Source: a virus
Virus record (IMG/VR): IMGVR_UViG_3300046005_002782
Span: 1-46,163 of that record
Length of the DNA: 46,163 nt
Strand: one strand, 5' to 3'
Shown here one piece after another: positions 1 through 46,163 of the stretch. How positions within the stretch are numbered: position 1 is the stretch's first letter; every line of letters starts with the position of its first letter. The notes beneath the pieces were generated by a model, which was not told the DNA's origin, did not search any database, and was given only the letters and a program-made list of their open reading frames with translations. The translations under genes and the position numbers were made by a program.

Positions 1-397
1 TTTCCACATCATCGGTGATCTCGGGCACATCGAGCCGACCGGCAAAGGCCAGCACCGGATCGGCGATGATGGTCCCGGTTTCCGTCAGCAGCCCCAGCCA
101 GAGCTTCCCCGGCAGACCTTGCCGCGCCTCGGCAATGGCCAGTTGCACCAAATCTGGCGGCACACCAGACAAAGACACCACCGTGCCCGAGGCCACGACG
201 GAGCCGGCTTCCTCAATGCTGCCAAGGCCCAGAAGCGCGCCAGCCCCTGACCAGGACTGTCCGGCCCAATCGATGGCTGCGAGACCCGACCACAGCCGCA
301 GCGGGCCAGAAGCAAAGGCGCCCTCGTAAAAGATCACCGGGCGCAGATCCCGTGCGGCAAGCGCCGCAGCAAAATCCGGCGTCAGATCACGGCTCAT
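1..397 (-). CDS. Distal tail protein, partial (runs off left edge)
   Basis: An open frame runs off the left edge of the window; its start ATG at 397-395 overlaps the TGA of the upstream gene as ATGA, so the two are translationally coupled. The visible 132 residues begin MSRDLTPDFAAALAARD and contain LRPVIFYEGAF and a glycine-rich WAGQSWSGAGALLGLG stretch. In siphophage tail modules of this class the second gene after the tape measure encodes a baseplate or hub component, often annotated DUF2163-like. I infer that role from position and general look only; the C-terminal part that would settle the family is outside the window. Confidence 0.6.
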   Translation of the reverse strand, partial: MSRDLTPDFAAALAARDLRPVIFYEGAFASGPLRLWSGLAAIDWAGQSWSGAGALLGLGSIEEAGSVVASGTVVSLSGVPPDLVQLAIAEARQGLPGKLWLGLLTETGTIIADPVLAFAGRLDVPEITDDVE

Positions 398-987
398 AGC
401 GCCTCCCGGGCGGTGAGGGTGAAGAGGAAGGTGTCCGCCCGCCCAATGCGGGTGGGGACTGGAGCTGTCAGGCGCAGCACGACGGTTGGAGCGGCGATTT
501 CCAGCGGGGTGCCATCGACGGGTGCGGCTCTAAGCCGTGGCACGAAGCTGAGCGCGGCCAATCCGGCTTCATCGCTCACCACATCGGCCGTCAGCTGATA
601 GAGCCGGGTCTGCTGATCACTACCCAGAGAGAAGAAGTCCCCGGCAAAAAGCGGGGTGCTGGAGGTGGGCCAGCCGGAGGTGATCAGCGTTGTACCCGTC
701 TGCAATCCACCTGCCACAACTGGCGCATACGCAATCCCTGACTGCCGGATTGTGGGGTCGCGGAACAGAAACCGGCCGCGCAGGCCACCCAAGGCGGCGA
801 TAAAAGCGGACAACCGTCGGCCGTCGCGCCCGCTCAAGCGCGCCATTTCGATCCCGTACTCCCACCACTCCCCGCCCCAATCCTGCACCTGTTCGCTGCC
901 GGTGAAGGTCGAAGTGGCAACGGAGGTGGCGCTAACGAGGCGGCGCTCGAGCGATTGTACGAGGGTCTGGGGAAGTTCGGGGATCAT
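394..987 (-). CDS. Distal tail protein downstream of tape measure
   Basis: This 197-residue protein starts at ATG 987, 15 bp after the tape-measure stop, and its stop overlaps the next start (ATGA). The N-terminal half has an aromatic patch, QDWGGEWWEYGIEMARL, followed by RRLSAFIAALGGLRGRFLFRDP, the pattern of tail proteins that fold into beta-barrels and sit under the tape measure (distal tail or lambda gpM/gpL position). There is no signal peptide or membrane segment. The function as a tail-tip protein is inferred from gene order; I cannot name a family with certainty. Confidence 0.65.
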   Translation of the reverse strand: MIPELPQTLVQSLERRLVSATSVATSTFTGSEQVQDWGGEWWEYGIEMARLSGRDGRRLSAFIAALGGLRGRFLFRDPTIRQSGIAYAPVVAGGLQTGTTLITSGWPTSSTPLFAGDFFSLGSDQQTRLYQLTADVVSDEAGLAALSFVPRLRAAPVDGTPLEIAAPTVVLRLTAPVPTRIGRADTFLFTLTAREAL

Positions 988-1002
988 GGCAGATACTTTC
1001 TG

Positions 1003-3486
1003 TCAGAGGGCATGGCCACGCCGTCGACCATCGGCGACGCTGGCCTTGGCCAGACGCGCGATCTCCGGGATGGCCGCGCGCAGCTTGGCATCGATCTGTT
1101 CTGCCACACCGGCCTGTGCGCCGCGCGCATCGATGCTGATCGAAACGCCATTGGTTCCACCGCTACGGCCGATCCCGTTTGCGACTTCCGCCCGCGACAG
1201 CACCCGTTCACCGCGTTGCAGGATCGCCGGAACCTCATCTGGGCGCAGACCTGCCCAACCGCCAGCGTGCATCCTTGGGGCTGCTGCAAAGGCAGATGCT
1301 GACAACGACCGCATCGTCGTACCTACACCCACCGTGCCGCCGGTATGCCAGATGCTGGCATTGACCATCGGATTGACGCCGCCACCTCCAAACAGACCGC
1401 CACCGAAGATGCCTGACAGGGCCGACGCAAGCGGGCCCAGCACCGCGTTTTTGAAGGCCAGTGTGGCAAGGTCCGCCAGGATCGAGGAGATGAGGCCCTT
1501 GAAATCGAGCTTGCCGGTGGTGACAAAATCCCGGAACGCGCTTTCGGCCGAGTTGAAGGCCGAGGTCAGCGTCTCGCCGAGCCCTTTGCCCCAATCCATT
1601 GCGCCCTTGGCATATTCCGCCAGCGACGTGCTGACCTGCGCCCAACCGGTCGCAGCCTCTTGCGCAGCGGCCTTGGCCGCTGCCCCGGCCCCACCGGCAG
1701 ATCGACCCGCCTCGTCAAAGCCGTCCGATAGCGCGGCGGCGGCATCGGTTGCGCCGTTCAGCGCTTCTTCGCTCGCCGTGCCGGTGCCAAAGATCGCAGC
1801 CTTCAGGGCTTGCCAAGCCGTCATGGGGCGTGACGCCGCATCCGACAGCATTCCCGCGGCCTCCGCATAGCCGTCCGCTCGTCCCCGCGCGGCATCGGCC
1901 ATGCCGCCAAAGAGATCCGGCACATCGACGTAAGTCTTGGCCATCGCTGCTTTGAACGCATCGGCCGCGGCAGCGCCCGCGTCTGCCGCCGCCCCCTCAT
2001 AGGGGTTGGCGATTCCACCCAGATCGACGGCCTCAAGCGTGCCGATCCGGATGCCGCCGTCGCCGGAGGCCCAGTCTGGTAACAGAGCAAGCGCGGCATT
2101 CAGCCCTTCAATGAAGTTGTTGATCCGGGTGACCACCGCATTCAACATCGACTCCACCCCGTCGATCAGCCCGTTTGCGGCCTGGAAGGCAAAGTCACCA
2201 ATGGCAGACGGCAGTGTGCCCCAGATCGCGGTGATCGCATCATAAGCGCCTTGGAACGTACCGACGGCCGCGTTGCCCCAGCCGACCACCGCCGCAAGCG
2301 CCGATTGCAGCCCGTCAAAGATTCCCGCCTGCGCTCTGGCCCAGCCTGTCTCAATCCGCGCCCAAGCCGCACTTGCTGAGAGCGCGATCCGGTCCCAAGC
2401 CTCGGCCGCAACATCCCGAAGCAGGCCAAAGGCGGCACCGATCCCGCCAAGTTTCCCGGCAAGTTGTGCGAACTGGTAGACCAACTCGCCAGCGCCCACG
2501 ATCAGCGCTCCGATGCCGGTGCGGATCAGCGCACCGCGCAAGATCACTAGGCCGGTCGCGAGACCGCGCACCGAGAGAGCTGCCGCGGCTAGTCCCGCCA
2601 CCCAGCGGCCAGCCATGAAGGTGGCGAAGGTTGTGGCATAGGTGGCGAGGCGGCCGAGGTTGTCGAACACGGCCGTGAAGGCAACACCAATAGGGCCAGT
2701 GCCGCGCGCCATGTCTGCGAGGGCATCGGCCACCACCTCCAAGGCAGGTGCGACCGCAGCGGTCAGACGGTTGGTCAACCCGAGCCAGATCAGGCTCAGT
2801 TTGGCGATAGCATCACCGGTGCGTTCGATCTGGGCGGCATCAGACGCGCTGACCGCCACCCCGAAGTCGCGCACATCCTTCGCCGCTTCGCGCAAGGTGG
2901 CGGGATCGATGCGCAGAAACGCCAGCGCCGCCTTGTCGCCGAAGAGGTCAGAGGCCACAGCGGCGCGTTCGGCCTCGGGCACAAAGCGATTGAGGGCTTC
3001 TTGGATGGCTGCAATGCGTTGATCGAGCGGCAGGGCTTGCAGCTCAGTGGCAGTCAGGTTCAGCCGCTGCAGCGCGCTGACGGCCGAGCCGGAGCCGGTG
3101 GCCGCTTCCGAGAGGCGCGTCGTCAGCTTCTTCGTAGCCTGTTCGATCTCGCCCATGGAAACCCCGGCCAACTCGCCTGCCCATGTCAGCACCTGCAGGC
3201 TTTCGACCGTGGTTTTCAGCGACGCGGCCATATCAGCCTGCGCGCCAATCGTCTCGAGGCCAGACCTGACCATTGCCACGCCAGTTGCGGCAGCGGCCGC
3301 AGTTACTGCCGCCAGCGCAACCCCCGCCTTGCGCGCGAAGCTGGCAAGCCGGGTATTGGCAAGACCCATCTCCGATGACAACCGTCCAAAGCCCCGCGCG
3401 CCCGCTTCGCCGATGCCCTCCAATTCGGCGCGCACCTGGCGGCCGCCTTCGGCCACAAGCCGGACAGAGACACGTTTTTCGGCCAT
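1003..3486 (-). CDS. Tail tape measure protein
   Basis: An 827-residue alanine- and glycine-rich protein, the longest in the tail module. I take the start at ATG 3486 (MAEKRVSVRL) because GAGGAT lies about 10 nt upstream; the frame is open five codons further to a TTG. Residues 50-65 and about 280-360 are hydrophobic segments. The middle is helical with repeated SAAWARIETGWARAQ-type heptads. The C-terminal part, with FNSAESAFRDFVTTGKLDFKGLISSILAD split over residues about 630-670 and a glycine-rich FGGGLFGGGG, matches the lambda tape-measure C-terminal type. It sets tail length and is ejected during infection. Unusually, its 5' end is divergent from a toxin-antitoxin pair that separates it from its chaperone gene. 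Confidence 0.9.
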   Translation of the reverse strand: MAEKRVSVRLVAEGGRQVRAELEGIGEAGARGFGRLSSEMGLANTRLASFARKAGVALAAVTAAAAATGVAMVRSGLETIGAQADMAASLKTTVESLQVLTWAGELAGVSMGEIEQATKKLTTRLSEAATGSGSAVSALQRLNLTATELQALPLDQRIAAIQEALNRFVPEAERAAVASDLFGDKAALAFLRIDPATLREAAKDVRDFGVAVSASDAAQIERTGDAIAKLSLIWLGLTNRLTAAVAPALEVVADALADMARGTGPIGVAFTAVFDNLGRLATYATTFATFMAGRWVAGLAAAALSVRGLATGLVILRGALIRTGIGALIVGAGELVYQFAQLAGKLGGIGAAFGLLRDVAAEAWDRIALSASAAWARIETGWARAQAGIFDGLQSALAAVVGWGNAAVGTFQGAYDAITAIWGTLPSAIGDFAFQAANGLIDGVESMLNAVVTRINNFIEGLNAALALLPDWASGDGGIRIGTLEAVDLGGIANPYEGAAADAGAAAADAFKAAMAKTYVDVPDLFGGMADAARGRADGYAEAAGMLSDAASRPMTAWQALKAAIFGTGTASEEALNGATDAAAALSDGFDEAGRSAGGAGAAAKAAAQEAATGWAQVSTSLAEYAKGAMDWGKGLGETLTSAFNSAESAFRDFVTTGKLDFKGLISSILADLATLAFKNAVLGPLASALSGIFGGGLFGGGGVNPMVNASIWHTGGTVGVGTTMRSLSASAFAAAPRMHAGGWAGLRPDEVPAILQRGERVLSRAEVANGIGRSGGTNGVSISIDARGAQAGVAEQIDAKLRAAIPEIARLAKASVADGRRRGHAL

Positions 3487-3513
3487 GTGTGGTATCCTCA
3501 AAATGATACGTCA

Positions 3514-3542
3514 TTGACACATGCGCCATTGGCGCACATATG
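3514..3542 (+). promoter_or_regulatory. Candidate promoter and operator of the higBA-like pair
   Basis: The 62-bp gap between the tape-measure ATG (3486) and the toxin ATG (3549) contains a perfect palindrome, TGCGCCA-T-TGGCGCA at 3522-3536. A TTGACA hexamer lies at 3514-3519, with a poor -10-like CATATG 17 bp later at 3537-3542. HigA-type antitoxins bind palindromes overlapping their own promoter, so this is the expected autoregulatory operator. The promoter assignment is weak; the palindrome is directly visible. Confidence 0.55.
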
Positions 3543-3548
3543 GGTGTC

Positions 3549-3890
3549 ATGACCATCGTCACCGTCGTCGAAACACCGGAATTCCAACGCCGCGCGCGCA
3601 GCCTGATGTCAGAGGCCGAGCGGCTGGCCCTGATCGATTTCGTGGCGCGCAATCCGGCAACCGGCGTGTCAATCGGGGGCGGGGTCAGGAAGTTTCGGTT
3701 TGCCCGAGAGGGTGGCGGCAAGAGCGGCGGCTTTCGCGTGATCCATTTTTACAATGCGGATGACGGCACGCCGATCTTTCTGATCACCGTCTTTGCCAAG
3801 AACGAGAAAGCCAATCTGACGACCGTGGAAGCCGAGGCTGTCAGAGCTTTGGGCGAACTGCTTTCGGCGACCTACAGGAGAATGACATGA
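3549..3890 (+). CDS. higB: HigB/RelE-family toxin
   Basis: A 113-residue basic protein with the RelE/HigB fold pattern: TPEFQRRARSLMSEAER, then ATGVSIGGGVRKFRFAREGGGKSGGFRVIHFYN and FLITVFAKNEKANL. The KSGGFRVIHF core followed by VFAKNEKANLT is typical of the HigB branch (COG4737 type) of ribosome-dependent mRNA interferases. The start is uncertain: ATG 3540 and ATG 3549 are both open and neither has a clear Shine-Dalgarno. The toxin is encoded first and its stop overlaps the antitoxin start (ATGA), the usual HigBA order. The pair lies on the strand opposite to the tail genes and is not part of the conserved tail module. Confidence 0.85.
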   Translation: MTIVTVVETPEFQRRARSLMSEAERLALIDFVARNPATGVSIGGGVRKFRFAREGGGKSGGFRVIHFYNADDGTPIFLITVFAKNEKANLTTVEAEAVRALGELLSATYRRMT

Positions 3891-4177
3891 CCGACGCATT
3901 CAAGAGTATCGAGCAAGGCCTGAAGGAAGCGCTGTCGCACGCCCGTGGCGAAGCCTTGGGCGTGGTCCACGAGATCGATCTGCCGGAACCTGATGTGCAA
4001 GCGATCCGCGCGCGCACGGGCCTGTCACAGAATGACTTCGCCCGCAGCATCGGGGTCAAGAAGGGCACGTTGCTGAACTGGGAGCAGCGTCGCCGCAGCC
4101 CTGATGGACCTGCGCGGGTTCTGTTGGCGCTTATCTCCAAAGACCCCCAGATCGTTCAGCGCACGCTGGCGGGCTGA
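3887..4177 (+). CDS. higA: HigA-family antitoxin, Cro/C1-type HTH
   Basis: A 96-residue protein with a helix-turn-helix in its second half: VQAIRARTGLSQNDFARSIGVKKGTLLNWEQRRRSPDGPARVLL, where the recognition helix is VKKGTLLNWEQ (about residues 57-67). This is the XRE/NadS-like antitoxin type. It would neutralise the preceding toxin and repress the operon through the palindrome at 3522-3536. AGGAGA lies just upstream of its ATG inside the toxin gene. It ends 5 bp from the stop of the convergent tail-chaperone frameshift product, so the pair is wedged in with almost no spare sequence. Confidence 0.88.
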   Translation: MTDAFKSIEQGLKEALSHARGEALGVVHEIDLPEPDVQAIRARTGLSQNDFARSIGVKKGTLLNWEQRRRSPDGPARVLLALISKDPQIVQRTLAG

Positions 4178-4182
4178 CGGCA

Positions 4183-4871
4183 TCAGGGGTCTGCCTGCAC
4201 CTCACTGAGTTGCTCGTTCAACTTGCGCACCATCACCGCTTCGATTTCGGGCAGCAGTTCAGCCACAATCAGCGTGTTCACACCCAGCGCCTGCGCCAGC
4301 GCCAAGGCCGCCCCCATGTCCCAGCCGAGGACCGCGCCGGGGACGACGCGAACCTGCCCACCAAGGCGGCCGACAAGATCCCAGACTTGCCAGCCTTCCC
4401 AGGTCTGCGGCCGGTTCAGTCTTGCGGGGCAGTCGGGGCAGATGCCCCCGCGGCCCTCGCAGGGTGTGCAGGCGGCGCAGTAGCGATCGCCCTCGCCGAA
4501 GAACCACTCGGCAAGGGCGCGGAGACGTTTTTTTCGGCATCCAAGATCAGACCCTTGGCGACATATTGGGTCTGGAATGCCTCGAAGATCGGCCAGATTT
4601 CCAAGAGGGCGTCGATGCCTTCAGGGGTGACGGGCAAAGGGTGGCCCGTATCATCGCCAACACCCTCCCAATCCAGCACCGCGCGACGGGCGATGGCCTT
4701 GGCCATGGCAAGCGCCAAGGTTTCCTGGCTGGCGTCTTCGGGCAAGTTCTCGATGGCCGGATCTGCGCGGGCCGACACCATAAGCGCGGTGGTCAAGGGT
4801 GCTACTTGCAAACGCAGGCCAGGGGCGAGGGCCAGCCATGCAGGGGTGGCTGTCAGGTTCAGTCTGATCAT
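4183..4871 (-). CDS. Tail assembly chaperone G-T fusion, made by -1 frameshift
   Basis: The 151-residue protein starting at ATG 4871 contains a run of seven A on the coding strand (4534-4528). If ribosomes slip back one base at A AAA AAC, translation leaves the frame that stops at 4416 and continues to TGA 4185-4183, giving about 229 residues. The extension has real coding character: after the shift it reads KRLRALAEWFFGEGDRYC, a cysteine cluster CAACTPCEGRGGICPDC, and a C-terminal helix VMVRKLNEQLSEVQADP. In lambda and most long-tailed phages, G and G-T chaperones are made this way from the gene pair between the tail tube and tape measure, which is where this lies. The frameshift is inferred. 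Confidence 0.75.
4416..4871 (-). CDS. Tail assembly chaperone, G-type product without frameshift
   Basis: A 151-residue protein starting MIRLNLTATPAWLALAPGLRL, two bases after the tail-tube stop, with AGGA about 9 nt upstream of the ATG. It has a folded-looking N-terminal part to about residue 115 and then, after the slippery site, a low-complexity tail rich in Ala and Pro (RAIATAPPAHPARAAGA). That tail looks like a frame without function and supports the idea that the -1 frame carries the conserved extension. Role: keeps the tape measure soluble and recruits tail tube subunits during tail assembly, inferred from position between tube and tape measure. Confidence 0.75.
   Translation of the reverse strand: MIRLNLTATPAWLALAPGLRLQVAPLTTALMVSARADPAIENLPEDASQETLALAMAKAIARRAVLDWEGVGDDTGHPLPVTPEGIDALLEIWPIFEAFQTQYVAKGLILDAEKNVSAPLPSGSSARAIATAPPAHPARAAGASAPTAPQD
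4527..4535 (-). other. Slippery site for programmed -1 frameshifting
   Basis: On the coding (minus) strand the codons are GCC GAA AAA AAC GTC, so the zero-frame heptamer is A AAA AAC (4533-4527), preceded by one more A. Both P-site and A-site tRNAs could re-pair after slipping back one base. GC-rich sequence follows immediately downstream and could fold, but I have not modelled a stem-loop or pseudoknot. Confidence 0.7.
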
Positions 4872-4873
4872 GG

Positions 4874-5812
4874 TCAGTATCCTACAACAGTGTTGACGAG
4901 GACGGCGGTGCACATGCGGGCGGGGCTGACGGCCTTGGCAGCCTGCCAGTCGAAACTGGCCTGAATGCCTTGCGGGCCCGGGATCTCGATCCGGGGGCGC
5001 GGAAGATAGACGGCATGCGCCGTGAAGGTGAAGCTGGCACTGGCCCCAAGGCTCCAGGCGAAGACCAACTCGCAAGGCGTGCCGTCGATGGCTTGCGTGA
5101 TCAGTGCGGTGTCGGCAAACCGCACCTCGACCCGCCCCGTAAGCGCCGCCATGCCGGGATCGGCCCCTTCGATTTTTCCATCCGAGCGGATGGTCTCGAT
5201 CCGGTCGAGGCCGTTGGAATAGGTCACCTCTGCCGAGATGACATTGCCAAGCGCAACGCCATTGCGGGTGATCGCCCCGTTGAAGTGTCCAAACCGCTGC
5301 AGCGCCAGCGAGGTGGTCGTGCCTGCGGCCGTCGCCGCCGCAACACTCTCGCCCTGCGCGACCAGCCGCGCGGTTGCCGTCAGCAGACCCGACCGCGCCA
5401 TTTGCCAGGAAAGCTGATCACAGACGCAGCCCGTATACATCGCATAGCGGGGCACCTCCGGCATCGCCGTCTCGATGGCCATGCTCGGCAGCGTCCAGTT
5501 GCCAGACTGGAAGGTATGGGTCTTCGGCGTCGTGCCGGAAGTGACGGGCGCGCCGAAGGCCGCCTTGAGCCACAAGCCGAGGTTTTCCACATCGATCGGC
5601 ACCACCACATCGCCATCGGCCGTGACCGCATCCCGGATCGGGGTCAACGGATCGCGCCCCTGGCCCAAGAGTTCCGAGGCGATCAGCGGCTGTTCAGCCC
5701 CAAGCGTCGTGCTGGCAAACGGCACCGTCCGGAACCCCGTGGCGGGCGCCGTGCCATAGACAGATTCAAACGCAAGCGCCATCTGCGCCCGCGCCCCATG
5801 GGCTCGTGCCAT
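4874..5812 (-). CDS. Major tail tube protein
   Basis: A 312-residue protein starting MARAHGARAQMALAFESVYG with AAGGAAG about 9 nt upstream of ATG 5812. It is rich in beta-strands and in Thr, Ser, Gly and Val, with tube-family features: YGTAPATGFRTVPFASTTLG near the start, DVENLGLWLKAAFG at about 75-90, and a domain of LTGRVEVRFAD type near the C-terminus. It matches phage tail tube proteins with a long N-terminal domain, as found in lambda-like phages of alphaproteobacteria. It polymerises into the tail tube around the tape measure. The next gene downstream is its assembly chaperone, two bases away. Confidence 0.85.
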   Translation of the reverse strand: MARAHGARAQMALAFESVYGTAPATGFRTVPFASTTLGAEQPLIASELLGQGRDPLTPIRDAVTADGDVVVPIDVENLGLWLKAAFGAPVTSGTTPKTHTFQSGNWTLPSMAIETAMPEVPRYAMYTGCVCDQLSWQMARSGLLTATARLVAQGESVAAATAAGTTTSLALQRFGHFNGAITRNGVALGNVISAEVTYSNGLDRIETIRSDGKIEGADPGMAALTGRVEVRFADTALITQAIDGTPCELVFAWSLGASASFTFTAHAVYLPRPRIEIPGPQGIQASFDWQAAKAVSPARMCTAVLVNTVVGY

Positions 5813-5887
5813 CGTGTTCTTCCTTTCAAGCTGTTGAATTCAGGTGCCGGGGTTGTCGTCGAAATTCACCTGAGGCATTCTGCCCCT

Positions 5888-6295
5888 ATGATTTATCGCA
5901 TCACTCTCTCGATCTTCGTGGCCCTTGCCGGGCTTGCTGTTACTTCACAGGTGTCGGTCGCAGTTGCCGAGCAATCGCCCGTTCTTGAGGCCCGCGTCAG
6001 CAAAGTGCAGGACGGCGATACCTTCACCCTCAAAGGCCAGTCGCGCAGGATCCGCGTCTGGGGGCTTGATGCGCCCGAGTGGAACCACCCGGGCGGATCA
6101 GATGCCACGGCGACATTGCGCCACCTGATCAGTGGCAAAACTCTGAGCTGCCAAGTGCTCGACATGGATCGCTACGGCCGCTACGTCGCCCAGTGCTTCC
6201 TGCCTGATGGCCGCGACATCGCCGCCGAGATGATCCGGGCCGGTGTCGCCACCGAATATTGCCGGTATTCCGGCGGCTTTTACGGCACCTGCTGA
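5888..6295 (+). CDS. Secreted thermonuclease (SNase-like)
   Basis: A 135-residue protein with an N-terminal signal peptide (MIYRITLSIFVALAGLAVTS, Ala-rich cleavage region around VAVA). All catalytic residues of the staphylococcal nuclease fold are present: D42-G-D44-T, R56 in RVWGLDAPE, D61, E64, and R98 in DRYGR. The length and the DGRDIAAEMIRAGVATEY ending fit the compact bacterial SNase family. It should be an exported calcium-dependent nuclease. It is on the strand opposite to the tail genes, inserted between tail tube and tail terminator genes, and looks like a lysogenic-conversion cargo gene. Confidence 0.88.
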   Translation: MIYRITLSIFVALAGLAVTSQVSVAVAEQSPVLEARVSKVQDGDTFTLKGQSRRIRVWGLDAPEWNHPGGSDATATLRHLISGKTLSCQVLDMDRYGRYVAQCFLPDGRDIAAEMIRAGVATEYCRYSGGFYGTC

Positions 6296-6343
6296 CGCAC
6301 TCTTGGCCGAAACACCAATCAGAAATCTCAAGGTACCAGAGCA

Positions 6344-6544
6344 ATGGATAGCCTCGTCATCCTGATCTTCGCCTTGGTGGCACTTTATCTCACTCTGTGG
6401 GTGATCATTCTGCTTCCTGCCCGAATGGCCGAAGCGCGGGGGCGCAGCGCCTTTGGCTGGGTTCTGATCAGCATCTTCTTCTCGCCGTTTCTGGCCGTGA
6501 TCCTGCTTTTTTTGATCGGCGATGCACGCCGAGATGATCGCTAG
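6344..6544 (+). CDS. Small two-span membrane protein
   Basis: A 66-residue protein with two hydrophobic segments (LVILIFALVALYLTLWVIIL and FGWVLISIFFSPFLAVILLF) separated by a short basic loop, LPARMAEARGRSAF, and ending in charged residues. CAAGG lies about 11 nt before the ATG. It follows the SNase gene by 48 bp on the same strand and is probably co-transcribed. Small inner-membrane proteins carried in prophage tail modules are sometimes superinfection-exclusion factors; here that is only a possibility. No family recognised. Confidence 0.65.
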   Translation: MDSLVILIFALVALYLTLWVIILLPARMAEARGRSAFGWVLISIFFSPFLAVILLFLIGDARRDDR

Positions 6545-6593
6545 GATTGCGACGGACAGTCAGCCGATCGTTGCGCTGCCATCGGCAAGACCC

Positions 6594-7016
6594 TTAGAAT
6601 AGAGGCCCCAGAGTTGAGTAATGTAGAACGACGGTGATTACCGCCGCCTTCAGGGCCGCAGCACCCTCGATGGGCAGATCGACCGAGGCTGGGGCTTCGG
6701 GTTCAACCCAGTCGCAGAACCCGCCAAGCGTGCGGTCGGCTTCCAGCGCGGTGCCGATGCTGCCGATCAGGGCGTCGAATGCGCTTGCCCGGCCGGTGCC
6801 CGCTTGGACGACGACCTCCAGCTCGGCCCGGTGCTGATAGTGGTAGCGCAGGGGCGACAGCGTCACATCGGGCTCGCCCGGCTGGCCGTCACGCAGGATG
6901 ATCAGACCCACAGCCGGGATCCGTTCGGGCAGGGCCTCGTCGCGCAGAACAATGGCGGCAAGCGGCTGTAGCCGAGCATGCAGTGCGGCGAGGACAGTTT
7001 CGCGGGTGGTGGGCAT
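6594..7016 (-). CDS. Tail terminator / minor tail protein U-like
   Basis: A 140-residue protein starting MPTTRETVLAALHARLQPL. The N-terminal helix followed by AIVLRDEALPERIPAVGLIILRDG and the HRAELEVVVQAG strand is the pattern of lambda gpU-type tail terminators, which cap the tail tube. Its position just upstream of the tail tube gene in the late operon agrees with that role. Insertions now separate it from both neighbours: exported 369-residue protein upstream, nuclease and membrane protein downstream. Confidence 0.7.
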   Translation of the reverse strand: MPTTRETVLAALHARLQPLAAIVLRDEALPERIPAVGLIILRDGQPGEPDVTLSPLRYHYQHRAELEVVVQAGTGRASAFDALIGSIGTALEADRTLGGFCDWVEPEAPASVDLPIEGAAALKAAVITVVLHYSTLGPLF

Positions 7017-7037
7017 GGCTCACAATATCATTGATGC

Positions 7038-7064
7038 CAAAATGGACAGGCGCACGCCATTTTG
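7038..7064. other. Inverted repeat between tail terminator gene and cargo gene
   Basis: CAAAATGG (7038-7045) and CCATTTTG (7057-7064) form a perfect 8-bp inverted repeat with an 11-nt loop in the gap 7017-7160. It could be an operator or a weak hairpin. There is no clear T tract, so I do not call it a terminator. Confidence 0.35.
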
Positions 7065-7160
7065 ACGTTTGCTCATCAGCTCTCTCTTGTACGGCCGTGG
7101 CTGGCCAAGTCTCTGGTTTGCCTCTGGTATTGGGAGGCGTTGCCGCAGAGCGATCACATC

Positions 7161-8270
7161 TTATTCTGCGGAGATCACTTCCCACATTGCCAGCATTTCT
7201 CGGATGACACGCTTGTCCCCGTCTGACACGACATAATCATCATAGAATTGCTGCCCATTGAAGCGAATGACGGCGCGATCTGCGTCAGCAATTTTGCGGG
7301 CAAACGCCACGGCTGCATCGCCTCGCATGCTGGCGAACTCCCAAATCTCGGTATCATTATCGCGAAACCATTGACCAACCGGCACTCGGGTCGTTTCCCC
7401 GTCAATGTTGATCGAGGCGCTTTCGACGAAAAGCCAGCCATTCCGTGATGTGTAGTTGAAGAACAGCTCCATCGTCTGCTCACCCGTTCCAGATTCAATT
7501 AGATACAGGGTCACATAATTCCGGGTATCTTGATAGCGCGGGGACGAGGGGTGCCGTCCCCAAGAGGAACCGTCGAATTCGGCAGTCGTGCGCACCAGTC
7601 GCCCCTCAAGCGCACGGGCCGTTCTTAGAAGCTGCTCACGTTCCGCCTCGATAGCTTGTTCGTAACTGGCGGCCTTGTCGATGTATGTCTGGTTTTCGCC
7701 GTTGACCCGGGCCAAGCCTTGATAGGCGACAAAATTGAGTTCGGCTTGTGCGGCGGGGATGGGTCGAACGAATGCATTAAGTGCTTCTTCAAGCGCATCA
7801 CGTTCAGGACCCGGAGGTGGCGCAAAGGTCGTGTCCGCGGCGATCTCGCGCACAATCGCTTCCACGTCTGCCCCATCTGCTTCGATCCGGGAAAGATAAT
7901 CTGCGAGCCGCGTATCGGCTGCAGGCGCATCTGCTTGTGGTGCTGCTGCATCCACAGACGGGGCAGAGTTCGGGCCGACTGCTTCGGATAGGCCAGCCGC
8001 CCTTTCACGAGCGGTGTCCAGACTCGCGCCTTCGATTGCTTCGGCAAAAGCGAGGCACAGCTCGACCTCCCTCGACCAATCCGCATTCTGCACGGAACCC
8101 CATGCGATCATTGATGCCGCAGCGTTCATATAGGCTTCGGCATCCCGGGCAAGAAACGCATCGCGGCATTCCGAACGCGCTGTGTCGACCTCTTGCTGCG
8201 ACGGATCAGCACTGACCGGAAATGCTGTTAGTGCCGTCGTCGTCAGGGTAAGGAGAAACTTGCGCATCAT
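7161..8270 (-). CDS. Exported protein of unknown function (moron)
   Basis: A 369-residue protein with a signal peptide (MMRKFLLTLTTTALTAFPVSADP). After it comes a helical region with two cysteines (C35 and C67) inside EVDTARSECRDAFLARDAEAY and REVELCLAFAEAIEG, an Ala/Pro linker at about residues 105-118, and a C-terminal domain with strands such as NYVTLYLIESGTG and GWLFVESASINIDGE. GGAAGA lies about 10 nt before the ATG. No family recognised. It sits between two conserved tail-completion genes but is periplasmic by sequence, so it is unlikely to be structural and is best read as lysogenic-conversion cargo. Confidence 0.7.
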   Translation of the reverse strand: MMRKFLLTLTTTALTAFPVSADPSQQEVDTARSECRDAFLARDAEAYMNAAASMIAWGSVQNADWSREVELCLAFAEAIEGASLDTARERAAGLSEAVGPNSAPSVDAAAPQADAPAADTRLADYLSRIEADGADVEAIVREIAADTTFAPPPGPERDALEEALNAFVRPIPAAQAELNFVAYQGLARVNGENQTYIDKAASYEQAIEAEREQLLRTARALEGRLVRTTAEFDGSSWGRHPSSPRYQDTRNYVTLYLIESGTGEQTMELFFNYTSRNGWLFVESASINIDGETTRVPVGQWFRDNDTEIWEFASMRGDAAVAFARKIADADRAVIRFNGQQFYDDYVVSDGDKRVIREMLAMWEVISAE

Positions 8271-8352
8271 TTTGAGAATTCTTCCATTGTCGGTTTAGAA
8301 ACAGGCTAGCGATGTGCAATTCAACCATCAAGCGAACATCGCAAAACAGGAA

Positions 8353-8988
8353 TTAGACCCTGTCCGAATTTGTCACCCATCTAGCCACGATCATGCCCGG
8401 CACGCCGTCCACCACCCGCTCCGCATCCAGCGCCAAATCCAACCGCTTGCGCAACTGGACCTGCGGCACCAGCAGGAAAATCGGCACCGTCGCCACCCCG
8501 CGCCCGGTTTTCGACTTTGAGGCTACAGCCCGGCCTTTCGAATTCAACCGCCCCTCGGCGACCAGCAGGCTTGGCCCACGACGGCGGTAGATGAACCGCA
8601 GCCGCAGGCCGGTACGGCGTTCCCATTCACTCGGGGTGATGCGACCGCCGCGGGTCGATTTCCCGGCGGCAGGCGTCGGGATCGCCAACCAGAACCCATC
8701 CTTCGACCGGATCAGCGGACCGGTGTCATGCGCACCGATGATGACCGGAGCGTTGGACCAGACCAGCGCTGCCGCGTTCAGGCTTTCTCCGGATTTGGGG
8801 TAGGTCGCTATGCGGATGCTGTTGCCAAGCCTGGTGCCGAGGCCTGCGCCGGTGATCTGGCCCCGCCAGGCGGATTGCAGCGAGGTGCCCGCCTCCCGCA
8901 TGGCGGCGGACACCGCCTTTTCACCGGCGGCGATCTCGGCCTGCATCAGGGCGACGAGGTCAGGGTCGAAGGCGATCTTCAATTTCAT
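8353..8988 (-). CDS. DUF6441-type phage neck/tail completion protein
   Basis: A 211-residue basic protein. I place the start at ATG 8988 (MKLKIAFDPDLVALM) because it overlaps the upstream stop as ATGA; the open frame extends eight codons further. Its C-terminal half is very basic with RTGLRLRFIYRRRGPSLLVAEGR, the hallmark of the phage protein family annotated DUF6441. The position between head-tail joining and tail terminator genes corresponds to lambda gpZ, a tail completion protein, and that is the likely role. Confidence 0.7.
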   Translation of the reverse strand: MKLKIAFDPDLVALMQAEIAAGEKAVSAAMREAGTSLQSAWRGQITGAGLGTRLGNSIRIATYPKSGESLNAAALVWSNAPVIIGAHDTGPLIRSKDGFWLAIPTPAAGKSTRGGRITPSEWERRTGLRLRFIYRRRGPSLLVAEGRLNSKGRAVASKSKTGRGVATVPIFLLVPQVQLRKRLDLALDAERVVDGVPGMIVARWVTNSDRV

Positions 8989-9299
8989 GATGGGCGCAGG
9001 TCCAGTGACCATATCAGGCGTTCGCGATCCCGAACCGGCTCTCCTTGGATGATGAAGCTGTCGGCCCCGATCACGATCAGATCGCCGGGGCGGGGATCAG
9101 GCAGGTCCGACAGCCGCACGTCCACCATCATGGTGTCGCTGACAAAGCGCCCAGCGCCAAATTCGGTGATCCGATCCGGGGCACGGCGGGTCACACGGAT
9201 GGGGCGTTCCTCGGAGGTGGTTGCGGAGATCCAAACCCCCGCCACCGCCATTGAAGGATTGCCGAAAATGCGGCCTAGCGCCGCCTCGAAGACCGACAT
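8985..9299 (-). CDS. Head-tail joining protein (gpFII-like)
   Basis: A 104-residue protein starting MSVFEAALGRIFGNPSMAV, 11 bp after the capsid gene. It is all beta in look, with RVTRRAPDRITEFGAGRFVSDTMMVDVRLSDLP and PGDLIVIGADSFIIQGEPVRD, the pattern of gpFII-like adaptors that join the head connector to the tail. Gene order (capsid E, FII, Z, U, V) is the lambda order, which strengthens the call. ATGA coupling to the next gene. Confidence 0.75.
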   Translation of the reverse strand: MSVFEAALGRIFGNPSMAVAGVWISATTSEERPIRVTRRAPDRITEFGAGRFVSDTMMVDVRLSDLPDPRPGDLIVIGADSFIIQGEPVRDRERLIWSLDLRPS

Positions 9300-9310
9300 G
9301 GACCCCGCCG

Positions 9311-10333
9311 TCAGTTCGAGGTGTGCAAGCGGATCGCGATGCGCGGCCGCTTGTTGACAGGCAGGATCGAGGCCTCGGTCATTAGATCGATCCAGCGGCC
9401 CTTTTCGTCGAGGTGCTGGCGGGCATAGAGCGGCAGACCCATGGTGTTTGCCGCCTCGAGCAGGTTGGCTGGGCCGCCATAGGTCGTGAAGGTGTCCATC
9501 GTGCCCAAGGGGAACGCGATGCCTTCGTTCGCGGGGACTAGCCGTTCGGTGGCCTTGGTGGAGAGGGTGACGGTGCCCGCATATTCCTCGAACACGATGC
9601 CCGCGAAGGGGAAGTTGCGGCGCACATCCTGGCGCAAGGGCTGCGCGCCGGTGGCGGCATAAAACTTGTAAGCCTCTTCGGTTTTGGGATGCGCGATCAG
9701 CTTGTCGAAGAACTCCCGGCTGACGAGGGCGTGAACGTCCGTCATGCTTTCGCCCAAGAGGTTGTCTTCCATCGACCGCAAGACGTCGCGGACTTTTCCT
9801 TGCACGTTGGTGCCTGCGGTGCCGAGCAGAAAGTCCACCGAGATTTGCGCGAGGCCAAATTCGGTAAAGTAGTTGTAGAGGGTCGTCCCGGCCCCATCCT
9901 TCACGATGCCGCGCAGGGCGTTCATCTCCATGTATTCGCGGGTCTGGGCATGCTTGCGCCGCATCAGTTGCAGCTTGCGGTTCATCACCTCGACCAGCGG
10001 GTCGGCGCCATCAAAGACGCCCAGCGCCGGTTGCCCCTGAATGTCGCCCGGCAGGATGACGTCATCATGCGGGATCCACGGCAGGGCGAAGCTGCGCATC
10101 GACCGGCCTTCTCGCGTGCCAACCGTGGCAGGGCCGCCGAGGGGAACCGAGGGCAGCAGGTTCAGCACGCCCTCATATTGCTCGATGATGACCGACCGCT
10201 GGCTGACGCCTTCGAAGCGGAACAGGCCGATCTGGCCAAGGCGGGTGTAAAGGTTGGGCAGGATATTGATGGCCTGCGTCATTTCGGCCAGCGAATAGCC
10301 GCCAGCGTCAAAGGGATTGCGGACAAGGGTCAT
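9311..10333 (-). CDS. Major capsid protein, gpE family
   Basis: A 340-residue protein of the lambda E type (Phage_cap_E). Recognisable parts are the N-terminal FDAGGYSLAEMTQAINILPN, the ITLL-equivalent SVIIEQYEGVLNLLP, the E-loop region TREGRSMRSFALPWIPHDD, and the helix RKLQLMRRKHAQTREYMEM. GGAG lies 7-8 nt before the start. It assembles into the HK97-fold shell, stabilised by the decoration protein encoded just upstream. Confidence 0.92.
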   Translation of the reverse strand: MTLVRNPFDAGGYSLAEMTQAINILPNLYTRLGQIGLFRFEGVSQRSVIIEQYEGVLNLLPSVPLGGPATVGTREGRSMRSFALPWIPHDDVILPGDIQGQPALGVFDGADPLVEVMNRKLQLMRRKHAQTREYMEMNALRGIVKDGAGTTLYNYFTEFGLAQISVDFLLGTAGTNVQGKVRDVLRSMEDNLLGESMTDVHALVSREFFDKLIAHPKTEEAYKFYAATGAQPLRQDVRRNFPFAGIVFEEYAGTVTLSTKATERLVPANEGIAFPLGTMDTFTTYGGPANLLEAANTMGLPLYARQHLDEKGRWIDLMTEASILPVNKRPRIAIRLHTSN

Positions 10334-10377
10334 TGGGTACTCCGGGGAATAAGGGAAATGGGGGCCGACGTCGCGCG

Positions 10378-10758
10378 TCAGACGCCATCGCGGGCGATGA
10401 TGCCGACGGCAGCAAGCTGGGCGATCTTGGCGGTGATCTTGGTGCCGTCATCGACCGTCGCGCCGTAGGCGAGGCCCGCACGCGAGACGATGGTGGGGCC
10501 ACGGGCGACGATAATGCCTGTCGCATCCGCCAGCGTGGCATCGACAGCATTAAGCAGCACGGCGCTGGCGACCTGCGAACCGTCCGCCCCGGTCGCGGGC
10601 GACAGGGTGTATTTGCTGCTGGCCGTGATCTTCCCCAGCACGGAGCCGACTGGATAGGGCAGGCCTTGCAGCAGAGTGATCACCTCGCGGGTGTAGTTCG
10701 GGTTGACCTCATATTTGAGGACGTCGCCCATGCTGGGCTGTTCCGTCAGGACGGGCAT
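10378..10758 (-). CDS. Head decoration protein (gpD-like)
   Basis: A 126-residue protein of the lambda D / HDPD family, starting MPVLTEQPSMGDVLKYEVNPN, with YTREVITLLQGLPYPVGSVLGKI near the N-terminus and KITAKIAQLAAVGIIARDGV at the end. It binds the capsid three-fold positions after expansion. GGAG precedes the ATG. It lies between the protease/scaffold gene and the capsid gene, as in lambda. Confidence 0.88.
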   Translation of the reverse strand: MPVLTEQPSMGDVLKYEVNPNYTREVITLLQGLPYPVGSVLGKITASSKYTLSPATGADGSQVASAVLLNAVDATLADATGIIVARGPTIVSRAGLAYGATVDDGTKITAKIAQLAAVGIIARDGV

Positions 10759-10810
10759 TGGTCAGTCTCCGGGATGTTAGGGATGGGTGCGCCTTGACGC
10801 GGTGTGTGAT

Positions 10811-11179
10811 TCAGCGCGAGGCGGCGGCCGATTTCTTCGCTGCCGCGACGATGGGGCTTTCCTTGGCGGCGGCAGCCGGGGCAGTGGCGATGATGCCAGC
10901 GGCATCGCTGCGGGCGGCGAGGTCCGCCAACACGCGGGCGCGCAGGGCTTCGGGCTTCAGACCCTTGGTGACAGCATCGGCGGCGTCGATGGTCACGCCG
11001 AGCCGGGCGGCCTGTGCGCAAACCTGCGCCACCTCGGCGGCTTCGGCACGCACTGCGTCTGCTGTCATGGTGGTGGGGGTAGCATCGGCCGCCGCAGTGG
11101 GCGGCTCTTGCGCAGCCGAAACTGCCGGTGTTGCCACGGGTGTCGTCGCGTCGGCGGAAATTTCAGGCGTAGTGGTCAT
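10811..11179 (-). CDS. Candidate nested scaffold protein (Nu3-like)
   Basis: Inside the protease gene, in frame, an ATG at 11179 (MTTTPEISADATT) is preceded by AAAGGGT about 9 nt upstream and follows an abrupt Arg/Gly/Pro-rich linker, APRGTTSPNRKGPQ. It would give a 122-residue acidic, Ala-rich helical protein. In lambda the scaffold Nu3 is made exactly this way from the 3' part of gene C. The internal start is inferred from the ribosome-binding site and the domain boundary. Confidence 0.5.
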   Translation of the reverse strand: MTTTPEISADATTPVATPAVSAAQEPPTAAADATPTTMTADAVRAEAAEVAQVCAQAARLGVTIDAADAVTKGLKPEALRARVLADLAARSDAAGIIATAPAAAAKESPIVAAAKKSAAASR

Positions 11180-12121
11180 CTGTGGACCCTTTCTGTTGGG
11201 GGAAGTGGTGCCGCGAGGTGCGCTTGCGAAAGCGTGGAATGCGGTGACGGGATCGGCGAGATCATCGGCCAGACCGGCGGCGATGGCGTCGGCCCCGCGG
11301 AACACGGCTGCCTCGGTGGCCAGAGCTGCCGCTTGGGTCAGCCGATCCCCGCGACCGGCAGCGACGGTTTCGGCGAAGAGGAAGCGCACGACCTCCAGCT
11401 CACGCAGCATATGGTCGTGCACAGCCTCGGGCAGCGGCTGATAGGGATTGGCGTCGATCTTGTGGGCACCGGCGTGGATCAGGGTTACGGCGATGCCCTT
11501 CTGATACAGCGCCCCGCTCATGTCGGTGTGCAGCGCCACAACGCCTATGCTACCGACAGCGCCGGTGCGCGGGAGGATGATCCGGTCGGCCTGGGACGCG
11601 AGGACATAGCCAGCCGACAGGGCATGTTCGGCGACAAAAGCGTGGATGGGTTTCTGCGACCGAGCGGCGCGGATGCGATCCGCCAAATCGAAGGCTCCTG
11701 CAACCTCACCACCGAAGCTGTCGATGTCCAGCGCGATGCCGCGCACGCCGGGGTCGGCGAGCGCCGCCTGCAGCTGGGCGGCGATCCCCTCGTAGGACGT
11801 GAGACCCGAGGATTGGCCGATCCACGCGCCACGGTGCACAAGTGTGCCCGCGATTTCGATCACGGCGATGCCATCCACCACTGCAAAGGGCTGGGTGCCG
11901 TTGCGCTGGTGACGTTGGGCAAGGTCATTGCCGAACAGCGAGGCGCGTGCGGGCAGGGCGGCTGTGGCCTGATCGACGGCGTCGAATTCCAGCCCTTGGA
12001 AGGTGATGGCCTGCCCGGCGATGCGCGGCCCCAGCCCGGACAGAAACGCCAGTGCTTTTGCCGGGTCGACCATCAAGGGTGTATTGAAGGCGCGTTGCGC
12101 AATCTGTGCATGGTGCATCAT
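10811..12121 (-). CDS. S49-family prohead protease with C-terminal scaffold region (gpC-like)
   Basis: A 436-residue protein. Residues about 80-290 are a ClpP/SppA-like S49 domain: DIDSFGGEVAGAFDLAD, nucleophile S169 in EHALSAGYVLAS, and general base K221 in AHKIDANPY. Residues 315-436 are Ala-rich and helical without catalytic motifs, the scaffold part seen in lambda gpC. A strong GGAGGGGG precedes the ATG, and the start overlaps the portal stop (ATGA). The protease processes portal and scaffold during prohead maturation. Confidence 0.9.
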   Translation of the reverse strand: MMHHAQIAQRAFNTPLMVDPAKALAFLSGLGPRIAGQAITFQGLEFDAVDQATAALPARASLFGNDLAQRHQRNGTQPFAVVDGIAVIEIAGTLVHRGAWIGQSSGLTSYEGIAAQLQAALADPGVRGIALDIDSFGGEVAGAFDLADRIRAARSQKPIHAFVAEHALSAGYVLASQADRIILPRTGAVGSIGVVALHTDMSGALYQKGIAVTLIHAGAHKIDANPYQPLPEAVHDHMLRELEVVRFLFAETVAAGRGDRLTQAAALATEAAVFRGADAIAAGLADDLADPVTAFHAFASAPRGTTSPNRKGPQMTTTPEISADATTPVATPAVSAAQEPPTAAADATPTTMTADAVRAEAAEVAQVCAQAARLGVTIDAADAVTKGLKPEALRARVLADLAARSDAAGIIATAPAAAAKESPIVAAAKKSAAASR

Positions 12122-13617
12122 GCCCCCTCCGATGGGTCAGGTTTGTCTTCGCCAGTGCTGTCGGAGGCCGCGCCATTCTGATTTTCCTGTTGCTGATCAG
12201 CATTGTCGTTTGTCCCGCCTGGCCCCTGCGCTGGCGATCCCGGCCGCCGGAAGTCGAGGCCCAGTGCGGCTTCGCGTTTGCGCTCCGCGGCGATTTCGCG
12301 GTCGACCTGTTCGGCGTCGTAGCCACGCTCGGCCAGCGCTTGCGTGCGGGATTTCAGGCCCGCTTCGATCTGCAGGATCTCGGCCGAGGCGTCCTTCATC
12401 GGGTCGATCCAGTCCCATTTGGTCGGGAGCCAAGCGCAGGCCTGATATTGCCGCCGCTGGCTGTCATAGCCCGGCAAGTCGAGGGCACCCGACAGCACGG
12501 CCGTGTCCATCCAGCGCACCCAGACCGCGCGGCAGAGCTGGTAAACCAGAACGCCATGTTGCCAGGCCGAGATGCGACGCCGGAATTCGATCAAGCTGAT
12601 CCGCGTGTTGGAGAAGTTCCCCTTGGCCGTGTCGCCGGTGAGGTACCCATAGGGCACTCCCAGCGCCGCCGCGATCTGCAGCAGGGTGCGATACTGGAAC
12701 GGCTCATAGGTGCCGCCGGAGTCTGGGGTGGCCGGGGTGGAAACATTCTCGCCGGGGTCAAGCCGGACTACCTGGCCGGGTTCGACCTCGAGATCCTCTT
12801 CGGTCGGCTCCAGCGGGGTTTCGGGGGCGGGCGAGGTGATGAACATCGCGAACATCGCCGCGATCTTCTTCCGCTCCAGTTCCGCATCATCATAGAGGTC
12901 CAGCGTAAACAGTTTGACGATGGCAGTTGCAAAGCGTGACACGCCGCGCAGCTGGCCTGCCTCCACCGGGTCGAGGACATGGATCACATCTGCCGCAGCA
13001 ACACGGACGGTTTCCCCAGCCAGACCCGGATCGGTCAGATCGCCTGGGTGGCGGCGCAGGAAATGGTAGGCGACGCGGCGGCCGATACCGTCAAACTCGA
13101 TGCCCTGACGGATCAGCCCGGCACCGGGCAAGGTGCGGTTCATATCCAAGGGCAGCATTTCGGCGGGTAACATCTGAAGTTGCAGCGGCACGGTCAGGCC
13201 GTCCTCGGCCCGGCGCGGCCGGATACGGAGGAACACTTCGCCCGACAGGAACACTTCGCGCGCGGCCCGGCGCTGCAGCCCATAGAAATCGGTCAGCCCT
13301 TCGGCGTCAGCGTCATCGGTCCAAGCGAGCCAGAGCGCCTGCAGCTCTTCCTTCTTGGCCGCATCCGCAAGGATCGAAGAGGGCTTGATGCCATCGCCGA
13401 CGACATTGCTGGCGAAGCTCTCCACCGCATTTGCGGCATAGCCGTTGTTGCGAACCAGCCAACGTGCCCGGGCGGTGATCGTGTCGCCCGAGGCCGCGAT
13501 CAGCGTGTTCACATGTGCGCGGGATGCGCGAAAACCCCGAAGCCGCCGGTGTGCTTGGGCCGCGTCAAACCCGCCGATGATGCTACCGATGCGCTGGCGG
13601 AAAGCCTCGAACGCCAT
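12118..13617 (-). CDS. Portal protein, lambda family
   Basis: A 499-residue portal of the lambda gpB type (Phage_portal_2). It has the N-terminal RAHVNTLIAASGDTITARARWLVRNN helix, FASNVVGDGIKPSS, the stem region VRVAAADVIHVLDPVEAGQLRGVSRF, and the clip/wing segments PYGYLTGDTAKGNFSNTRISLIEFRRRI. The C-terminus is polar and disordered (Gln/Asn/Asp-rich) and is probably trimmed by the S49 protease. It forms the dodecameric ring through which DNA enters. Coupled to gpW upstream (3-bp gap) and the protease downstream (ATGA). Confidence 0.92.
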   Translation of the reverse strand: MAFEAFRQRIGSIIGGFDAAQAHRRLRGFRASRAHVNTLIAASGDTITARARWLVRNNGYAANAVESFASNVVGDGIKPSSILADAAKKEELQALWLAWTDDADAEGLTDFYGLQRRAAREVFLSGEVFLRIRPRRAEDGLTVPLQLQMLPAEMLPLDMNRTLPGAGLIRQGIEFDGIGRRVAYHFLRRHPGDLTDPGLAGETVRVAAADVIHVLDPVEAGQLRGVSRFATAIVKLFTLDLYDDAELERKKIAAMFAMFITSPAPETPLEPTEEDLEVEPGQVVRLDPGENVSTPATPDSGGTYEPFQYRTLLQIAAALGVPYGYLTGDTAKGNFSNTRISLIEFRRRISAWQHGVLVYQLCRAVWVRWMDTAVLSGALDLPGYDSQRRQYQACAWLPTKWDWIDPMKDASAEILQIEAGLKSRTQALAERGYDAEQVDREIAAERKREAALGLDFRRPGSPAQGPGGTNDNADQQQENQNGAASDSTGEDKPDPSEGA

Positions 13618-13620
13618 GGA

Positions 13621-13836
13621 TCACAGACCTTTTGACGCGACAGTGCCCCAGCGCCGACGGCGCGGGGTGCCGGTGGTGGCGGTGGCAATCCGGGTTTCCA
13701 GATCGCTGATGGCGTTTGCCAGTTCGGCGTCGGAGCCATAGTTGATCGATTTGCCGTCATAGCTGACCGAGCGGACGCCCGCGTAACGCGCCTCCTGCAG
13801 CGCGGCCAACAGGGCGCGCATTCGTTCCAGATCCAT
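13621..13836 (-). CDS. Head-tail connector gpW-like protein
   Basis: A 71-residue protein, MDLERMRALLAALQEARYAG followed by the VRSVSYDGKSINYGSDAELANAISDLETRI hairpin and helix, which is the gpW fold pattern (two helices around a short beta hairpin). In lambda gpW fits under the portal and stabilises packaged DNA. The stop and start are separated from terminase and portal genes by 1 and 3 bp. Confidence 0.88.
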   Translation of the reverse strand: MDLERMRALLAALQEARYAGVRSVSYDGKSINYGSDAELANAISDLETRIATATTGTPRRRRWGTVASKGL

Positions 13837-13837
13837 C

Positions 13838-15910
13838 TCAGTCCCTCATGAAGTTCGGTGTGTAAGCCCGGCGTTTCCGTCGTGGCGTGATCGGCGTTCC
13901 GGCCTTGGGCAGGGCAGGTGCTGTCGGTTCTGAGGCAGCACGGTCGGCCGCAGCCGAGGTGACAGGCGGGCGGGTTTCGAGCCCGGCCTGCGCCTCGAGC
14001 CGTCGCCAGGTCGCCTCGTCCCAGCGGTCGGCACCCATGATCCAGGCGGCCGCCCGGGCATAGACGCGGGTGTCGAGCGCCTCGTTGCGCTCGCGCATCT
14101 TCTGCCATTCGGGGTGGGCGTAGCCGCGCTTGTTGTGCACCGTGACCAGCTGTTCGGCCACCAGCTGCTTCAGCCATTCGGTGTCGATCCAGTCGGGCAA
14201 ATGTACGGTGCCCGGAGCGTCCAGCATGCCCAGCGCTCGGTCCTCGTCGCTTGGTCGTTCCAGCCGCAGGAAGCGGTAGGTCTCGGTCTTGAAGGTCGCC
14301 GTCGCCACCGACCAGAGGCGTGCGCCCCGGCGTAGACGTTTGCCGCCGATGGTGGCGTCGACAAAGGTGGGCCCCGAGACCGGAGTGGCGCGATTGAAGC
14401 CTTCCAGACCCTTGATCGGGGCCACTTGATCGAAGCCTTGCTTGCGCGCCCATGCGTAGACCGCCGGGGCTTCATAGCCGGTGTCGATGGCCAGCTTGCC
14501 AATCAGCATCACCGCGCCGTTCGCGCAAGCCCAAGTCCGACCCAGCAATGCTGTCAGCTTGTCCCAGCAGGCGGGATCGTCCGGGCCACCGGCGATCACG
14601 ATGTGATCGACCAGCCAGCTTTCCAGACCCCGACCCCAGGCCCAGACGTCAACCTCGATGCGATCCTTTTGCACATCGACGCCAGCGGTCAGGAACAACC
14701 CGCCCATCGGGATTTGCACGCCGCCATAGGCCTCGCGGCGTTCGGCCAGCCGCTGCCATTCAGGCGCATCGCCCGATTCCACCCAAGTTTCGCCCAGCAG
14801 GGTATTGCGCGCGGCGCGCAGCGTTTCCTCCGAGCCCTGCGCCGCCAGCCATTCCCGCGCGATCTGCTGCCAGCTTTTCCAGCCCAGCGGCGAATAGAGC
14901 GCGGAGAGGTGGAAGCCGATCGAATGCGGATCGGCGGAAACGGCCGTCGCGCGCCATTCCCCGTGCTCCAGCATCTGCGTCTTGTGATGCTCGGCGATGG
15001 GCTTTTCGCAGCCTTCGCAATGATAGGCCGCCGTGTCGGGCCGCCCCTTGTCCCAGCGCAGGCGTTCAAACTGCAGCCATTGCATCGCCCCACAATGCGG
15101 GCAGGGCACAAAATACCGGCGCTGGTCCGATGCCTCGAACTCGCGCTCGATCCGGCTCAGACCCCGGATCGTCGGGGTCGAGACCATGAACACTTTGCGC
15201 CGGTGCGAAAAGGTGGTGGTCCGTGCTTCGGCCAGCGTGACCGGGTCGCCTTCTTCGTCGGCAGAAGCTGGATAGGCGTCGACCTCGTCGAGGAAGATGT
15301 AGCGCGCGGGCATCGACCGCAGGCCGGTCGCGGAATTCGCACCGGTCAGCACCAGGATGCCGCCGGGAAACTCTTTTGAGAGCATCGAATTGCCCGCGTC
15401 GCGCGACCGGGCCGGGTTCACCCGCTCGCGCAGGGCCGGACTTTCTGCGATCAGCGGATCAAGCCGCCCGCGCGACGTGCGTTTCGCCAGTTCCAGGGAT
15501 GGCAATACTGCCAGCATCGGTCCCGGCGCATGGTGGATGACAAAGCCGATCCAGTTGTTGCCAGCCTCTGTGGCCCCAACCTGCGCCGCCTTCATGAACG
15601 AGATGCGCTGTGCCGGGTGGCGCGGCGACAGCACATCCATGATCTCGCGCAGGTAGGGCGCGCGCGCGGTACGATACCGCCCCGGTTCGGCCGCACCGCG
15701 CGAGGACAGCCAGCGGTGTTGATCCGCCCATTCCGACACCGTCAGATCCGGGTCGGGCCGCATGCCCTTGCGCCATGAGCGCAGGATGTCCTTGGCCCCG
15801 TCAAAGCCAAGGTCGAGATCGTCCGTCAGATCGTCGCCGGTCAGATCATCATTTTCATCATCCAAGCGAGACCCTGAGATCGGCGAGGGCGTCGAGGTGC
15901 TGTCTGACAT
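13838..15910 (-). CDS. Terminase large subunit, GpA family
   Basis: A 690-residue GpA-type packaging motor and nuclease. ATPase features: MKAAQVGATEAGNNW (Walker A, about 106-120) and IFLDEVDAYP (Walker B, about 205-214). A zinc-binding pair, C270-PHC273 and C298-EGC301, follows. The nuclease part contains LTAGVDVQKDRIEVDVWAWG (about 404-423), whose first Asp is a metal ligand in this family. It cleaves concatemeric DNA at cos sites and pumps it into proheads. Its start overlaps the small subunit gene by 53 nt. Confidence 0.95.
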   Translation of the reverse strand: MSDSTSTPSPISGSRLDDENDDLTGDDLTDDLDLGFDGAKDILRSWRKGMRPDPDLTVSEWADQHRWLSSRGAAEPGRYRTARAPYLREIMDVLSPRHPAQRISFMKAAQVGATEAGNNWIGFVIHHAPGPMLAVLPSLELAKRTSRGRLDPLIAESPALRERVNPARSRDAGNSMLSKEFPGGILVLTGANSATGLRSMPARYIFLDEVDAYPASADEEGDPVTLAEARTTTFSHRRKVFMVSTPTIRGLSRIEREFEASDQRRYFVPCPHCGAMQWLQFERLRWDKGRPDTAAYHCEGCEKPIAEHHKTQMLEHGEWRATAVSADPHSIGFHLSALYSPLGWKSWQQIAREWLAAQGSEETLRAARNTLLGETWVESGDAPEWQRLAERREAYGGVQIPMGGLFLTAGVDVQKDRIEVDVWAWGRGLESWLVDHIVIAGGPDDPACWDKLTALLGRTWACANGAVMLIGKLAIDTGYEAPAVYAWARKQGFDQVAPIKGLEGFNRATPVSGPTFVDATIGGKRLRRGARLWSVATATFKTETYRFLRLERPSDEDRALGMLDAPGTVHLPDWIDTEWLKQLVAEQLVTVHNKRGYAHPEWQKMRERNEALDTRVYARAAAWIMGADRWDEATWRRLEAQAGLETRPPVTSAAADRAASEPTAPALPKAGTPITPRRKRRAYTPNFMRD

Positions 15911-16394
15911 GGGCTTCCAACACCCTCTGCAGGATCGCGGCCTCGATGATCACCGGTGTTCCGGTTTGTTTTTCCACCCCCAAGGCCACCTCGGCCGCCA
16001 TCAGCGCCGCCACTCTGTTGGGCCAGGTGACCCAAGTATCGCGCTCCTGCCGCGCGAGGCGAAACACCAACGCTTCGGCGCGCGCGCGATCAACCAGCGT
16101 TCCCTTCTTCTTCTGGATGCCAAGCTGCTTGTCCTGCGCCTGGTAAACCGTCAGCGCCGTGCGGGCCTTCAGATAGGACGAGCTGTCCGCTGGGCCGCTG
16201 AACCCGCTATCGCCACCCGTGCTGCGGCGCTGCTGATCCGGATCGGTCATCTCGCCCCTCCGCACATCCGAGGCTGCCGCGTTGATCGACCCATCGGCAA
16301 AGACCACCAGCCGCCCGGTCTTGCGGGCCTTCTGGATTGCCCCGCGCGACAGGCCGGAATGGGCGGAATACTCCCGCTCGGACATGCCTTCCAT
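15858..16394 (-). CDS. Terminase small subunit (gpNu1-like)
   Basis: A 178-residue protein with an N-terminal winged-HTH segment, MSEREYSAHSGLSRGAIQKARKTGRLV, as in lambda Nu1-type DNA recognition subunits. This is followed by a long helix rich in charged residues, AQDKQLGIQKKKGTLVDRARAEALVFRLARQERD, that contacts the large subunit. Starts at ATG 16394 or ATG 16385 are both open; neither has a well-spaced Shine-Dalgarno. It is the first gene of the leftward packaging operon and is divergent from the gene at 16512. Confidence 0.82.
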   Translation of the reverse strand: MEGMSEREYSAHSGLSRGAIQKARKTGRLVVFADGSINAAASDVRRGEMTDPDQQRRSTGGDSGFSGPADSSSYLKARTALTVYQAQDKQLGIQKKKGTLVDRARAEALVFRLARQERDTWVTWPNRVAALMAAEVALGVEKQTGTPVIIEAAILQRVLEAHVRQHLDALADLRVSLG

Positions 16395-16414
16395 GCTGTT
16401 GCTCGCTGTGCCTA

Positions 16415-16482
16415 AAGTAATGAAATTACTTGTTATTCAGTTGATTACACTTCGGACAAGAGTGATTCTGGTTGCACCAGAA
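16415..16482. promoter_or_regulatory. Divergent control region with two palindromes
   Basis: The 117-bp gap between the small terminase gene (leftward) and the gene at 16512 (rightward) is AT-rich. It contains two perfect 7-bp-arm palindromes: AAGTAAT-GAA-ATTACTT at 16415-16431 and TTCTGGT-TGC-ACCAGAA at 16466-16482. They differ in sequence, so they would bind different proteins, for example a late activator and a repressor. No convincing -10/-35 pair can be assigned by eye. Confidence 0.45.
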
Positions 16483-16511
16483 CGAAGCAACTCAGCCCCG
16501 GAGACCACGCC

Positions 16512-16775
16512 ATGACCACCCGCCGCGCCACCGACAATGGTGAGACCGTTTTCGCCACCGGTTCGAGGAACCGGTCGAACGCCCTCGACGCCTTCATGAC
16601 CGCGAAGTTCCAGATCGACGCGATGCTGGAACGCCTGAAGGGGCTAAGCGACGACCATTTCGAGACCCACCCCGACGAGATCAATTGGGGCCACGTTGGC
16701 AACTTGAACCATTACGCCAGCCTCCTGCGCCAGATCACCGACAGCGCCTTCAAGGAGCGCGAACATGCCGATTGA
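16512..16775 (+). CDS. Small phage protein of unknown function
   Basis: An 87-residue protein, MTTRRATDNGETVFATGSRN, with a helical middle (DAFMTAKFQIDAMLERLKGLSDDHFE) and INWGHVGNLNHYASLLRQITDSAF near the end. GGAG lies about 9 nt before the ATG. First of three closely spaced rightward genes; its last 11 nt overlap the next start. Homologues of this type are familiar as hypothetical proteins in Rhodobacterales prophages and plasmids, usually next to a DUF3489 gene. No function can be assigned. Confidence 0.7.
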   Translation: MTTRRATDNGETVFATGSRNRSNALDAFMTAKFQIDAMLERLKGLSDDHFETHPDEINWGHVGNLNHYASLLRQITDSAFKEREHAD

Positions 16776-16989
16776 TCCCGCCCCGCGCCATTAGATCGAA
16801 CAGGATGCCATCACCGCCGCATGGGAGGCCGAGCGCCTCGCCGCCTGTGACGATTCAATCGCCCTGTTGCGCGAGATCTCCGATCTGGAACGCGATGACG
16901 ATGGTGACGTGATCTTTGGGGCCAACGAGAACGGCAACAACGAGCTGTTGTCGCGCATCACCACCTTCCTTGACACCCACGACCTATAG
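16765..16989 (+). pseudogene. Small gene interrupted by an in-frame amber codon
   Basis: AAGGAG at 16753-16757 and ATG 16765 start a frame MPIDPAPRH that meets TAG at 16792-16794 (codon 10). It then continues open for 64 more codons, IEQDAITAAWEAERLAACDD and so on, to TAG 16987-16989. The downstream part is clearly coding-like (helical, acidic), fits the spacing between its neighbours and has no alternative start near the break. Either a single point mutation has inactivated it, the amber is suppressed, or there is a sequencing error. Unknown function; part of the three-gene cluster 16512-17568. Confidence 0.6.
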
Positions 16990-16998
16990 GGGAACGCC

Positions 16999-17568
16999 AT
17001 GACGAAACTGACCGATACTCAGACCAATATCCTCACCGCCGGGGCCCAGCGCCCCGACAACATCGCCCTGCCGCTACCCAAGGGGCTGACCGGTGCAGCG
17101 GCGAAGATGGCCGTCACCAAGATGATCGAACACGGCTGGCTGCAGGAGGTCGACGCCAACCTGCGTCGGAATGAACCACTCTGGCGCGAAACCGGGGATG
17201 GCCATGGCACCACGCTGGTGGTCACCGATGCCGGGCTGCTGGCCATCGGGATTGAACCGGTGGTGGTGAAAACCGTAGTTGCGATCCGCGAACATGCGGC
17301 CAAAGCCGCGACCCTGAAGCCGCCGATCCAGCGCACCGGGACCAAGCAGGCACAGATCATCGCCATGCTTCAGCGCCACGAGGGCGCTACCGTCGCCGAG
17401 ATGGTTACGGCCACGGGGTGGTTGGCTCACACTGTCAGGGGCTCGATCTCGGGTGCGCTGAAGAAGAAGCTTGGCCTCCCCATCGCCACTGAGAAGGTCG
17501 AGGGCAGGGGGACGGTGCATCGCATCTTCAATGACGCCTCCAACTCAGGGGGAGCGGACCGCGTTTGA
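16999..17568 (+). CDS. DUF3489-domain protein
   Basis: A 189-residue protein. Residues about 1-85 hold a winged-helix-like segment (LTDTQTNILTAGAQRPDNIALPLP, KMIEHGWLQEV, LVVTDAGLLAIGIEP). Residues about 112-180 are the DUF3489 domain, GTKQAQIIAMLQRHEGATVA and EMVTATGWLAHTVRGSISGA followed by LKKKLGL, which itself resembles an HTH for DNA binding. AGGGGAA precedes the ATG. It is convergent with the PIN gene, 15 bp away. Likely a DNA-binding regulator, but no target is known to me. Confidence 0.78.
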   Translation: MTKLTDTQTNILTAGAQRPDNIALPLPKGLTGAAAKMAVTKMIEHGWLQEVDANLRRNEPLWRETGDGHGTTLVVTDAGLLAIGIEPVVVKTVVAIREHAAKAATLKPPIQRTGTKQAQIIAMLQRHEGATVAEMVTATGWLAHTVRGSISGALKKKLGLPIATEKVEGRGTVHRIFNDASNSGGADRV

Positions 17569-17583
17569 GTTGGTCTGGCTGAC

Positions 17584-18294
17584 CTATGCGCACAGACCTG
17601 CCCAAGGGCGAACGTGCCGCCACCACTCTAGAGGTGTAAGAACCCTGATCGGCAACAGCTTCAATTGGTCGCGTTTCTTGATGATTGTCCGCCGGTCTCT
17701 GGTGCAGAAGACATCGCATTCGAGGCCGATGGCATTGCCAATAAGCTCCCGATCCGCCTTGTCGGGCAAACGGTATGTGAATGGAGCATCGATCATGCGC
17801 CGCCCGACAACTGAGGCATATGCATTCGCTTCGTCTTCAGGCGAGATCAGTTCTATTGCGAAATCTCGCAACCGCTCGCGATGTTCCGGATCAGGCGTCC
17901 TGTCGATTTCATCCAGTGTCTTACGGGATGCCATGACCGCCCAGTTTGCCCGTCTGCCAACATAGAAGATGTGCATTAACGCTTCCAGGTCTTCGGCAAG
18001 CATCGCGTCTTCAAGGTTCGGCAGCGGCTGCCGTTCGAAGATTTGCTCTGGATAGTTGACCAGAAGGTTCACCACATTCGTGTCTAGAAAAATCCGTCCG
18101 GGGACCGCCTCATACGGGTAAGCCCTGCAGTCCGCACTATGGTCGGCGTCATTGCGATACAGGACCCAGCGCTGCCTGTTTTCATCCCATTGCTCAATTC
18201 CCAAATGCCCACCTTCTCGACTTTCAGTTGATATCAGGGAGAATAGCCGTGGTTTTCGGTTGATCCTAGACCCCCCACTGCTCGGCCAAGTCAC
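17584..18294 (-). CDS. PIN-domain nuclease-like protein
   Basis: A 236-residue frame starting with GTG 18294, one base from the methyltransferase stop at 18296; a later start is possible because the first 60 residues are weakly conserved-looking. The PIN fold is indicated by GRIFLDTNVVNLLVN (D71 as first metal ligand), a central DEIDRTPDPEHRERLRDFA, and LIGNAIGLECDVFCTRDRRT (second acidic cluster). PIN proteins are metal-dependent RNases, often toxins, but no VapB-like partner is adjacent. It is the last gene of the methyltransferase operon. Its function there is unknown. Confidence 0.7.
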   Translation of the reverse strand: MTWPSSGGSRINRKPRLFSLISTESREGGHLGIEQWDENRQRWVLYRNDADHSADCRAYPYEAVPGRIFLDTNVVNLLVNYPEQIFERQPLPNLEDAMLAEDLEALMHIFYVGRRANWAVMASRKTLDEIDRTPDPEHRERLRDFAIELISPEDEANAYASVVGRRMIDAPFTYRLPDKADRELIGNAIGLECDVFCTRDRRTIIKKRDQLKLLPIRVLTPLEWWRHVRPWAGLCA

Positions 18295-18295
18295 G

Positions 18296-19603
18296 TTATC
18301 CTATAGCCAAGCTCGCCTCTCGCCCTGTCGCAATCTCCCACCGCCGCACGGCCACGTCGCAATACACTGGGTCCAGTTCCATCGCGAAACACCGTCGCCC
18401 AGCGCGTTCGGCAGCGAGGATCTGCGTGCCGGAGCCGCAGAACGGTTCATAGATCAGATCGCCCGCATCCGAAAACGCCGTCAGCGCCGCCTCGACCAGC
18501 GCCACCGGAAACACCGCTGGGTGCGATCCGGCAGCGCCCAACCCGCCCTTGTGGCGCATGATGCGAAAGACGCTGTCGGGAATGCGATGGCTTTGGATTG
18601 CGTTGCCCGTTCCGGTCTTGGCGTGGACGGAGCCGTCCGCCCCGCGCAGCCCGCCGCCGCCGAGGACCTCGCCCGCATGCTTGGACGGCACAGTCTTGTG
18701 CGGTTTGCGTGGCGCGCGGTTGAAGTGGAAAATGAACTCGTGCGACGGGGCCAGACGGCCGTTCCAGTCGCCCGGCAAACCGGGACCCTGATCCCAAACA
18801 TACCAGCCAAACCGTCGCCAGCCAGAGGCGCGCATCCATTCGACCCATCCTTCCCAATAGGGCTGCCATTCGCTGTCGCGATGCACGAGGCCGAGGTTGA
18901 CCAGGACCTGCGCATCCGCAGTGACCGGCACTGCGGTGAAGACGCCTTGCATCAGCGCGTCCCAATCGCCGACCTTTTCCTTGGCCGCGCCATAGTCGCG
19001 CTGCTGGGCGTAGGGCGGCGAGGTGAACATCAGCGTCGCCTGTTCGCCCTGCATCAGCCTGGCGACGGCGGCCGGATCGGTGGCGTCGCCGCAGCATAGC
19101 CGGTGCTTGCCCAGCGCCCAGATGTCGCCCGGCTTGGTGATGGGTTCGGCGGGCGGGGCGGGGATGACATCGGCCGCATCGTCGGAAATCGCCGGGCGGT
19201 CCTCGGCGTCGGCCAGTAGTGCGTCCAGCTCATTTTCAGGGATCCCGAGCAGCCCGAGGTCAAAACCGTCGGCCAGCAGCGCCTGCAATTCCAGCGACAA
19301 CTGGGCCTCGTCCCATCCAGCGTTCTCGCCGATCTTGTTGTCTGCGATCACCAGCGCGCGGCGCTGTGCCTCGGTCAGATGACCCAGCACGATCACCGGC
19401 GCTTCTGTCATACCCAGTCGCTGCGCAGCCATCAGCCGACCGTGCCCTGCGATGATCACATCGTCGGCGCCTATCAGAATCGGGTTGACGAAGCCAAACT
19501 CTGCCATCGAGGCTGCGATTTGTGCGACTTGCTGGTCAGAGTGTGTTCGGGCGTTTCGCGCGTAAGGAACGAGGCGCGCGGTCGGCATCATCTGGATTTT
19601 CAT
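18296..19603 (-). CDS. ParB-domain DNA methyltransferase, SPPY type
   Basis: A 435-residue protein with an N-terminal ParB/Srx-like domain (about 5-95: YARNARTHSDQQVAQIAASM, VIIAGHGRLMAAQRLG) and a C-terminal amino-methyltransferase. The catalytic motif is TSPPY, and the SAM motif FCGSGTQILAAE comes after it, so it is a beta-class enzyme; S-PPY fits N4-cytosine or N6-adenine transfer. The start is ATG 19603, which shares one base with the preceding stop. It is a diverged paralogue of the methyltransferase two genes upstream. Phage methylases of this type protect DNA from host restriction. Confidence 0.85.
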   Translation of the reverse strand: MKIQMMPTARLVPYARNARTHSDQQVAQIAASMAEFGFVNPILIGADDVIIAGHGRLMAAQRLGMTEAPVIVLGHLTEAQRRALVIADNKIGENAGWDEAQLSLELQALLADGFDLGLLGIPENELDALLADAEDRPAISDDAADVIPAPPAEPITKPGDIWALGKHRLCCGDATDPAAVARLMQGEQATLMFTSPPYAQQRDYGAAKEKVGDWDALMQGVFTAVPVTADAQVLVNLGLVHRDSEWQPYWEGWVEWMRASGWRRFGWYVWDQGPGLPGDWNGRLAPSHEFIFHFNRAPRKPHKTVPSKHAGEVLGGGGLRGADGSVHAKTGTGNAIQSHRIPDSVFRIMRHKGGLGAAGSHPAVFPVALVEAALTAFSDAGDLIYEPFCGSGTQILAAERAGRRCFAMELDPVYCDVAVRRWEIATGREASLAIG

Positions 19604-19803
19604 CACAGCCGAAACCCCACTTCCAGCACACCCATTTCGATCAATCGGTTGATCGTCGGCAAAAAGTGATCGTTCGCGCCGGGCTTCATCATCTCTTCGA
19701 AAGTGCGCTTGATCGCTGCGTCATCCCACGGCGGCAACACAAATTGAGGTTTCTGTTCAAGCGGCGCGGCGCGCACAACTTGAGTCTCTTTGTCCAGCGT
19801 CAT
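19603..19803 (-). CDS. 66-residue protein between two methyltransferases
   Basis: MTLDKETQVVRAAPLEQKPQ opens a short acidic-basic protein whose second half is helical (DAAIKRTFEEMMKPGANDHF and LPTINRLIEMGVLEVG). Its ATG at 19803 overlaps the TGA of the upstream methyltransferase (ATGA), and its TGA overlaps the ATG of the next one. This embedding in both neighbours makes it a real gene. No family recognised; it could be a specificity or stability partner of either methyltransferase. Confidence 0.65.
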   Translation of the reverse strand: MTLDKETQVVRAAPLEQKPQFVLPPWDDAAIKRTFEEMMKPGANDHFLPTINRLIEMGVLEVGFRL

Positions 19804-21065
19804 GCTACAATGTTCGTCCTTTCTGCGTGTATCTCGGCGAAGGAACGACCATCGCCACCGAGAATGGCATCCTTTCCGCTCAAGTTCTGCCAACGCTCGA
19901 TGGCCACATCGACGTAAGCCGGGTTCAACTCGACCCCGAAGCAAACGCGTCCGGTGGTTTCTGCGGCGATCAGCGTGGTGCCGGACCCCATGAAGGGTTC
20001 GAACACCGCCTGACCGGGGCTGGAATTGTTCAGGATCGGGCGGCGCATGCATTCGACCGGCTTCTGCGTGCCATGCACGGTTGCCGCATCCTGATCCTTG
20101 CCTGAGATCTTCCAGAGCGTGGTTTGCTTCCGGTCGCCTGCCCAGTGGCCCTTGCCGGTCTTTTTCACGGCATACCAGCAGGGTTCGTGCTGCCAGTGAT
20201 AATCGCCGCGGCTGAGAACCAGACGGTCCTTGGCCCAGATGATCTGTGACCGGACAGCAAATCCCGCCGCCACCAGGCTCTCGGCCACGGTCGAGGCGTG
20301 CAGCGCGCCATGCCAGACATAGGCGACGTCCCCCGGGAACAGCGCCCACGCTTCGCGCCAGTCGGCTCGGTCGTCATTCAGCACCTTGCCAGTGCGTTTG
20401 GTTTTGGCGGCACCGGCCTGGTTGCGCCACGACGGGTCATACTCCACGCCATAGGGCGGATCGGTCACCATCAGCAGCGGGCGAACATCACCCAGCAGCC
20501 GCCCAACCACATCTGCTGATGTGCTGTCGCCGCAGATCAGCCGGTGCGATCCCAGCTGCCAGAGGTCGCCCGCGACCGAGACCGGCGTGACCGGCGGTTC
20601 GGGAATGTCATCCTCGCCCTCGACCGCGCCACCCTCGACCTGATCCGGGTCGCGCAGGAGGGCATCCAAGTCTTCGTCGGCGATCCCCAGCAGCGACAGG
20701 TCGAAATCCTCGGCCAATAGCCCCGCGATTTCGTCGCGCAGAATGGCCTCGTCCCACTCGCCCAATTCGGTCAGCTTGTTGTCGGCGATCCGGTAGGCAC
20801 GGCGCTCGGCCTCATCGAGGTGGCTGAGCCGGATCACCGGCACGTCCTTTAGCCCCAACATCGCCGCCGCCAACACCCGGCCATGCCCGGCGATCAGTTC
20901 GCCATCGTCGGCCACCATGCACGGAACGGTCCAGCCGAACTTCGCCATGCTGGCGGCAATCTTCGCCACCTGGTCGGTGCCATGGATCTTGGCATTGCGG
21001 GCATAGGGGCGCAGCCGGTCGAGAGGCCAAGTCTCGATCTTGCTCGGTGCAAAGACCAGGTCCAT
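19800..21065 (-). CDS. ParB-domain DNA adenine methyltransferase, DPPY type
   Basis: A 421-residue protein with an N-terminal ParB-like domain (LDRLRPYARNAKIHGTDQVA, ELIAGHGRVLAAAMLGL) and a C-terminal beta-class methyltransferase: VTDPPYGVEYDPSW is the catalytic motif IV and FEPFMGSGTTLIAAE the SAM-binding motif, with a HGTQKPVE element before it. DPPY points to N6-adenine methylation. The start ATG 21065 has only a weak TGAGAA upstream. It leads a four-gene leftward operon (21065-17584). Confidence 0.88.
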   Translation of the reverse strand: MDLVFAPSKIETWPLDRLRPYARNAKIHGTDQVAKIAASMAKFGWTVPCMVADDGELIAGHGRVLAAAMLGLKDVPVIRLSHLDEAERRAYRIADNKLTELGEWDEAILRDEIAGLLAEDFDLSLLGIADEDLDALLRDPDQVEGGAVEGEDDIPEPPVTPVSVAGDLWQLGSHRLICGDSTSADVVGRLLGDVRPLLMVTDPPYGVEYDPSWRNQAGAAKTKRTGKVLNDDRADWREAWALFPGDVAYVWHGALHASTVAESLVAAGFAVRSQIIWAKDRLVLSRGDYHWQHEPCWYAVKKTGKGHWAGDRKQTTLWKISGKDQDAATVHGTQKPVECMRRPILNNSSPGQAVFEPFMGSGTTLIAAETTGRVCFGVELNPAYVDVAIERWQNLSGKDAILGGDGRSFAEIHAERTNIVA

Positions 21066-21410
21066 GTGCGGTTCTCATCTGGGGCAGGGCGGACATGCCG
21101 ATGCGCGCCGGGCGATGCCAGCGACACGATCAGGATCCGCGATGTGGGGAAAACGAAAGCGCCCGAGAGGGGTTCCTCCGGGCGCAATTCTTCGATGATC
21201 AAGGGGTAGGTCAAGGGGGGCAGCTTTGTCAAATGAAAAAATGAAGCGGAATCAATGAGATTCGATGTGCGGGTCAGAAACCTGCATCGTCGATATTTCG
21301 CGCCAAATGAGCATCCCATGAAAATACTGGCCCGGAGGCCGCCAGACATGTGATCAAGGGCACTGTTTTCATCCCAAGGAGGATTCGCCATGCGACCCGA
21401 TCGAAAAGGG
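21066..21410. other. Non-coding stretch upstream of the methyltransferase operon
   Basis: No frame on either strand in 21066-21410 has convincing coding character. The segment contains the terminator hairpin at 21159-21185 and presumably the promoter of the methyltransferase operon. I see no other structured element. Confidence 0.5.
21159..21185 (-). terminator. Rho-independent terminator ending the restriction operon
   Basis: GCGCCCG (21159-21165) pairs with CGGGCGC (21179-21185). The stem continues with GAGG/CCTC around a GGTT loop, 11 base pairs with one bulged A. Read leftward, the hairpin is followed by TTTCGTTTTCCCC. It lies downstream of the helicase gene (stop 21701) and upstream of the methyltransferase start (21065), so it would separate the two leftward operons. 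Confidence 0.6.
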
Positions 21411-21569
21411 TGGCTTCCGCGGCTGGATTCCGGCCAAGGTGGCTTCCGAAAAGTGGATTCCCTGGATTTCGCAAAAGAATCCAGCACGCCGAAGTCGTGA
21501 TTTTGCAAGCAATTGATATCACGAGATTAAAAATCACGACTTTCGCGCGCTGGATTCCAAGTGGATTCC
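21411..21569. repeat. Cluster of TGGATTCC repeats around a 13-bp inverted repeat
   Basis: The octamer TGG(A/C)TTCC occurs at 21411, 21424, 21440, 21454, 21551 and 21562, with a near copy at 21464 and an inverted GAATCCA at 21478. Between the two groups lies a perfect inverted repeat, AAGTCGTGATTTT (21492-21504) and AAAATCACGACTT (21530-21542), with a 25-nt AT-rich loop that contains GATATC. There is no coding frame here. It resembles a protein-binding array (iterons, partition-like or operator sites), but no cognate protein can be named. Confidence 0.5.
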
Positions 21570-21700
21570 CCGGTGAAACTGCCTGTCGCTAGCGAAATGC
21601 CGCGCTGCGCCCCCCCGCATACAAACTGGGCAGGGGAGGAACCATGCCAAGGGGGCTCAGCTCTTTCCGCGCTGTAGCGCTACCTGGCCAATAGGTCTGA

Positions 21701-23791
21701 TCACGACCCTTTCAGGAAATCGTCGACGAACTCAGACACCGGCGTGATGCCCGTTACCAAAAGATGGTCGCGTGCCCGGGTGCATGCGACATATAACAAG
21801 TGCCGTTCTGTGTTGTAGACCTCTTCGAGGTCAGCATCATCAGCCACCGATTCAATGCGATCCGATTGGGGAATGACATCGTCGTCGCAGGCCATGACGA
21901 CGACGGACCGGAATTCCAGACCCTTGGCGAAATGCATTGTGCTGATGGCGACAGCTCCATTCTCGACTTCGACCTTGTCGTTTAGTTCAACGGCGCGCGC
22001 ACCTGCAGCCTTAACCACAGCACGGGCGCGCTTCAGTTCCGCATCGGACCGCACGAATACGCCCACCTCGCTTGGTGCGCAGCCCTCCTTCAGCCGGTCC
22101 ATAATCCAATTGCCAACGACGCGGCACTCATGGTCGGCATCGGTGCATGCCATGACCATCGGTGGTGGACCGTCGAACATCGACACTGTGCCACGCCGTC
22201 CCTCCGCATTTCCGTCGACGTCTGAGACCGTTGTCGGAAGAAGCCTGTCGGCATGAAGGCGGATTTGATGGGACGTGCGATAGTTGATGCGCAGGGTGAA
22301 GGACCGACCGCGCACGTCCAAGCCCAGCGCCTTCCACGAAAATGGCTGCTGGAAGATCCGCTGCCCGAGGTCGCCTGCAAAGAATAGCCCGTCGCCACGC
22401 CCTACCGCCATTGCGGCGAAAAACCGTGCTTCAGCCACACCTAGATCCTGAGCCTCGTCGATGACCGCGAAATCATAGGGGCGAGCGGATTTTCCCACGA
22501 GGCTATCCGTCAATCGCCCGAACAAGTCCGACCAGGTGACAATGCGCCGTTCCACCAGGCCCGCCCGCACCCGTTCGAAGATGGACCAGAGGGCTTCGCG
22601 CTGCTTGCCGCCGATCCTGGTCTTGCGGCCAAGGCGGGACACGTCCCGATATTCGTCCCACGACCGCAGTTGCCAAGCGTCGACAACATCCTCCCATTCT
22701 CCGACAAGGAAATGGGTTGAGAAGCGGTGACCTTCGACCTCTGATGCCGCCTTGGTGATCAGGGAGCGGATCATCGCGGGAGCGGCGATCTGGGGTTGGC
22801 CGAACCGCTCGGAATAGAGGTCATAGCCAACCGCCGAGATCGCTTTGACGACGATCCGGGCGGCAATCGAAGGCTCGCCTGCCACCAGACTGGCCAATTT
22901 GACCCGAAGGGAATTGGCCAGCGCTCTAGAGAAGGTGGTCAGCAGCACAGTAGAGCCGGAGTTTGCGCGTGCCAGGTGAACTGCACGGTGCAGCGCCACG
23001 ATGGTCTTGCCCGTTCCTGCCGATCCCGACACGCGGGTCGGGCCGGAGAAGGACTTTTCGACCAGTTCGGCCTGAGCGGGATGCAGGAACACCGCCCATT
23101 TGTCCCAAGGGTAATCTAGCGCCTGCTTCAGCTCTTCGGCATTGGTCAGCACCCGGAAACGACGCTGGGCATCGGGATGGGCAAACGGATCGGCTTCGAC
23201 CGGCGCTGGCTCCGGCGGAAGCGGCTTTTCGCCCACGGCCAGTTTCAACAGGGCTTCCTGAGCCTCTTGTGGCAAGTGCTCGATGATGTCGAACAGCGTG
23301 TCCTCGGTGGCCGCGCGAACGTCGTTCACCCATTCCTCGGGCACGCCAAAGGCCATCAGTTCGAATTTGCGCAGGTTGTCGAACAACTTGACGGCTGGTT
23401 TCGCGGCGGGCGCCAGAGCAACCGGTGCTTCCTTGGGCTTGAAGATATCGACCTCTTCAACCCGCTCGCGCACTTCGACCAGTTGCATGGCGCCGGTCGT
23501 CGGGTGGCGTTCGATCTTGCGGCGTTCAGCCCATTTGTAGGCATCGTCATGATGATCGATATAGACCAGCAGGATGCTGGCGGCGGTGCGGTGGACGATG
23601 ATCCGGATGTCAGCATTCACACGCACCGACCAGAAGTTCATGTCCTTTGCACGATCAAGTTTGTGGAAGGATAGGCCGGGCGACGACGGATCCAGTTGTA
23701 GATCGAATGCGGTGGTCTTGGCCGCCTTCTGTTCCTGCGCTGTCAGGCGGCCGAGGCTGTCGGAAAAGGTGTCGGCGATCCGGAATTCCAT
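21701..23791 (-). CDS. RelE-like / UvrD-type helicase fusion
   Basis: A 696-residue protein. Residues 1-90 resemble a RelE/ParE/YafQ toxin fold: FSDSLGRLTAQEQKAAKTTA, FHKLDRAKDMNFWSVRVNAD, and IRIIVHRTAASILLVYIDHH followed by DDAYKWAERR. A linker follows. Then comes a superfamily 1 helicase: LHPAQ Q-motif (about 236-240), GSAGTGKT Walker A (256-263), VIDEAQD Walker B (443-449), NYRTSHQIR, and C-terminal MHFAKGLEFRSVVVMACD and LYVACTRARDHLLV motifs. It should be an ATP-dependent 3'-5' helicase or translocase. It is the last gene of the restriction cassette, 8 bp after the coiled-coil gene. Confidence 0.85.
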   Translation of the reverse strand: MEFRIADTFSDSLGRLTAQEQKAAKTTAFDLQLDPSSPGLSFHKLDRAKDMNFWSVRVNADIRIIVHRTAASILLVYIDHHDDAYKWAERRKIERHPTTGAMQLVEVRERVEEVDIFKPKEAPVALAPAAKPAVKLFDNLRKFELMAFGVPEEWVNDVRAATEDTLFDIIEHLPQEAQEALLKLAVGEKPLPPEPAPVEADPFAHPDAQRRFRVLTNAEELKQALDYPWDKWAVFLHPAQAELVEKSFSGPTRVSGSAGTGKTIVALHRAVHLARANSGSTVLLTTFSRALANSLRVKLASLVAGEPSIAARIVVKAISAVGYDLYSERFGQPQIAAPAMIRSLITKAASEVEGHRFSTHFLVGEWEDVVDAWQLRSWDEYRDVSRLGRKTRIGGKQREALWSIFERVRAGLVERRIVTWSDLFGRLTDSLVGKSARPYDFAVIDEAQDLGVAEARFFAAMAVGRGDGLFFAGDLGQRIFQQPFSWKALGLDVRGRSFTLRINYRTSHQIRLHADRLLPTTVSDVDGNAEGRRGTVSMFDGPPPMVMACTDADHECRVVGNWIMDRLKEGCAPSEVGVFVRSDAELKRARAVVKAAGARAVELNDKVEVENGAVAISTMHFAKGLEFRSVVVMACDDDVIPQSDRIESVADDADLEEVYNTERHLLYVACTRARDHLLVTGITPVSEFVDDFLKGS

Positions 23792-23799
23792 TGGTTGGC

Positions 23800-24195
23800 C
23801 TAATCCCCATCGCGCAGAACGCGCTTCTTTGGTTTTTGAACGACTACGACGACACGCGCTATACGCTCTTGCTCTTTGCGGAGCTTCTCCGCCTTGAGTG
23901 CGATGTATTCAGGATCGGTCTTAAGCCGTTCAGCTTCCTCACGAAGCTTCTTAGCCTTTAGCTTTCTGCGATTTTCCTGCTCAGCCTGCTTCAAACGAAT
24001 GCGCTCACCTTTCTCTTGTGCCTTCTTCTCGGCAGGCAGTTGCTCCGCTTTGGCCCATGTGTTTCTTTGGGCCCATTCAAGCTGATTCTTCTTCTTTTCC
24101 TCTACCGAAAGTCTTGGACCTACCTCGGGCTTTGAGAACCAGTCAGAGTTCGGACCGACTACTGTGGAACCACCCAAATAACCGCCTCGTCCCAT
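23800..24195 (-). CDS. Charged coiled-coil protein
   Basis: A 131-residue, very basic and acidic protein. ATG 24195 (MGRGGYLGG) is chosen because GGAG lies 8 nt upstream, overlapping the Mod stop. From about residue 35 it is a continuous helix of Lys, Glu, Arg and Ala heptads (EEKKKNQLEWAQRN, RKLKAKKLREEAERLK), then VVVVQKPKKR. No enzymatic motif. It lies between Mod and the helicase fusion in the same operon, 4 and 8 bp from its neighbours, so it is probably a small structural or adaptor subunit. Confidence 0.65.
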   Translation of the reverse strand: MGRGGYLGGSTVVGPNSDWFSKPEVGPRLSVEEKKKNQLEWAQRNTWAKAEQLPAEKKAQEKGERIRLKQAEQENRRKLKAKKLREEAERLKTDPEYIALKAEKLRKEQERIARVVVVVQKPKKRVLRDGD

Positions 24196-24199
24196 TCCC

Positions 24200-27097
24200 T
24201 CACTCCACCGCAAACACCTTCATCACTTCGTCCCCGAGGTGGTTGATCACCTTCACCGCGATTCTGCCCGACTTCGGTTTCGCAAACGGCCGGGACGTGT
24301 CGGAATACAGGCTCTCCCAAGCTTCCTCGTCAATCTCGGCCTTCAGTGTTGTTTTCAGCGCCTTGTAGGGGTCGTTGGCGCCGAGGAAATAGGCGTGGCG
24401 GACGAAGAACGACTCCTCGTTGTAGTCGGTGTCCAGCATCCACAGGGCGATGCCGTCCGTCCCCTCGGTCTGCACCTCGCCGGTCTGGGGCTTGAACACG
24501 TCCACGCCGAAGACCTGGACCGTCACCAGACCGTCGCCAGCATCGGCGATGCGGATGTCGGGTTCGCCGAAGATCACGAACAGGTTGCCAGCGCCGGTGG
24601 CTTTCAGGTCGGCGGCCATGTGCAGGTCGGGGTTCATGCGGGCCTTCAGCACGCGGATACGGCCCAGTTTGTCGAACTCGGACGAATGGGCGTCGTAGTT
24701 GAAGGCGCAGGCGATCAGCACGTCGAAACCGGCGTCGCCTGCCTCGCGCGCGGCGGCGACCAGATCGGGGCGGGAGACGGTGCCGAATTCGGGGCCGATG
24801 AACACACCGGCGCGGCGCTGGGTGTCGCCTTCCATGAAGGTGCCCTCGGCGCTGATGTAGGTGCCGGGCCAGCCTGTCAGGGCGGTGAAGGTGATCCGGT
24901 CCTCCTTATGCGCCTGCTGCACGCCCGCGGCTTTCAGGTTTTCCAGGATCATATGGGCGAAATCTGTGAAGTCGCGCGGGGCCTCGGCCTTCTTGCGCTT
25001 GCCCTCAGCGGCCTCATAGGTGTCGATCAGTTCGTCATCCCAATCGACGGCGAGGGTGCGGTGGGGTGACAAGCTTTCTACGGTGAAGGGGCCCGCGACG
25101 CGGGTTTTAGTGTTGTCGGCGAAGGGCTTGTCGTAGAGGTATTCGAACTCGGCCTTGGCGGCGATGCTGGCGTCGATTTCGCGCTGGCGGTTGATCCGGT
25201 AGTGCCAGAACTTGCCAAGGCTTTCCTGTGCAATCAACGGCCAATCGGCAGGGGCATCGCGCGGGACTTCCCATTCCAAAAGCCGACCCGCGGCAACAAC
25301 CTCGCCCGAGGGGAGTTTCTCTTCTTCAGCTGATCGGAAGTCGATCTTCTTTCCAGCACGGCCGCCGGTTTCCACTTTGAACGGCACATTGTGGCCGCGT
25401 AGCCGGTCGTTGAGGTAGTCCAACGCCTCTTCCACACCGGGCTGAAGCCTGTGCCAGATCACGTCGATTTCGGCGTTGTTGGCGATGGATTTCAGCGTGA
25501 TGTGCGGCACGCGGTCATAGACGAAGCCTTGGCGGATGCTGCCGTGAGTGGGGGTGGATTTGGGCGGGGTGCGGGTGATCTCGCCTTCTTTCGCTTGGCC
25601 TTCCTTGCTGTCGGCCAGGAGGTAATAAGGATAGCGCGCGCCCATGAGGCGCGAGCGGGCCAAGGCTACGGCAACGCGAGAGGTGTCGATGGTGATCCAG
25701 CGTCGTCCCCATTGTTCGGCCACATAGGCAGTGGTGCCGGAGCCGCAAGTGGGATCAAGCACCAGATCTCCGGGGTCGGTGGTCATCAGGATGCAGCGTT
25801 CGATGACCTTGGTGGCAGTTTGAACGACGTAGACTTTTTCACCTGGTCGTCCCGCAATGGCCGTATCGCCCCAAGAGTGCGTAACCGAAACAACCGCAAA
25901 ATCGTCCAGAAAGCGCCGATAGGCGAGCGACACGGACCTCTGGCCAATACGATCACATTTCGCGAGCCGATCCAAACCACCAAGGGTCGTTTTCCAGTTC
26001 ATCGCCGCGCCAGGATGGGACACTCGCCCTTGGAAAGTATAATCAACGGTGGTGTTGGCTCGGACCCCTTGGCTGATCAAGTTGTCGAACCGAAAGACCT
26101 TTTGATTTTCCGGAAGTTTAACACCATCGTCAGCTTTTCCAGTGCTCCCGTATTCGTCAACCCACTGTCGATATTCTCCGCCACCGACTCCCCCAATTTC
26201 TTTTCGCATGTATGGCTGACGAAACTTGCATTTCGCTTTGACCTTGGAAAACCAGACTAGGTAGTCACTGACAACTGGCAGGAAATCGCTTGTTGTCCCG
26301 GAGGATTTTTGGAAGGTTATCAACGCTTGGAAATTGTCTTCGCCGAACACTTCTTCCATTACGCTTCGCACGCGGTGGACGTTCTCGTCGCCGATTTGCA
26401 CGAAGATGCTGCCGCTGTCGCTTAGCAGATCGCGCGCCACTGTCAGACGGTCGCGCAGGTAGGTCAGGTAGGAATGGATGCCGTCCTTCCAGGTGTCGCG
26501 AAAGGCGCGGACCTGTTCGGGTTCGCGCGTCACATGGGTCTTGTCGCCATCCTTCACATCGCGCGAGGTGGTGGACCACTGGAAGTTGGAGTTGAACTTG
26601 ATGCCATAGGGCGGGTCGAAATAGATGCACTGCACCTGACCGCGTAAGCCTTCCCGCTCGGCGAGGCTGGCCATCACCGACAGGCTGTCGCCCGAGATCA
26701 TCCGGTTCGACCAGTGCTGATCGTGCTGGTAGAACTCGGTCGCGGCCTCGGCATCGGGCAGGCCGTTGAAATCGGCGAACATGTCGAACTGCGGGGCATC
26801 CTTGGTCGCCTTAGCCCGGTTGGCGCTTTCGCGTTTCAGGTCGTCGATGATGACCTTGGGGTGGACCTTTTCCTGAATGTACAGCGGCGGGGCCTGAACG
26901 ATCAGGTCGGACCAATCCTGCTCATCCTTGCCGCGCCAGACGAGCTGCGGATCGAGGTCGCGGTTGCGGCGTTCGTAGGCCAGCTGGATCGGCGTCTTGT
27001 CCTGATCGCGCATCAGGCTTTCGAACTCGGCCGTCGGGATGTTCTTTCGCGTGGCGTCGTGGGTGAGGGTTTCGACCTCGATGGGTTTCTTGGCCAT
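24200..27097 (-). CDS. mod: Type III-like DNA methyltransferase (Mod)
   Basis: A 965-residue protein starting MAKKPIEVETLTH; ATG 27097 overlaps the TAA of the preceding gene (TAATG). The open frame extends further upstream but there it only shadows the DUF262 gene. Beta-class order: IYFDPPYG (161-164 DPPY) first and LDPTCGSGTTAYVAEQWG (448-456) later, as in type III Mod and related N6-adenine enzymes. The large C-terminal half (about 500-965) is target recognition and interaction domain. It should methylate one strand of the recognition site and supply specificity to Res. Confidence 0.9.
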   Translation of the reverse strand: MAKKPIEVETLTHDATRKNIPTAEFESLMRDQDKTPIQLAYERRNRDLDPQLVWRGKDEQDWSDLIVQAPPLYIQEKVHPKVIIDDLKRESANRAKATKDAPQFDMFADFNGLPDAEAATEFYQHDQHWSNRMISGDSLSVMASLAEREGLRGQVQCIYFDPPYGIKFNSNFQWSTTSRDVKDGDKTHVTREPEQVRAFRDTWKDGIHSYLTYLRDRLTVARDLLSDSGSIFVQIGDENVHRVRSVMEEVFGEDNFQALITFQKSSGTTSDFLPVVSDYLVWFSKVKAKCKFRQPYMRKEIGGVGGGEYRQWVDEYGSTGKADDGVKLPENQKVFRFDNLISQGVRANTTVDYTFQGRVSHPGAAMNWKTTLGGLDRLAKCDRIGQRSVSLAYRRFLDDFAVVSVTHSWGDTAIAGRPGEKVYVVQTATKVIERCILMTTDPGDLVLDPTCGSGTTAYVAEQWGRRWITIDTSRVAVALARSRLMGARYPYYLLADSKEGQAKEGEITRTPPKSTPTHGSIRQGFVYDRVPHITLKSIANNAEIDVIWHRLQPGVEEALDYLNDRLRGHNVPFKVETGGRAGKKIDFRSAEEEKLPSGEVVAAGRLLEWEVPRDAPADWPLIAQESLGKFWHYRINRQREIDASIAAKAEFEYLYDKPFADNTKTRVAGPFTVESLSPHRTLAVDWDDELIDTYEAAEGKRKKAEAPRDFTDFAHMILENLKAAGVQQAHKEDRITFTALTGWPGTYISAEGTFMEGDTQRRAGVFIGPEFGTVSRPDLVAAAREAGDAGFDVLIACAFNYDAHSSEFDKLGRIRVLKARMNPDLHMAADLKATGAGNLFVIFGEPDIRIADAGDGLVTVQVFGVDVFKPQTGEVQTEGTDGIALWMLDTDYNEESFFVRHAYFLGANDPYKALKTTLKAEIDEEAWESLYSDTSRPFAKPKSGRIAVKVINHLGDEVMKVFAVE

Positions 27098-29019
27098 TAC
27101 GCGGCTTCTCCTGTGGTGGTGTCGGCCAGATCGAAGCCTTCGTCGTCTTGCGGGATGTCCTGACCTTCCTCTGGGTCGGGAGCGGTCCTGCCGACAGGGT
27201 GGCCGGTCGCGGCCGAGATCAGGGCCAGCAGGCGGTCTTCGCGGTCGGCCATGAAGTCGGCAAACCGGTCGGCACGGAGGTGCGAGGGATCGATGGCATG
27301 GCTGGCAAGGTAGGTGTCGAGGGTTGCTGGATCGATTGGCGGAGCGTCGGCTGTGCCCTTTTCCAGCTTGGCGAGGTAGAGGGAGGGCGCCACGCCACCG
27401 ACGATGCGGTTCGTCTTCTGGCCCAGCGGCGTCTTGTTGATGATAGTGTCGTAGACCGCAGGCGGGATTTTGGCGTCGGTGCACCATTTCTGCGGAAAGA
27501 TATGGTGGATATCGACGTATTCGTCGAAGAATACCGTGTGGGTGAAGGATTGACCCGAGCGGAAGTCGATTGCGCCTTCGTTCATCAGTAGGGCGTGGAT
27601 GCCCTTGTATGCGGCCGACAACCGGGTGCGCATGGTGCGCAGTCGTTCCGGACGAAAACGACCCTCGGTGATGGTGGTGGGTTCTGGGCCGCCATCAAGC
27701 CAGGTCGGAACCTCGAGTACGTCCTTAGCGAAGCGGGACTCGACCGCCAAGCCGTAGAGCTCGCCAAAGATGCCGCACCAATACCAACGGGCAAGTTTGG
27801 CTTTCACTGTGGCATGGTCGAACTTCGCCCCAATGCGGGCGAGGATGGCTGCGAAGGGGACCAGCTGGCCCTGATAGGGCAGGTCGATCACGCGGTAGAT
27901 GTGGTGCTGGCGCAGGAAGCGGGCAGCGGTCTTGAATCCTTCCTCGACGGCGTGGCGGTGTTCGAGATAGGCTTCGAGCGGCAGGTCCAGCAGGGATTGG
28001 CGCGAGGCTCGGACGGCAGAGAATTCGCTATCCTTGCGGCCTTCTGTGATTTCCTTTTCACGGGTCTTGGCGCCATGGACTAAGGCAATTGCCTGCAGAA
28101 CGTCAGTGCTTGCGACCTTCTCCAGCACGCCGAACTTTTGATCTGCCGCGCGTCCATAAACTTGAAGGCGGTTTTGAAGCCCAAGTTTGCCGTCAGTCCC
28201 TAGCCAATCGTCGCGCAGCCGGTGCCCTTTCGCAGCATACATGGCGGTAACTAGTTCGAAGGCATCCAGCGGCTTGCCCCCTGTGTTTACCTTTTCGAAC
28301 ACGAGGCAAACTGCTTCGTGTGATGTGTCTGGGCTGAGGGCAATAACTGGAACTTGATAGCCTTTGAAGTTTTCGAGGACTTCCGTCTTGAAGGTCATGA
28401 AGACCTCTATCTTCTCGAGATCGTCTTTTGCCTTCCAATATGACCAGAAGCCCATCATCCAATCCGTCCAGTCAAAGACCTGGTTCAGCGGAAACATCAG
28501 GTTCTGGTATTCGAGTTCGGCCGAGGAGAGGTCAAGGTCGACCTCCTTGCCAAAGGCCGACTTCACTTTGCGATCTCTAGGGATGCTGATAATTGCGTTT
28601 TGGCGATCCATATCGCCGTCCAGCGCTGCGCTGATGTCAATGTAGAACCAACGGTCCACCAGTTTCAGGCGGGGTGTAACTGTCTGCACAACCTCGCGCC
28701 GCATGCAGGTCTGGTAAAGCGAGGTCATACGCTGTTGGCCGTCGAGCAATAGCTGGTCAGGAAGCTGGTCGGCAGCTGATGCCAATGCTCCTTGCACAGG
28801 ACGGCGAGCGAAGGTCTCGGCGGTACCGGACTTCATTTCGAGCGTCATTAGCGCACCGACGGGAAACGCCTGCGAAATGGATGCCACCAGCCCCTTGATC
28901 CGTTCTTCATCCCAAACCCAGCTGCGCTGGAAATCGGGAAGCTGGATTTTCCCAATGGCGCAATGGCGCAGCAGTTCTTCAAGGCCTACCGGGTTCGTTC
29001 TAAATGCAGCCTGTTTCAT
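27097..29019 (-). CDS. DUF262/HNH nuclease (GmrSD/SspE-like architecture)
   Basis: A 640-residue protein. The N-terminal DUF262 domain has IQLPDFQRSWVWDEERIKGL (about 25-44) and LLDGQQRMTSLYQ with the DGQQR NTPase motif at 93-97. The C-terminal part has an HNH/DUF1524-type centre, YVDIHHIFPQKW (H505, H506) followed by NKTPLGQKTNR. This is the architecture of type IV enzymes such as GmrSD single-chain forms, BrxU and SspE, which cut modified DNA. Here it is embedded between Res and Mod with overlapping codons on both sides (ATGA with Res, TAATG with Mod), so it is made together with them. Confidence 0.85.
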   Translation of the reverse strand: MKQAAFRTNPVGLEELLRHCAIGKIQLPDFQRSWVWDEERIKGLVASISQAFPVGALMTLEMKSGTAETFARRPVQGALASAADQLPDQLLLDGQQRMTSLYQTCMRREVVQTVTPRLKLVDRWFYIDISAALDGDMDRQNAIISIPRDRKVKSAFGKEVDLDLSSAELEYQNLMFPLNQVFDWTDWMMGFWSYWKAKDDLEKIEVFMTFKTEVLENFKGYQVPVIALSPDTSHEAVCLVFEKVNTGGKPLDAFELVTAMYAAKGHRLRDDWLGTDGKLGLQNRLQVYGRAADQKFGVLEKVASTDVLQAIALVHGAKTREKEITEGRKDSEFSAVRASRQSLLDLPLEAYLEHRHAVEEGFKTAARFLRQHHIYRVIDLPYQGQLVPFAAILARIGAKFDHATVKAKLARWYWCGIFGELYGLAVESRFAKDVLEVPTWLDGGPEPTTITEGRFRPERLRTMRTRLSAAYKGIHALLMNEGAIDFRSGQSFTHTVFFDEYVDIHHIFPQKWCTDAKIPPAVYDTIINKTPLGQKTNRIVGGVAPSLYLAKLEKGTADAPPIDPATLDTYLASHAIDPSHLRADRFADFMADREDRLLALISAATGHPVGRTAPDPEEGQDIPQDDEGFDLADTTTGEAA

Positions 29020-32000
29020 GCCTGCTCTGCCTGTTCACTGATCGAGGCTTTTGCAGCGTCGCATTGCTGTTCGATCAGTTCCTTGAATTCCAATTCCATC
29101 TCGTACACCGCCGTGAACTCTGCGAACGCCCAGCGCCCAAACTTCTCAAGGTTGTTGACGCCAGGCACCCAATAGCTGCGCATGGTGTTGGCCTTGTCCT
29201 TTGCGTCCTCGCCCCGGTAGCCTTTGACCTCGACGATCAGGTTCAGCGGGTCGGGTTTACCTTCGGCGGTGAGGTGGCCGTCGTCGATCTGCACGATGAA
29301 GTCGGGCAGGTATTTGCGTGGGGTGGAGCCATTCAGGTAAGGCACTTCGAGGCCAAGCCCCTGATTCTTGACGTAGGAAAGCACGCGCGGGTGTCCCTCG
29401 GCGACGCGGGCAAATTCGGCCTCCCAATCACTGTCGCAAACCACCCAATTGACGTGCGATTTGTTCGGTGCAGTCTGCCAACGCAATTCCTTGGAGGTGG
29501 TGAAGTTGACGTTGGCTGTCGATCCGGTGGAGTTGTAGGCGTCAAGGATCGCTTTGACCGGGCGTTCTCCTTGTAGGGATTCGGTGATGGCAGCCTTGAT
29601 CCTCTCGGCCGCCATGTCGGCGATTTCTTTGTAAACCAGCTGTGCCGGATACGTGCCGCCGGTACATTTCAGATAACCGCCGTCCAGCCATTGCTTGGTA
29701 ACGCGCTTAAGCTGGCCGAATAGGTGCATCTTGGGTTCATCACCTGGATCGCGGTATTTCGCATAGAGCAGGTGTTTGGTCAGATGGAACAGAATCGTGG
29801 AAGAGCGCATGTCTTCTAGATGCGCCAACGTCAGATCGATGCCTTCGCCGATAATGCCTTGATTGGTGGTGCTGGAGGGGCCGAGCAGTTGCGGCGTCAG
29901 TTCCAGCACGTGGTCTGGGCCGAAGTTCGCCTCAAGACGTTCATCCGGCAACTCCACCCGGTAGCCTTCGACGCGGGGGAAGGTGATCTCCAGTGCGTCA
30001 CGGTCGGGTTTGACAGCATGGACGCGGACAGTTTCGCGGGGCTTGCCGGGCGGTGACACGACAGGTTTCGCGGCGAAGTCGAAGGGGATGCCAAGGACAT
30101 CGGCGTATTCGACATTGAACAGGCCTTCGTCATTCAGTTCATACGACTGGCGGCGCAGGGCGCGGCCGACCACCTGTTCGCACAAAAGCTGAGTCCCGAA
30201 AGCCCGGACGCCCAGAACGTGGGTCACAGTGTTGGCGTCCCAGCCTTCGGTGAGCATCGAGACTGAAACCACGCAGCGGATTTGTTCGCCCAGTTTGCCC
30301 TTCTTGCCGACAGTGTTCATCACTTCGCGCAGTAGGGTGGATTCGTCGATCTTGTCGCCTGCGTGAATATCGCCAGTACGTTCGATCATCTCGCGTTTAA
30401 ACTGGTCGATTTCCGTTGCAGCAATCTCGCGAAAATCCTTGTCCAGCGCCTCGCCCGATTCAAGCTGAGCGCTGTCGATCAGGATTGTGTTGGGACGCGG
30501 CATCCGGTTGCCAAATTCATCATAGTTCCGGAACAGGGCAAGGCGGCCATTTTCCAAGGTGGTCTCGGTGCCATCGTCGCTTACCCTGTCAAAGCCGGAG
30601 ACATACTTGTAGATCAGCTCCGAAGTTGCCGTGTTGTTGCAAACGACGATGAACACCGGCGGGACGCCAATCGCTTCTTCCTGCCAAAGATGGAAGGTCT
30701 TTTCGTAGTGCCCATAAAGGGCCTCAAGTGCCGTCAGCAACTCGGCGGGCAGACTAAGTGGATCGAGCGCCTTTCCAGCGACCCGCCCCTTCTTGGGAAG
30801 CTTCTTACCGATATGCTCCCAAAGGTTGCGGAACTTCGGCGTGTCGCCACCCGGGATATTGTCGGCCACCGGCACACGCGGCAACTTCACGATGCCGCAC
30901 TCGATCGCGTCCATTAGCGAGAAATCCGACATGGTCCACGGGAACAGCGTGCCCTCGATGTAACCGGAGCCGCGTAGGAAGAACGGGGTTGCGGACAAGT
31001 CGTAGACCAAGCTTATCCCTAGCTTGCGCTTGACGGCTTCCAAGCCCGAAATCCACATGCGGGCCGCTTCGTTGTTTTCCTTGGCTTCGCTTTTGTCGTC
31101 GCCCTTCAGATCGTCTTCGGTTTCTCCGTCGGCATCTTTAGCCCGTTCGCGATAGCAGTGGTGGGCTTCGTCATTCAGCACGACGATGTTCTTCTGGCCC
31201 ATCAGGTCGCCCATGACGCGCTGGATCATCTCGCCTTCGGTTTCAAGCGTCTGGACCTTGTCGCCACGCCAGCCCTCGAGGGCTTGTCGTGTGCCTTTGG
31301 CGATCACCAGTTTTTCGCGCAGCTTGAATGCGTGATAGTTGGTGATCACGATCTTGGCGCTTTGGATGTCGCGCAGCATGTCGGGCGGCGTGATTTCACG
31401 GCTGCGATAGTAGCTTTCCGGGTCGTTGGGCATCAGAACACGCAGCCGGTCGCGAATGGTGATGCCCGGGGAGACGATCAAGAATCGGCTGGAGAACGCC
31501 TTGCTGTTTGGATGGCGCACCGCGTTGACGGTTTGCCAAGCTATCAGCATCGCCATGACGGTAGTTTTTCCTGCCCCGGTCGCGAGCTTCAGCGCCAAAC
31601 GCATCAGTTCGGGGTTCGCCTGTTCGTTCGCCCCTTTGATATGCGCCCAGAATTTGGCCACGCGCGGCCCCATCTTCGGAGCAACTTCTGTCAGCCAGAT
31701 CGCGGTTTCCACTGCTTCGATCTGGCAAAAGAACGGACGGATGCCCTCAAATTTGTGGTGCCGCCAGTGTTGCAGTAGTCGTGCGGTCTCTGGCGTCACC
31801 AGCCATTGATCGGGGTTCGGCAGATTGCGCCAGGTTTCGACATACCCCCGAACCTCGTTGATGATTGGGGTGGGGTTGTATTCTTGATCAGATGTCGAAA
31901 GTTCGTCATTGGCGCCGAGCAACAGGGACGCCTGTTTCGTGTTCTGACGCTGCTTTTTCGTTTTGGGAACGGGTGTGATGAGATCGGAGCGCCGCCTGTT

Positions 32001-32108
32001 CTCGAGTATGCGGTTTGTGGGCTGACCATCCGGATCAAGTTCCCAATGCCTGCCGGGGTACGCGTAAGGTGAATTCAGAATCGGTTTTGCAAAGAACTGC
32101 TCAGACAT
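29016..32108 (-). CDS. res: Type III-like restriction subunit (Res), helicase-nuclease
   Basis: A 1030-residue superfamily 2 helicase. Walker A is LATGAGKTTVMAML (176-183), the DEAH box is VVLNDEAHHCY (313-316), motif III is DLSATPFF (372-374), and motif VI is EQVVGRALRRQSYE. The C-terminal PD-(D/E)xK nuclease is YLPDFIVQIDD with LIVEVKGYRG (about 935-962). ATG 32108 is used because GAGAGG lies upstream; it overlaps the HTH gene stop by 8 nt. It should hydrolyse ATP and cut unmethylated DNA together with Mod. Confidence 0.88.
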   Translation of the reverse strand: MSEQFFAKPILNSPYAYPGRHWELDPDGQPTNRILENRRRSDLITPVPKTKKQRQNTKQASLLLGANDELSTSDQEYNPTPIINEVRGYVETWRNLPNPDQWLVTPETARLLQHWRHHKFEGIRPFFCQIEAVETAIWLTEVAPKMGPRVAKFWAHIKGANEQANPELMRLALKLATGAGKTTVMAMLIAWQTVNAVRHPNSKAFSSRFLIVSPGITIRDRLRVLMPNDPESYYRSREITPPDMLRDIQSAKIVITNYHAFKLREKLVIAKGTRQALEGWRGDKVQTLETEGEMIQRVMGDLMGQKNIVVLNDEAHHCYRERAKDADGETEDDLKGDDKSEAKENNEAARMWISGLEAVKRKLGISLVYDLSATPFFLRGSGYIEGTLFPWTMSDFSLMDAIECGIVKLPRVPVADNIPGGDTPKFRNLWEHIGKKLPKKGRVAGKALDPLSLPAELLTALEALYGHYEKTFHLWQEEAIGVPPVFIVVCNNTATSELIYKYVSGFDRVSDDGTETTLENGRLALFRNYDEFGNRMPRPNTILIDSAQLESGEALDKDFREIAATEIDQFKREMIERTGDIHAGDKIDESTLLREVMNTVGKKGKLGEQIRCVVSVSMLTEGWDANTVTHVLGVRAFGTQLLCEQVVGRALRRQSYELNDEGLFNVEYADVLGIPFDFAAKPVVSPPGKPRETVRVHAVKPDRDALEITFPRVEGYRVELPDERLEANFGPDHVLELTPQLLGPSSTTNQGIIGEGIDLTLAHLEDMRSSTILFHLTKHLLYAKYRDPGDEPKMHLFGQLKRVTKQWLDGGYLKCTGGTYPAQLVYKEIADMAAERIKAAITESLQGERPVKAILDAYNSTGSTANVNFTTSKELRWQTAPNKSHVNWVVCDSDWEAEFARVAEGHPRVLSYVKNQGLGLEVPYLNGSTPRKYLPDFIVQIDDGHLTAEGKPDPLNLIVEVKGYRGEDAKDKANTMRSYWVPGVNNLEKFGRWAFAEFTAVYEMELEFKELIEQQCDAAKASISEQAEQA

Positions 32109-32310
32109 CCGAAGCACCTCTCCCGAGGTTTGCTTTCACGGATGCCTTCTGTTCATCGATCCAGCTATCGATATCAAGGTTCTTAAACCGCCATTGGCCT
32201 CGCACCTTGAACGCGGGAAGCTGACCGTTGCGCGCCATCGTGTAGACAGTTTTCTCAGCAACCTTCAACAATACTGCAACCTCTGGCAAAGTGAGAATAG
32301 GGTCGGACAT
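32101..32310 (-). CDS. Excisionase-type HTH protein heading the restriction cassette
   Basis: A 69-residue MerR/excisionase-like (HTH_17) protein: ILTLPEVAVLLKVAEKTVYT and MARNGQLPAFKVRGQWRFKN followed by LDIDSWI. AGGAG lies 9 nt before the ATG. It is the first gene of the leftward cassette and overlaps Res by 8 nt. HTH proteins of this size commonly precede restriction genes, where they delay or repress Res expression; that role is inferred. Confidence 0.8.
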   Translation of the reverse strand: MSDPILTLPEVAVLLKVAEKTVYTMARNGQLPAFKVRGQWRFKNLDIDSWIDEQKASVKANLGRGASDV

Positions 32311-32367
32311 GGACCTGCTCCTACTCGAAATGTGTAAATTGAAGCTGCCAGACTTTACCAGCCCTTA

Positions 32368-33045
32368 CTAGCTGTTGATTGCTCTTAGTTGCACATCAAG
32401 CCAAGGCCGCACCTTCGGCATCGCCGCCGCAACCTCAACCTCCCGCAACATCCCGCCCGCGATCAACCCATCCCGCACCCAATCCAGCGCCAGCCACCAG
32501 TCGTCGTAAGCGCAGCGTGCGGCGTCGATCTGCTGCGGGTGGGGGGAGAAGGTGACCGGGCAAACCAGCACCTCGACGGTGCGCCATTTGCCGCGCGACA
32601 GGACGTGTTCAGTGCCCACGACGATGGTAGTGGCGCGCTCGCCATGTTGGTTGCGCTTGGTCTCGACCGGCACGCAACGTGGCACGACGCCGGGCATCCA
32701 GTCGGGGGTCAGCCCAGCGCGTGCCAGTTCTGCCACACGGATGGCCATGCGCTTGCCGCCGTGGCTGTCGGGCATCCCGGCGACGGCGGCCGCGATCACC
32801 TCGGCGTCAGGATGGGTGCAACTGCCCATCTTGTGCTGGCCACCGTCGATCCTGCAGCCCAGCGCGGCGCGTTGCATGAGGATATACTCTAGGCCAAAGC
32901 CAAACCCGTCACGGGAGTTGTGTTCTTGTTCTGGAAGTTCCAGCTGCGCCTTTTCCACGCCGAAGGCCCATTCGAGGATGGCCTGCACGCCGAGGGCGCG
33001 TTTCTGCCGGATGCCGCGACTGTTGATTGGCCGCATGAAGGTCAT
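32368..33045 (-). CDS. Unknown phage protein downstream of replication gene
   Basis: A 225-residue protein starting MTFMRPINSRGIRQKRALGV, overlapping the replication gene stop by 4 nt (ATGA). Basic N-terminus, then a region with GLEYILMQRAALGCRIDGGQ and EVIAAAVAGMPDSHGGKRMA, and a Trp-rich end, CAYDDWWLALDWVRDGL. No catalytic motif that I recognise. As the last gene of the early operon, next to replication functions, it may be a replication or late-regulation accessory. Confidence 0.65.
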   Translation of the reverse strand: MTFMRPINSRGIRQKRALGVQAILEWAFGVEKAQLELPEQEHNSRDGFGFGLEYILMQRAALGCRIDGGQHKMGSCTHPDAEVIAAAVAGMPDSHGGKRMAIRVAELARAGLTPDWMPGVVPRCVPVETKRNQHGERATTIVVGTEHVLSRGKWRTVEVLVCPVTFSPHPQQIDAARCAYDDWWLALDWVRDGLIAGGMLREVEVAAAMPKVRPWLDVQLRAINS

Positions 33046-34067
33046 CGCACCCCCCGCATCCGCAGGCGTTCGGTCGTGACCAAGCCACGAGCCAACATGG
33101 CGTCGCGGGTGGTGTTGCTGATCGCGCTGACGGGCAGGTATCGGTCGGAATTGACCAGTTCGGCGTAGAAGGCAGCCAGATTGTCGGGGCTGGGGCGGGA
33201 CGCCGGGTCGGCTTTGCTCGGCCGTTTGAGCGTTTTCGACTTCGTGGCCCCCTCAGCGGCCATCGCACCGTGCTGGGCCGCCCGTTCCATGGCCCGGTCC
33301 AGCGCCTTCGGTCCATCGGGGGGATTGGGATGATCGCCGCGGGTTTCGGTGGCGACGTCGAGGATCCGGTCCTCGGACAACCCGAGGTCTCGGATCCAAC
33401 GCTGGACGTGCAGCCGCGCTGGCCAGCCCTGCCACCAGGCGGGGAGGTGGGCGTTGGCTGCGAAGCCCAGCGCCGAAAGCAGGTCTGCAAAAAACCGATC
33501 AAAATCGGCATCGCGCGCTTGCGCGTCCTCCTCCTCCTTTACTGGTTTACTTAGTGGTTCTCTTACAAGGTTAGTGTCCGGAATTCGGACACGGCTTTCG
33601 GCATTTTCCGGACACGGCTCGGGGCAAAATTCGGACACGGCTTCGGTCTCAATCCCGTGTCCGAAATCCGGACATGGCACGGGAAGGGAAGGGGCATCCA
33701 CACCGCAAACGCCCACATTTTCGGTTGCCTTTGCATCGCCTATCACCCCGCGTCCGATTTCCGGACACGGACCCACATCAACCGGCGTGAAGCCTGGCTC
33801 AAACCCCAGGATGTAGCGGGTCGGCAACTGACGCTTGGTCACAGGATCGATGCGCGGCACCCGGCGCAACAAACCGCCCGCCTCAAGCTGTCCGAGGTGA
33901 TCGTTCAGCGTGGATCGGCTGATCTCACAATCATGCGCCAGCCGGTCTTGTGAGGGGAAGCAGCCGTAATCCGGATTGAACCTGTCGCACAGGTGCCAGA
34001 GCACGATCTTGGTGGTGGGCTTCAACCCGCGCTGCTTGATTGCCCAGTTGGTGGCGTCGTGGCTCAT
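33042..34067 (-). CDS. Phage replication initiator-like protein (winged helix)
   Basis: A 341-residue protein. Residues about 15-75 form a winged HTH: TTKIVLWHLCDRFNPDYGCF and PSQDRLAHDCEISRSTLNDH followed by LGQLEAGGLLRRV, as in phage replication proteins of the lambda O functional class. Residues 100-165 are a Pro/Cys-rich linker encoded by the iteron DNA (33574-33770). Residues about 180-300 form a helical domain with WWQGWPARLHVQRWIRDLGL. Initiator proteins of this sort bind repeats inside their own gene. Operon: ATGA overlaps with VRR-NUC upstream and the unknown gene downstream. Confidence 0.75.
   Translation of the reverse strand: MSHDATNWAIKQRGLKPTTKIVLWHLCDRFNPDYGCFPSQDRLAHDCEISRSTLNDHLGQLEAGGLLRRVPRIDPVTKRQLPTRYILGFEPGFTPVDVGPCPEIGRGVIGDAKATENVGVCGVDAPSLPVPCPDFGHGIETEAVSEFCPEPCPENAESRVRIPDTNLVREPLSKPVKEEEDAQARDADFDRFFADLLSALGFAANAHLPAWWQGWPARLHVQRWIRDLGLSEDRILDVATETRGDHPNPPDGPKALDRAMERAAQHGAMAAEGATKSKTLKRPSKADPASRPSPDNLAAFYAELVNSDRYLPVSAISNTTRDAMLARGLVTTERLRMRGVR
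33574..33770. repeat. Iterons inside the replication gene: candidate phage origin
   Basis: The core CGGACACGG occurs at 33586-33594, 33609-33617 and 33632-33640, exactly 23 bp apart, with CGGACACGGCT identical in all three. The inverted core CCGTGTCCG sits at 33655-33663, again 23 bp on. Further copies are CGGACATGG at 33669-33677 and CGGACACGG at 33762-33770. The first copy is part of a palindrome GTGTCCG-GAATT-CGGACAC (33574-33592). An AT-richer stretch (about 33530-33573) lies beside the array. In lambda the origin iterons lie in the same place, inside the linker-coding part of gene O. Confidence 0.7.
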
Positions 34068-34459
34068 GGCATGGACCTCCGCGCTGGCGCCGCAATGCGC
34101 GTGGCAAAGCCGTGGTCGGCCAGCGCGCCCAGCGCGTCGTCAAGACTGCGGACCAGCGCCCAGCCAAAGCCTTGCGCCAGCACAGCATCGCGGAATGCCT
34201 CCTGGTCCGGACGCAATCGACCCTTGGGTGCCTTTAGTTCCAGAAACAGGACGCACCCATCGCAGAGGATCATCAGATCGGCAAAACCGGCATGCACGCC
34301 CATGCCAACAAGGATCGCCTGACGCTTGGCCCCGCGCGGCCCGGCTTCGGTCACTTCGTTGGCGCAATGGTGGATAATGGCGGTGCGGGGCAGGGCGACG
34401 CGCAGTGCCTGGACGACGGCGCGCTGCAGATCGGCCTCGGGCGTATGGCGACGGGTCAT
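34064..34459 (-). CDS. VRR-NUC domain nuclease
   Basis: A 131-residue protein starting MTRRHTPEADLQRAVVQALR at ATG 34459. It has the compact PD-(D/E)xK centre of VRR-NUC proteins: HAGFADLMIL (D61), LFLELKAPKGRLRPDQ (E74, K76, Q86). Stand-alone phage VRR-NUC proteins are structure-specific or Holliday-junction-type nucleases linked to replication and recombination. It starts in ATGA overlap with the preceding gene and ends in ATGA overlap with the replication gene. Confidence 0.88.
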   Translation of the reverse strand: MTRRHTPEADLQRAVVQALRVALPRTAIIHHCANEVTEAGPRGAKRQAILVGMGVHAGFADLMILCDGCVLFLELKAPKGRLRPDQEAFRDAVLAQGFGWALVRSLDDALGALADHGFATRIAAPARRSMP

Positions 34460-34701
34460 CGGGACAACCCCTCGTGCTGACCCCGGCGCTGGACTTGGCG
34501 GACCGGTTGACGCGCATCGACCACGCACAGCAAGACGCGGGCGTCCCTACGTTCGGAGGCAGAGACGCCATGGGTGGCCAGAACGTTGCAGGCAAGCCGG
34601 ATCAGGTGATCGCTGTGATGGGCGACGTCTGCGATGACGGCGCGGGCTTCGGCCAATCGATCAGCTGGCCAGTTGGTCGGGCGGCAGCCGGGCAGGTTCA
34701 T
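34456..34701 (-). CDS. Small early phage protein
   Basis: An 81-residue protein, MNLPGCRPTNWPADRLAEAR then AVIADVAHHSDHLIRLACNV, with a basic end, RQVQRRGQHEGLSR. The start (34701) overlaps the excisionase-like stop and the stop overlaps the VRR-NUC start, both as ATGA. A helical protein with no family I recognise; its place suggests a DNA-metabolism accessory. Confidence 0.6.
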   Translation of the reverse strand: MNLPGCRPTNWPADRLAEARAVIADVAHHSDHLIRLACNVLATHGVSASERRDARVLLCVVDARQPVRQVQRRGQHEGLSR

Positions 34702-34946
34702 GACCGCCCCCGCGTTTTGCGCACCGGGTGCACCTGTTCTTGGGCGCGAATCCAGTCCTGGACCGATGCGCGCCGGTAAAGGGTCTTTCGTCCTATGCGT
34801 GTGCAAGGCGGCCCAATGCGCCGCGCCTCCCAACGGGAGAGCGTGTCGGATGTGAGGCCCAATTCCTGCGCCAACTGTTCCCGGCTGATCCAGTCGGCCA
34901 GGAGGTTCAGCGGTTCATGCTCCGCCTCAGATTTTCGTTGTGTCAT
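34698..34946 (-). CDS. Excisionase/AlpA-like HTH protein, first gene of early operon
   Basis: An 82-residue protein with ISREQLAQELGLTSDTLSRW then EARRIGPPCTRIGRKTLYRR and ASVQDWI, the MerR-type winged HTH of excisionases and AlpA-like regulators. CGGAG lies 8 nt before ATG 34946; a TTG 24 nt further upstream is open but less likely. It opens the leftward early operon (34946-32368) and could act as excisionase with the integrase, or as a regulator of the operon. Confidence 0.8.
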   Translation of the reverse strand: MTQRKSEAEHEPLNLLADWISREQLAQELGLTSDTLSRWEARRIGPPCTRIGRKTLYRRASVQDWIRAQEQVHPVRKTRGRS

Positions 34947-35563
34947 TGTCTGCTCCGTTTTGCCCAACACCCCCTGGCGGGGGCAGGGCGAGGGAAGCAG
35001 ATCGCGAGGGGCGGAATACAGGCGGAGGGTGGAATTGAAACCTCCACCCCAATTCCACCCCTTGTTTCATTGGGATTCTTGGTCACCGCTGGTGTCTGCA
35101 AGGCCGGAACAGACGCCTTGTGGCTTCTTGGAAATGGCTGCATGCGTTGTTGATCGCTGGGTGCAGTGAAAGTGCTGTGATGGCAGGCGACATTGACCGA
35201 CGTTCGGGGGTGTTTCGCCGATTTTGCCGGGGGTGGAATGGCCGGAATAGCCGTTTCCGGTGGGGTTCCGACGTCGTTCAAAGATGTCCACAGAAACCCG
35301 CTGCACGCAGGCAAAAGCTCGCGGGATCGATGTTGCCGACTCAGACTCGGGCTGCTTAATCTGGCCTCGAGCAGTCAAAAAAGAATCGAAAAACAGGCGT
35401 CAGTTGCCTTCACCCAACGAGGTGGAGCGCTGGCTTACATGCGGTTTTCCACGACGAAATGCTCTGCACTGAATCCCGCCCGCGTGCTTGGCATTGCGGG
35501 TTTGTAACCCGCTTCTGACGGCTCTTGGCCGCCGGATGCCGCATGTTTGATTGGAGTATGGAA
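34947..35563. other. Control region between early operon and rightward gene
   Basis: About 600 bp without a convincing gene on either strand. It separates the leftward early operon from the rightward gene at 35564, so both promoters must be near. It contains the shared 30-bp element and inverted repeat at 35008-35060. The part 35065-35540 shows no other repeat I can support. A repressor gene would be expected near here in a temperate phage, and I do not see one. Confidence 0.5.
35008..35060 (-). promoter_or_regulatory. Shared upstream element plus inverted repeat, early operon
   Basis: Bases 35008-35037 match 37511-37540 (upstream of the integrase) at 28 of 30 positions by eye, in the same orientation and at a similar distance from the start codon (62 and 70 bp). 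Here the end of the element also forms a perfect 11-bp inverted repeat: GGGTGGAATTG (35027-35037) and CAATTCCACCC (35050-35060) with a 12-nt loop. Best read as a promoter/operator shared by the early operon and the integrase. Confidence 0.55.
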
Positions 35564-36169
35564 ATGCCTCTGCCGCCTGTCGCGTTCTATTCGATCTACG
35601 AGATTTCTGCGCGATGGGGGTGCCCCGCGGCCGATGTCGCGGGTTGGGCCGTTGCAGGACATTTGCAGGTGCTGGCGGGAATTCCGCCCGTCAGCTGTGG
35701 CGACGAGATCGTCGCAGGCCTGGTCGAGGTTCCGATTGCCGAACTGATGCCGATGTTCCGCCGGTATGGGCCGAGCGATGATCAATGCAGGTTGAAGCGG
35801 GTCAAGCTGCCGGGCAGCACGTCCTGGCTGAAGGTGACCGAACCGGCTGAAGGACTGCCCATCCGGTCGACCGATCTGCTTCTGGCGGCGGGGCCGTTGC
35901 AGCTCTTTGAAGAAGAGCGTGACCTGTTGCGGCGACCGGCCACGAATATCGGCGCCAACGCGCGTTACGATTGGGAAGGCATGTATGCGTGGCTGTTCTG
36001 GTACGCCCATCAAAACGGTGTTCCCGCGACACAAGCGGCGCTGATCGCCTTGGTGCAGGACTGGTTCGTGCAGAATTCGCGGACAGGCGAGGTGCCGGAT
36101 GAAAGCACGATCCGCAAGCGGCTGACCCCGCTCTGGCGCAAATTGCGTGGCGAGGAACCGGTCGCATGA
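35564..36169 (+). CDS. Unknown rightward phage protein near integrase
   Basis: A 201-residue protein. ATG 35564 (MPLPPVAFYSIYEIS) is chosen because GGAG lies 8 nt upstream; ATGs at 35543 and 35558 are in the same frame. The N-terminus (YSIYEISARWGCPAADVAGW) looks like a MerR-type HTH. The C-terminus (DESTIRKRLTPLWRKLR) is a second basic helical segment. No catalytic motif. The stop abuts the integrase stop (convergent, no gap). Because it is divergent from the early operon and looks DNA-binding, it could be the phage regulator, but this is a guess. Confidence 0.65.
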   Translation: MPLPPVAFYSIYEISARWGCPAADVAGWAVAGHLQVLAGIPPVSCGDEIVAGLVEVPIAELMPMFRRYGPSDDQCRLKRVKLPGSTSWLKVTEPAEGLPIRSTDLLLAAGPLQLFEEERDLLRRPATNIGANARYDWEGMYAWLFWYAHQNGVPATQAALIALVQDWFVQNSRTGEVPDESTIRKRLTPLWRKLRGEEPVA

Positions 36170-37441
36170 TCAGGCCGATTTTGGCAGGGCGGCATCATCT
36201 TGGTCGGCGTCGTGCACTAGGCGTGGGCGCGGGCGCAACAGGCTGGCCACCGTGTCGACCCCCGCCCGCAGGGGCGAATCCATCAGGTGGGCGTAGCGCT
36301 GCGTGGTTTGCATCTGGCTGTGGCCCAGCAGCTTGCCGATCATTTCCAGCGAGGCGCCACCGCTGACCAGCAGGGACGCAAAGGTATGGCGCAGGTCGTG
36401 GATATGCAGATCGGGCAAATCGGCGTCCTTTTGCACCTTGGCCCAGAACCGGCGGATTTCCCGCACCGGCTGGCCGACGGTTTCGCCGGGGAACAGCCAT
36501 GGATTGCCCTTCGGGACGACCAGCTGGCGCTGGCGCACGATGGCCACAACCTCCTGCGAGATCGGGACACGGTGGATCTTGCGCTGCTTGGTGGTCGAGG
36601 CGGGTTTGGACCAGACAACATAGTCGAGGTTGAACTGTTCGAACCGCGCTGTCCGCACCTCGCCCACGCGCGCACCGGTCAACATGCACATGCGGATGAT
36701 CGACGCCGCGCGCTGATCTTCCGCACTGTCGAGAACGGCGGCGATCCGGGCCAGTTCGTCGGGCCCAAGAAAGCGTTCGCGCGCCTCCTCGATGCGCCGG
36801 TGGAACCCCTGCGCCGGATTGTCGGCGCGCCATTCCCATTCCATGGCCAGCGTGAACATCTTGCGCAGCACCTCGCCGGTGCGGTTTGCCCGGATCGGGG
36901 TGGGTTTGTGCCCCTGCAGTTTCCGCGCGCGGTTGTTGGGCTTTTCCTTGTTGGGGCGGGGGCGACCCTCTGCCACGAAATCAAGGAACTTCGCGACATC
37001 GGACTTGGTGATCTCGGTCACCAGCCTGTTGCCCCAGGCCGGTTCGACCATCTTTCTCAGCATTGAGGTTTGGTCACCGGCGTTGTTTTTCGCCAGCTTC
37101 GGGAGGTGTTCCCGGATGTAGCGGTCGATCATGTCCTTGACGCGCGGGGCCTCGCGAAACTCTTCCTTCGCCGCCAATGGATCGTGCCCCTCGTCGATGG
37201 CGCGGCGCAATTCCTTGGCGCGTTCGCGGGCGGCCGTCACGCTCCACTCTGGCCAGCGCCCGATGGTCATCCGGCGCTGCCGCCCCGCATGGCGATAATC
37301 GATGGTGAATGTCCGTGCGCCCGAGGCCTGAATCCGCGCGGCGAATCCGATCACTTCGGTGTCAAAGACCTGATAGCTGACGCCAGGTTTCGGCTGCGCG
37401 TCACGCAGGTTTTTCTCATTAAGTTTCAATCGCTTGATCAT
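36170..37441 (-). CDS. int: Tyrosine recombinase integrase
   Basis: A 423-residue P4-like/DUF4102-type integrase. ATG 37441 has AAGGAGG about 9 nt upstream. The N-terminal domain (about 1-90) holds FDTEVIGFAARIQASGARTF and RRMTIGRWPEWSVTAARERA. Catalytic residues are R258 (LTGARVGEVR), H348-x-x-R351 (HIHDLRHTFASL), H374 (LLGHSQMQTTQRYAHL) and Y383. It catalyses insertion at, and excision from, the tRNA 3' end; the attachment site lies 2.5 kb to the right with cargo genes in between. Confidence 0.95.
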   Translation of the reverse strand: MIKRLKLNEKNLRDAQPKPGVSYQVFDTEVIGFAARIQASGARTFTIDYRHAGRQRRMTIGRWPEWSVTAARERAKELRRAIDEGHDPLAAKEEFREAPRVKDMIDRYIREHLPKLAKNNAGDQTSMLRKMVEPAWGNRLVTEITKSDVAKFLDFVAEGRPRPNKEKPNNRARKLQGHKPTPIRANRTGEVLRKMFTLAMEWEWRADNPAQGFHRRIEEARERFLGPDELARIAAVLDSAEDQRAASIIRMCMLTGARVGEVRTARFEQFNLDYVVWSKPASTTKQRKIHRVPISQEVVAIVRQRQLVVPKGNPWLFPGETVGQPVREIRRFWAKVQKDADLPDLHIHDLRHTFASLLVSGGASLEMIGKLLGHSQMQTTQRYAHLMDSPLRAGVDTVASLLRPRPRLVHDADQDDAALPKSA

Positions 37442-37745
37442 GCTTCTCGCCTCCTTGCCCGACGACACAGGCGTAGACCTGCGCCACAATCAAGTCGGAC
37501 CACGGGGCAGGGGGCGGAATACAGGCAGAAGGTGGAATTGGAGCGGGGAGGGGAATTCCTGTATAAGAAATCAATTGGTTAGGGCGCAATTCGCAGCGCA
37601 TGACGTGTTCGGATGGCCATCATATCGTTCTTGGGTCTGCATGCGATGACCACTTAGCACTTAGCACATGGCACGAGCCTCCTTGTTCTGCCTTCGTCTG
37701 ACAAGTAGAGCTAGAAGACTGCGGAATTATAGGTGTTTTTGCGGC
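37442..37745. other. Integrase upstream region
   Basis: About 300 bp without a gene. It holds the integrase ribosome-binding site, the 30-bp element at 37511-37540 and, further right, a tandem TTAGCAC repeat (about 37654-37667). From about 37600 on the sequence becomes visibly less GC-rich, marking the start of the cargo segment. Confidence 0.45.
37511..37540 (-). promoter_or_regulatory. Shared upstream element, integrase copy
   Basis: Second copy of the element at 35008-35037, 70 bp upstream of the integrase start and in the same orientation. The left half GGGGCGGAATACAGGC is identical in both copies. Unlike the first copy it has no adjacent inverted partner. Probably a promoter/operator. 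Confidence 0.5.
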
Positions 37746-38852
37746 ATGAAATTTATGTCTCCCGCGGAACGGCAACGGTTTGCTCGTCATGCTTACTCGC
37801 AATGGCTCGGTACAATTCGGCGCTGCCGCTTGCTGGCTGTGAGGGCCAAAGGAAACTCAGATCAATCGGGTAGGGCGGGTGCCCGCGTGGTAACTCGGAT
37901 CGCGCCGCCAGCCGTATTCAGTTTTTCAAAAAACTACACCGAGACCGTAAGTTGCTTGAGGCAATTGAAGCAGGCGGTATTTATCACGATGCCGAAAGGC
38001 AAACGGCCACGGATCTTCTTGGATTTATCGACAATCCAAAGCATAAGCCTTGCAGGAGCCCTAGTTCTCGGTGCTGAGATTCATCGCTGGCGGGTCCATC
38101 ATGGTCCTGGGCTTCGGGTGCAAAACATTGCCGATTGGAATCCTAGAGTTCGGCATTTGCTCGCTGGACTTGGCTTCTTCAGGCTCCTTCGAGTACAAGT
38201 CCCCCGTCGAATGCAGCGTGAAACGTACGTGGGGGAAATCGCAGTACTTAAGATGATTTCGAGTACGCAACTCGACCAGGAGTTGCTTCAAACCACAATG
38301 AAGCAACTTACAGCTGTTGCTGAAGTTTTGGACCAAGACCCCTCCGTTTACGGCGCGTTAGTGGAAGCCTCTTACAATGCAAAGCTTCATGGTTACCCGG
38401 ATGAACATGAGTATGAGTTTCCGCCCCTCGTTAGAGGCTGGTGGGCTACCGCCAGTTGGAACCCGGTCGAGGGTTGCGTGAAGTTCTTGGTTTACGACCA
38501 AGGTGTTGGGATTCCAGCGACTTTGCCGAAGTGGTCAGGCTGGGAAAAGGTCCGGGCCAAGCTGGCTGAGAGTCTCGGTGGTTTGGCGATGGGTCTGAAG
38601 GATGCTTCCAACTTGATAGCTGCAGCGATCGAGATGGACCGCACGTCGTTACAGGGAGGTCACGGGAAAGGCTTACAGGATGTGATAAGGGCCGTCGAAA
38701 CAACGCCTGGCTCAAGCGTTCGTATATTGAGTGGAACCGGCAGTGTCCTGTATCATCATGGAGGACGCATCGAGAAGAAGGACGAAACGCTACATATCGG
38801 GGGTACCCTCGTTGAATGGCGAATACCGGTAGGCACCCACGAAAAGAAGTAG
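37746..38852 (+). CDS. STAS-like / GHKL-ATPase (HATPase) protein
   Basis: About 368 residues from ATG 37746; ATGs at 37668 and 37755 are also in frame and none has a good ribosome-binding site. The middle resembles a STAS domain (RPRIFLDLSTIQSISLAGAL VLGAEIH split over about 100-130). The C-terminal third is a GHKL ATPase: N-box ALVEASYNAKLHG, G1 box LVYDQGVGIP, and G2 region GGHGKGLQDV. This is the fold of anti-sigma kinases and histidine kinases, but there is no phospho-acceptor His domain. It forms a cassette with the DUF4325 protein 4 bp downstream. The role is unknown; signalling by partner switching is an inference. Confidence 0.8.
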   Translation: MKFMSPAERQRFARHAYSQWLGTIRRCRLLAVRAKGNSDQSGRAGARVVTRIAPPAVFSFSKNYTETVSCLRQLKQAVFITMPKGKRPRIFLDLSTIQSISLAGALVLGAEIHRWRVHHGPGLRVQNIADWNPRVRHLLAGLGFFRLLRVQVPRRMQRETYVGEIAVLKMISSTQLDQELLQTTMKQLTAVAEVLDQDPSVYGALVEASYNAKLHGYPDEHEYEFPPLVRGWWATASWNPVEGCVKFLVYDQGVGIPATLPKWSGWEKVRAKLAESLGGLAMGLKDASNLIAAAIEMDRTSLQGGHGKGLQDVIRAVETTPGSSVRILSGTGSVLYHHGGRIEKKDETLHIGGTLVEWRIPVGTHEKK

Positions 38853-38856
38853 AATC

Positions 38857-39204
38857 ATGGCAACGAGTATCAACATCGCGCGCGACTACACACCCTACCC
38901 GGGCGGGCGCTACCCGGAAGACGGCAAAGGTAACGGAACGACGTTCCGCAAAGAATTTCTACTGCCCATCATCAAGCAGGGCAAGAAGGCGGATGTCGTG
39001 CTGGACGGCGCTGCTGGGTACCCATCGTCGTTCCTTGATGAGGCGTTCGCCGGTTTGGTCCGCAACGAAGGTTACACTCCCGACCAAGTTCTTTCTGCAT
39101 TTCACATTGTTGCAACTCAGCCTGGTTTTGGTCGATTCATCCTCCTGATCGAGGATTTCGTGCGTGGCGCCTCCCCCGGGGTTGAACGTGTGCGTGGTCA
39201 TTGA
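38857..39204 (+). CDS. STAS-like DUF4325 protein
   Basis: A 115-residue protein starting MATSINIARDYTPYPGGRYP, with VVLDGAAGYPSSFLDEAFAG in the middle: the DUF4325 family, a STAS-like fold usually encoded next to a HATPase protein. By analogy with anti-anti-sigma factors it may bind the ATPase or be phosphorylated by it; the conserved Ser-Ser in GYPSSFLDEAF is the obvious candidate. It starts 4 bp after the ATPase stop and its TGA overlaps the next ATG (TGATG). Confidence 0.85.
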   Translation: MATSINIARDYTPYPGGRYPEDGKGNGTTFRKEFLLPIIKQGKKADVVLDGAAGYPSSFLDEAFAGLVRNEGYTPDQVLSAFHIVATQPGFGRFILLIEDFVRGASPGVERVRGH

Positions 39205-39662
39205 TGGCTTGGGAGGTCGCGTTACCCGCACTTGTCGGGGCTGGCGTTGCGTTGCTCACCCAAGCTGGCGATCGACTCCTTGCAAGGTTATTTGATCGTT
39301 CCGTCTTGCGTGATGCTCAGCGCAGCGATGACTTGGCGGCGATAGAGCGGGTGACGTTTGAGGTGCGGGATCTTGCCGCTGACTATTGGTCAAAGGATCC
39401 TGACCAGCCCCGCGACAAGGTTGCAGAGGGAGCTATCGTGGGCCGTCTCACGTTTCTAACTGAATTGTCAGAAGAACTCTTCCGGTCTCGTGTGCTGTCA
39501 CTTCGGGAAATGCAGATGGCGGTAAACCGATTCGACGTTACCTGCACATCTGGTGACTTCGGAAGCCACATCCGCACGGCAGATTCAGGAAAATGCCGCG
39601 ACATTGAAATTGCAGCCTATCGATTGGTTCACACAGCAAAGTCCCAGCGTCGAAAACTTTAG
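39204..39662 (+). CDS. Membrane-anchored protein, third gene of the STAS-HATPase cassette
   Basis: A 152-residue protein whose N-terminus is a single hydrophobic segment (WEVALPALVGAGVALLTQAG) followed by a cytoplasmic-looking helical domain: ERVTFEVRDLAADYWSKD, FLTELSEELFRSRVLSLREM, and a basic C-terminus. ATG 39204 shares a base with the previous stop. No family recognised. Its coupling to the two signalling-type genes suggests it is the output or anchor of the module. Confidence 0.65.
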   Translation: MAWEVALPALVGAGVALLTQAGDRLLARLFDRSVLRDAQRSDDLAAIERVTFEVRDLAADYWSKDPDQPRDKVAEGAIVGRLTFLTELSEELFRSRVLSLREMQMAVNRFDVTCTSGDFGSHIRTADSGKCRDIEIAAYRLVHTAKSQRRKL

Positions 39663-39953
39663 TAGCTTATTTGCTCGCAATGAGGAGCCCTAGTCTGTTC
39701 AACACGACAGGCGCCTGGGCCTTAGGTTTAGCCACTTGATGCAATTTGGTTGAGCAATCTTTGTATTCGCTTGGAAGCATAGAGCGCCTGTTCTTGTCAA
39801 CGCCTGGTCAACCCGTGAATGCGGTTTGGCGCACGAACTGTTCCGTTGAATGACAGCGAGAAAGGGCGGGCGTCGGTGAAAGAAATTGTCATTTCAAAGG
39901 CTTGCCTGCTAAGCTACTGAAATCAAAAGAGTCATTTAAATCAACAGCTTCGG
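39663..39953. other. Spacer between cargo cassette and attachment site
   Basis: About 290 bp with low GC and no supported gene on either strand; probably the phage side of the right attachment region. I see no clear integrase arm-site array. Confidence 0.4.
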
Positions 39954-39998
39954 CTCATAACCTGAAGGTCACAGGTTCAAATCCTGTCCCCGCAACCA
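39954..39998 (+). other. attR: 3' half of a CAT-anticodon tRNA
   Basis: The sequence runs from the anticodon loop CTCATAA through a T arm ACAGG-TTCAAAT-CCTGT (39971-39987) and acceptor strand CCCCGCA to A-CCA (39994-39998). The matching 5' acceptor TGCGGGG and the D arm are absent, and the 5' anticodon stem does not pair properly. The tRNA is therefore not complete here. Prophages integrating into a tRNA leave exactly such a 3' half at the distal end; the intact tRNA should lie beyond the left edge of the window. Confidence 0.7.
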
Positions 39999-40024
39999 TC
40001 GTTACTGAATAATTACAATACCTT

Positions 40025-40050
40025 AAGCCCCGTCTTCCGCGGGGCTTTTT
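40025..40050 (+). terminator. Terminator downstream of the tRNA 3' end
   Basis: AAGCCCCG (40025-40032) and CGGGGCTT (40040-40047) form a perfect 8-bp stem with a 7-nt loop, followed by TTT. This is the usual rho-independent terminator of a tRNA gene. It suggests that the bacterial (or older prophage) side begins directly after the attachment site. Confidence 0.75.
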
Positions 40051-40186
40051 GCTGCCTATACGGCGGGTCAATAAAACAAGGGCAACAAACGGACGAATTC
40101 CCCGTGCAAGATCAGTGCGATAGTGGCCGGGCAGGATCAAAACTGCGCCAAAACCGCAATCGAACGCGCTTGGCAGGAAAGGCGGC

Positions 40187-40261
40187 CTATTCGGCCGCCT
40201 CAAGCCCCTCAGCCTCGTCCTCGATCAGCCCAAGCAGGGCCTCATGGCGGGGGAAATTCCC
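40187..40261 (-). pseudogene. C-terminal remnant of a gene following the tail fibre gene
   Basis: Read leftward from 40261 to the TAG at 40189-40187, the frame gives GNFPRHEALLGLIEDEAEGL then EAAE and stop. It is preceded by an in-frame stop and has no start. The charged helical end looks like the C-terminus of a real protein, presumably the rest of a gene that was deleted. A GGCGGCC/GGCCGCC stem lies over its stop. Confidence 0.4.
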
Positions 40262-40265
40262 CTAG

Positions 40266-41177
40266 TTAGCTACCTTTGACTGTAAACTGCCCAACGAACT
40301 TTGCGGCCGTGAGGCCGAAATGATCCAACTGCTTTGCAATCGTCGCCGGTTCAGTGAACCCGCCCTTATCACCTACAGCATTCCCGGACGCGGCTTTGTT
40401 GATCGTCGCCTCATGCGATCCGCCCGCGTTGTTCAGGAGCGTGGCAGCGGCATTGACGCTGAGCCGGTTCGAAGCATCGGGCGAGGCGCCACCAAGCCCA
40501 AGGCCCAGCGCTGTGAGGTTCGCGGCCGCTGCGCCAATCGCTGTGACGCTGGTCGCGAAGGACACCGTGGGTGTGTTGATCACCGTCGTGCCCAGCGCCC
40601 CGGCAGTGGTCGAGCCGAGGTTGATAACGGACGTCGATCCGGCCGCGCCGCCGGTGCCGAGGTTCACCGTCTTGGTGACGCCTGTGGTCGTGCCGCCGGT
40701 GCCGATGCCATAAGTGGCGGTCGTCGTCGCCGTGCCGATCGTCACCGCCGCATTCGAAAAGGTCGTGGCCCCCGCGAAGGTCTGCGCGGCGTTGCCGAGA
40801 TGGGCGAGGGTCGCCGAGAGGTTCGGCAGGGTGAAGCTGCGGGTCGTGCCTGCGGAGAGGCCGGAAAGATCGAAGGCCGCGAGCCTCGTCGGGTCGGCAT
40901 CGTCGGCGAGGCGGAAGAGGTTGTCCGGAAAGGGCAGCGCGGCCTGCCGCACCCATGCGCCGCTGAGAAAGGTCAGGGCGGCATCGGTCGCGCGATCCCA
41001 AACGGACCACCCTTCGGCCGGGGGATAGAATGCCCAGGCCCCATCCTGCCAGGCAGCAATCGCGAAGGCCTGACCCGCCCAGGCACCCGTAGGGCTGGGG
41101 CCGACGACATAGCGGGCACCATCGACCGGCGATCCCGGCGGGGTGCTGAGACCAGTGCTTTCCACGGCGGGCTGCAC
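40266..41177 (-). pseudogene. Truncated phage tail fibre (DUF2793-like) of an older prophage
   Basis: A 303-residue open frame whose N-terminal part, GSPVDGARYVVGPSPTGAWA and AWQDGAWAFYPPAEGWSVWD, is the DUF2793 tail domain. It is followed by a Thr/Gly/Ala-rich repetitive fibre region (TIGTATTTATYGIGTGGTTT) and a C-terminal EATINKAASGNAVGDKGGFT segment. There is no proper ATG: the frame opens with GTG and meets a stop inside the 120-bp element at 41182, so its 5' end was lost to that insertion. It lies outside the attachment site of the main prophage. Confidence 0.75.
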
Positions 41178-41181
41178 AAGG

Positions 41182-41301
41182 GGTGTTGATTTTCACCCAG
41201 AACTGACCCGGCTTTGAGTGTGGATTTCGGGGCAGGCGGAGGTCAAATCTCAATGAAAATTATACGCCTTCCCGGGTCAGTTCTGGGTGAAAATCAACAC
41301 C
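41182..41301. mobile_element. 120-bp MITE-like element with perfect 30-bp terminal inverted repeats
   Basis: Bases 41182-41211 are the exact reverse complement of 41272-41301, leaving a 60-bp centre with no coding capacity. The repeats start with GGTGTTGATTTTCACCCAG. It separates the truncated tail fibre gene from an IS3 orfB that has lost its own 5' end. I see no obvious target-site duplication. Such structures are typical of miniature derivatives of larger insertion sequences; the parent element is not in the window. Confidence 0.7.
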
Positions 41302-42159
41302 GTGAGGTTTCGGTTCGTCGAGGAACATCGCGGCAGCTTTGCAACGGATCGGTTGTGTCAGGTGATGAACGTCAGACCGCGCGGGTTGCGGGCTTTTCGC
41401 AGCCGCCCTGCCAGCCGCAGGCAGCACACAGACATGGTCGTTCTGGCCCACATCAAAGAACAGTCACGCCTGAGCCTGAGCAGCTACGGTCGTCCCAGGA
41501 TGACCAAAGAGTTAAAGGAGGTTGGCGTCGATGTGGGGCATCGCCGTGTTGGGCGGTTGATGCGTGAGAACGGGATCGTCGTTGAAAGAACACGGAAATT
41601 CAAGGCGACCACGGACAGCGATTACACGTTCAACATGGCTCCGAACCTGCTGGATCGTGACTTCACGGCAGATCAACCGAACCAGAAGTGGGCCGGTGAT
41701 ATCAGTTATATCTGGACCCGCGAGGGGTGGCTGTATCTGGCCGTAATCCTGGACCTGCATTCGCGGCGCGTCATTGGCTGGGCCGTCAGCAACCGCATGA
41801 AGCGTGACTTGGCGATCCGAGCGCTAAGGATGGCCATTGCCTTGCGAGCACCGCCCAAGGGCTGCATCTTCCATAGCGACAGGGGCAGTCAATATTGTTC
41901 GCATGATTACCAGAAAATCCTGCGAGAGCGTGGGTTCAAGGCGTCAATGAGCGGCAAAGGCAATTGCTATGTCAACGCCGCCGTCGAGACCTTCTTCAAG
42001 ACCATCAAGGCCGAACTGATCTGGCGCAGATCTTGGGAAACGCGTCGACAGGCCGAAACCGCCATCTTCCAATATATCAACGGCTTCTATAACCCGCGCC
42101 GTCGACATTCAGATTTGGGAGGTAAAAGCCCCTTGGCCTTCGAGCGCCAAGTGGCCTAA
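41287..42159 (+). CDS. IS3-family transposase OrfB, 5'-truncated
   Basis: The OrfB sequence proper starts at about 41302 (VRFRFVEEHRGSFATDRLCQ); the ATG at 41287 lies within the repeat of the 120-bp element, which therefore supplies a new start. A complete DDE catalytic core is visible: WAGDISYIWTREGWL (first D), CIFHSDRGSQYC (second D) and NAAVETFFKTIKAELIW (E). It ends with the conserved YNPRRRHSDLGGKSPLAFER. OrfA, normally upstream and joined by frameshifting, is missing, so the element is not autonomous. Confidence 0.88.
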   Translation: MKINTVRFRFVEEHRGSFATDRLCQVMNVRPRGLRAFRSRPASRRQHTDMVVLAHIKEQSRLSLSSYGRPRMTKELKEVGVDVGHRRVGRLMRENGIVVERTRKFKATTDSDYTFNMAPNLLDRDFTADQPNQKWAGDISYIWTREGWLYLAVILDLHSRRVIGWAVSNRMKRDLAIRALRMAIALRAPPKGCIFHSDRGSQYCSHDYQKILRERGFKASMSGKGNCYVNAAVETFFKTIKAELIWRRSWETRRQAETAIFQYINGFYNPRRRHSDLGGKSPLAFERQVA

Positions 42160-42189
42160 ACGAGCACTGGGGGCGGCACAAATACGTGA

Positions 42190-42390
42190 CAAGACCAGTT
42201 CAAATCCTGCCTCCACAGCCTAAGTTATACAGCCAGATCAACGATATGCGTTACGGCAAACGCATGCCTTTTGCGTTCTCCCCCGCGGATCAATAATAGG
42301 TCAAAAAACGGGCCAAAACCGTGTGCAAGATCAGGAGGATAAGGATGAGGCAGGATCAAAAACACGCCATGACCGCAGCCGACAGCGTTC
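42190..42390 (+). repeat. Degenerate second copy of the tRNA 3' end and its flank
   Basis: GTTCAAATCCTG at 42198-42209 matches the T arm at 39975-39986. GTGCAAGATCAG recurs at 42323-42334 (40104-40115 in the first copy) and AGGATCAAAA at 42352-42361 (40133-40142). The spacing is conserved (125 against 129 bp, then 29 in both). The acceptor part and the terminator are different or decayed. This is a diverged duplication of the attachment-site region flanking the older phage debris. Confidence 0.6.
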
Positions 42391-42814
42391 AACAGGATTA
42401 GCGGTCCATTTTGAAGCTTCAAGCCCATTGATGTTGGCTGTACTGATAGCCATCTGCGGCCCGTCCGGCGGACACCAACTTGCGAAACCGGAAGGGTACG
42501 ATCCGCGAGCCGGGCCCAACAATTTCGCTTCAATCTCTGTTCCGGGTCCTCAAAGGACTTTCCACTACCGTCGACGCCAAGAGACAACCGTTCAATCAGG
42601 TCTTGTAGACTGACCCAAGCGTGTTTCCCAGGGGGCTGCAACACCCTTGATGCTGCTGCTACGCTGCTCGGGCAGAAATCGGACTGCACCACCAACGACA
42701 ACTGCAAGCTGCGGATAAACCGGGACCAGATCGGGATAAGGTTCTTTCAGCGCTTCGGGTATCACCTCAGTCTCCATGTTTTCCGGAGGGTCCAACTCCT
42801 GATTAGGATGGAGC
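42391..42814. other. Non-coding stretch, no supported gene
   Basis: No frame in either direction has a plausible start and family features. The sequence appears to be decayed flank between the tRNA-flank repeat and the IS3 remnant. Confidence 0.4.
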
Positions 42815-43182
42815 ATGATGAGCAAGACAACGGGCAAATTTTCGCCTGAAATACGCGAAGGGCCCATGCGATTGATCCACGACAATGCGGGCAAGCATAT
42901 GTCGCGTTGGCAGGCGATCTCGACGAAGATCGGCTATGCGCCGCAGACCTTGAATGACCAGGGCAAGAAGGCGGGGGTGAATAGTGGCAAGCAAGCGGGC
43001 GTCTCCAGAGCGAGAGGGCCGAGCGCATGAAGGCTTTGGAACGCGAGAACCGGGATCTGCGTCAGGCCAACAATATCCTTTCAGACTTCACCTATGCCGC
43101 AACCTGGAATGGGTTCGCCGATCCGTTTGCCACAATACCAAAGCTGTTCCCTTTAGCCAATCGAGTGCGGGATAACCTCTGA
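42815..43182 (+). pseudogene. Decayed IS3-family orfA with an orfB scrap
   Basis: ATG 42815 opens MMSKTTGKFSPEIREGPMRL, the typical IS3-type OrfA N-terminus (MSKTTGKFSPE...). The frame then decays (KIGYAPQTLND where the HTH should be). A second frame from 43027 continues MKALERENRDLRQANNIL, the OrfA leucine-zipper end, and runs directly into SDFTYAATWNGF, a fragment of the OrfB catalytic region. Frameshifts and internal deletion make it non-functional. Confidence 0.75.
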
Positions 43183-43342
43183 CCGAAGTGCAAACCGGAG
43201 CGAACTACCAGCAATGCGGGTTGAAAAAGGTCAAGGTTGCCGAAACCGTTATGGCCCTAAGCTGGCAGAGGGAAATACACGCGGTTTGTGGTAGATTCCC
43301 ATTCTGGCACAAAGGTGTTGGCAGGCAGCAGGGGCATCCGCA

Positions 43343-45820
43343 ATGGCACGCAGTTCGCAACAGGATACAGACACAGAGGCAGCACCCGCCACGGCCTTGA
43401 CGCCGGACGACTTGCATATCTGCTGTGACCCGGCTTTGCTGGCGTTCGAGGACACCTCGACGCTGGAACCGCTCCCTGACCTGATCGGCCAAGAGCGGGC
43501 GCTGGGGGCGATCCGGCTTTCGGCCAGCATCGGCCATGCCGATTTCAACCTGTTCGTGCTGGGACCGGATGGGACGGGCCGACACTCGGCGGTGCAGCGG
43601 TTGTTGGCGGCAGAAGCAGCGCAGCGTCCGACGCCACAGGACTGGGTTTATGTCAATGATTTTGCCAACCCCGACCGTCCCAAAGCCATTGCAATGCCCC
43701 CCGGAACCGCACCTCCGCTGCAAAAGGCGCTGCAGGCGATGGTGGATGATCTGGCCAATGACATTCCGGCGATGTTCGAGTCTGAACAGTATCAGGGCCG
43801 CCGCGGCACCATCGAACAAAGGCTGGCAACCCGCAAACAGGCGGGGTTTGAAAAGCTGCTGGAGAAGTCACGCGACCGCAATGTGACCATCCTGCGGACC
43901 CCGATGGGCTTTGCCATCGCCGGCGTGCGAAATGGCGAGGTGATCAAGGCCGATGACTTTGCCACCCTGCCCGATGCCGAACGCAAGGCCATCGAGGCGG
44001 GCGTTGCCATGACCGAGAAAGAGCTGGAGAAATACCTCCGTTCGATCCCGAAGCTGGAAAAAGAGCATCGCAGCGCCGTGGCGTCCTTGAATGCCGAAAT
44101 GGCCGAGCAGGCGGTGGATGACGCACTGGCCCCGATTGATGAGGCTTTTGGCGGCATCGAAACGGTCAGAACCCATCTGATCGCGCTGCGGGCCGATCTG
44201 ATCGAAAATGCCGAGTTGTTCCTGCGCGAAGGCAACGGGCGGCAGGAAGGGCCGTTTCCGGTGGCGCATGCTCATGTGCATGACCAGCCGCCGTTCCACC
44301 GCTATGGGGTGAATGTGCTGGTGTCGCATGACCCTGCAACCGCCTCGGGCGCGCCGATTGTGGTCGAGCCTTTGCCCTCGCTGTCAAACCTGATCGGCAA
44401 GGTGGATCATATCTCGACGATGGGTGCGCTGGTCACCGATTTCACGCTGATCCGCCCCGGCGCTCTGCATCGGGCCAATGGCGGCTTTCTGATTCTGGAT
44501 GCGATGCGGGTGCTGACAGAGCCTTTGGCCTGGGAGGCACTGAAACGCAGTCTTGAGATGCGGGCGATCCGTATCAGCTCCGCTGGCGAGATGTTGAGCC
44601 TGATCTCGACCACCTCGCTTGAACCCGAGCCGATCCCGTTACAGGTGCGGGTGGTTCTGGTCGGCGATGCGATGATCCACCTGCTGCTGATGATGCATGA
44701 TCCCGATTTCGGTCGGCTGTTCAAGCTGGGGGCCGATTTCGATCCTGACATGCCACGCAGCGCCGAAGCGGTCGGGCTGTTTGCGCGGATGGTCGCCGGG
44801 GCGTGCCAGCGTGAGGCGCTGCGGCCGGTCAGCCGCGACGGGGTTGCGGCCCTTGTCGATGTTGCGACCCGCACCGCCGAGGATAAGGGCCGCATGTCGC
44901 TGCGGATCGGGGCGCTGTGGGATCTGCTGCGCGAGGCCGACCATATGACGGCACTTGCGGGCAAGGCTGTGATCGACGCGGGCCAGATCACCGCCGCCCG
45001 CGCCGTTGCCGAACATCGCACCGACCGCGTGCGCGACCGTCTGCAAGAAATGATCGCGGAAGGAACGCTGATCATCTCGACCTCGGGGGCGCAGGTGGGG
45101 CAGGTCAACGGGCTGACGGTGGTCAGCAGCGGGTTGTTCAGCTTTGGCTTGCCGGTCCGCATCACGGCACGGGTGCGGATGGGCAGCGGCAAGGTGATCG
45201 ACATCGAGCGCGAGGTAAAGCTGGGCGGGCCGATCCATTCCAAGGGTATGCTGATCCTGTCCTCTTATCTTGCCACGCATTATGCCGCCGACGTGCCGCT
45301 GTCCTTGTGGGCAAGTCTGGTGTTCGAGCAGACCTACAGCGGGGTGGAAGGCGACAGTGCCTCGGTTGCCGAGCTTTGCGCGCTGTTGTCGGCGCTGTCC
45401 GGCATCCCGATTTCGCAATCCTACGCGGTGACGGGATCAATCAACCAGATGGGCGAGGTGCAGCCGATCGGCGGGGTGAACGAAAAGATTGAGGGGTTCT
45501 TTGATTGTTGCCGCGCTGCCGGTCTGACCGGCCAGCAAGGCGTGCTGATCCCGCGCCGCAATGCCCGCAACCTGATGCTGCGCGCCGATGTCATCGAGGC
45601 GGTGACCAAGGGGCAGTTCCGCATCCACGCAATTTCACATATCGATGAGGCAATCGAGGTGCTGACCGGCCTGCCCGCCGGACAACGGACCGGCACCGGT
45701 GCTTTCGAGGATGGCACCGTCAACGCCAATGTCGAAACCCGGCTGACCGAATATGCCCATGCGCTGCGCGATTTCTGGAAACCACCCGCAACGCCGGACG
45801 GGTTCGAGGATGAGGCCTGA
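43343..45820 (+). CDS. Lon-family ATP-dependent protease (AAA_32 / YcbZ-like)
   Basis: An 825-residue protein: an N-terminal AAA_32-type domain with a Walker A variant, VLGPDGTGRHSAV (about 72-84), where Arg replaces the usual Lys, and RPGALHRANGGFLILDAMRV as the Walker B region. The C-terminal S16 protease domain (about 590-800) carries the catalytic dyad S672 (GVEGDSASV) and K715 (GGVNEKIEGF). It resembles E. coli YcbZ (LonH) rather than LonA, and has no LonA N-domain. It would degrade misfolded or regulatory proteins. It is a chromosomal gene next to the prophage debris. Confidence 0.88.
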   Translation: MARSSQQDTDTEAAPATALTPDDLHICCDPALLAFEDTSTLEPLPDLIGQERALGAIRLSASIGHADFNLFVLGPDGTGRHSAVQRLLAAEAAQRPTPQDWVYVNDFANPDRPKAIAMPPGTAPPLQKALQAMVDDLANDIPAMFESEQYQGRRGTIEQRLATRKQAGFEKLLEKSRDRNVTILRTPMGFAIAGVRNGEVIKADDFATLPDAERKAIEAGVAMTEKELEKYLRSIPKLEKEHRSAVASLNAEMAEQAVDDALAPIDEAFGGIETVRTHLIALRADLIENAELFLREGNGRQEGPFPVAHAHVHDQPPFHRYGVNVLVSHDPATASGAPIVVEPLPSLSNLIGKVDHISTMGALVTDFTLIRPGALHRANGGFLILDAMRVLTEPLAWEALKRSLEMRAIRISSAGEMLSLISTTSLEPEPIPLQVRVVLVGDAMIHLLLMMHDPDFGRLFKLGADFDPDMPRSAEAVGLFARMVAGACQREALRPVSRDGVAALVDVATRTAEDKGRMSLRIGALWDLLREADHMTALAGKAVIDAGQITAARAVAEHRTDRVRDRLQEMIAEGTLIISTSGAQVGQVNGLTVVSSGLFSFGLPVRITARVRMGSGKVIDIEREVKLGGPIHSKGMLILSSYLATHYAADVPLSLWASLVFEQTYSGVEGDSASVAELCALLSALSGIPISQSYAVTGSINQMGEVQPIGGVNEKIEGFFDCCRAAGLTGQQGVLIPRRNARNLMLRADVIEAVTKGQFRIHAISHIDEAIEVLTGLPAGQRTGTGAFEDGTVNANVETRLTEYAHALRDFWKPPATPDGFEDEA

Positions 45821-46163
45821 CAGGCGGCGCGGTTGTAAGCGGCGGCACTGGCAGGTTGTGCCGCAGGCAGCTTGCGATTGGGGCGCAAGTGCAAGGCGCG
45901 GCGAAAACCGATAGGTGCAAGTGCGCTGTTTCAACAGCCAGCCGCGCCTTCTTTCAACTTTGCGGAAGCAGGCTGGACCGGTCCGGTCCTTTGGTCGCTT
46001 CGCTTCATGCGTCTGTCATTCGGCAGATATGCTGCTCTCGGAGCTTGAAATCGGGGGCGAAAACCGCAAAGCGCAAACGGCATTTCCCGCGTCGGCGCGT
46101 CAGAATTTGTGATCGGCAAGGCAGCTTCTCATTCATGACAGTTCTGCATCAATAATGGCGAAT
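45821..46163. other. Sequence after the protease gene, no feature supported
   Basis: The last 340 bp show only short overlapping frames without family features. I see no terminator with a T tract and no RNA gene. Confidence 0.5.

Follow-up and report, generated by a model that had tools for sequence, protein, structure and literature searches.

The six-gene cassette of viral record IMGVR_UViG_3300046005_002782 is quite likely one version of a mobile restriction operon of modular build, carried here by a prophage, in which a Res-Mod core, usually accompanied by an ArmD-like RelE-UvrD helicase, has three exchange places. Slot A lies between Res and Mod, slot B lies between Mod and RelE-UvrD, and the third place is the target-recognition domain (TRD) inside Mod. 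We observed this architecture directly, together with the protein families and the variable slot contents, both in the window (the whole 46,163-nucleotide stretch analyzed) and among its relatives. The DUF262-HNH protein, the coiled-coil-like protein, and the HTH regulator are accessory and not part of the core.

A type III-like core

The cassette consists of six ORFs, all on the minus strand and within a prophage. A check of ORFs and junctions bore out the six genes, order, strand, and spacing of the initial annotation, which was also correct in its gene identities, in its operon layout, and in placing type III restriction-modification (R-M) in the same operon as a GmrSD-like (type IV) enzyme. 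HTH overlaps Res, Res overlaps DUF262-HNH at ATGA, and DUF262-HNH overlaps Mod at TAATG; the coiled-coil gene is separated from Mod by 4 bp and from RelE-UvrD by 8 bp, as annotated.

Res (29016..32108, 1,030 amino acids [aa]) joins an SF2 helicase to a C-terminal PD-(D/E)xK nuclease and starts at an ATG, with an alternative GTG at 32117. It matched Pfam ResIII (4.8e-9) and NCBIfam BPTD_3080 (NF046055; 1359 bits against a cutoff of 800). The SF2 helicase motifs and the C-terminal nuclease motif (PDF...EVK in the window) expected of a type III Res were both found, and, counted as text patterns in 92 Res sequences, Walker A occurred in 91, DEAHH in 88, and PD..ExK in 89. A sequence search of the PDB returned no solved structure matching Res, no phage-collection record encoded a relative of it at 1e-5, and BPTD_3080 was not mentioned in the open-licence literature searched.

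Mod (24200..27097, 965 aa, the listed ORF extending further upstream) is the other core protein, a type III methyltransferase of the N6-adenine type (Pfam N6_N4_Mtase, 5e-33; PADLOC MTase_III, 1261 bits) that matches EcoP15I Mod (4zcf) and Mod 6k0w by sequence. DPPY at residue 161 precedes the GSG motif at residue 448 with a hypervariable region at 245 to 435 between them, the arrangement of beta-class type III enzymes; by pattern, DPPY was found in 67/67 Mods and the GSG motif in 65/67. That hypervariable swap zone is the TRD (residues about 245 to 435; 25793..26365), where DNA homology breaks. Mean identity to the Mods of four relatives (L090, L091, L092, and L031) was 96 to 100% over residues 1 to 240, fell to 21 to 46% in the bins covering 261 to 420, and returned to 95 to 100% over 441 to 500.

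The Mod arms may help recombination. At fourfold sites, identity to the window over Mod residues 1 to 245 was 0.82 to 0.85 in L091, L092, and L031, versus 0.47 to 0.59 for Res (L091 and L092) and 0.35 to 0.53 for RelE-UvrD. No such excess at silent sites was seen in L090, where Mod stood at 0.81 while Res reached up to 0.78 and RelE-UvrD up to 0.85; the distant locus L010 has a weaker one (0.55 versus 0.34 to 0.44). Because the excess is missing in L090 and weakly present in distant L010, constraint could mimic recombination.

The RelE-UvrD helicase

The usual third core gene (21701..23791, 696 aa) encodes an ArmD-like fusion of a RelE/HigB-like N-terminal domain (residues 1 to 95; 23507..23791) to a UvrD-type SF1 helicase. 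The whole protein matched Pfam UvrD, and its N terminus gave no Pfam match at 0.001. Scanned alone, the N-terminal domain weakly matched HigB-like_toxin (PF05015; 9e-5, 23.3 bits against a cutoff of 27), as did 27 of 28 homologous domains in the same scan, and an HH..AY motif was present in 49/49 RelE-UvrD sequences, that of the window included. The AlphaFold2 model was good (mean pLDDT, 82); its UvrD fold aligned to 2is6 with a Z of 31, and the strand and helix order of its N terminus is compatible with RelE. The RelE domain had no match in the PDB by sequence, and the best 50 matches to RelE-UvrD from Foldseek and VIA-align were all helicases, with no RelE chain among them. A homologue on an Escherichia coli plasmid, to which the window protein aligns over full length at 32%, is encoded after a gene for a 2,113-aa DEAD/DEAH helicase.

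Of the 62 loci with at least 3 kb of sequence past Mod, 47 have RelE-UvrD after it (scored at 300 bits or more); four others hold fragments of it, 10 have none, and in L078 it is truncated where the locus stops. In a sample drawn evenly, it was found in 9 of the 14 loci with a complete Mod and was absent from the other 5. Where Res is 45 to 60% identical, 2/17 loci have RelE-UvrD, several being too short to tell, and three even-sample loci with Res at 54 to 59% do carry it. The initial annotation proposed that its composite system would fall if homologous Mod/Res loci consistently lacked DUF262, coiled-coil, and helicase genes; such loci do generally lack DUF262 and the coiled-coil gene, as well as HTH, but mostly keep the helicase.

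Slot contents vary among relatives

The order Res, slot A, Mod, slot B, RelE-UvrD is common to genome, plasmid, and viral loci whose record labels span many phyla. Counts describe the near clade, since of 567 relatives we retained the best 80. With a slot called filled when it exceeds 150 bp, slot A was filled in 53/83 loci (47 of these intervals hold a plus-strand ORF of at least 75 aa), slot B was filled in 42/52, and neither was filled in 8/52. The evenly drawn sample showed this layout again, with Res in 20 of 385 genomes; 17 of these 20 Res regions included Mod, slot A exceeded 150 bp in 14/17, and an ORF of that strand and minimum length was present in 12 of those 14.

What fills the slots differs. 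Slot A contains DUF262-HNH in the window and elsewhere nothing, Bro-N, Fic, NYN, PIN, or other genes; slot B contains the coiled-coil gene in the window and elsewhere AAA/OLD, SIR2, TIR, subtilase plus AAA, or other genes. Toxin-like families in Pfam (Fic, PIN, NYN, HepT, SIR2, TIR, and DarT) are well represented among slot genes, and PADLOC HEC and PDC models matched other slot cargo besides the DUF262 of the window. Some cargo genes are of unknown or nondefense type, for example, one slot A ORF matching a Y1 transposase. The cargo lists (Pfam, PADLOC, tree labels, and clusters) came from an ORF caller that favors the plus strand and include a few loci with Res at 45 to 60%; the scans covered plus-strand ORFs of at least 75 aa in loci other than the window.

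Close relatives also differ in content. Sister phages with Res 92 to 95% identical carry differing cargo. In L090, Res is 95% and RelE-UvrD is 96% identical to the window proteins, yet the genes in the two slots are unrelated and identity in the TRD drops to 41%. We placed slot contents on a FastTree phylogeny of Res with 80 slot-labelled rows, in which 22 of 81 forks were weakly supported and the four outgroup rows did not form one side of any branch; family labels such as Bro-N, Fic, and NYN were assigned to BLAST clusters from Pfam tallies and sequence and not by per-protein Pfam matches. At minimum, slot A required 5 changes for DUF262, 10 for Bro-N, and 6 for Fic, and 47 for all contents, a count including many one-off contents that each cost a change by definition. 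The DUF262 label was somewhat clustered, as 5 of 500 shuffles gave a count as low.

Cargo mostly keeps to its slot. Among 20 multimember clusters, 18 were confined to one slot, compared with 7.1 by shuffling (maximum, 14 in 10,000), a comparison made without L093, a near copy of L094, and in which clusters within one multigene module are not independent. Junction medians were -4, 13, 5.5, and 8 bp. Without strand weighting, 131 of the 140 ORFs called were codirectional (131 plus, 9 minus). Nonhomologous, codirectional genes between core genes, together with relatives that have none there, are what is expected of embedded defense genes, and the operon and its relatives show this pattern.

Cargo of the window

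DUF262-HNH (27097..29019, 640 aa) is the slot A cargo, a GmrSD-like protein (Pfam GmrSD_N, 4.1e-25) that also matched PADLOC PDC-M55C (78.5 bits) and HEC-05 (52.4 bits). We take the PDC models to stem from work related to Payne et al. 2024. The three GmrS motifs listed in the accessible part of PMC11411939 (QR, DGQQR, and FxxxN) correspond to Q31-R32, D93 to R97, and F241 with N245, all invariant in an alignment of six sequences. The HNH site of GmrD/DUF1524 is D113, H114, N169, and N178 (PMC4619093). In DUF262-HNH, D503-I-H505-H506 (within an invariant DIHHIFP), N528, and N537 are likewise invariant, the two asparagines being spaced nine residues apart as in GmrD; Pfam DUF1524 did not match at 0.001, and the AlphaFold2 model was poor (pLDDT, 53). 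DUF262-HNH is most likely a modification-dependent (type IV) nuclease.

DUF262 is not a constant member; homologous Mod/Res loci largely lack it, with DUF262 in slot A in 7/80 labelled rows of the Res tree and 2/17 loci of the even sample. It follows Res in separate places, for example, in Acidocella (L012), Shinella (L166), and the even-sample loci L223 and L228. Nor is it specific to the type III operon, a possibility that we rejected: besides the one from Shinella, the five plasmid relatives examined (37 to 59% identity) adjoin other neighbors or stand alone.

The other two accessory proteins are likewise absent from most loci. The slot B protein (23800..24195, 131 aa) is charged and coiled-coil-like, a label that reflects our reading of its sequence, and matched no family in Pfam, PADLOC, or NCBIfam. 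Its N-terminal MGRGGYLGGSTVVG motif recurs, by pattern, in one other locus among those scanned (the slot B protein of L005), and a plasmid search for the protein gave no match. The HTH_17/excisionase-like regulator (32101..32310, 69 aa; Pfam HTH_17, 3e-15) was found upstream of Res by HMM scan in 11 of 95 loci, counting the window.

Relation to known systems

The core resembles type III R-M of the EcoP15I kind in that Mod has DPPY before the SAM motif with a hypervariable TRD between, and in that Res combines an SF2 helicase with PD-(D/E)xK. It differs in that Res belongs to its own NCBIfam family, BPTD_3080, and is barely matched by the PADLOC type III model (REase_III, 22.1 bits, best stretch of 44 residues), and in its order of Res then Mod, its two cargo slots, and its RelE-UvrD partner.

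Type IV enzymes within type I R-M and with BREX are already published precedents. As described in the accessible part of PMC11411939, TgvAB comprises GmrSD/DUF262 proteins embedded in a type I R-M operon of Vibrio cholerae VPI-2, with a proposed complementary role, and BrxU is a type IV enzyme associated with BREX. As in the window, a GmrSD/DUF262 enzyme is embedded in an R-M operon; TgvAB, however, is a two-protein pair in a type I operon, whereas the window has one fused DUF262-HNH in a type III operon, in a slot common to many unrelated families.

Defense genes nested inside defense operons are also the subject of the preprint by Payne et al. 2024, which, according to papers that cite it, reports embedded defense genes in Hma and other clusters; no Hma model was among the PADLOC matches listed for the cassette core proteins. 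In ARMADA type II, as far as the accessible part of PMC12458937 describes it, an ArmD-like protein stands at the operon end, and the window RelE-UvrD resembles ArmD. The cassette differs in having no YprA-like ArmC, BrxHII-like ArmA, or PglX-like ArmB: none of these domains was found in the six proteins by Pfam or among the PADLOC and NCBIfam matches listed. We therefore rejected ARMADA as its identity. HTH resembles MAD1 of MADS, falling just under the cutoff (NCBIfam, 78.4 bits against 80), and no other MAD model was among the PADLOC matches listed for the cassette proteins. Neither cargo slots in a type III operon nor a type III/ArmD-like two-slot core was described in the titles and abstract openings listed by our search of open-licence literature, a scope outside which Payne et al. 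2024 falls.

How the operon may act

By analogy with type III enzymes, the TRD of Mod would determine a short site in which Mod marks an adenine, and Res-Mod would cut incoming DNA whose sites are unmarked. The most likely role of RelE-UvrD is to translocate on DNA that is cut or stalled and to process it; its RelE-like domain is a candidate nucleic acid-binding or RNase module, and the coiled-coil-like protein is perhaps a partner of RelE-UvrD. Slot cargo would add an independent second weapon sharing the expression of the operon. DUF262-HNH would catch phages that evade Res-Mod through modified DNA; restriction of both unmodified and modified DNA by the window operon is plausible, the pairings of TgvAB with type I R-M and of BrxU with BREX being precedents. 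Cargo was presumably exchanged by recombination, possibly aided by Mod-arm homology. We further entertain, tentatively and with some doubt, that Res-Mod-RelE-UvrD is a distinct three-gene type III/ArmD-like hybrid system, in which slot A takes mostly single-gene effectors, slot B takes modules of one to five genes, the Mod arms are recombination handles, and specificity and both effectors are exchanged independently.

How cargo and core relate could be read in other ways. That all six proteins work together as one fixed composite system, as initially proposed, is highly improbable and was rejected: the genes do overlap or nearly so and DUF262 does follow Res in separate places, including those in Acidocella and Shinella, but DUF262 is present in so few loci, both slots are empty in 8/52, plasmid relatives of DUF262 have other neighbors or none, and the coiled-coil protein is nearly unique among the loci scanned. 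Slot counts and the Res tree largely refute it, and a core with swappable slots took its place.

A sensor core with exchangeable effectors is a more serious, though still rather unlikely, alternative. Here, Res-Mod would hold abortive slot effectors silent until a phage inhibits it, much as PrrC within a type I operon works as a guarded effector (PMC12707154). The many slot genes from toxin-like families and the tight coupling of genes in the operon are consistent with guarding. The window cargo, however, is of the GmrSD type, whose published embedded relatives attack modified DNA (PMC11411939), and with cargo so diverse, a direct contact with the core that is common to all would be difficult to maintain. 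That the slots are simply a safe place for insertion, with passive cargo and no functional link, as in any defense island, would accommodate the unknown and nondefense genes, such as the Y1 transposase match in slot A, and the DUF262 relatives in other contexts. We nevertheless think it improbable, as cargo clusters are confined to one slot, genes are codirectional with coupled junctions, and the same families arrived repeatedly. In the modular operon that we favor, an apparently odd six-gene cassette becomes a recognizable platform on which independent and guarded action of embedded effectors can be told apart by experiment. Moreover, slot genes become good candidate antiphage genes, unannotated families such as the window coiled-coil protein among them, and an ArmD-type RelE-UvrD protein is linked to type III enzymes.

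Genomic site of the cassette

The cassette occupies a phage hotspot. One border is a conserved phage gene (32368..33045, minus strand), and the other is a pair of tandem ParB-methyltransferase genes (18296..21065, minus strand; 18296-19606 and 19800-21065; phrog_498), identified also by their positions in relatives. A PADLOC scan of the site covered 79 of 120 ORFs, excluding L191 and with no ORFs from L194. Temperate phages of one family carry differing versions of the platform, or other restriction operons, at this one genome site. The conserved gene occupies the same place in the sister phages L090, L091, L092, L128, and L152, and the same holds for 29 more contigs out of 36 in which both borders are visible.

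Cassette genes and core layout

All six genes of the cassette (21701-32310) lie on the minus strand in the order and with the spacing that the initial annotation had described: the HTH/Res, Res/DUF262, and DUF262/Mod junctions overlap, and the coiled-coil and RelE-UvrD genes follow after gaps of 4 bp and 8 bp, respectively. The identities that it had assigned to the genes also agree with matches to HTH_17, ResIII, GmrSD_N, N6_N4_Mtase, and UvrD. Res belongs to NCBIfam BPTD_3080 (1359 bits versus a cutoff of 800), and its score against the PADLOC model for type III Res was only 22 bits. Mod reached 1261 bits with a PADLOC model for type III methyltransferases, and a sequence search matched it to the solved type III Mods 6k0w and EcoP15I 4zcf. 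The HTH protein fell near the NCBIfam MAD1 model (78.4 bits; cutoff, 80), and of 95 loci, 11 carry the HTH gene upstream of Res.

Res was aligned between the window and seven plasmid loci, and relatives were collected by scans of bacterial genomes (the best 80 of 567) and viral contigs (76 loci). The main counts apply to the near clade of Res, that is, the 98 loci, window counted, with Res at least 60% identical, and the slot genes are mechanical ORF calls. The order in this clade is Res, slot A, Mod, slot B, RelE-UvrD; in the window, DUF262-HNH occupies slot A and the coiled-coil gene occupies slot B. Slot A exceeded 150 bp in 53 of 83 measurable loci (median of these, 1.0 kb; maximum, 2.8 kb), and slot B did so in 42 of 52 (median, 1.6 kb; maximum, 4.0 kb). 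Both slots were measurable in 52 loci, with both filled in 28, B alone in 14, A alone in 2, and neither in 8.

RelE-UvrD reached at least 300 bits in 47 of the 62 loci whose Mod is complete and is followed by 3 kb or more of sequence. Of the 15 loci below that score, RelE-UvrD was not found in 10. A profile search detected fragments in L024 and L077 and, in L078, the start of the gene, truncated where the locus ends; tblastn hits in L021 and L043 were short pieces. Loci without it carried, as judged by eye, mostly unrelated-looking genes 3' of Mod and, in a small number of loci, slot-B-like cargo. At a Res identity of 45 to 60% (n = 17), RelE-UvrD was present in L005 and L166 only, several others being too short to judge.

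An independent even sample of 385 genomes, drawn from the class of the distant relative L010, contained Res (E of 1e-200 or better) in 20. From 19 genomes, that of L010 itself excluded, 20 regions were taken, and Mod followed Res in 17. Slot A exceeded 150 bp in 14 of these 17, with a called gene in 12 of the 14, and was occupied by DUF262 in 2 of 17. RelE-UvrD was present in 9 of 14 regions with a complete Mod, three of them with Res at 54 to 59%. HepT, NYN, PIN, subtilase, AAA, and SNF2-type helicases were again among its 28 cargo ORFs.

Some loci depart from this layout. L216 (Tistrella mobilis NC_017958, 748063-753318) is a rearranged form: the RelE-UvrD gene after Res runs in the opposite direction, and no Mod was found downstream. 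A Shinella plasmid operon (L009, 66-12090) reads DUF6361, PLD, helicase, Mod, BPTD_3080 Res, and the genes joined to its Res/Mod pair are reminiscent of DISARM. Finally, in three loci with more distant Res (L006, L007, and L008), in which RelE-UvrD was not found, the nuclease may be altered, as E-x-S replaces E-x-K in the PD-(D/E)xK motif at the Res C terminus.

Slot cargo and its exchange

The cargo is coupled to the operon. Median distances were -4 bp from Res to cargo A, 13 bp from cargo A to Mod, 5.5 bp from Mod to cargo B, and 8 bp from cargo B to RelE-UvrD, and 131 of 140 cargo calls lay on the operon strand. One gene filled 44 of the 54 A slots that have a called gene, and B slots held one to five. 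The best 25 of 32 Pfam families in slot A (64 ORFs) included Bro-N (11), Fic (6), GmrSD_N (5), NYN (5), PIN (4), HATPase_c_4 (4), DUF4062 (3), YhcG (2), and 23S_rRNA_IVP (2), with HepT, AIPR, BrnT, and others occurring singly. The best 25 of 45 families in slot B (77 ORFs) included AAA_15 (6), AAA_23 (6), SIR2 (3), TIR (2), subtilase (2), AAA (2), and HerA (2), with DarT, RhuM, ABC-3C parts, and others occurring singly. Many cargoes match PADLOC models, among them SoFic, AbiLi, Old, PtuA, and candidate families. Of 20 multimember cargo clusters, 18 were confined to a single slot. In 10,000 shuffles of the slot labels, the mean was 7.1 and the maximum 14; the comparison serves as a guide instead of a probability, as clusters of one travelling module are not independent. 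In slot B of L078 (20473-22665), a second UvrD-like helicase directly precedes the RelE-UvrD gene start and is possibly a Gabija-like module serving as cargo.

On the Res tree (80 labelled rows), the slot A labels require at least 5 changes for DUF262, at least 10 for Bro-N, and at least 6 for Fic, and slot A content overall requires 47, many of these being one-off contents. The closest relative, the sister phage L090 (Res, 95%; RelE-UvrD, 96%), carries a Bro-N-cluster gene in slot A and an unrelated 308-amino-acid protein in slot B. When the window DNA is compared with that of L090, two further sister phages (L091 and L092), and loci L031 and L011, homology is lost in three places: slot A, slot B, and the target-recognition domain within Mod. 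Over L090, L091, L092, and L031, mean Mod identity is 96 to 100% at residues 1 to 240, 21 to 46% at residues 261 to 420, and 95 to 100% at residues 441 to 500, with a milder second dip (52 to 72%) at residues 541 to 640.

Identity at fourfold-degenerate sites in the N-terminal arm of Mod is 0.82 to 0.85 in L091, L092, and L031, and because it is higher there than in Res (0.47 to 0.59 in L091 and L092) or RelE-UvrD (0.35 to 0.53), sequence comparison suggests recombination in the arms. Constraint may instead lie behind the excess, since a weaker one is seen even in distant L010 (0.55 versus 0.34 to 0.44). L090 also speaks against recombination: its Mod arm, at 0.81, does not clearly exceed Res (0.78 in the first third) or RelE-UvrD (0.85 in the second half). 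We regard it as possible, if somewhat short of probable, that Res, Mod, and RelE-UvrD form a distinct three-gene platform with two cargo sockets and with the Mod arms as recombination handles, our confidence being slightly lowered by the missing silent-site excess in L090.

Properties of RelE-UvrD and the window cargo

An AlphaFold2 model of RelE-UvrD (43 sequences; pLDDT, 82; pTM, 0.71) predicts a UvrD helicase part (Z of 31 over 421 residues; rmsd of 3.4 to 2is6) and an N-terminal domain ordered strand-helix-helix-strands-helix, as expected for RelE. HigB-like_toxin matched 27 of 28 homologous domains (best, 2.6e-6), the window's own at 23.3 bits lying below the cutoff of 27, and HH..AY was retained in 49 of 49 sequences. 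An E. coli plasmid homologue is 32% identical over 710 alignment columns, and its gene stands after that of a 2113-amino-acid DEAD/DEAH helicase. ArmD of ARMADA type II is described as the same RelE-UvrD fusion (PMC12458937). Because ARMADA is described there as acting by a direct, nonabortive mechanism, analogy favors a DNA-processing role for RelE-UvrD over an abortive one.

The window DUF262-HNH protein keeps the GmrS motifs QR, DGQQR, and FxxxN. It also has an HNH-like D-I-H-H with two asparagines nine residues apart (N528 and N537), a spacing also present in the published GmrD site (PMC4619093). Plasmid relatives at 54 to 59% identity in Sphingomonas, Sphingopyxis, and Paenarthrobacter adjoin other neighbors. 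At 37 to 42%, the Calothrix relative lies with PLD and helicase genes and the Rhodococcus relative has no evident restriction-modification neighbors. In Shinella L166, a DUF262 relative sits in slot A.

The coiled-coil protein matched no family, and a plasmid search found no relatives. It starts with GGYxGGSTVVG, as does the slot B protein of Sphingomonas L005, and this start may be another short tag like GHNHYxxCxCxWC, an N-terminal motif common to the slot B proteins of L010, L166, and L226.

Relation to known systems and insertion site

Defense genes embedded in restriction-modification operons are already known. Published accounts place GmrSD-like genes (TgvAB [PMC11411939] and likewise RloF) and PrrC (PMC12707154) inside type I operons, associate BrxU with BREX (PMC11411939), and describe embedded genes in Hma clusters. 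Our literature search returned no description of a type III operon with two cargo slots, the likeliest source, a preprint by Payne et al. (2024), lying outside its coverage. We therefore file the two-slot type III operon as a new form of a known theme.

Since integrase, terminase, portal, head protease, and tail genes are present, the window, a 46,163-base IMG/VR virus record, is a temperate phage; the closest relatives of its terminase are Rhodobacter phages (62%). The cassette lies between two borders, a small, conserved phage gene (32368-33045) and tandem ParB-DNA methyltransferase fusions (18296-19606 and 19800-21065; phrog_498), and the core sits at this position in L090, L091, and L092 as well. 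A scan for the border gene gave 36 contigs, with both borders visible in 29 and 0.5 to 9.9 kb between them. Single PADLOC models for type I Res, Mod, and specificity proteins matched up to 9, 9, and 7 members, respectively, in a scan that covered 79 of the 120 gap ORFs. We read the site as a phage defense hotspot.

Beyond the fusions, at 17584-18294, a 236-amino-acid protein looks by eye like a PIN-type nuclease (FLDTNVV) and had no Pfam match at 0.001. L128 and L152 (6 to 15 kb) share the window's flanking phage genes and site, but the restriction operon there is another one, with a distant BPTD_3080 Res (31 to 32%) and Mod upstream of it. In another sister phage (L194:3826-4222), the ParB-methyltransferase gene directly follows the HTH and a piece of Res of about 65 residues (86%), which are all that is kept there and apparently the remnant of a deleted cassette.

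Follow-up and report, generated by a model that had tools for sequence, protein, structure and literature searches.

A very likely lambda-type replication origin within the O-like initiator gene of a temperate siphophage-like prophage

We have analyzed a 46,163-nucleotide stretch of viral DNA (hereafter the window; positions 1 to 46,163 of IMG/VR record IMGVR_UViG_3300046005_002782). Because its genes include a tyrosine integrase together with terminase, portal, protease, head and tail genes, the window is interpreted as a temperate siphophage-like prophage. The prophage is of the Rhodobacter/Paracoccus type, and its relatives in genome collections come mainly from members of the Rhodobacterales, among them Paracoccus, Rhodobacter, Gemmobacter and Tabrizicola. 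A large defence-like cluster (21701-32117, minus strand) separates the initiator region from the late genes and contains a UvrD-type helicase, a type III-like DNA methyltransferase, a GmrSD/DUF262 protein and a ResIII helicase with a possible endonuclease domain. It matches any single PADLOC system poorly and may be cargo. Two neighboring proteins (18296-19606 and 19800-21065, minus strand) each have a ParB-like nuclease domain joined to a DNA methyltransferase, and a transposase gene (41287-42159, plus strand; PHROG 157) is found past the integrase end of the phage genes.

The gene under study (33042-34067, minus strand) encodes a 341-aa protein that matches PHROG 345, "replication initiation O-like" (E 2.7e-27), and Pfam HTH_36 (E 9.6e-14). 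Its winged-helix DNA-binding domain, to which the HTH_36 assignment applies, spans codons 1-90 (33798-34067, minus strand) and was modeled by AlphaFold2 with pLDDT values mostly between 69 and 91. The model places the recognition helix at codons 51-63 (33879-33917, minus strand). A disordered linker at codons 99-172 (33552-33773, minus strand; pLDDT below 50 over residues 99-172) separates this domain from a helical C-terminal region at codons 177-341 (33045-33539, minus strand), which has a second low-confidence break at residues 275-290 and is assumed, by analogy with lambda O, to be the helicase-recruiting part. A sequence search for relatives with a solved structure found none. Fold searches returned weak matches for the winged-helix part alone, for example to the DnaD N-terminal domain, and a putative replication protein O ranked 26th in the viral library.

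The disordered linker encodes a repeat array and most of an adjacent AT-rich block. Exact copies of CGGACACGG start at 33586, 33609, 33632 and 33762 on the plus strand and at 33655 on the minus strand, and the starts at 33586, 33609, 33632 and 33655 are separated by steps of exactly 23 bp. The copy at 33669 (CGGACATGG) has one mismatch to CGGACACGG. The initial annotation had described these copies, their 23-bp phasing with the inverted copy at 33655, the two further copies at 33669 (one mismatch) and 33762, a palindrome around the first copy (found at 33574-33594) and the placement of the array within codons 100-165 or so, between two domains; the sequence and the AlphaFold2 model agree on every point. 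Absent from that list was an inverted arm at 33748 (CGGACGCGG, one mismatch), so the array is better described as three palindromes and two half-sites, with 33748-33770 and 33655-33677 forming palindromes like that at 33574-33594. In gene orientation (minus strand), the order is palindromic site 1 (33748-33770; gene nt 298-320), palindromic site 2 (33655-33677; gene nt 391-413), direct half-site 3 (33632-33640, minus strand; gene nt 428-436), direct half-site 4 (33609-33617, minus strand; gene nt 451-459) and palindromic site 5 (33574-33594; gene nt 474-494), which adjoins the AT-rich block. All five sites are conserved in homologues. Arms start at gene nt 298 (forward), 312 (reverse), 391 (forward), 405 (reverse), 428, 451 and 474 (all forward), with the right arm of the last palindrome ending at gene nt 494, and those at 405, 428, 451 and 474 share a single 23-bp step. 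Since 23 is not a multiple of three, the copies occupy different codon frames and encode different peptides. These seven copies are the sole tight cluster of CGGACACGG matches in the 46 kb; the remaining 21 one-mismatch matches are scattered, in line with expectation for a 9-mer (a mean of 20 in shuffles).

Directly following the last palindrome in gene orientation is a candidate DNA unwinding element (33537-33573, minus strand) with the sequence TAACCTTGTAAGAGAACCACTAAGTAAACCAGTAAAG, in which TAA(G/A) recurs every 12 bp. An AT-richer block at about 33530-33573 had been noted previously and is real: the gene's least stable 50-mer is 33537-33586 (40% GC), and just 0.08% of the window's 50-mers fall below it in stability. 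The least stable 40-mer falls at the position of the element in 170 of 186 homologues, and in 188 genes, spanning the iteron classes, the consensus TAACCnTGTAAGnGAACC is 92-100% conserved at every position except the two n. Searches for DnaA boxes found five one-mismatch sites in the whole window, which is the chance level, and none in the origin, and GC skew has no clear switch at the array. Just beyond the unwinding block, DNA-level conservation in relatives extends to 33511-33536, a polypurine run accompanied by a short inverted repeat (GGAGGAGGAGGACGCGCAAGCGCGCG, minus strand); this stretch could have a role in primosome assembly or ribosome binding. Immediately past the polypurine run, a 200-aa ORF starts in another frame (32909-33511, minus strand); it is probably a chance reading frame, because its start codon is missing in one relative (L009).

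In order to evaluate chance, synonymous codons were shuffled within the gene in 5000 trials that kept the protein and codon use. The gene contains five exact copies, against at most three in any permutation. Seven near-copies were attained in 18 of the 5000 permutations and two 23-bp pairs alone, a weak criterion, in 196; the strength of the array therefore rests on the exact copies and on homologues. From IMG/VR, species genomes and phage records, 227 distinct homologous genes were extracted, with a readable anchor in 224; the RcKemmy protein, used as a query, found no relatives in IMG/VR. Half-site spacings of 23 bp occur 343 times in the homologous genes, and three codon frames are used by the copies in 167 of 205 genes. 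A database search with a permitted gap of 5-25 bp from one copy to the next returned 22 contigs, all 22 with the 23-bp period, and in 19 of these the copies lie inside a recognized initiator ORF, mostly at codon 151. Synonymous diversity relative to that expected from codon usage was calculated for 106 close relatives with the anchor at the same position, and was 0.58 for the HTH, 0.70 for the spacer, 0.31 for the first palindrome, 0.20 for codons 131-165 and 0.16 for the AT-rich block. Repeats and AT-rich block thus have the lowest synonymous variation among the regions compared (codons 1-190), even though at the peptide level the linker varies more than the HTH. Two of the points put forward for follow-up were examined. 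Repeats conserved no further than the protein code requires would have refuted the origin, but the low synonymous diversity of these 106 relatives points the other way; the search for arrays in the homologous gene of related phages found the layout kept, with different repeats, in diverged relatives. The array is more than protein code.

In diverged relatives, layout and spacing are unchanged and other repeats are present, namely GTGTCTCA, GTGTCGCA, GTGTCCA and CATCTCCGG, with AACCGGACA in Rhizobium-type phages. The variants carry TCCG, TCCA, TCTCA or TCGCA, or have CTCC in place of GTCC, and within one gene all copies are swapped together. These differences follow the recognition helix, which in the window reads S50-R51-S52-T53-L54-N55-D56 and in which residues 51, 52 and 56 co-vary with half-site bases. 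Arg51 is paired with the G of GTC, and other residues with a different base, in 149 of 149 rows and 51 of 51 clusters; Arg56 is paired with TC[T/G]CA in 148 of 149 rows. When the helix-masked domain was clustered at 80% identity, giving 31 clusters, residue 56 predicted the following bases in 30. Asp, Glu, Cys or Leu at this position accompanies TCCG (14/14 clusters), Asn, Thr or Gly accompanies TCCA (8/8) and Arg accompanies TCTC or TCGC (5/5), while Val occurs with TCCA in three clusters and with TCCG in one. Residue-base mutual information across the 31 clusters is highest at residues 56 and 52. Exceptions are the helix SRSTLNV with TCCGG in one cluster and a relative (L126) that has Glu56 but a TCTCA arm. 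Clades with changed helices (SISALN, SRATLNR and SRSGLNN) nest inside the main group on supported branches, and the C-terminal domains of their nearest members are 62-73% identical to that of the window. Helix and sites share one gene and are co-inherited, a caveat to the co-variation, and independent switches of helix and site are so few that significance is out of reach for a sign test on supported branches. Because the repeat variants follow recognition-helix residues 51 and 56, the initiator very probably binds the repeats in its own gene, with Arg51, Ser52 and Asp56 as the likely base readers.

The initial annotation had likened the array to lambda ori, and the likeness holds for the position within the gene, the spacing and the side on which the AT-rich DNA lies. 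The O gene of lambda has four iterons mid-gene (gene nt 349-433), spaced by 20, 24 and 23 bp, and the AT-rich region follows them on the downstream side (PMC7466680). Lambda O/ori, with its Shiga-toxin-phage relatives, and the window have in common an N-terminal DNA-binding domain, phased mid-gene iterons and a downstream AT-rich block. In contrast to lambda, the repeat of the window is unrelated to ATCCCTCAAAACGAGGGA, palindromes are mixed with half-sites, the unwinding block has conserved repeats of about 12 bp, and a P homologue was not found next to the initiator. The suggestion of an independent initiator-origin pair was correct insofar as the repeat is unlike that of lambda, but "independent" is too strong a term because lambda O (5e-17) and the window's initiator both match PHROG 345; a direct profile comparison of lambda O with the window's initiator family by hhalign was negative. 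The next gene (32368-33045, minus strand; PHROG 9306, unknown function) overlaps the initiator gene by 4 bp, as lambda O and P overlap each other. This gene is replaced in many relatives by other ORFs, often resembling a DNA methyltransferase, and its structure model is poor, leaving a role as a lambda P-like loader unsupported. No lambda P-like partner was found adjoining the initiator gene, and these phages may need no P homologue to recruit host DnaB.

The lytic-stage origin of phage P1, oriL, is likewise thought to lie inside its initiator gene, repL, with an AT-rich region found to be essential by synonymous recoding (PMC9948254); an iteron array of the window's kind is not among the features described in the abstract of that report. 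Homologous genes with internal phased repeats are present in the Rhodobacter RcC phages, Labrenzia phage vB_LagS-V1 and Rhizobium phage PPF1, the latter two also having the block of about 12-bp repeats. Their iteron sequences differ from those of the window, the proteins are deposited merely as helix-turn-helix or regulator proteins, and iterons go unmentioned in the paper on the RcC phages. In Klebsiella phage LASTA, a protein annotated as a transcriptional regulator is homologous in its HTH part, and around codons 101-118 its gene has repeats spaced by 24 and 23 bp (record L390, 1804-1862). Unlike the window, LASTA has only three copies, lacks palindromes and infects a gammaproteobacterial host. 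Given these 23/24-bp-phased repeats, intragenic arrays of the window's kind may reach beyond the Alphaproteobacteria.

Based on sequence, we consider it very likely that the locus is a lambda-type intragenic replication origin of a temperate siphophage-like prophage, contained in the coding sequence of the prophage's own initiator. Through the recognition helix from residue 51, the winged-helix domain of this O-like protein would bind CCGTGTCCG half-sites, and several bound molecules would assemble into a nucleoprotein complex, putting the neighboring AT-rich block (33537-33573), phased at about 12 bp, under enough strain to melt it. The C-terminal domain would then bring the replicative helicase, probably that of the host. 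Initiator binding, dimerization, melting, helicase recruitment and origin firing are the steps that we infer.

An alternative is that the sites are operators at which the initiator or a phage repressor mainly blocks transcription of the gene, with replication starting elsewhere. Autoregulation is frequent among winged-helix proteins and the sites are palindromic, but they lie 300-500 bp inside the coding region instead of at a promoter, and there is no second cluster of copies in the window. Operators would also leave unexplained the adjacent conserved low-stability block with its repeats of about 12 bp, and the protein belongs to an O-like initiator family; if the binding protein were a separate repressor, the co-variation with the initiator's own helix would be unaccounted for as well. 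We regard this reading as improbable, although roadblock autoregulation could coexist with an origin. The palindromes might otherwise serve as centromere-like or nuclease sites for the two ParB-like-domain/methyltransferase proteins of the prophage, as parS sites are palindromic too. This is very improbable, considering that the site sequence co-varies with the initiator's helix, that a prophage with a tyrosine integrase has no obvious need of partition, and that the AT-rich block would again be left unexplained.

We give almost no credence to the view that the array simply reflects codon bias and a linker peptide that is itself repetitive, and has no function at the DNA level. The linker does repeat PCPE/CPD motifs, and the 23-bp pairs alone arise in the synonymous permutations at the frequency given above. 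However, the copies are spread over three codon frames and specify different peptides, none of the 5000 permutations contained five exact copies, synonymous diversity has its minimum at this very place although the HTH is the better conserved peptide, and diverged relatives have replaced all copies together. Frame use and the synonymous-site tests rule out a protein-code artefact.

For the intragenic origin, we further propose, at roughly even odds, that specificities are modular and evolving: residues 51, 52 and 56 would set the half-site, and the copies would have changed together several times, yielding initiator-origin pairs that ignore one another beside a shared, about 12-bp-phased unwinding element. 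If true, a readable protein-DNA code may govern lambda-type initiators. No earlier report of these origins was found in the open-access literature searched; new here are the form that this variant takes, how widely it occurs and the co-variation of the initiator helix with the iterons. Proteins annotated merely as "helix-turn-helix" become probable replication initiators with mapped origins in about 200 distinct genes of phages and prophages, mostly from Alphaproteobacteria. These genes provide a natural data set of joint change in initiator residues and origin bases, making origin specificity testable by single-residue swaps, and the origins could act as replicons for bacteria with few genetic tools.
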